Both the position numbers and the translations under genes were made by a program. Under the pieces are notes generated by a model. The model saw nothing but the letters and a program-made list of their open reading frames with translations, was not told where the DNA came from and did no database searches. From Desulfobacterales bacterium (GTDB taxonomy: Bacteria > Desulfobacterota > Desulfobacteria > Desulfobacterales > JAUYIZ01), in assembly GCA_030688615.1 (NCBI GenBank), contig JAUYIZ010000424.1, positions 1-32,535 of the forward strand: DNA of 32,535 nt. Reading direction: 5' to 3'. Below, one piece after another: positions 1-32,535 of the stretch; within the stretch, counting starts at the first letter, position 1, and every line of letters begins with the position of its first letter.

Positions 1-77
1 CCGGACTTGATCCGGCATCCAGATTTATGAGTTTGGAAAAAACCTTCTGGACTCCGGGTCAAGCCCGGAGTGACGGA
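1..77. repeat. Palindromic dispersed repeat (CCGGACTTGATCCGGcatCCAG ... CTGGactCCGGGTCAAGCCCGG), probably cut by the window start
   Basis: Two arms are inverted copies: CCGGACTTGATCCGG..CCAG against the reverse complement of CTGG..CCGGGTCAAGCCCGG. Reverse translation gives the HSGLDPESR signature typical of spurious ORFs on this kind of repeat. Confidence 0.75.
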
Positions 78-146
78 GGAATAATCCAAGTAGGTTTATG
101 AATGGCGGCACAGTGTTTTTTAGGCTGGTTTGCCGCATTAAACCAA

Positions 147-202
147 GGAAGCCCCCTTCAATGGGGCTTCCTGAGGCCACCCGCTCTGCGGGTGTGAGCC
201 TC
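147..202. repeat. Two tandem strong hairpins downstream of tsaB (possible terminator or REP-like structure)
   Basis: GGAAGCCCC(147-155)/GGGGCTTCC(163-171) is a perfect 9-bp stem. GAGGC-CACCCGC-tct-GCGGGTG-tga-GCCTC (173-202) is a 12-bp stem with a 3-nt bulge. Confidence 0.7.
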
Positions 203-256
203 CTTTCTGCATCGAACACTCTATTTTTTCCAGTAGGGGCTGTGGCTCAGGGAAGG

Positions 257-958
257 TCAAAGTTGCGGCATTTTTGGACTTTGGGTCTTCCATTCCGCAT
301 CTGATTTGCGAACATAGCGGGGCGAAAATATTTCTATGTCATCGGTATGGTTCGTTTCAAACCTTTCGGCGGCCAGGCGGGCCACGGTGAATGCGCGTAA
401 AATATGCTGTCCCGGCGGAGCAAAATGGGCATATCCGCCCAGAATTTCCTTGAGGCATTCTCCGTACGCCAATGCGCCGTCTCCGATAAATATACAATTT
501 TCCCTGAGGGCGCCAAACACTTTTCCCGGCAAAGAAACCTGTTCTTCGATTTCTGTTTTCAGTTTGTTGCCCGCAAGCCGGTAGCCGGCAGCATAGACTT
601 CACCTTTACGCGCATCGAGAACAGGACAAATCAGGCCGACCGGGCCGGCGGACTGCATGGCCAGCGCCTCAAGGGTCGAGACGCCCACAAAAGGTTTTCC
701 GGTCGCAAAGACAAGTCCCTTGATCGTGCTGATGCCGATCCGGATTCCCGTAAAGCTTCCGGGCCCACCGGTTGCGGCAAACCCATCAATGTCCGGCAGG
801 GTTAAACCTGAAATGCCCATGGCGGCATGAATCATGGCCATCAGATGCCTGGCATGGGTCCGGCCTGTGGCGCTGGACACCTCGGACAGAAGCGATTCCC
901 GCTCAACAACGGCCACGCTGCAACTTTTTGAAGATGTGTCGATTGCAAGAATCCGCAT
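257..958 (-). CDS. tsaB: tRNA threonylcarbamoyladenosine biosynthesis protein TsaB
   Basis: MRILAIDTSSKSCSVAVVE start and TGGPGSFTGIRIGISTIKGL motif typical of TsaB (YeaZ). Confidence 0.93.
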   Translation of the reverse strand: MRILAIDTSSKSCSVAVVERESLLSEVSSATGRTHARHLMAMIHAAMGISGLTLPDIDGFAATGGPGSFTGIRIGISTIKGLVFATGKPFVGVSTLEALAMQSAGPVGLICPVLDARKGEVYAAGYRLAGNKLKTEIEEQVSLPGKVFGALRENCIFIGDGALAYGECLKEILGGYAHFAPPGQHILRAFTVARLAAERFETNHTDDIEIFSPRYVRKSDAEWKTQSPKMPQL

Positions 959-1015
959 AATTTTCTACCTGAACCCGCAGCAGTGGGCCTCAATCCCGCC
1001 GCCGCCGGGCGGGAT

Positions 1016-3388
1016 TTAAACCTTGATGGCCGCGGCCAGCACTTCGTCCATGTGCTTGACGCAGATGTATTTAATTTTCCGTTTAATGCTCTTGGGGATC
1101 TCGTAGAGGTCTTTTTTATTCTTTTCGGGAATAATGATATGGTGGATATTGGCACGTAAAGCGCCCAGTGATTTTTCTTTTAAGCCGCCGATGGGAAGCA
1201 CTCTTCCGGTGAGCGTGATTTCACCGGTCATGGCGACATCTTTGGAAACCGGCTGGTTGCGCATGGCAGAGATCAGGGCCGTGGCCATCGCAATGCCGGC
1301 TGAAGGACCGTCTTTAGGGATAGCGCCGGCCGGCACGTGAATATGGATGTCGAGGTTTTCAAAAAAATTTTCCGGCAGGTCGAAAGAAGAAAGGTTGGCC
1401 CTGGCGTAGCTTACTGCCGCCCGGGCGGATTCCTGCATGACCTCACCGAGTTGTCCTGTAAGCGTCAATTCCCCTTTGCCGGCAAACAGAGAGGCTTCCA
1501 CATATAATATCTCGCCTCCGGCCTGGGTCCATGCCAGGCCTGTGGACAAGCCCACCTGGCTGACCTCCTGATCCATTTCCGGGATATATTTTGCCACCCC
1601 CAGGTACTGTTGCAGGTTGTTTTTTGTAATGCGAAAGTGTCCTTTTGCACCCTCGGCAATTTTGCGGGCCACCTTGCGGCAAACCGTACCCATTTCCCGT
1701 TCCAGGTTCCGTAAGCCCGCTTCCGACGTATATTCTCTGATGATCTGGAGTGTGGTGCCGGAGCTGAAGGAAATGAATTTGGCCGTCAGTCCGTTGGCCT
1801 TGATCTGGCGGGGGATCAGATGCTTTTCGCTGATGACCAGCTTTTCCTCTTCGGTATACCCCGGGATCTCGATGACTTCCATTCTGTCTAAAAGGGCGGA
1901 GGGGATCGTATCCGTGTAATTAGCCGTGAGAATGAACATGACCCTTGAAAGATCGAAAGGCAGGTTCAGATAGTGATCGCTGAAGGATGCGTTCTGTTCC
2001 GGGTCAAGGGCTTCCAGCAGCGCGGAAGACGGGTCGCCGCGAAAATCGGAGCCTAATTTATCAATTTCATCCATCATGAATACCGGGTTGTTGGCGCCGC
2101 ATTGTTTCAGACCCTGCAAAATTCGACCGGGCAATGAACCGATGTATGTGCGCCGATGTCCTCGGATCTCCGCCTCATCCCGGATACCCCCGAGGGAAAT
2201 GCGAACAAACTTACGTTTCATGGCCGAAGCGATGGCCTGGCCCAGTGAGGTTTTCCCAACACCCGGCGGGCCCATAAAGCAGAGGATCGGACCTTTCATG
2301 GAGGGGCTGAGTTTGCGGACACTAAGATATTCTAAAATGCGATCTTTGACCTTGTCGAGGCCGAAATGATTTGTATCCAGAACCTGCTGGGCTTTTTTGA
2401 TATCAATAAAATCTTTTGTCCCTTTATTCCAGGGCAGGTCCACCAGCCAATCCAGATAGGTGCGCACCACGGAAGCCTCGGCAGAATCCGGGTGCATCTG
2501 CTCCAGGCGTTTTACCTGCTTAAACGCTTCCTTCTCGGCGTCTTTTGACATTTTGGAACGGTTTATCTTTTTTTTGTATTCTAAAACCTCTCTGGTCTTT
2601 TCATCAGACTCGCCAAGTTCCTTGTGGATGGCCCTGACCTGTTCTCTTAAAAAATAGTCTCTTTGGCTTTTTGAAATTTCATCTTTGACGTCGGATTGAA
2701 TTTTGGCCTGCATGGCCGAAAGTTCCAATTCCCTGGACAGCAGGTCGTTGATTTTTTTTAGACGTTCCACCGGATCGACGATTTCGAGGATTTCCTGGGA
2801 TTCTTCGATTTTCAACCTCAAATTCGTGGCGACGAGATCGGCAAGTTTGCCCGGATTTTCAATGCCGGCCAGGATGGTGCTGACTTCCCCGGTTAATTCT
2901 CCGCGAAATGCCATGATTTTTTCTGAATTTTCCCGGACATTTCGCATGAGCGCTTCAATTTCGATGCTGATTTCCCTGGGCGCCGTTTCATGGAGCAGTT
3001 CAATGCTGACCCGATAAAAAGTTCGCTTTCTCACATAGGATACGATCCTTGCTTTGGTAATCCCCTGCACCAGCGCTTTGATCCGGCCGTCAGGAAGCTT
3101 GAGTATTCTCAATACCCGGCAGATTGTGCCCACCGAGTATATTTCTTCCGGCTTGGGGTTTTCAACGCTCGGCTCTTTCTGGGTGGCCACATATAAAAAT
3201 CTGTCTTTTGCCATGGCTTCTTCCACGGCGCGCACGGATTGTTCGCGCCCAATAAAAAGAGGGAGAAGCATATTCGTGAAAATTACAACATCCCGTATCG
3301 GCATCAAGGGAAGTATATCGGGGATGTCTTCGTCCGTCCCTTCCTCTTCTATAATGCTCACCAGGTCGTCTTTATCAGTTTCAGCCAT
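1016..3388 (-). CDS. lon: ATP-dependent endopeptidase Lon
   Basis: N-terminal LON substrate domain, Walker [12 protein letters not shown], catalytic [15 protein letters not shown]; 790 aa. Confidence 0.97.
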
Positions 3389-3528
3389 TATTTTTCCTCA
3401 CATCCCCCATATGGTTTCACCTTTACCTGCCGTTTCAAGCGGCATTGAAAATGTAGATAATATAAGACAAAATACAGCATTGACAATATCAGCCTTGATT
3501 TTATAAAGCAATACATCTAAAACCAATT

Positions 3529-3684
3529 GTAACCGTTCACGGTTTACAGTTATCGGTTCACGGTTAAAAAAACAGTGCGAAAAAATTAATTCAAAGTTGA
3601 AATCAATATCCAGAAGGCTCCAATCGATGCATAGTTCATTTAAAAAACTGTGAACTGTGAACCGATAACCGTGAACGGATACAA
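3529..3684. repeat. Inverted repeat built from GGTTCAC/GGTTTACAGT units
   Basis: Left arm 3529-3567 (gtaaccgttcacggtttacagttatcggttcacggtt) and right arm 3646-3684 (aactgtgaactgtgaaccgataaccgtgaacggatac) are near inverted copies. Confidence 0.7.
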
Positions 3685-3714
3685 CCATTTTACTTTTTTA
3701 CGGGCAGGTATCTT

Positions 3715-4488
3715 ATGATGAATCATTTGATGGGGACGTTTGCCTTTCTGTTCGGCATGTGTACCGGCAGTTTCCTGAATGTCTGTATTTACAGGCTGCC
3801 GGATTCAAAATCGATTGTGTCGCCCCGCTCCATGTGCCCCGGTTGCGGCCAGACGATCCGGTTCTATGATAATATCCCCATCATAAGCTATTTGTGGTTA
3901 CGCGGGCGTTGCCGCGCCTGTCATATGGCCATAGCCTTTCGCTACGTGATTGTGGAGGCCTTCGGCGGGTTTCTGTCCCTTTGTGTCTTCCTCCAATATG
4001 GTGCCACCGTCGAGGGCCTGGTTTACTTTGCTTTTATTGCAGCCCTGATCGTCATTACCTATATCGATATTGATCACCAGATTATACCGGATGTCATTAC
4101 CCTTCCGGGGATTTTCATAGGTTTTATCGCTTCGTTTTTCCTTCCCGCAATCACTTATAAAGGTTCCATTATCGGGATATTGTCCGGCGGGGGGTCCTTA
4201 TTCGCCATCGCATGGATCTATCATCTGATGACCAGGAAGGAGGGCATGGGGGGGGGAGATATCAAACTGCTTGCCATGATCGGTGCCTTTTTGGGGCTCG
4301 AGGGCGTTATTTACGTGGTGTTTTTCGGTTCGGCCATCGGGACCCTCGTGGGCAGTCTGGTTATGCTGCAAAAGAAACAAGGGCTGAAGCTTGCCGTTCC
4401 TTTCGGTCCTTTTTTATCCATCGGCGCAATTTCCTATATTTTTTTCGGACCGAAACTCATTTCCTGGTATTTGCATGTGCTGAATTAG
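3715..4488 (+). CDS. pilD: Prepilin peptidase (A24 family, PilD/GspO-like)
   Basis: GSFLNVCIYRLP, two CxxC pairs (CPGCG, CRACH), and GGGDIKLLAMIGAFLG motif. Confidence 0.93.
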   Translation: MMNHLMGTFAFLFGMCTGSFLNVCIYRLPDSKSIVSPRSMCPGCGQTIRFYDNIPIISYLWLRGRCRACHMAIAFRYVIVEAFGGFLSLCVFLQYGATVEGLVYFAFIAALIVITYIDIDHQIIPDVITLPGIFIGFIASFFLPAITYKGSIIGILSGGGSLFAIAWIYHLMTRKEGMGGGDIKLLAMIGAFLGLEGVIYVVFFGSAIGTLVGSLVMLQKKQGLKLAVPFGPFLSIGAISYIFFGPKLISWYLHVLN

Positions 4489-4494
4489 GAAAAA

Positions 4495-5229
4495 ATGAGG
4501 CTCGCAGTCATTTCCGATATCCACGGCAATCTGGATGCTTTCCGCCGGGTCCTGGAGGATATGGATCGATCCATGGTCGATGCGGTGGTTTGCCTCGGGG
4601 ACGCCATCGGCTACGGGCCCGAACCGGATCAGGTCGTATCCCTGATTGATGACTTGAAAGTACCTGCCATCATCGGCAACCACGAACTGGCGGCCATAGA
4701 ACCTGCCTGTCTCAGAGAGTTCAATCCCCCTGCCCGCGCTTCCATCGAAATGACCATGGGTATGCTGTCTGAAAGGTCGCTTCATTTTATTCGGGCATTA
4801 CAACCGTATCATATCGGCTGGAAGTGTCATTTTGTCCACGGGTTTCCGCCCGATTCTATCGACACCTATCTGCACGGCGTTTCAAAGGAACGCCTGGAAT
4901 CGGCATTTCATTTGCTGGATCAAAAGATCTGTTTTGCCGGGCATACCCATCTTCTTGAAATCATAGGGTTTGACGGGCGGCAGGTTATCCATGCCCCTTT
5001 GCCGCAAGGTGTCGTGGGCCTTGAAAGACCGCTGAAGTATATCATCAATGCCGGCAGTGTCGGGCAGCCGCGGGATGCCGATAAGCGCGCCAAATATGTC
5101 ATCTGGGACGACGCGGCGTACACCATCGAGGCCAGGTTTGTCTCCTATGATATCTGGGCGGTTTATCATAAAATTTTGCAAGCGGGTCTACCCAGGGTTC
5201 ACGCCGATCGGTTGATATTCAGGGGCTGA
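4495..5229 (+). CDS. Metallophosphoesterase (YfcE-like calcineurin fold)
   Basis: MRLAVISDIHGNLDAF, CLGDAIGYGPEPDQ, IIGNHE, FAGHTH motifs. Confidence 0.9.
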   Translation: MRLAVISDIHGNLDAFRRVLEDMDRSMVDAVVCLGDAIGYGPEPDQVVSLIDDLKVPAIIGNHELAAIEPACLREFNPPARASIEMTMGMLSERSLHFIRALQPYHIGWKCHFVHGFPPDSIDTYLHGVSKERLESAFHLLDQKICFAGHTHLLEIIGFDGRQVIHAPLPQGVVGLERPLKYIINAGSVGQPRDADKRAKYVIWDDAAYTIEARFVSYDIWAVYHKILQAGLPRVHADRLIFRG

Positions 5230-6199
5230 AGTGATTGTACCCTCCTATCAGCGGTATTTCTTCACCGGACTCGGTGATCAGCATGGGTTTGTGACCGGAA
5301 GGGGTAATTTCTCCGATCATGTGGCAGGCGAGGCCGGTCTGATTCAGCTGTGCCGCCTTTCCCGGCGGCAGGGTAAAGAGCAGTTCATAATCTTCCCCGC
5401 CGTTTAATGCAAAGTCAAGGGGGTCCAGGCCCAATCTTTTCCCGGCCCCGATGACATCGCCGTGCAGGGGGATCTTGCCGGCCAGCACCCGGGCGCCGAC
5501 GCTGCTTTGCTCGCAAATGTGGTGGATTTCCGATGCCAGTCCGTCACTGATGTCGATCATGGCATTGACGATGGGGGCTAATTTTTGTGCCGCCTTCAAC
5601 CGGCAGGTGGGCGTTAAATGTTTTTCAAGCAGAAACGGTGATACGGGCAAATCGTTTTTCAGCAGCTGCAGTCCGGCCGCTGAGGCGCCGAGGGGGCCTG
5701 TGACGGCCAGCAGGTCTCCGGGTTTGGCCTGGCTGCGCAGGCAGATATTTTTTTTAAAAACCCATCCGAGCAGCGTGATGCTGACGGTAATTACGGGCCC
5801 GTGCGTCGTGTCGCCCCCGGCTGTAATGATGTGGTATCTGTGGCAGGCTTGAGCGATGCCGTGATACATGCTTTCGGCCCATTCCAGGGTGGTGTCCGGT
5901 TTAAGGGCCAGGGAAATAAACATGTATGCGGGCCAGCCCCCCATGGCCGCAATGTCGCTGACATTGGATTCAACCGCTTTGATGCCGATTTGATCCGGCC
6001 GGCTCCACGCCGGGTTAAAGTGTTCATTTTCAACAAGCATGTCGGTCGTTGCCAGTAAATAACGCCCGTTGCCATCCTGAATATTTAATACGGCGGCATC
6101 ATCACCGATGCCGACCAGGATATCCTTGCTGTTTGACGAAACAATGGCGCTCAGCCTTTTGATCAAGGCGAATTCTCCGCCGATATTTTTAATCTGCAT
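5219..6199 (-). CDS. thiL: Thiamine-monophosphate kinase
   Basis: GEFALIKRLS, GIGDDAAVL, TTDMLVENEHF, SDGLASEI motifs. The supplied ORF starts at 6544, but the homologous N-terminus is MQIKNIGGEFALI at 6199. Confidence 0.92.
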   Translation of the reverse strand: MQIKNIGGEFALIKRLSAIVSSNSKDILVGIGDDAAVLNIQDGNGRYLLATTDMLVENEHFNPAWSRPDQIGIKAVESNVSDIAAMGGWPAYMFISLALKPDTTLEWAESMYHGIAQACHRYHIITAGGDTTHGPVITVSITLLGWVFKKNICLRSQAKPGDLLAVTGPLGASAAGLQLLKNDLPVSPFLLEKHLTPTCRLKAAQKLAPIVNAMIDISDGLASEIHHICEQSSVGARVLAGKIPLHGDVIGAGKRLGLDPLDFALNGGEDYELLFTLPPGKAAQLNQTGLACHMIGEITPSGHKPMLITESGEEIPLIGGYNHFSP

Positions 6200-6236
6200 G
6201 GGTATTTCCCCGGGCGCCCGGTATGTGATCCACCCT

Positions 6237-7031
6237 TTAAACGGTGCCCTTATAGAAATTAAAAAAGTGATGGGTCGGGCCGGACCCCTTGCCAATTGAC
6301 AAAGAATGTTTGATGGCTTCCGTGATGTAGGCTTTGGCATTTTCGGCGGCCTCAAAAAAGTCTTTTCCCAGGGCAAGATTTGCCGCAATCGCAGAAGAAA
6401 AAGTACAGCCGGTCCCATGGGCGTTTCGGGTTTGAATCCTCTGTCCGTCGAGGGTCCTGAATTCCTTTCCGTCATAAAGGACGTCGGTGGCGGTTTCAAC
6501 CAGATGCCCGCCTTTAATGACAACCTTTGGCGCACCCAGTTCAAGAATTTCCCGGGCCGCCTCTTTCATCTGCGCCACATTGCGGATTTCTTTTCCGGTG
6601 AGCGCCCGGGCTTCGTGGATGTTCGGTGTGACCACGTCTGCAAGCGGAAAAAGCCGTTTTACCAGCGCTTTGCCTGCATTGAATTTTAACAGAGCAAATC
6701 CGCTGGTGGAGATCATTACCGGGTCGAGGACCACCGGCGGCCTGTTGACCCGGCTGAGCGCCGCAGCAACCGAGTCGATCAGCCGGATGCGGGATACCAT
6801 GCCGATTTTCACGGCATGGATCTCAATATCTTCGAAAAGGCGGGAAATCTGGTCATAAACGATTTCAGGACGAATCTCCTGAACGGCATAGACTTTTTGG
6901 GTATTTTGCACCGTAACCGCCGTGATGGCGCTCAAACCGTAGACGCCGTGGGCCTGGAAGGTTTTTATGTCCGCCTGGATTCCGGCGCCGCCTGAAGGGT
7001 CGGAGCCGGCTATGGTCAGTGCAACTCTCAT
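6237..7031 (-). CDS. thiD: Hydroxymethylpyrimidine/phosphomethylpyrimidine kinase
   Basis: ALTIAGSDPSGGAGIQADIKTFQAHGVYG, DPVMISTSG, GTGCTFSSAIAANLALG. Confidence 0.96.
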   Translation of the reverse strand: MRVALTIAGSDPSGGAGIQADIKTFQAHGVYGLSAITAVTVQNTQKVYAVQEIRPEIVYDQISRLFEDIEIHAVKIGMVSRIRLIDSVAAALSRVNRPPVVLDPVMISTSGFALLKFNAGKALVKRLFPLADVVTPNIHEARALTGKEIRNVAQMKEAAREILELGAPKVVIKGGHLVETATDVLYDGKEFRTLDGQRIQTRNAHGTGCTFSSAIAANLALGKDFFEAAENAKAYITEAIKHSLSIGKGSGPTHHFFNFYKGTV

Positions 7032-7180
7032 TTTTTCCTCTGATGGCAGTTTTATGATTCTTTCAATATATTTTCATGGGCGAAATTGCAATACAATTGA
7101 CAAATCGCGCCTTTTGCTGATAGGGCATATAGTAATTAAAATAACCGGCAGTTTCAATCCATCGAGAAAGGAGTTTTGTG

Positions 7181-8962
7181 ATGACAACGGTACGAAAGGG
7201 AGCAAAAGCAAGCCAGGCCAAGTACGGTTCAGACGTGATTGTAGACATGATGAAAGCGTACGACATCGAGTATGTTGCATTTAATCCCGGGGCGACATTC
7301 CGCGGCATTCATGATTCGATTCTCAATTATGGAGGAAATCGCAAGCCGGAAGTGATTTTTTGCTGTCATGAAGAGCACTCCGTGGCGATCTGTCACGGCT
7401 ATGCGAAGGCCAAAGGAAAACCAATGGTAGCGATCACCCATAACATTGTCGGCCTTCAGCATGCAAGCATGGCAATTTTTAATGCCTGGTGCGACCGGGT
7501 TCCGGTCATTGTGCTGGGCGGCACCGGACCCATGGACACCACCCGGCGACGGCCCTGGATCGACTGGGTTCACACGGCGCTGGTGCAGGGAAATCAGGTG
7601 CGGGATTATGTCAAATGGGATGATCAGCCTTACAGTTTGAATGCCATACCGGCATCTTTTGTGCGGGGTTACCGGATTGCCACCACGGAACCCCAGGGCC
7701 CGGTTTATATTTGCTATGATGCGGATTTGCAGGAAAATGCCATTACCGATTCGCCGGAGATGCTGGATGTCACCCGTTTTTCTCCGCCTGCGCCCATGCA
7801 GGCTAATCCGGAAGCCTTGAATCAAGCGGCCCGGCTATTGGTTAACGCCCAATCACCGCTGATCATTGCGGATTATTTGGGAAGAAATCCTAAGTCGGTA
7901 GATTCTTTAGTGGAGCTGGCCGAGCTTCTGGCCATTCCGGTCATGGATAAGGGGGGGCGCTTTAATTTTCCCAATACCCATCCTTTGGATATTACCGGCG
8001 GCGCCAAGGAATTCCTTCAAAAAGCCGATGTCATTCTGGCTTTGGATGTTCAGGATCTTTATGGCAGCCTGGTTACGCTGAATCGAACGACCCGCGTGAC
8101 CGGTTATGTTACGGAGCCTTCCACCAAAATTATTCATATTTCACTCAATGATATGCTGGTGAGGAGCTGGGCTGCCGATTACCAGTGCCTCCAGGCGGTG
8201 GATGTGCCCATTTGCGCGGACACATCAATTGCCCTGCCGGAGCTGATACGGCTTTGCGGCCAATTGAGCACGAAAAATAAAAAGAAAAAGGCTTCGATCG
8301 AGGCCCGCTTCAAACAGGTAAAGCGCCACCACGACACCTTGAGAAAAAAGTCTTATGAAGCCGTAAATGCCCAATCGGCCGGTGATGTCATTTCAGTGCC
8401 TTTTTTAGCGCAGCAGGTATGGGAAGCCGTCAAGGGGGAAGACTGGGTTTTAGCCAACACCGGCCTCAAGGGATGGCCGCGTCGTCTCTGGGACTGGACG
8501 AAACCGTATCAATACATCGGGTCAAGCGCCGGCGCCGGATTAGGCTATGGATTAAGCGCGGCCATGGGCGCCGCACTGGCGCATAAAGGCACCGGCAAAC
8601 TTTGTGTCGATATCCAGCCGGACGGGGATTATCTGATGACCGCGAGTGCGCTCTATACAGCGGCGCATCATAAGATTCCGCTCCTGATCGTCATGCACAA
8701 CAATCGATCCTTTTACAATTCAGAGGAGCACAATATGCAGATTGCCGAATTCCGCGGCAGATCCCTGAAATTGGCCGGAATCGGCACCCATATGGAAAAT
8801 CCGGCCATTAACTATGCGAAGCTTGCCGAAGGATTCGGCCTTTATGGCGCCGGTCCCATAACAAGACCCGAAGATCTCGGCCCGGCTTTGATTGATGCGC
8901 TTAAAGTCGTTCAGGAGAAAAAACTTCCGGCGCTGGTGGATGTGGTCTCCGCGTCAAGATAG
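7181..8962 (+). CDS. Thiamine pyrophosphate-dependent enzyme (acetolactate synthase/benzoylformate decarboxylase-like)
   Basis: N-terminal TPP pyrimidine-binding type HEEHSVAICHGYAKAKGKPM and C-terminal region QPDGDYLMTASALYTAAHHKIPLLIVMHNNRSFYN. Start could be GTG 7178 or ATG 7181. Confidence 0.85.
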   Translation: MTTVRKGAKASQAKYGSDVIVDMMKAYDIEYVAFNPGATFRGIHDSILNYGGNRKPEVIFCCHEEHSVAICHGYAKAKGKPMVAITHNIVGLQHASMAIFNAWCDRVPVIVLGGTGPMDTTRRRPWIDWVHTALVQGNQVRDYVKWDDQPYSLNAIPASFVRGYRIATTEPQGPVYICYDADLQENAITDSPEMLDVTRFSPPAPMQANPEALNQAARLLVNAQSPLIIADYLGRNPKSVDSLVELAELLAIPVMDKGGRFNFPNTHPLDITGGAKEFLQKADVILALDVQDLYGSLVTLNRTTRVTGYVTEPSTKIIHISLNDMLVRSWAADYQCLQAVDVPICADTSIALPELIRLCGQLSTKNKKKKASIEARFKQVKRHHDTLRKKSYEAVNAQSAGDVISVPFLAQQVWEAVKGEDWVLANTGLKGWPRRLWDWTKPYQYIGSSAGAGLGYGLSAAMGAALAHKGTGKLCVDIQPDGDYLMTASALYTAAHHKIPLLIVMHNNRSFYNSEEHNMQIAEFRGRSLKLAGIGTHMENPAINYAKLAEGFGLYGAGPITRPEDLGPALIDALKVVQEKKLPALVDVVSASR

Positions 8963-9004
8963 TTTCCATCGGAAACACCTGTCGGTCCTCGATCGGGCTG
9001 AGCC

Positions 9005-10348
9005 ATGATAATAAAAAATATCCTTAATACCATCGACAAACTGGCCCGTTTTTTAAAGGCGGATATCTGGCGGATCCGCCTCGGGGATCTTCCCCGAAAA
9101 AAATCCTTTTTTATCAAACCGCTTCGCGTCATACTCCTGGCGATCAGGGGATTTGATGAAGATAAATGCCACCTGCGGGCATCCGCGCTTACTTTCTATT
9201 CCATCCTGTCGATTGTTCCGCTGGTGGCCATGGCCTTCGGCTTGTCCAAAGGATTCGGCTTTGAAAAAGTTCTTGAACGGCAACTCATGGAACAATTTCC
9301 TGTGCACCAGGAAGTGATGACCAATGTCATTCAATTTGCCCGATCCTTCCTGGACAACACCAAGGGGGGGCTGATGGCGGGGACCGGCCTGGTGGTGCTT
9401 TTCTGGACGGTAATCAAACTGCTGGGCGACCTGGAACATTCATTAAACGAAATCTGGGAGATTAAAGAGTCCCGCAAGATAACAAGAAAGTTCGGCGATT
9501 ATTTCTTCATCATACTCATCTGCCCGCTGCTGGTGATTGTCTCCAGCAGCATGACGGTCTTTGTATCGACCCTTTTCGCCGCCGTTGCCCAGCGGTTTTC
9601 TCTGGTGGGAGTTGTGCTGCCGATGGTTTCTTTTATCCTGAAGTTCCTGCCTTATTTTCTGATCTGGATCCTTTTTACACTTATTTATATTCTGATCCCC
9701 AACACCCATGTCCGCTTCGGCTCCGGCATGATTGCCGGCGTCCTTGCCGGAACGATTTTTCAGCTTGCCCAATGGTTTTATATTCTTTTCCAGGTTGGAG
9801 TTTCCAGATATAATGCGATTTACGGAAGTTTTGCCGCCATTCCGCTGTTTTTAATATGGATGCAGCTGAGCTGGCTGATTGTGTTTTTAGGCGCCGAGAT
9901 TTCCTTTGCCCATCAGAACGTGGACACCTATGAATTCGAACCGGACTCTCAGAAGATCAATTCCTCGTTCAAAAAATTACTTGCCCTGCATGTGGTACAT
10001 TTGCTGGTCAAAATTTTTTCTGTCGGGGGCCGCCCCTTGACCGCGGGCCAGATTTCACAGGAATTGCTCATCCCCATCCGGACGGTACGGCGGATTCTTT
10101 ACGACCTGGTTGCCGGCGGTATCTTGTCTGAAACCAGGACGGCCGCCCACAAAGAATTTGGATACCAGCCGGCGCGGGATATCGGCCAGCTGAGCGTTAA
10201 TTCCGTCATTGACGTCTTGGAGCATCTGGGGACCGAAACCCTGCCTGTGGCGCAGTCCGAAGCGTTCAGGCGGCTCTCCGAGGCCCTGAAAACGTTTCGC
10301 GAGACGGTCGAAAAATCACCCGCCAACTTACTGATCAAGGACATATAA
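9005..10348 (+). CDS. YihY/BrkB (formerly RNase BN) family inner membrane protein
   Basis: LRASALTFYSILSIVPLVAMAFG, multiple TM segments, YNAIYGSFAAIPLFLIWMQLSWLIVFLGAEISF; C-terminal winged-helix-like extension. Confidence 0.9.
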   Translation: MIIKNILNTIDKLARFLKADIWRIRLGDLPRKKSFFIKPLRVILLAIRGFDEDKCHLRASALTFYSILSIVPLVAMAFGLSKGFGFEKVLERQLMEQFPVHQEVMTNVIQFARSFLDNTKGGLMAGTGLVVLFWTVIKLLGDLEHSLNEIWEIKESRKITRKFGDYFFIILICPLLVIVSSSMTVFVSTLFAAVAQRFSLVGVVLPMVSFILKFLPYFLIWILFTLIYILIPNTHVRFGSGMIAGVLAGTIFQLAQWFYILFQVGVSRYNAIYGSFAAIPLFLIWMQLSWLIVFLGAEISFAHQNVDTYEFEPDSQKINSSFKKLLALHVVHLLVKIFSVGGRPLTAGQISQELLIPIRTVRRILYDLVAGGILSETRTAAHKEFGYQPARDIGQLSVNSVIDVLEHLGTETLPVAQSEAFRRLSEALKTFRETVEKSPANLLIKDI

Positions 10349-10349
10349 C

Positions 10350-10556
10350 CTATAGCTTTCCGGAACGTCCGTCATCACAGGGCTCATCAGGATCATCAAA
10401 CCTGGCATGCTCGGCTGTGGCGCTGATGTTACATGGGGCCAGTGCCTCAAGGGTTTTCATGGGCTGAGAACAACAGACCGGGGGTTTTTTACCCGGGTTC
10501 TCATGTGCAGCGTTCCGCCCGCAAACCTCACATTGATATGCTGTTTTTTGTGACAT
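10350..10556 (-). CDS. Small cysteine-rich zinc-ribbon-like protein
   Basis: 68 aa; YQCEVCGRN...PPVCCSQPM pattern; AGGAGA (RBS-like) upstream on the minus strand. Confidence 0.55.
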   Translation of the reverse strand: MSQKTAYQCEVCGRNAAHENPGKKPPVCCSQPMKTLEALAPCNISATAEHARFDDPDEPCDDGRSGKL

Positions 10557-10710
10557 AAAATCTCCTTTGTATTAAGGGTTCACGCAAAAATTAATTCACA
10601 ATTTCAGGCGTTGAGGCGCCCGGATGGCAAGGCGCTGTGACGGCGCGGAAAGCTCTCTTATCTCATAACTAATACACTTTCAGAAAAATACAAAGAAAAA
10701 AACGAATTTG

Positions 10711-10737
10711 TTGGCAGGCATCGATTCGTGGTATGAT
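10711..10737 (+). promoter_or_regulatory. Possible sigma70-type promoter upstream of the reductase fusion
   Basis: TTGGCA-N15-TATGAT; the spacing is short. Confidence 0.3.
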
Positions 10738-10765
10738 GTCGCTGCCAATTTACATGGACACGGCG

Positions 10766-10789
10766 GAGACACTTTGATATCAGTGTCTC
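10766..10789. promoter_or_regulatory. Perfect 8-bp inverted repeat GAGACACT-N8-AGTGTCTC (operator-like)
   Basis: Read directly; lies between the putative promoter and the 10845 start codon. Confidence 0.5.
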
Positions 10790-10844
10790 AGGCACAAGCC
10801 TGGATGGGCGCTATCTATGTATAATTCTGTCCAAAGGGGGAAAC

Positions 10845-12530
10845 ATGAACAGTTCAGCCGACACGAATGCTCCTCAGGTGAGCGCGGAGCAGGAAGATTT
10901 CATGAAAAAGTTAAGGGCAACCTTAGAGGGGCTGCCCCATGAGATCAATCTTTATCTCTTTACAGACAGAGACAAGATAAATGACGTTTTCAGTGATTCC
11001 GCCCGGGAGGTGATCCGGTTTTTTCGGAACATGACGTCTAAAATCAAATTTTTGGAATATGATTTAACCCATGATGTTGCTCGAAAGTGGGGCGTGGATC
11101 GAGCGCCCACGCTGCTGGTCGCACCGGAACGTTATGCCATCAGGTGGCTGGGGGCCCCCATGGGGGAAGAAGCAAAAACTTTTCTCGAAACCCTGATCCT
11201 GGTCGGGTCCGGGAAAAGTAACCTGAGCGATCAGGCCAGGAAAATAATAGGGAAAATAGAGACCCCCAGGAAAATCAAGGTTTTTGTCAGCCCCTCCTGT
11301 CCTTATTGCCCGCAACAGGCGGTGAATGCCGTGAAAGCTGTCGTTGAACAGCCGGAAAAAGTTTCCCTTGAGATCATTGATATCCAATGTTATCAAGATC
11401 TTGCATATAAATATGCCGCCCAGAGCGTTCCCCAGACCTTTGCCGATGACGTGCTGATCGGTCAGGGGGCCCAGAGCGAAGAGCTTTTTGCCCTGTCCCT
11501 GGAAAAAATGGAACCCCAAACCCTGTTTATCCCTGACAGCGATGCGGAGCTGGTTGAAACGGATCTGCTCATTGTGGGGGGCGGGCCTGCCGGCCTGACG
11601 GCGGGCATCTACATGGTCCGGAGCGGGTTAAGGACCGCTGTGGTGGAACGCGGCGCGCTTGGCGGTCAGGTTGCCACCACGCCTGTGGTGGAAAACTACC
11701 CGGGGTTTACGCAGGTGGGCGGCAAGACCCTGGTGGATATCATGGTCAACCATGCACTTCAATATGTCCAGATCTTTCAAGGCGAAGAAGTGGTGGACAT
11801 CCAGCCCGGCAAGCCCATTACCATCATAACCAGCCGGAGACGATTTACCGCCACGGCGGTTCTCCTGGCCACCGGAGCCAATCACAGGCACCTGGACGTT
11901 CCCGGAGAATCCCGCATGGCCGGAAGGGGTGTGAGCTATTGCAGCACCTGTGACGGCCCTCTGTTCAAAGGCAAGAAAGTGATCATGGTGGGGGGCGGAA
12001 ACAGCGCCGTAACCGAAGCGCTCTATTTGCATCACATGGGAGTTGACGTGACGCTGGTTCATAGACGGGACCAGTTGAGAGCCCAGGAGCATCTGATAAA
12101 AAATCTGAAGGAAAACAAGATTCCGATCCTCTGGAATACCGCTGTCAAAGAAATACGGGGGGATCAGCGGGTCCGGGAGGTGCAGTTGGAGAATACGGCC
12201 ACAAACGAAATGTCGACATTGAAACTGGACGGCGTTTTTGTGTCCATAGGCTACGATCCGGCCGTCGATCTGGCCAGGAAAATCGGAATTGAATTGACTC
12301 CGGAGGGTTTTATCCGGCGCGACGCAAAACACAGAACCAACATCCCCGGTGTATATTCGGCCGGAGATGTGGAAGGCGGGTACAAGCAGATCGTCACGGC
12401 CGCCGGCCAGGGTTCAGAGGCGGCGCTGTCCATTTTTGAGGATTTGATCAATCCCTATTGGCGAAAAAAGCAAGCCGGCGCTGAGGCCAAAGCCCAGAGC
12501 GTTTCCAAAAAAACCAAACAAACCAAATAA
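10845..12530 (+). CDS. Thioredoxin-fold (glutaredoxin/PDO-like, CPYC) domain fused to FAD/NAD(P)-dependent thioredoxin reductase (AhpF-like architecture)
   Basis: N-terminal tandem thioredoxin-like folds with FVSPSCPYCPQQ; C-terminal LLIVGGGPAGLTAGIY, CSTCDGP, MVGGGNSAVTEALYL, HRRDQLRA, GVYSAGDVEGG. Confidence 0.9.
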   Translation: MNSSADTNAPQVSAEQEDFMKKLRATLEGLPHEINLYLFTDRDKINDVFSDSAREVIRFFRNMTSKIKFLEYDLTHDVARKWGVDRAPTLLVAPERYAIRWLGAPMGEEAKTFLETLILVGSGKSNLSDQARKIIGKIETPRKIKVFVSPSCPYCPQQAVNAVKAVVEQPEKVSLEIIDIQCYQDLAYKYAAQSVPQTFADDVLIGQGAQSEELFALSLEKMEPQTLFIPDSDAELVETDLLIVGGGPAGLTAGIYMVRSGLRTAVVERGALGGQVATTPVVENYPGFTQVGGKTLVDIMVNHALQYVQIFQGEEVVDIQPGKPITIITSRRRFTATAVLLATGANHRHLDVPGESRMAGRGVSYCSTCDGPLFKGKKVIMVGGGNSAVTEALYLHHMGVDVTLVHRRDQLRAQEHLIKNLKENKIPILWNTAVKEIRGDQRVREVQLENTATNEMSTLKLDGVFVSIGYDPAVDLARKIGIELTPEGFIRRDAKHRTNIPGVYSAGDVEGGYKQIVTAAGQGSEAALSIFEDLINPYWRKKQAGAEAKAQSVSKKTKQTK

Positions 12531-12553
12531 ACCAGACAACCAGATAAACCAGG
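12505..12553 (+). repeat. Short degenerate AAACCA-type tandem repeat between the reductase and cinA
   Basis: aaaaaaaccaaacaaaccaaataaaccagacaaccagataaaccagg; encodes the KKTKQTK tail and runs on past the stop codon. Confidence 0.6.
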
Positions 12554-12562
12554 ATTCGGGCC

Positions 12563-13798
12563 ATGCAGGCGGAAATTATTACCATCGGAACAGAGCTTTT
12601 ACTGGGGCAGATTGTGGATACCAACGCTGCCTTTCTGGCCCGGAAACTGGCTGAAATCGGGTTTAACGTCTTCCGCAAAACTACCGTCGGTGATAACACG
12701 GCACGCATTGCCGAATCCATGCAAAGTGCCCTGAGCTGCTGTGACGTCGTCATTGCTTCCGGCGGTCTGGGACCGACGGTGGATGATAAAACCCGCGAAG
12801 CCGCAGCCGCTGCAACCGGACGCGACCTGATATTGGAACCGGAGCTTTTGCTTGACATCCAGCGGTTTTTCAACCAGCGGGGCAGCCCGTTAAGCGAAAA
12901 TAATAAAAGGCAGGCCTACCTGCCCCGGGGCGCCACCGCAATCCGCAACCCGGTGGGCACCGCCCCCGCTTTCATCGTCCCTGTCCGGAAAAAATTTCTC
13001 ATCTGTCTTCCAGGGGTTCCCGCCGAGCTGAATTATCTGACTGAAAATGCCGTGATGCGTTTTCTGCAGGAGGAATTTAGGATTCAGACGATTATTAAGA
13101 CGCGGACACTCAAGACCGCCGGAATGGGGGAGAGCGCTATTGACCGGCAGATCGGGGACCTGGAGGAATCGACCAATCCCACGGTGGGCCTTGCCGCACA
13201 CCTGGGGTCGGTGGACATCCGGATTTCAGCCAAAGCCAACAGCCCGGACGATGCACGGGCAATGCTGGATCAAATGGAAACCAGGATCCGCCAGAGGCTC
13301 GGGGAAATGATTTACGGCACCGATGATGACACCATTGAGGGTGTGGTGGTCCAGGAGATACGGCAACGGCGGTTGAAACTGGCCTTGTTGGAGACCAACA
13401 CGGGCGGTGAACTTTCGGCCCGGCTGACCTCGGCGCCGGGCGGTTACGAAGTTGTGGATCAGGCCACGGTGATGTCGCTCAAGCGCGCAGGATTCTTCTT
13501 TGCCGGCAAGCATGCCCGCGATAATTGGAACGTTTCAGAAAAAACCGCCATATCCCTTTCAAGGGCCCTGCAGCAGAAGCATGACGTGCCCATAGGCATT
13601 GCGGTTGTCGGGGATGAAGATGCCGGCATGGGGCCTTACAGCGACCCGACCGGCAATACTTATGCCGGACTGGCCCTTGGAAGCGATGTCATCTGCAAGC
13701 ACATTCCCATGGGCGGCCTGTCAAGAACCTCGCGCAGCCGGATCATCAACGCGACACTGGATAAACTGAGAAGATCTTTGAAAGGCCTGGATCTTTAG
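12563..13798 (+). CDS. cinA: CinA family competence/damage-inducible protein / nicotinamide-nucleotide amidohydrolase-like
   Basis: MQAEIITIGTELLLGQIVDTNAAFLARKLAEIG, GGLGPTVDDKTREA, NPVGTAPAF, LPGVPAE. Confidence 0.92.
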   Translation: MQAEIITIGTELLLGQIVDTNAAFLARKLAEIGFNVFRKTTVGDNTARIAESMQSALSCCDVVIASGGLGPTVDDKTREAAAAATGRDLILEPELLLDIQRFFNQRGSPLSENNKRQAYLPRGATAIRNPVGTAPAFIVPVRKKFLICLPGVPAELNYLTENAVMRFLQEEFRIQTIIKTRTLKTAGMGESAIDRQIGDLEESTNPTVGLAAHLGSVDIRISAKANSPDDARAMLDQMETRIRQRLGEMIYGTDDDTIEGVVVQEIRQRRLKLALLETNTGGELSARLTSAPGGYEVVDQATVMSLKRAGFFFAGKHARDNWNVSEKTAISLSRALQQKHDVPIGIAVVGDEDAGMGPYSDPTGNTYAGLALGSDVICKHIPMGGLSRTSRSRIINATLDKLRRSLKGLDL

Positions 13799-13838
13799 GG
13801 CTCGCGCAATTCTGTGAATCTATTTTTGCGCGAGCCCT
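13797..13838. terminator. Strong hairpin overlapping the end of cinA
   Basis: AGGGCTCGCGCAA (13797-13809) pairs with TTGCGCGAGCCCT (13826-13838): 13-bp perfect stem. No long T-run follows. Confidence 0.5.
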
Positions 13839-13846
13839 TAGACCGC

Positions 13847-13988
13847 GAGACCTTTGAAAAATGTCAAATTTTGTTCGAGTTCAAGGAAGGCGAAAATTTT
13901 AACCGGAGGAATACATAGAGTATTTCGAGGATTAAAATTTGAGCCTGACACAGAAATCGGGCAAAATAGGGGGTTTTGCAAAGGTCTC
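13847..13988 (+). mobile_element. 142-bp MITE-like element, copy 1, flanked by the ACCGC target-site duplication
   Basis: TIRs GAGACCTTTGAAAAA / TTTTGCAAAGGTCTC; flanking direct repeats ACCGC at 13842-13846 and 13989-13993; about 86% ungapped identity (hand count, 20 mismatches) to the reverse complement of 20881-21022. Confidence 0.88.
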
Positions 13989-14012
13989 ACCGCAGTTGCC
14001 CCGGGCCCTGTG

Positions 14013-14044
14013 CGTCCGGGGAAAGCATCCCCGGGGACGTTTTC
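14013..14044 (+). terminator. Possible rho-independent terminator between cinA and the ABC operon
   Basis: CGTC-CGGGGA-aagca-TCCCCG-gg-GACG followed by TTTT. Confidence 0.4.
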
Positions 14045-14046
14045 CC

Positions 14047-14075
14047 TTGACACAAGTCCGCAACAGAACTATAGG
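14047..14075 (+). promoter_or_regulatory. Sigma70-type promoter for the ABC transporter operon
   Basis: TTGACA-N17-TATAGG located 37 bp upstream of the ATG at 14112. Confidence 0.6.
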
Positions 14076-14111
14076 CGTTAGTTGAGAAAATATACTTGAG
14101 AGGGCCTAACC

Positions 14112-15212
14112 ATGATCAACGTCAAGAACCTGAAAAAACATTATTTTTCTTACGACAAAACCCCGGTTCAAGCACTCAAAGGCATCAGCTTTCAAATCGA
14201 AGCCGGAGAGTTTTATACGCTTTTGGGGCCCTCGGGATGTGGCAAGACCACCACCTTGCGGTGTATCGCCGGTTTCGAAGATCCCCAGGAAGGAGAAATC
14301 TGGATCGACGACAAACTTGTATTTTCAAGCGAAAAACAGGTGGATCTGCCGGCCATGAAAAGAAATTTCGGCATCGTTTTCCAGTCGTACGCCATATGGC
14401 CCCACATGAGTGTATTTAAAAACGTTGCCTTCCCTTTAGCCCATGGCCAGCACAAGGTGCCCAAGGCTGAAATTAAGGACCGGGTCATGCGGGCGCTCAA
14501 GTTGACCCAGCTGGAGGGATTGGCGGACCGTCCGGCTCCTTTTCTCAGCGGGGGCCAGCAGCAGCGGGTGGCCCTGGCCCGGGCGCTGGTAAACGAGCCG
14601 CGGGTGCTGCTGCTGGATGAGCCCCTGAGCAACCTGGACGCCGGCTTGAGAGAGGATATGCGCCTTGAAATCCGGGACTTGTCAAAACGGCTCAATATCA
14701 CGACACTCTACGTGACCCACGATCAGCTGGAAGCACTGACCATGTCGGACCGGGTTGCGGTGATGAACGCGGGACTCATCGTTCAGGAAGGTTCTTCCCT
14801 GAACATTTATAAGGAACCTGCCAGTCGTTTCGTGGCCAGGTTTATCGGTGTGGCCAACTTCCTTGAAGGCGTGGTTTCCGCCGAAAGCACCAACGGATGG
14901 GCAGAAGTGAACACCCCTGCCGGGATCATCCGCTGCAGGCCGCCCGAGGGTGCTGTGGCTGGAAACAGGGTGCTGATAATCATCCGTCCGGAGGATTTGA
15001 TTTTTTGTCAGGATGAAGCGCTGCCGGACCATAATGTCATCCAGGCCCACCTGGATAAGGTCGTTTTTACCGGCGAGGCGCTGGACTGCAAAGTGTCTGT
15101 CGCAGACCAGAAATTCCGGGTTAAGGTCCATTCATCCATCGCGGTGGAAGCCGGAAGCAATGTCCGGTTTTATCTGCCCCCGGATCAATGCCGGGTGTTG
15201 CCCGCTTCCTGA
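14112..15212 (+). CDS. ABC transporter ATP-binding protein (Fe3+/polyamine-type, FbpC/PotA-like)
   Basis: Walker A GPSGCGKTT, signature LSGGQQQRVALARAL, Walker B VLLLDEPLSNLD, C-terminal TOBE-like region. Confidence 0.93.
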   Translation: MINVKNLKKHYFSYDKTPVQALKGISFQIEAGEFYTLLGPSGCGKTTTLRCIAGFEDPQEGEIWIDDKLVFSSEKQVDLPAMKRNFGIVFQSYAIWPHMSVFKNVAFPLAHGQHKVPKAEIKDRVMRALKLTQLEGLADRPAPFLSGGQQQRVALARALVNEPRVLLLDEPLSNLDAGLREDMRLEIRDLSKRLNITTLYVTHDQLEALTMSDRVAVMNAGLIVQEGSSLNIYKEPASRFVARFIGVANFLEGVVSAESTNGWAEVNTPAGIIRCRPPEGAVAGNRVLIIIRPEDLIFCQDEALPDHNVIQAHLDKVVFTGEALDCKVSVADQKFRVKVHSSIAVEAGSNVRFYLPPDQCRVLPAS

Positions 15213-15294
15213 GCGGTCGGTGCAAGATTCAGGTATTAAATTAAGAAGGATTACGATCACGCAGGCAATTTAAATAAAAGGGGCGGGGAGTAAG

Positions 15295-17022
15295 ATGAAA
15301 ATCATGGGTTTCATGCGGACGCTGACGCTCAACCGCAAGCGTCTTATTTTCTGGATACTCGTCATTGTTGTGGGCACCGCAGTGATGGCGCCCTTGAGCC
15401 TGTTGGTTTTAAACAGCTTCCGGAAGGTTGACGTGGGAGACCTGAATTTCGGTTTTAACAAGTTTACGCTCCGCAACTATGTTGAAGCCTACTCCCATCC
15501 CATGACCTATAAAATGCTTTTGAATTCCTTTGTTTTTGCCATAAGCTCCATGCTGGTGGCAACATTCTTCGGCGGTTTTCTGGCGTTTTTGTCTGAGCGC
15601 ACCAATTTGCGCTACCGGACCGTCATCCCCTTTCTGGTCATGGTTCCCCTGATCATGCCCGGCGTGGTCAAGGGAATTGCCTGGATCTTTCTTCTGTCGC
15701 CCAACATCGGTTTGCTGAACGTCGCCTGGAAAGCCCTGGGGTTTAAAAAGCACCTGTTCGACGTCTATTCCCTTCCCGCCATGATCTGGGTCGAAGGGAT
15801 CAGCATGAGCACCCTGGCTTTTCTGATGATCGGGGCCACCCTGCGACAGATGGACCCGGTCCTGGAGGAGGCTGCTTTCGGCAGCGGCGCATCGGCCGGG
15901 CAGGTGCTGGTGCGTGTCACCCTTCCCCTGATGATCCCCGGGCTGGCCGGTGTTGCCATTTTACTGTTCATCCGGGGCATTGAGACCTTTGAGGTGCCGA
16001 TGCTGCTGGGCCTGAACAGCGGTATTTTCGTATTCAGCACCAACATCTACTACTCCCTGCGCAGCGCTTTCCCGCCGGACTATGGATTGGGGTTTGCCTA
16101 TAGCATGATGCTGATCACATTAACCATGTTTGCGCTTGTCATTTACCAGAAGATGTTCAAGAGTTCAGGGAAATACACGGTTGTCACCGGCAAGGGATAT
16201 CGTCCCCGGGTCATCCACCTGGGGGCCTGGCGCTATCCGGCGTGGGGGTTCGTGGCCTTTTATATCATTTTTGCCATCATACTGCCCTTGTTGATTCTGG
16301 TTTGGGCGTCTTTGCTGCCCTACTATAAGCCGCCCTCGGCAGCCTCCATGGCGCTGGTGACGATGGAAAACTACAAGCAGCTGCTATCGTCTGAAAACCT
16401 GCTGCCCGTGCTGAAGAACACCATTATCCTGGGCGGGTTGAGCGGCATAACAATCATGTTTCTGGCGGTGTTGTCATCCTGGTTTGTACACCGGACCAAC
16501 ATCGCCGGGCGTAAAATATTAGACTTTATCATCTTTCTTCCCTATGCCATCGGCGGGATGGCCATCGGGGTGTCGTTTATGGTGGTTTTCCTGTCATTTC
16601 CCAACCCCATCTACAACACCATCTGGATTATCGTACTGGCCTATATTGTCACCTACCTGCCCATCGGCACCCGCTTTACGAATGCTTCCATCGTGCAGGT
16701 GCACAAGGAACTGGAGGAAGCGGCTTCGGCCAGCGGAGCCAATTTCTGGCAGGCGTTGTTCTATATCTGGATACCCCTGCTGCTTCCCGGTCTGGTCAAC
16801 GGCATACTTTTTGTGTTTATCCTGAGTCTTAAGGTGATGTCCGTTGCTGCCTTGCTGCAAAGCTCGGACAACATGGTGCTGTCGGTGTGGCTCTGGCACA
16901 TGTGGGATGCCGGGGATCCCGGCGTTGCCTCGGCCCTGGCGGTGCTCATGATTGTCGTGCTCGGTACCCTGACCATCGTTGCGCGCCGTTTATCTCACTC
17001 ATCGGAGGCGTTCAAAGAGTGA
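15295..17022 (+). CDS. Iron(III)-type ABC transporter permease (two fused permease domains, FbpB-like)
   Basis: 575 aa, two repeats of the binding-protein-dependent permease signature (EEAAFGSGASAGQVLVRVTLPLMIPG; EEAASASGANFWQALFYIWIPLLLPG). Confidence 0.9.
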   Translation: MKIMGFMRTLTLNRKRLIFWILVIVVGTAVMAPLSLLVLNSFRKVDVGDLNFGFNKFTLRNYVEAYSHPMTYKMLLNSFVFAISSMLVATFFGGFLAFLSERTNLRYRTVIPFLVMVPLIMPGVVKGIAWIFLLSPNIGLLNVAWKALGFKKHLFDVYSLPAMIWVEGISMSTLAFLMIGATLRQMDPVLEEAAFGSGASAGQVLVRVTLPLMIPGLAGVAILLFIRGIETFEVPMLLGLNSGIFVFSTNIYYSLRSAFPPDYGLGFAYSMMLITLTMFALVIYQKMFKSSGKYTVVTGKGYRPRVIHLGAWRYPAWGFVAFYIIFAIILPLLILVWASLLPYYKPPSAASMALVTMENYKQLLSSENLLPVLKNTIILGGLSGITIMFLAVLSSWFVHRTNIAGRKILDFIIFLPYAIGGMAIGVSFMVVFLSFPNPIYNTIWIIVLAYIVTYLPIGTRFTNASIVQVHKELEEAASASGANFWQALFYIWIPLLLPGLVNGILFVFILSLKVMSVAALLQSSDNMVLSVWLWHMWDAGDPGVASALAVLMIVVLGTLTIVARRLSHSSEAFKE

Positions 17023-17100
17023 GGATTTACTCGAACATAGAAAGCCTGGTCCTTTGGGCAAGGTCAGGGATAAATGGTTCTGCCATGGCGTTTTGGGTCT

Positions 17101-17369
17101 GAAATTACAAATTCCAAGCATCAAATTACAAACAAATCTCAAATTCCAAGAATCAATGACCCAAGCCTTCCAGGACGAGACATCGTTTGGATTTTCAAAT
17201 TTGGGTCATTGGGTGTTTATATGAGAATACAGGAGTCAGAATACAGAAGACAGAATAAAAACAATGTCATGGTTATTCTGACGACTGGCTCCTGTATTCT
17301 CATGTTTCGTTGTGCCCGACCCGGGCATGGGGGGTTGTTTGGTATTTGTAATTTGATATTTGTGATTTC
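17101..17369. repeat. Composite inverted-repeat region: an outer arm pair enclosing two side-by-side hairpins
   Basis: Outer arms GAAATTACAAAT.. (17101-17134) / ..ATTTGTGATTTC (17338-17369). Inside: CAATGACCCAA (about 17154-17164) / TTGGGTCATTG (about 17201-17211), and ATGAGAATACAGGAG (17221-17235) / CTCCTGTATTCTCAT (17289-17303), the last a perfect 15 bp. Confidence 0.75.
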
Positions 17370-17444
17370 AATCATACCATGAACTTCCAACAGAGCAAGT
17401 CCCCTCTGGGGATAATCAAAGCCTGGTCCTCAGGGCCGGGATTT

Positions 17445-19376
17445 TTACGGGTTGTCACGGTCTTTTCTGAAGAGGGCCGCAACCCCGTCGGGATCATCCC
17501 CGGACACGATGGCGCCGCTGGAAGGGTTCATGTGAAGGGGCATCACGCCATCGGGAATGTCAAAGTATTGATAGGCCTTTTTTAAAAGCGCGGCTTCCAT
17601 GAATTGAATCCAGACGGGAAGGGCTGCGGCGGCCCCGGTTTCCCCTTTTCCCAGGGTGGTGTGATCATCCCGGCCGATCCATACGCCTGTGACGATGGAA
17701 GGGGAGAAACCGATAAAAAGAGCGTCTTTAAAATCATCGGTGGTGCCGGTTTTTCCGGCGATGGGGTGCGAAATGACCTGTGCCTTTTTCCCCGTGCCTT
17801 CCTTGATTACCCCTTCCAGCATGTTGGTAATGATCGCCGCACCCGTGCGGGACATGGGTGTGGTTTTTTGCGGTCTGATGCGCCAGATGGACCGGCCGGA
17901 GTGATCCACGATTTCCACAACTCCAAAGGGCTGCGTTCTTTTGCCTTGGTCGGCAAACACGGCGTAAGCGGATGTTAATTCCATGAGGGTCGTTTCCGAA
18001 GTGCCAAGGGCCAGGGAAAGATTCACCGAAAGGGTCGACTCGATGCCCAGGGAATGCGCAAACCGGGCAACTGGCAAGGGGCCCAACATCTCCATAAGGC
18101 GCACTGCGGGTATATTTTTGGAAAGGGCCAGGGCTTTGCGCAAAGATAATTCACCCTCAAAGGTGTTGGTGAAATTTTTTGGGGCCCAGTCCTTTCCGCT
18201 GCCGGCGCCTTTAAACGCCACCGGCGCATCCAGTATCATCGTGTTCTGTTTAAACCCATGTTCAATGGCATAGGCGTAAAGCACCGGTTTAAAGGCCGAG
18301 CCGGCCTGCCGGCGCGCGGCGGTGGTGCGATTGAAGGCGCTTGCGGTAAAATCCTTTCCGCCCACCATGGCAAGGATTCCCCCGGAATGTGCATCAATGG
18401 AAATCAGGGCGCCCTGGGGATCCGGATGAACGATCCCCTGCCGTTTCATTCTGGATTCGAGCGAGGCCAGGCCTTCTTGAACTGCTTTTTCAGCGACCCG
18501 CTGCAGGTCATGGGACAGGGTCGTAAACACACGGACGCCGCCCTGGTAAAGTTTCTCCGGGCCGATGGTGTCGTCTAAGAACGTTTTGATGTACTGAACA
18601 AAATAGGGCGCCTGCGTAGGTCTGTCCGGTTCGATCAGGTGAACATCTTCCTTTACGGCCTCCTGATACGCAGGTTGGCCGATGATGCCCGCTTGCAGCA
18701 TCTGCCGTAAAACAATATTGCGGCGCTTGACGGCCAGGGGTTTGTTGATATGGGGAGAATACCTGGAGGGCGCCCTGGGCAGGGCCGCAATCAAGGCGGA
18801 TTCGGAGAGGCTCAGTGCGGTGACGGATTTCCCAAAAAATATTCTGGCGGCCGATTCCACACCATAGGCGCCGCTGCCGAAATAGACCTGGTTTAAATAA
18901 AATTGCAGGATTTCATCCTTGGTGTATCGGCGCTCCAGCTGAAACGCCAGAAATGCTTCTCTGATTTTCCGGATCATGGTTTTTTTGGATGAGAGGAACA
19001 GCGTCTTGGCCAGTTGCTGGGTGATGGTGCTCGCCCCTTCAACAAACTGTCCAGCCCGGACGTCTTTGATGATGGCCCTTAAAACGCCTTTCAGGTCGAC
19101 ACCGCTATGTTTATAAAAATTTCTATCTTCCGTGCTGATCAGTGCCTTGACAAGATAATCCGGGATCACTTGGAGGGATACCGGGTCTCTTTTTTCCAGA
19201 AAAAATTCAGCCAGAAGTATCTTGTCGGCAGAATATATCCGGGTGACAGCCGAGGGTCTGAAGGTTTCAAGAGATCTGATCTGGGGCAGGTCTTGGGTCA
19301 GGGCCACCATCGTCCCGATGGTGGCGCCGAGGAGGACCCCGAAAATCAGAATGATCAGTGTGGTTTTCGTTTTCAT
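17445..19376 (-). CDS. Penicillin-binding protein 1A-type (transglycosylase/transpeptidase)
   Basis: STEDRNFYKHSGVDLKGVLRA, EGASTITQQLAKTLF, RQAGSAFKPVLYAYA, GKTGTTDDFKDALFIG. Confidence 0.95.
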   Translation of the reverse strand: MKTKTTLIILIFGVLLGATIGTMVALTQDLPQIRSLETFRPSAVTRIYSADKILLAEFFLEKRDPVSLQVIPDYLVKALISTEDRNFYKHSGVDLKGVLRAIIKDVRAGQFVEGASTITQQLAKTLFLSSKKTMIRKIREAFLAFQLERRYTKDEILQFYLNQVYFGSGAYGVESAARIFFGKSVTALSLSESALIAALPRAPSRYSPHINKPLAVKRRNIVLRQMLQAGIIGQPAYQEAVKEDVHLIEPDRPTQAPYFVQYIKTFLDDTIGPEKLYQGGVRVFTTLSHDLQRVAEKAVQEGLASLESRMKRQGIVHPDPQGALISIDAHSGGILAMVGGKDFTASAFNRTTAARRQAGSAFKPVLYAYAIEHGFKQNTMILDAPVAFKGAGSGKDWAPKNFTNTFEGELSLRKALALSKNIPAVRLMEMLGPLPVARFAHSLGIESTLSVNLSLALGTSETTLMELTSAYAVFADQGKRTQPFGVVEIVDHSGRSIWRIRPQKTTPMSRTGAAIITNMLEGVIKEGTGKKAQVISHPIAGKTGTTDDFKDALFIGFSPSIVTGVWIGRDDHTTLGKGETGAAAALPVWIQFMEAALLKKAYQYFDIPDGVMPLHMNPSSGAIVSGDDPDGVAALFRKDRDNP

Positions 19377-19440
19377 ATCGGGAAAGGGTCCAAGGATTCA
19401 AGGGATTCTTTTCTATAACTTTATCAGTGGGAGAGGATCT

Positions 19441-19956
19441 TTATTTTTCGATTCCAACTCTGGCTTGCACTCCTTTGCTGTAATAGTGCCGGACAGCCTT
19501 CATTTCGGTCACCAGATCGGCGGCTTCAATAATTTCATCCGGTGCGCCCCGCCCCGTAAGCACCAGTTCCGTATCTTCCGGCTTGGCGGCGATGAGTTCC
19601 AGCAGATCCCGGGCTGAAAAAAGCCCCGTCATGACGGCAACATTGGCTTCATCCAGTATCACCAGCTTGTGCTCTCCTCCGGCCAGGACTGTTTTTACCT
19701 TTTCAAGCCCTTTTTGCGCTGCGGCGATTTCCCCGGCCGAAGGCTTTCCCTGGATAAACCGGCCGAGCCCGAACTGCTCCACGGTGATCAGATCGGAAAA
19801 TCTTGCCAACGCGGTGGTTTCGCTATAATGTCCCAGCTTCATAAACTGTGCCAGGTAAACCTTCAGGCCGGCCCCGGCAGCGCGGACGGCCAGACCGATG
19901 GCTGCGGTGGTTTTGCCTTTCCCGTCTCCGGTGTAAACCTGCACGAAGCCTTTCAT
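19441..19956 (-). CDS. cobO: Cob(I)alamin adenosyltransferase (CobO/BtuR type)
   Basis: GFVQVYTGDGKGKTTAAIGLAVRAAGAGLKVYLAQFMK; VILDEANVA; ELVLTGRGAPDEIIEAADLVTEM. Confidence 0.95.
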   Translation of the reverse strand: MKGFVQVYTGDGKGKTTAAIGLAVRAAGAGLKVYLAQFMKLGHYSETTALARFSDLITVEQFGLGRFIQGKPSAGEIAAAQKGLEKVKTVLAGGEHKLVILDEANVAVMTGLFSARDLLELIAAKPEDTELVLTGRGAPDEIIEAADLVTEMKAVRHYYSKGVQARVGIEK

Positions 19957-19976
19957 GGTTTGATCCTTTTTTTCTG

Positions 19977-20867
19977 CTACACCATCAGGATGGTGCCCGC
20001 AACAACGGCAAAGATTCCAATGACAACGGCCCGGTTGAATACCTCCAGTTGACGGTTAAACAGAAATGAGAGCAGCAGCAGAAAGACCGGGGAAGTGGAA
20101 AAAATAGGGGAAACGACGCTGGCCGGCCCCGAACTGAGTGCGATAAAGCGAAAAAGATGGGCCAGGGCGCTGAACAGGCCGATCAGGCTGAACAGGCCCA
20201 GACTTCCGGCTTTTATGCCCTCAAAAGTCACCCGGCTGTTTCGGCTTAAGATAAAGACCCCTAAAACCAAAAATGCCGCTAAATTGGAGACCAGCGCGCC
20301 GGCGATGGGGGCATTGACGCCTGCAAGGCCGAATTTTACCAGGATGGGGCTTGCCCCCCAGGTTACACCCGTGCCCATTCCATAAAAAAACGCCCGGCGG
20401 GGCATGCCGCTCAACAGGCCCTTGCCGCCGCGGAAGGTTTCGGGACTCAAAGCGCCGAGAACCACACCCAGAACGATCAACAGAATGCCCATGGCAAGCT
20501 TCCAGGTCAAGGCCTCCCCCAGCATGAAAACGCCCATGGAAACGGCCACAAGGGGGCTGGTCCGCGACATGATTCCTGCAATGTTGGCTCCCACAAGCTG
20601 CACGCAGCGCAGGTAGAACCAGCGGCCCAGAATATAATGAATAATTCCGGCTGCCGAAAACCACAAGTAGCTCTGCCATGAAAAGGAGGCAAAATTGCTT
20701 AAACGTCCGGTGCCGATTAAAATCAGGACAAAAAAAACCATTCCGGCGGCAATGGTTATTAAAACACTGAAGCTCGCATCCATCATTTTAATGACGGCCC
20801 TGCGCGCTACAATGCCGTTGAAGGAGAAGCTGATTGCGCCTAAAAGGGCTAATAGACCCGCACTCAC
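19977..20867 (-). CDS. EamA/DMT family transporter
   Basis: About 10 hydrophobic segments, paired EamA-like repeats (GWxx, LLIVLGVVLGALS). GTG start at 20867 with a GAGGGG Shine-Dalgarno at 20875-20880. Confidence 0.85.
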   Translation of the reverse strand: MSAGLLALLGAISFSFNGIVARRAVIKMMDASFSVLITIAAGMVFFVLILIGTGRLSNFASFSWQSYLWFSAAGIIHYILGRWFYLRCVQLVGANIAGIMSRTSPLVAVSMGVFMLGEALTWKLAMGILLIVLGVVLGALSPETFRGGKGLLSGMPRRAFFYGMGTGVTWGASPILVKFGLAGVNAPIAGALVSNLAAFLVLGVFILSRNSRVTFEGIKAGSLGLFSLIGLFSALAHLFRFIALSSGPASVVSPIFSTSPVFLLLLSFLFNRQLEVFNRAVVIGIFAVVAGTILMV

Positions 20868-20880
20868 GAATAAACCCCTC

Positions 20881-21022
20881 GAGACCTTTGCAAAACACCC
20901 CCTTTCGCCCGATTTCTGCGTCCGGCTAAAAATTTAATCCTCAAAATACTCAATGTATTCCTGTGGTTAAATTTTTTGCCATCCTTGAACTTGAACGAAA
21001 TTGAGCATTTTTCAAAGGTCTC
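20881..21022 (-). mobile_element. 142-bp MITE-like element, copy 2, flanked by the CCCTC target-site duplication
   Basis: Same TIRs as copy 1; direct repeats CCCTC at 20876-20880 and 21023-21027; same length as copy 1. Confidence 0.88.
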
Positions 21023-21129
21023 CCCTCTGTAAAGATACGCGGTGATTGGAAACTTTCCTAACTGCGTTTCAACGTATGTTATAAGAAGGTGGCAAGTCAA
21101 GGGCAAACATCATCAAAGGTCCATCCGGG

Positions 21130-22440
21130 TTATTCCGCGCGCCGGGGGACGGTTCTGATCAGGGCTGCAATCAAGGTTGCAAAGAGCATATTTGCGGCGC
21201 CGAAGGCAAAGGCCCCGGCGTAACTGCGGCTCGCATCGAATACCAGCCCCCCCACGGCAGGGCCGATGGCCGCCCCGATGGTCCAGCCCACGCCGATGAT
21301 GCCCATGATCGTGCCGATGTCGTCCATGCCGAACACATCACTGACCAGCACCGTCACTTGAGAACTGAGGCCTCCCCATGAAAAGCCAAAAATTGCAGCC
21401 ACCAGATAAAAGACCCATAAGTCCTGGGTCCAGATCAGAAAGGTGAGCGCTCCGGCCTGGACCAGGGCGCTGGCGACCGCCGGTATTTTCCTGCCGATCG
21501 TGTCTGATATTCTGCCGACGACAATCCGCCCCGCAATGGATGCGGCGCCTATCAGACTGAGGATAAGCGCTGCATTCATCGGTTCGATGCCCAGATCGAC
21601 CGCATGGGGGACAATGTGGGTTAAAAGAAGATGGACACTCAAAGACAACAGCAGCCAGATCATGAAAAGGAACCAGAAGTTGGCGGTTCGGACGGCCTCC
21701 GTCAGGGAAAGACCGGTCCCGGGTTTACGTCCCTGGCCGTCCTGCCGCGCGGGCCGGGTGACGTCCGGCTTGGCGCCATCGGGTAAAAGTCCCATCTCGG
21801 CAGGATCTTTTTTCAGCAGGACAGACATGCAGGTGACGATGGACCAGGAGATGACGGCCAGTATCAGGAAGGCGGTACGCCAATCAAAAGCGGAAATGAG
21901 GTAGGCGGAAAACGGCGCCATAATAAAAGTGCCCGCAGCGTTGCCTGCGCCGGATATGCCCAAGGCAAATCCCCGCCGTTTGTCAAACCAGCGGGAAACC
22001 GTTGAGTTGACCACGGTGAATACCGGACTTGTCCCGAAGGCCAGCAGGAAGCTGTAACTAAAGTACAGATGCCATAAACTGCCTGCGCGGCTGATCATTA
22101 TCAGGCTCAGGCCGGTGAGTATTCCCATTAAAAACGTAAGGCGCCTGGGTCCGTACCTGTCCAGCGCCCAGCCCCCCAGAACCGAGGCGATGCTGGAAAT
22201 TGCCATGTGAGCAGAGAAAATCCCCGAGGTGACCGCACGGGACAGATAAAATTCGGTCTCGATGGAGTTAAAAAACACACCAAAGGAATAGCGCATGCCA
22301 TAGTTTGTCAACCCGATGGCCAAACTGGCGGCGACGATCACCCAGCCGTAGAAGATATTATCGTGCAGCCATAATAACCAGCGGGCCCACATAATATAAT
22401 CCTTTTTATAAAAAAGTCTTTTGCCAAACACCCCCGGCAA
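21130..22440 (-). CDS. MFS transporter (OFA/monocarboxylate-like)
   Basis: 12-TM hydrophobic pattern, GGWALDRYGPRR and GRISDTIGRK loop motifs. Confidence 0.88.
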   Translation of the reverse strand: MPGVFGKRLFYKKDYIMWARWLLWLHDNIFYGWVIVAASLAIGLTNYGMRYSFGVFFNSIETEFYLSRAVTSGIFSAHMAISSIASVLGGWALDRYGPRRLTFLMGILTGLSLIMISRAGSLWHLYFSYSFLLAFGTSPVFTVVNSTVSRWFDKRRGFALGISGAGNAAGTFIMAPFSAYLISAFDWRTAFLILAVISWSIVTCMSVLLKKDPAEMGLLPDGAKPDVTRPARQDGQGRKPGTGLSLTEAVRTANFWFLFMIWLLLSLSVHLLLTHIVPHAVDLGIEPMNAALILSLIGAASIAGRIVVGRISDTIGRKIPAVASALVQAGALTFLIWTQDLWVFYLVAAIFGFSWGGLSSQVTVLVSDVFGMDDIGTIMGIIGVGWTIGAAIGPAVGGLVFDASRSYAGAFAFGAANMLFATLIAALIRTVPRRAE

Positions 22441-22549
22441 CCTATATCAGCCGGCATAAGTTTGTCAAGCCGCGCCCCGGGCTGCCCCGGGGAAATCCGG
22501 CAAGCGGGGATGCAGCGCATATCCTGCCGGATGAAACAGCGCTTTTGGC

Positions 22550-22579
22550 TTGACAGGCCTGCCCTCGTTTTGACATAAT
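22550..22579 (+). promoter_or_regulatory. Sigma70-type promoter for the ubiD-family gene
   Basis: TTGACA-N18-CATAAT, about 30 bp upstream of the start codon region. Confidence 0.5.
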
Positions 22580-22609
22580 CCGGGCCTGAACCTAAAAAAA
22601 AGAAGCGAG

Positions 22610-24205
22610 GTGAGAGTTATGGCATATTACCGAGATTTGCGCGACTATTTAAAAGTCCTGGAAGAAAAAAACAAGTTGGTGAGAATCAAAAGTGAGATCA
22701 ACAAGGACACTGAACTGCATCCCTTGGTGCGGTGGCAGTTTCGCGGGCTTCCCGAAGCCGAGCGCAAGGGGTTTCTGTTTGAAAATGTCACGGATGTTCA
22801 CGGGCGAAAATATTCCATACCGGTGGCGGTGGCGATTCATGCGGCGTCCCGGGAGATTTACGGACTGGCCATGGGCTGCGGGCCCCATGAAATTGCTGAA
22901 AAATGGACCCGGGCTCAGCTCAACCCGCTGGCGCCCCGGATGGTATCGAGCGGGCCGGTTCAGGAGGAGATTCACAAGGGAGCAAAGCTCCTGGAACATG
23001 GCGGGATGGAAGAGTTTCCGGTGCCCATATCGACCCCTGGATTTGATAACGCCCCTTATTTAACGGCGGCCAACTGGGTGACAAAAGATCCGGAAACCGG
23101 GCTGCGCAATATGGGCAATTACCGCTCCATGGTCAAACGGGAGAACCGGCTGGGAATTTTAAGCCGCGGCACGCAGCATCTTCGCATTCACTGGGAAAAA
23201 AGTCGCAAGGCGGGCAAACCCCTGCAGGCGGCAATCGTTTTAGGGCCGCCGCCCAATGTCGGCCTGGTGGCTACGGCTAAAATTGCTTTCGGTGTCGATG
23301 AGTATGCTGTCGCCGGCGGGCTTGCGGGCGAGCCGCTGGAACTGGTCAAATGCCAGACCGTGGATCTGGAAGTTCCGGCCACGGCGGAAATCGTCATCGA
23401 GGGCGAAATGCCGGTGGATGCCATGGAAACCGAAGGGGCTTTCGGGGAATTTTCCGGCTACATGGGAATGCCCGGGATCAATCCTTTCCTGAACATCACC
23501 TGCATCACCCATCGCAAAAAACCCATATTCAATGCTTTTCTCAGCCAGTTCCCCCCCAGTGAGAGCAGCAAATTGAGGCAGGTGGGCAGCGAGGCGGCTT
23601 TCTATAAATTCCTGAAATACGACTGCAACATCTCGGGTGTCCGCGATGTGGCTTTTCATGAAAGTTCCGGCAGCGCCCCTTATATGGTTATTCGAATAAA
23701 GAAAAATTTCCCCTCCGAAGGCTGGCAGGCGCTCAATGGCGCTGCGGCTTATACCGCCACCAACGGCAAATTTATCATTCTGGTGGATGAAGACATCGAT
23801 CCCTGGGATGCGGATTCGGTCAACTGGGCCATGAGCTTTCGCGTGCAACCCCACCGGGACATCCGGATCACCATGGGAAGAGAATCCTCGCTGGATCCCT
23901 CCTCGGCACCCCTTGAAGAAGGAGATCGGCGCTATCCCATGCCCCACGGCTGTTCCTCGATTTTAATCGATGCCACCATGAAGTGGCCTTATCCACCGGT
24001 TTCCCTGCCCCGGAAAAACTTCATGGAGGAGGCCAGGAAGATATGGGAAAGGGAGGGACTGCCCAAGCTGAGTCCGAAAACGCCCTGGTACGGCTACTCC
24101 CTGGGTTACTGGACCGAGGAAAATGAGGCGGAAGCCCGTCTGGCGCTGGAAGGCCGGTATTATGAAACCGGCGATAAATTCGGCAGCAATAAAGTGAAAT
24201 CCTGA
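22610..24205 (+). CDS. UbiD family prenylated-FMN-dependent decarboxylase
   Basis: MAYYRDLRDYLKVLEEKNKLVRI, CxxH-free UbiD core, METEGAFGEFSGYMG, SQFPPSESSKLRQVG. Start may be 22610 (GTG) or ATG 22619. Confidence 0.92.
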   Translation: MRVMAYYRDLRDYLKVLEEKNKLVRIKSEINKDTELHPLVRWQFRGLPEAERKGFLFENVTDVHGRKYSIPVAVAIHAASREIYGLAMGCGPHEIAEKWTRAQLNPLAPRMVSSGPVQEEIHKGAKLLEHGGMEEFPVPISTPGFDNAPYLTAANWVTKDPETGLRNMGNYRSMVKRENRLGILSRGTQHLRIHWEKSRKAGKPLQAAIVLGPPPNVGLVATAKIAFGVDEYAVAGGLAGEPLELVKCQTVDLEVPATAEIVIEGEMPVDAMETEGAFGEFSGYMGMPGINPFLNITCITHRKKPIFNAFLSQFPPSESSKLRQVGSEAAFYKFLKYDCNISGVRDVAFHESSGSAPYMVIRIKKNFPSEGWQALNGAAAYTATNGKFIILVDEDIDPWDADSVNWAMSFRVQPHRDIRITMGRESSLDPSSAPLEEGDRRYPMPHGCSSILIDATMKWPYPPVSLPRKNFMEEARKIWEREGLPKLSPKTPWYGYSLGYWTEENEAEARLALEGRYYETGDKFGSNKVKS

Positions 24206-24223
24206 TTTTAGGTACGCGAGCCC

Positions 24224-24454
24224 TTACTCGATGCTATGGCAGGATTTGCAAAATTTACGGGGGACCCCTCTGCCGATCCAGCGAAAAACCATCGAATGTT
24301 TGACACCGCATTTGGGACAGATACATTCAACTTTGTCTTTGCAGTCAAGGTCAAAGGTTGCGGCGTCATATTCTAAATCGTTGCTTGGCTGCAGTTCCAG
24401 ATCGTTGCGGTATTGTAATCCTGCGCGAATTTTTCCACCCCTGATGTTAGACAT
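24224..24454 (-). CDS. Small zinc-ribbon protein (CPKC..CKSC)
   Basis: 76 aa with VECICPKCGVKH...RKFCKSCHSIE. Confidence 0.6.
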   Translation of the reverse strand: MSNIRGGKIRAGLQYRNDLELQPSNDLEYDAATFDLDCKDKVECICPKCGVKHSMVFRWIGRGVPRKFCKSCHSIE

Positions 24455-24595
24455 ATAGACCTCACGGTGTCAGCCGATTTAAGCCGTGGCGTTGAGTTCC
24501 GCACGGCAGAAGCAATTTGACGGCCGCGTTATGGCATTGGAAAATCAAAAAATCAATATAAATTATAACCTGGTCCTAAATATTGCGGTCCTGCT

Positions 24596-25483
24596 TCAGG
24601 AACTTTCCCGCATCATCCGGTCCAGGAGTGTTTTTAAGCTCTCGGGCCAGGGTTTGGGGGTTATCCCGAAGTTGTTTTGAATCCGGGTGCTGTCCAGTGC
24701 GGAGTAAGGGGGTCTGCGGGCTTTGGCCGGATAGTCTGCTGTTGAGATGGGTATGATCCGGCGTATCTTGAGGGGGCGGTACTGTATGGCCAGGTTAAAC
24801 AGGGTTTCCGCAAACATGTGCCAGGTGGTCACGCCCTCGCCGCAATAGTGGTAAGTTCCCCAGGCAACAGGGGCTCCTTCTGATATTCTCCGGGCGATCC
24901 GCAGAATGCATTCGGCCAGATCGGCAGCACTGGTGGGGGAGCCGAACTGATCGGCGACGACGCTGACGACCTCCCGCTCGCGGCCGATCTGCAACATGGT
25001 CTTCACAAAATTTTTCCCGTAGAAGCCGTAGAGCCAGGATGTGCGGATGATGATGTGCTCGCGTAAAGCAGACCGGACCCTGTCTTCTCCCCGGGCCTGG
25101 CTTTGACCATAAACAGAAAGGGGGGATACGACATCATCTTCCAGATAGGGCGTTGTCTTGGTTCCGTCGAACACATAATCGGTGGAGATCTGGATAAGGG
25201 GAATGCGTGCCAGATGACAGCATCCGGCAAGATTAGCCGGGCCGGTGCTGTTGACGGCAAAAGCACGCTCCGGTTCGTCCTCGGCCTGGTCCACCCGGGT
25301 ATAGCCGGCCGCATTTACGACCAGATCCGGTTTAACCGAATCGATGCTCTCTTTAACTTGAGATGGCTGCGTGATATCCAGCCGGGACGAACCGAATCCC
25401 CGGATATGGAAAGGATAGTCTTTCCCTTGCATTAAGATTTCTGAGCCCAGCTGTCCTTGGGCGCCGGTAACCAGAATTTTCAC
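24596..25483 (-). CDS. rfbD: dTDP-4-dehydrorhamnose reductase
   Basis: [50 protein letters not shown]. Confidence 0.95.
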   Translation of the reverse strand: MKILVTGAQGQLGSEILMQGKDYPFHIRGFGSSRLDITQPSQVKESIDSVKPDLVVNAAGYTRVDQAEDEPERAFAVNSTGPANLAGCCHLARIPLIQISTDYVFDGTKTTPYLEDDVVSPLSVYGQSQARGEDRVRSALREHIIIRTSWLYGFYGKNFVKTMLQIGREREVVSVVADQFGSPTSAADLAECILRIARRISEGAPVAWGTYHYCGEGVTTWHMFAETLFNLAIQYRPLKIRRIIPISTADYPAKARRPPYSALDSTRIQNNFGITPKPWPESLKTLLDRMMRESS

Positions 25484-26043
25484 GATTTGCGGCCTGTCTG
25501 AGGAAGTTTGTCCGGCGGCAGATCCGAAAGGCAGGGGTATGTTCTGTCTTTTTCAGAAAGGATCGGGTTCTTTACCGGCCAGTTGATGCCAAGGCCCGGA
25601 TCAGACCAGAGTATCCCTCCTTCGTCCCCGGGGGCATAAAGCGCTGAACATTTGTACAGCACATGGGCCGAATCGCTCAGTACGCAAAAGCCGTGGGCGA
25701 ACCCTTCCGGGATGAAGATCTGATGCTTGTTTTGTCCGGACAGGTGAATTCCGAACCACTGTCCGAAAGTGGGGGAACCCGGGCGGATATCCACGCAGAC
25801 ATCGTATATTTCCCCGGTGATCACACCCACGAGTTTTGCCTGGGCCTGGGTCCTCTGGTAGTGAAGCCCGCGCAGGGTGTTTCGGACGGAAAAGGAGACG
25901 TTGTCCTGAACAAATATCCGGTTGATGCCGGACCGGGCATACCGCTCCCGGTGAAAAATTTCCACGAAAAAACCGCGGTCGTCCTGAAATACTTCCGGTT
26001 CGACAACCCAAACGCCGTCAAGGGGAGCAGGTCTGAGGTTCAT
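25480..26043 (-). CDS. rfbC: dTDP-4-dehydrorhamnose 3,5-epimerase
   Basis: [50 protein letters not shown]. Confidence 0.96.
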
Positions 26044-26936
26044 GGCAGTCCTTGGTCATATTTTAGCATTTCCATCAGGTATTGCCCGTAACCGTTTTTC
26101 AAGAGCGGCCGGGCCAGGTTTTCCACCCGGGCGGCATCGATGTATCCCATGCGGAAGGCGATTTCTTCCAGGCAGGCGATTTTAAGGCCCTGCCGGCTTT
26201 CAATGGCTTCCACAAAGTTGGAGGCCTGCATCACGGCTTCATGGGTTCCCGTGTCGAGCCAGGCGATTCCCCTGCCGAGTTTTTCCACATGCAGCAGTCC
26301 CATTTTTAAATAGGCCATGTTCACATCGGTAATTTCAAGTTCACCCCGGGCCGAGGGTTTCAGTCCCGCGGCAATGTCCGTGACCTGGTTGTCATAAAAA
26401 TACAGGCCGGTCACAGCGTAATTGGACAACGGCTTGGTGGGTTTTTCCATGATGCTGATCGCTTTTCCCGCAGCATCGAACGAGACCACGCCGTAGCGCT
26501 GGGGGTCTTTGACCCAGTAGCCGAAAACAGTTGCGCCCCGGGTTCTGGCGTTGGCTCTGGCAAGCTTTTCGGTGAGACCGTCGCCGTAAAAAATGTTGTC
26601 TCCCAGTATCATGCAAACGTTGCCCTGGCCGATGAAATGACGCCCGAGGATAAAGGCCTGGGCCAGGCCTTCAGGCCGGGGCTGCTCGATGTATTGGAAA
26701 GAAATCCCCAGCTGGGAACCATCGCCGAGCAGTTTTTGAAACAGCGGCAAATCATGCGGGGTCGAAATGATCAGAATTTCCCGGATACCGGCGATCATCA
26801 GCACGGAAAGGGGATAATAAATCATGGGTTTGTCATACAGGGGCAGCAGCTGTTTGCTGACCACCTGGGTGATGGGGTAAAGACGCGTGCCGGACCCGCC
26901 TGCCAGAATGATGCCTTTCATTATAGATCCTTTCAA
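26040..26936 (-). CDS. rfbA: Glucose-1-phosphate thymidylyltransferase
   Basis: [39 protein letters not shown]; the true start is likely the internal MKGIILAGG. Confidence 0.97.
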
Positions 26937-26939
26937 AAA

Positions 26940-27008
26940 ATCGGTTTACAGTTGCCGGTTTACAGTTCACAGTTTTTAAACCCGGAAACCGGTAACTGTT
27001 AACCGTTC
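26940..27008. repeat. GGTTTACAGTT/AACTGTTAACCG inverted-repeat unit, related to 3529-3684
   Basis: tcggtttacagttgccggtttacagttcacagtttttaaacccggaaaccggtaactgttaaccgttc; same unit vocabulary as the lon/pilD intergenic repeat. Confidence 0.65.
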
Positions 27009-27066
27009 TGTTGTATACTAAAGCCCTGAAAGGATTGCAACCGGGATATTTTTCATCATTTTTCGC

Positions 27067-27095
27067 TTGACATCTTATTCCCGTTATTGAATAAA
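27067..27095 (+). promoter_or_regulatory. Sigma70-type promoter for the MFS gene
   Basis: TTGACA-N17-AATAAA. Confidence 0.4.
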
Positions 27096-27240
27096 AATAG
27101 ACTTGTCAAAGGTCCGGTCTGTCCTGTCCTGTCTATGATGCGGCCCTCCAACTGTTCTTACGAATTAGTGTTCGTCCCTAAATGGCCCTTTTTGCGCCGG
27201 GCGGGGTTCTCCAACCAGTTGGCAAAAGGAGATGCTGAAT

Positions 27241-28485
27241 ATGAATGCGGAAATCCGGTCGAACCCCGACCTGGGAAACCGCCGTAGATGGCTTACGGCA
27301 GTAGCTGTTAATGTTGTCCATTGCTGCAGTCATTTGAATTCCCAGGGAATATCGATTCTCTATCCTATTCTGCGGGAACAATTCTCGTTCGGGTATACGG
27401 GTATCGGCCTGCTGTCCATTGTGAATCAGGCGGTGGAAGGCCCCATGCAACTTACCTTTGGCGTGATAACACGGTTCGTGAGCCGGATACGCATCATGGC
27501 CATCGGGACCATCCTGGCGTTCCTGGGGGTGGCCGGGATCGCGGTCTCGCAGAATTTTGCCCAGCTTGCCATCAGCCGGGCCGTGCGAGGCCTTGGCACC
27601 AGTCCCAACCATCCGGTGGGGGGCGCGCTGATGGCGGACAGTTTCCAGCATGCCAAATCGCGGGCTTTCGCCATCTATCAGACTGCCGGTAACGTGGGCG
27701 GTTTGATTGCCCCGATTGTCGTGGGAGGGCTGCTTTACTTTTTAGCGTGGCGGTCTGTCGTCGTTATAGTCGGTCTTCCAATTTTATTGGGAGGCTTACT
27801 GCTGCTTACCGTCCGGGGATCCCTGATCGATTCGGATTCGGGCCGGATCAAGAAACGTCACCAGGGATTGGGCCTGTCCGAATACGCGGTGGTGTTTCGT
27901 GAGCGAAACGCCATGCTCGTGGCCATGGTGATGATGGTGGGCGCCGCCGGCCGCGGTACCGGCTCCCTGAACAGCTATCTTGCCGCTATTCTGGTGGATC
28001 GGTTTGCCATCAGTCCGTCGGCGGCCGCCATCTTTGTCGGCGCCTATCTATTCGGCGGCTTAACCGGCCCCTTGACCATGGGATGGGTTGCGGATCGCAC
28101 TTCCCCCCGCTTTGTCCTGAGCACCACGCTGGGGTTTGCCGCCGTCTTCGTATTGCTGATTCTTGTGCCTGGAACGGCCGGTCCCATGTTGTTTGTCATC
28201 ACTTTTTTAGCAGGATTTTTTATCTATCCCCGCAGCAGTCTGACCCTGTCCATGCTCGTCAGTGCCATTCCCGACGATACCAGCGTGGATACCCTTTTGA
28301 GCATTTACCACACCTTTTCGGCCATTACCGGACCCCTGTGGCTCTTTCTGACCGGTTTCCTGGTGGATAGATTCGGACTTTCAACCGCCCTGGCTGTGAT
28401 GGCGTGTTCCTATGTCGCAGGGATTATCATCCTTAACCTTATCAAACCAGATACTGAAAAGCAGGCGAATGCGGTAACAATTTAA
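27241..28485 (+). CDS. MFS transporter
   Basis: 12-TM pattern. The ORF opens at 27232, but the AAAGGAG at 27225-27231 is correctly spaced for the ATG at 27241. Confidence 0.85.
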   Translation: MNAEIRSNPDLGNRRRWLTAVAVNVVHCCSHLNSQGISILYPILREQFSFGYTGIGLLSIVNQAVEGPMQLTFGVITRFVSRIRIMAIGTILAFLGVAGIAVSQNFAQLAISRAVRGLGTSPNHPVGGALMADSFQHAKSRAFAIYQTAGNVGGLIAPIVVGGLLYFLAWRSVVVIVGLPILLGGLLLLTVRGSLIDSDSGRIKKRHQGLGLSEYAVVFRERNAMLVAMVMMVGAAGRGTGSLNSYLAAILVDRFAISPSAAAIFVGAYLFGGLTGPLTMGWVADRTSPRFVLSTTLGFAAVFVLLILVPGTAGPMLFVITFLAGFFIYPRSSLTLSMLVSAIPDDTSVDTLLSIYHTFSAITGPLWLFLTGFLVDRFGLSTALAVMACSYVAGIIILNLIKPDTEKQANAVTI

Positions 28486-28705
28486 TACCTGAAGTATGAT
28501 TTTCCCTTCCGGACCAGCCGGTTACTTCCACTGATCCGTCTATCGGCTCAAAATAAAGGTTTATCCGGTTGATGCGTACTTCTTCCTGTAATATTGTTTT
28601 TCTCAATTTTTTGCTCAATGTAACATTTCGTTTGGTAATAACAAAAAACCGTAGAACTCTAACCTAAAATGTGGTACTATAAGTATAACGGGTGAAGTTC
28701 ACTAA

Positions 28706-28734
28706 TTGACAAGTTGATCTAATGCGACTATTCT
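28706..28734 (+). promoter_or_regulatory. Sigma70-type promoter for the protease-PIN cassette
   Basis: TTGACA-N17-TATTCT; implies a leader of about 140 nt before 28881. Confidence 0.5.
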
Positions 28735-28880
28735 CCAAATGTCTGATATGAGAAAGAATAATGTCTGGGAAAAACAACAATAGTAATTAATGCCTTACGG
28801 CTTTGCTAATGTTATTTTTTGGTCAATTGAGACGACGGTTGAATTGGATTAACTGCACCTAACGTTTCGAGGTTTTCAAA

Positions 28881-29933
28881 ATGCCTAAAAAATACCAAGC
28901 GACGCGACAGAGTAAGACTTCGCCTTCCACAGAAGTTCAAGGAATGGCGACGCATCGGCAGATTGATCCCAATATATTGGTTGCCCTGTTGGATTTAGGT
29001 CCAGCAAGGTCACTGATTGAGTCCATCGAGCAAAAGCGCCAAGGATCAAGACTGTTTTGTATTGTTTACAATGATAGAGGCCCTTTACATTTAACGACAA
29101 TGTTGACGCCATCAGCACTAAAACCGTTGGAAGCAATTCTGTCCAGGGTAGGCAAAATGTCCAGCTTAGATGTATTCTTAAGGTCTACTGGTGGAATCAC
29201 GGAGGTGCCTTGGCGTATAGTGACCCTACTGAGAGAGTTTTCGGACAGATTAGGCATAATTGTCCCAAGCATAGCTCTAAGCGGCGCTACTCACATTGCT
29301 ATTGCAGGGGACGAGCTTATAATGACACCGTTCTCTGTACTTGGATCGGTTGATCCAACTAGAAATCATCCGCTCCTTCCAAAGGATGCGGTAGGCAAGC
29401 CAATCCCAACATCTGTTGAAGATTTGAAACATTGCATCAAGTTCATTCGTGAGCAATTGGGAGAGTCTGAAAAACAAAATTTGGCTCTGATAATTTCAGA
29501 GCTGTTTAAGTATATCAACCCTTTGGCCATAGGTGCGTTGGAGCAATCCTATAATCTGTCAAAGTTAATAACTAAGAAGTGCTTAACTACTCGAAAAGAG
29601 CCGCTTACCGATGAGAAGATAAATGGGATCGTTGACCAGCTGGCAGGCGGTTATTTTTCCCATTCGTTTCTGATTTCGAGAGCCGAAGTCGAGAAGGATC
29701 TTGACTTGCCTGTGACAAGACCGGATGCCGAACTCACCGAATTGATCTCAAGGCTTGAGAATCATTATGTTGAACGGTTTGAAAAAGAAATGCAACCACT
29801 TCCGGCACCGAATAGCAAACTTTTTGTTCGTTTAGGCGGTGTTATACAAGTAGCTGACAACGGATGGGCAATAGCTCAAATCATTAAACAAGATGGTCAA
29901 CTGGTCAGTGATTCGTGGATACCTTTCAGTTAG
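28881..29933 (+). CDS. ClpP/SDH_sah-type (serine dehydrogenase proteinase-like) serine protease, no obvious TM segment
   Basis: DVFLRSTGGITEVPWRIVTLLREF..IIVPSIALSGATHIAIAGDELIMTPFSVLGSVDP matches the ClpP-class SDH proteinase layout with a serine in the SGxT position. Confidence 0.75.
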   Translation: MPKKYQATRQSKTSPSTEVQGMATHRQIDPNILVALLDLGPARSLIESIEQKRQGSRLFCIVYNDRGPLHLTTMLTPSALKPLEAILSRVGKMSSLDVFLRSTGGITEVPWRIVTLLREFSDRLGIIVPSIALSGATHIAIAGDELIMTPFSVLGSVDPTRNHPLLPKDAVGKPIPTSVEDLKHCIKFIREQLGESEKQNLALIISELFKYINPLAIGALEQSYNLSKLITKKCLTTRKEPLTDEKINGIVDQLAGGYFSHSFLISRAEVEKDLDLPVTRPDAELTELISRLENHYVERFEKEMQPLPAPNSKLFVRLGGVIQVADNGWAIAQIIKQDGQLVSDSWIPFS

Positions 29934-29944
29934 GAGGCAGGATA

Positions 29945-30154
29945 ATGACGAAATACGAAAATGCCATTGAATTTTCTCAAATAGAGAGTGAAAATTATAC
30001 GCATGTTATTTTTGAAACACTCCAATTAGGATTTCCTGGAGGGGCCTCACCATGGGACATAGTAGTGCGGGAGCGTCCAACTGAGCCTTTGATAGAGCGA
30101 AGTCCGGAGGAGATAGAGAAATTACGGGAACATCCGCTGTTTGCCGGAAGTTAA
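29945..30154 (+). CDS. Small acidic protein of unknown function, coupled to the protease gene
   Basis: 69 aa; ATG at 29945 with AGGAGG overlapping the upstream TAG stop. Confidence 0.65.
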   Translation: MTKYENAIEFSQIESENYTHVIFETLQLGFPGGASPWDIVVRERPTEPLIERSPEEIEKLREHPLFAGS

Positions 30155-30184
30155 CCAATTAAAAAGTCTCCGACAGCACTATCG

Positions 30185-30706
30185 ATGGAAGAAAGAATGG
30201 AGCGAAGGCTTTCGCCAGACAGAGGGCACAAGTTGTTTGTTGATACCAGTGCCTTCGTAGCGTTATTTGACAACGCAGATCAATACCACAAGCAAGCCGT
30301 GACATTCAGAGATACGTTCATTCTTCGTTACAAGCTTCGGCTTCTGACAAGCAATTACATTTATTCTGAAGCCATGTCTCGTCTCACGCACTTACCCATT
30401 AAAGTGTTGCAACAACTCGATGCGCTTATTCGCAATCCGCCGCTCGCTGGGGCTCCCATCGAGATAGAACAGCTTTGGGTTAAGAAAGATACTGTTGTCA
30501 AGGCAGTTCCCATATATTTTCGGTATATTGAGCAACGCTTTAGCATTACTGACTGTACAAGCCTTATCTTGATGGAGAAACACGACATTCGCGCAGCCTT
30601 CACGTTTGATGACCACTTCAAGATATACACTTACAATAAAGGGTATGGTGTTAAGGCAGGGTTCTGGAAACTACCTGAAATGCAGGATTCATATATGTCA
30701 ACTTGA
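30185..30706 (+). CDS. PIN-domain nuclease (VapC-like)
   Basis: LFVDTSAFVALFD, conserved SEAM acidic residue, FSITDCTSLILMEK, FTFDDHF: the PIN acidic quartet order. Confidence 0.85.
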   Translation: MEERMERRLSPDRGHKLFVDTSAFVALFDNADQYHKQAVTFRDTFILRYKLRLLTSNYIYSEAMSRLTHLPIKVLQQLDALIRNPPLAGAPIEIEQLWVKKDTVVKAVPIYFRYIEQRFSITDCTSLILMEKHDIRAAFTFDDHFKIYTYNKGYGVKAGFWKLPEMQDSYMST

Positions 30707-30746
30707 AGTAATACCCAATTCTACCGGACACTTATCAAAGTTGAAT

Positions 30747-31247
30747 ATGTCAAGAGATGAAAAGCAAACCCGTGTTGAGCTTATTGACCCTAAGATTTAT
30801 GACTGTGGATGGCACGAGGCGCTCATCCGTGAGGAAAAAACACCGGGGGGCGCCGATATCATCGACGGCCGGCCAAGAAAAAGAAAAGGCCGGACGGACT
30901 ACCTTCTTTGCATTCCGGTGATGGAAGGAAAACCGCCCTTGGCGGTTGCAGTCCTTGAGGCAAAAGCAGAAAACAAGCTACCGTCACTGGGTATTCAACA
31001 GGCTAAGGACTATAAGCAGAAATTTAATGTCCCGTTTGTGTTTTCAACCAATGGGCATCTTTACACGGAATACGCCGATGACACCGGAGAGATTAAGGAT
31101 GCCCTTCCCTCGGCGCAGGCCAGGATGACGGTTATCTGGCGGCCTGTGAAATCGTTCGCCGAACTGTGGATCTGGATAAAAAAGAGATTACCCGGAACGA
31201 TATTGTTCAGCGATCCGCTATTGACCCCTATACGGGCAAAAAGGTAA
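30747..31247 (+). pseudogene. hsdR: Type I restriction HsdR, 5' fragment (nuclease domain)
   Basis: HsdR N-terminus with PD-(D/E)xK signature TDYLLCIPVMEGKPPLAVAVLEAKAEN; HsdR homology ends near 31110 and the rest of the ORF is out-of-frame translation. Confidence 0.75.
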
Positions 31248-32443
31248 AACCCGAGGAAATCGAAGATCAATACACGGCCAGGGAGTATGAAATCAAACTC
31301 ATGCTGGACGACCGGGTAAAGGCCATGAGTGAAGACTTGTTTCAGCTAATGCTGAAAACCGGCGGGCCCCATCAAAAAACCATCATCTTCTGCGCCCGGG
31401 ATTCCCACGCCAACCAGATCATGATCGCCATGAACAACATCTATGAGAAATGGTGCCGGGAAAACCAGCGCACCCCGCGAGATTGGTACGCCTTTCAGTG
31501 CACGGGCAACCCGGACCTGCGTCCTTCCGCCGATAAGCTGATTCCGGATTTCAAGGGGTCTAAAAACGCCTATTTTATCGCCACTACCGTGGACCTGCTA
31601 TCCACCGGTGTGGATATCCCCAACCTGGACAATGTGGTTTTTTTCCGCTACCTGGAATCCCCCATCAGCTTTTACCAGATGGTCGGCCGGGGAACGCGCA
31701 CCGGCGAACCCCGGGGTTCGAAGGCCATGTTTCGCCTGTATGATTACACGAATACCACCCGTTTATTTGGAGAGGAATTCATCAGCAGGCCCGCCCCATC
31801 CAATCCCGACGAAGAAGCCGAAGGCGTTGAAAGCCCGGAAGGGGACTATGGAGAAAAACGACCCAAAAGGAAAATCATCCGGGTCAGTGAAGATCAATTT
31901 GTGGTACAGATCGAAGGGGAGGGCCGTTCCATCCTCTGTGAAGAAGACGGCAAGGAGGTCCTTGTGCCGGTGGAGGAATATAAACAACGGCTGGCCGACA
32001 AATTGGTCGATGCAGTACCTTCTGTAGACAAATTGCGTGAGACCTGGATCACGCCTGATCTGCGCAAAAGGCTGCTGTTAAACCTGCCCGGAGGCGAAGG
32101 CTCTGTGCGCTTAATCCGGGAACTGGATGATGCCCGGGAATGCGATCTATATGACATCCTGTCTGAATTGGGCTACGGTCTGGTCCCCAAATCCCGCAAA
32201 GAACGTGCCGCTGCCTTTTCATATAAAAATAAGGGTTGGCTGCGGGATTTTCCCGAAAGGACCGGCAAGGTGTTAAATGCAATCGCCCGGCAGTTTGAAA
32301 AAGGAGGCATAGAAGAGCTCGAAACCACGAACCTGTTTGATGAGTCGGAGGTCGTTGCAAGCGGCGGGTTTGATGCGCTGATAGGGCAGGTGATTGAACC
32401 TCAATTGTTGATTCAGGAAACGAAAGCGAGATTGTTGGCGTGA
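31115..32443 (+). pseudogene. hsdR: Type I restriction HsdR, 3' fragment (helicase motor 2 and C-terminal domain) in a different frame
   Basis: DDGYLAACEIVRRTVDLDKKEITRNDIVQRSAIDPYTGKKV..., KTIIFCARDSHANQI, STGVDIPNLDNVVFFR, MVGRGTRTGEP. First usable start in the ORF track is GTG 31166. Confidence 0.8.
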
Positions 32444-32535
32444 TGGAAATGGGAAAAATTAAATTGCCCGATGGGTGGCAATGGAAGCGTCTAAAAGAAC
32501 TTGGGAGTATATCTCAGGGTGGAACACCCAGAAAA
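32443..32535 (+). CDS. hsdS: Type I restriction specificity subunit HsdS, N-terminus, truncated by window end
   Basis: MEMGKIKLPDGWQWKRLKELGSISQGGTPRK; start overlaps the hsdR stop (TGATG). Confidence 0.8.
   Translation, partial: MEMGKIKLPDGWQWKRLKELGSISQGGTPRK

Follow-up and report, generated by a model that had tools for sequence, protein, structure and literature searches.

A mobile-looking gene trio pairs an SDH-type ClpP-fold protease with a candidate toxin-antitoxin pair whose relatives carry chimeric antitoxins

How an antitoxin is removed to free its toxin has long been disputed, and the housekeeping proteases Lon and Clp are usually invoked. The triggers of toxin-antitoxin (TA) systems are, to our knowledge, mostly unknown. 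In TAC systems, SecB-like chaperones hold and protect an antitoxin that has an extra, toxin-independent segment, and in CBASS and retron systems effectors are swapped. CmdTAC illustrates how a third partner can act on an antitoxin: on infection, its chaperone senses the phage capsid and dissociates, after which the antitoxin is degraded (PMC11618068). A protease neighboring a TA pair is known from Microcystis aeruginosa PCC 7806, where the gene of the orthocaspase MaOC1 adjoins a ParDE/RelE-like pair; MaOC1 cleaves the antitoxin of this pair, so that the toxin is no longer blocked, and co-expression stops growth (PMC7935541).

Here, we describe a locus in a window of 32,535 nt (i.e., the whole stretch of DNA that was analyzed, from a Desulfobacterales bacterium), in which an SDH-type protease gene is followed by a small gene and a PIN-domain gene. 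A scan of GTDB species genomes yielded one close relative, a contig of the Syntrophaceae MAG CG2_30_49_12 (L002), whose genome belongs to the same phylum as the window genome and to another class. The relevant features are as follows.

28580-30745, + strand: candidate mobile cassette, as delimited by its similarity to L002 (blastn, edge alignments)
28706-28734, + strand: promoter-like TTGACA-17-TATTCT ~150 nt ahead of gene 1, within the conserved leader (putative)
28881-29933, + strand: gene 1, SDH-type ClpP-fold serine protease, 350 aa, soluble (PF01972)
29932-29937, + strand: AGGAGG ribosome-binding site of gene 2 (from the sequence; identical in L002)
29945-30154 (ATG at 29945), + strand: gene 2, acidic 69-aa small protein, proposed antitoxin (by position; no family)
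30185-30706, + strand: gene 3, PIN-domain ribonuclease, 173 aa, proposed toxin (PF01850)
30747-31247, + strand: hsdR N-terminal remnant, outside the cassette (NCBIfam restrict_EcoAI positions 3-112)
31166-32443, + strand: hsdR C-terminal remnant in another frame, outside the cassette (NCBIfam restrict_EcoAI positions 371-742)

Like the MaOC1 locus, for which antitoxin cleavage has been demonstrated, this locus and its relatives place a protease gene ahead of a presumed TA pair. However, MaOC1 is a cysteine caspase-like protease and adjoins another TA family, whereas here the protease is of the ClpP-fold serine type, the toxins come from several families and chimeric antitoxins occur. In toxin family (PIN/VapC, PemK/MazF) and, at three related loci (L039, L141 and L120), in the C-terminal tail of the antitoxin, there is agreement with VapBC, MazEF and HEPN-type type II pairs; in contrast to these pairs, a protease gene is added and the standard N-terminal domain of the antitoxin, DNA-binding or other, is replaced. 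Three genes and a third partner that is proposed to act on the antitoxin are shared with TAC systems such as CmdTAC (PMC11618068), but the extra partner here has a protease fold and not that of a SecB-like or other chaperone, as judged by its Pfam profile. PADLOC, NCBIfam and the open-licence PMC literature yielded no account of a TA system with an SDH protease, and none of the three proteins matched a catalogued defence family (PADLOC 2.0.0). The toxin families, the antitoxin tails and the protease family are each known, but none of the sources searched describes them in combination, nor the replaced antitoxin domain or the swapping.

The original prediction had described three co-directional, tightly packed genes, and its coordinates and product sizes (350, 69 and 173 aa, all on the + strand) proved right. 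The AGGAGG of gene 2 indeed overlaps the TAG stop codon of gene 1 (29931-29933), and no terminator-like site was found between the trio genes on the + strand. In order and spacing, the candidate toxin gene is preceded by a small, tightly linked gene, as is typical of type II TA layouts. The window and L002 share 91.7% nucleotide identity over 2175 columns in blastn, with ends at 28580 and 30745, so that the shared stretch comprises a leader of ~300 nt, the three genes and 39 nt past the last stop codon. The products of genes 1, 2 and 3 are 87%, 96% and 91% identical between the two loci, with dN/dS values of 0.32, 0.21 and 0.27, respectively, indicating purifying selection on all three genes. 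The trio is thus more than a chance arrangement, as it recurs over 2.17 kb in L002 and all of its genes are constrained. Its flanks are unrelated: the window has an hsdR remnant and an MFS gene, and L002 has fragments of type IIG restriction-modification (R-M) genes, an HKD-Snf2-like gene and, as judged by eye, a Phd/RelE-like pair. The best explanation for this pattern appears to be that the cassette moves horizontally as one unit. As both sequences probably stem from MAGs, a binning error may have contributed, but the contexts differ and each lies on a single contig. The promoter-like site in the leader matches the consensus at 10/12 positions; the scan returned 7 such sites in total against 4.9 expected, which is not significant.

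Gene 1 matches the SDH protease family (PF01972) with 45.6 bits over residues 93-160 (cut-off 31.3). Its score against the SDH family Clp fold serine proteinase equivalog (NF047768) is 53.6 bits and falls below the cut-off of 250; as judged by this profile, gene 1 is a relative of NF047768 and not that equivalog. It shares with SDH family Clp-fold serine proteinases (PF01972, NF047768) the fold family and the position of the serine, and differs from NF047768 proteins in a longer C-terminal region, an invariant tryptophan and the linkage to a small gene. Ser134 aligns with the serine of PH1510-N (ASAGT), and the SGxT context that had been read from the sequence is there, as SGAT. Gene 1 is therefore assigned to the ClpP-fold serine proteases on the strength of a predicted catalytic serine at the conserved position. 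Within the protease clade to which gene 1 belongs (see below), the predicted active site is conserved among aligned members at S134 (26/26), H261 (27/27) and D158 (26/27), and the clade-specific C-terminal W346 is invariant (27/27). An obvious membrane anchor had been reported missing, in line with the hydropathy profile, whose highest 19-residue mean (1.77) lies at residue 124 within the fold. An AlphaFold2 model of gene 1, computed with the sequences of the window, L002 and four prophages, reached a pLDDT of 35 and was set aside.

Gene 3 matches the PIN domain (PF01850) with 30.9 bits (cut-off 23.6), and all four acidic residues of the PIN active site are in place (D20, E62, D123 and D142/143); by profile and active-site residues, its product is a predicted PIN-domain toxin. 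Gene 3 has many free-standing relatives in the phylum, and most of the examples read are preceded by an antitoxin with a DNA-binding-type N-terminal domain (RHH, Phd-like or AbrB-like) and the tail HDRYLYG.

A survey of ~1100 genomes of one phylum, together with plasmids, placed gene 1 in a distinct and patchily spread protease clade of 27 loci. In three classes the clade occurs in about 8/155, 5/148 and 4/63 genomes, a sparse distribution as expected for mobile genes. Using profiles built from free-standing relatives of the toxin queries, we found a PIN, VapC or MazF protein directly behind the protease at 7 of 22 non-redundant clade loci versus 0 of 56 other SDH-family loci (Fisher p = 6e-5); each of the 22 loci had at least 900 nt of downstream sequence, the window and L002 were counted once, and the clade was chosen partly because toxins had been noticed there, with membership set by the protease profile alone. 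At the positive loci, the toxin gene starts 220-350 nt after the protease stop codon with one small gene in between. A PIN protein stands behind the protease in the window, L002, L116, L046 and L143, a tRNA(fMet)-VapC type protein in L039 and L141, and a PemK/MazF protein in L037 and L120. Further loci carry a HEPN-like protein (L140, below cut-off), a retropepsin-like protein (L127) or unclassified proteins of 103 aa (L036, L122) and 196 aa (L117). Sister proteases carry different effectors: in the protease tree, L037 (MazF), L140 (HEPN-like) and L127 (retropepsin-like) group together in a clade supported at 100/99, while the second MazF locus, L120, falls into a different supported clade. 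As read from tree and gene order, this shows effectors being swapped behind the same protease clade.

Two of these arrangements are worth describing in their own right. At L127 (3910-4798), the protease is followed by a DUF5678-containing small protein and the retropepsin-like aspartic protease, which places two different proteases in one candidate operon. The proteases of L036 (2377-2989) and L122 (4045-4698) are followed by two unclassified genes with products of ~104 and 103 aa. Members of the 103-aa family are also encoded on Rhizobium plasmids, there behind a DUF3072 gene, which makes this a candidate unnamed toxin-antitoxin family.

The small gene between protease and toxin is the candidate antitoxin gene. 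Gene 2 of the window matched no family in Pfam, NCBIfam or PADLOC, and its tail matched none of the antitoxins of free-standing relatives of the window PIN protein, which bears out the earlier remark that it is not a recognizable VapB-type antitoxin. As no antitoxin tail is detectable, its antitoxin role is argued from its position and from other members of the family: gene 2 occupies the same place as the small proteins of L039, L141 and L120, which do show sequence homology to antitoxins. For this comparison, free-standing homologs of the L039 VapC and the L120 MazF were collected and the gene preceding each was read. Profile searches matched the small proteins of L141 (E = 3e-9) and L039 (E = 2e-6) to VapC antitoxins and that of L120 (E = 1.5e-7) to MazF antitoxins, in each case at the C-terminal tail only, with a best E of 0.09 among shuffled controls. 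The antitoxin of the nearest free-standing VapC (L189) consists of a Phd domain and the tail GLLSAIGAWEDFENLEEMVAMIYERRGRAKER, and its SDH-linked counterpart reads GLLAAIGAWEDYDGIDEFVEDIYRKREKAFDR after an unrelated N-terminus of 57 residues. Likewise, the DUF2281-like antitoxins of free-standing MazF proteins end in SLSKDWLKPEEDEAWQNL and the SDH-linked one (L120) in VLGKDWDTPEEDEAWANL after ~100 unrelated residues; the overlap of antitoxin stop and toxin start is common to SDH-linked and free-standing MazF pairs. In Pfam scans, most free-standing antitoxins contained Phd, MazE (MazE/AbrB), RHH, DUF2281 or AF2212-like domains, and none of the SDH-linked small proteins scanned did; the latter are thus not VapB proteins with an AbrB, RHH or Phd DNA-binding N-terminal domain. 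By sequence, the small protein that accompanies VapC or MazF is a chimeric antitoxin that has kept a toxin-binding-type tail and had its N-terminal domain replaced.

We found no common N-terminal motif among the small proteins, as an EM search did not outperform shuffled sequences at width 9 and, at width 7, gave a marginal result with incoherent sites. A YFTGE-like N-terminal similarity among the small proteins of L116, L141, L039 and L051, whose tails are unrelated, was not significant in the motif search and was dropped. Tail queries against plasmids returned nothing useful. Since no common motif was found, recognition by the protease may rest on disorder or structure.

Some clade members have no toxin behind the protease. 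Among the loci with sufficient downstream sequence, about ten show no recognized effector there, and most of these keep the small gene; in the related loci L034, L035 and L126, the protease is accompanied by a conserved gene of 77-91 aa (IGLPIMPEGFVIDTGFL) with no toxin behind it. The protease may therefore have another core role. In a different reading, it would be a safety device that degrades the toxin or clears the TA complexes, with the small protein as adaptor or inhibitor of the protease; conservation of the small protein at the three toxin-less loci suggests that its primary partner may be the protease. A mere protease adaptor, however, would have no need of the toxin-specific antitoxin tail in which the VapC and MazF versions end, and we regard this role as quite improbable.

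The trio had been placed next to a type I restriction locus and likened to defence genes in general. Its adjacency to such a locus stands, but the locus is not intact: what follows the trio is a broken hsdR (30747-32443), the middle of which (~model positions 113-370) is missing, and the remaining parts, the N-terminal domain and the C-terminal helicase portion, lie in different frames. Defence genes are frequent neighbors of the clade, with R-M genes beside six loci (the window, L002, the type IIG system of L032, the type III systems of L040 and L117 and the type I system of L116), but this is not specific to the trio, as other SDH-family loci also lie amid defence genes. The neighbors of L041, L129 and other distant SDH loci include Dsr1, HmaA/HmaB-like and HsdS-like genes. 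Enrichment of defence neighbors was accordingly dropped as a trio-specific argument, and a tblastn comparison was without power. Life in defence islands thus characterizes the SDH family as a whole and not the trio in particular, and the wider family may be worth a defence survey.

Against this background, ordinary TA pairs might simply have been dropped behind an unrelated protease, given that defence islands are rich in TA pairs and that both the six R-M-flanked clade loci and the other SDH loci have such surroundings. Coincidence of this kind sits poorly with the 56 other SDH loci, none of which has such a toxin in that position, with small genes that overlap or abut the protease gene, with antitoxins without their usual N-terminal domains, and with an arrangement that stays constant while the toxin families vary. 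We disfavor it and consider it very unlikely.

The original prediction had proposed a toxin switch. Recurrence of protease, small gene and toxin as a unit, with PIN, VapC and MazF toxins, agrees with this proposal in part, and in two toxin classes the small protein has a homologous antitoxin tail. We lean slightly towards the trio being a type II TA variant in which a dedicated protease, working without an ATPase, removes the antitoxin. In this model, gene 3 would be an RNase toxin and gene 2 its antitoxin, devoid of the usual DNA-binding domain and presumed to neutralize the PIN protein. On a trigger, gene 1, as an ATPase-independent ClpP-fold protease, would cleave or degrade gene 2, whose N-terminal segment may be the part seen by the protease, and the freed toxin would stop growth, plausibly as abortive defence. 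Removal of the antitoxin is the most likely task of the protease because its active-site residues are conserved, its partner antitoxin is stripped of the autoregulatory domain and MaOC1 provides a precedent.

The main rivals to antitoxin removal are the protective role considered above and a chaperone-like one. In the latter, the SDH protein would bind and protect the antitoxin until an infection signal removes the SDH protein and housekeeping proteases clear the antitoxin. The extra toxin-independent segment of the SDH-linked antitoxins would fit such a role, as would the departure of the CmdTAC chaperone on infection (PMC11618068), but a non-catalytic protein needs neither the predicted Ser134 nor His261, both fully conserved among aligned members; we therefore rate a chaperone-like role as unlikely.

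Returning to removal of the antitoxin by the protease, the chimeric antitoxins would borrow their C-terminal half from the toxin family in use, and toxin modules would therefore be swappable behind one sensor-protease, as effectors are in CBASS and retron systems. Whether one protease clade and chimeric antitoxins, with a protease-responsive N-terminal and a toxin-family C-terminal half, make up a general class of 'protease-gated' TA systems seems to us evenly poised. If so, a self-encoded, antitoxin-directed protease and the matching antitoxin domain swap would make the removal step testable with two or three plasmids, effector swapping would align the system with modular immune systems, and a role would be added to the almost none described for the SDH protease family in the literature found.

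Two further settings of the clade were observed. Searches for the clade in phages gave no match, and the copies on viral contigs were all of the E. coli prophage type. One clade member is encoded by lambdoid E. coli prophages, where it lies between the genes for holin and antiterminator Q and in the opposite orientation (L050, 7986-8981; L225, 3001-3996); it is named SDH family Clp-fold serine proteinase in RefSeq, occurs in 47 of 5426 complete genomes, overlaps an unannotated 59-aa ORF and resembles accessory genes that are expressed from a prophage. On a Chlorohelix plasmid (L051, 5842-12077), the clade protease is followed by a 76-aa gene, a gene for a 1326-aa protein with PD-(D/E)XK and AAA helicase parts and a 255-aa gene; the 1326-aa protein gave partial DpdJ-like and MkoA-like matches.
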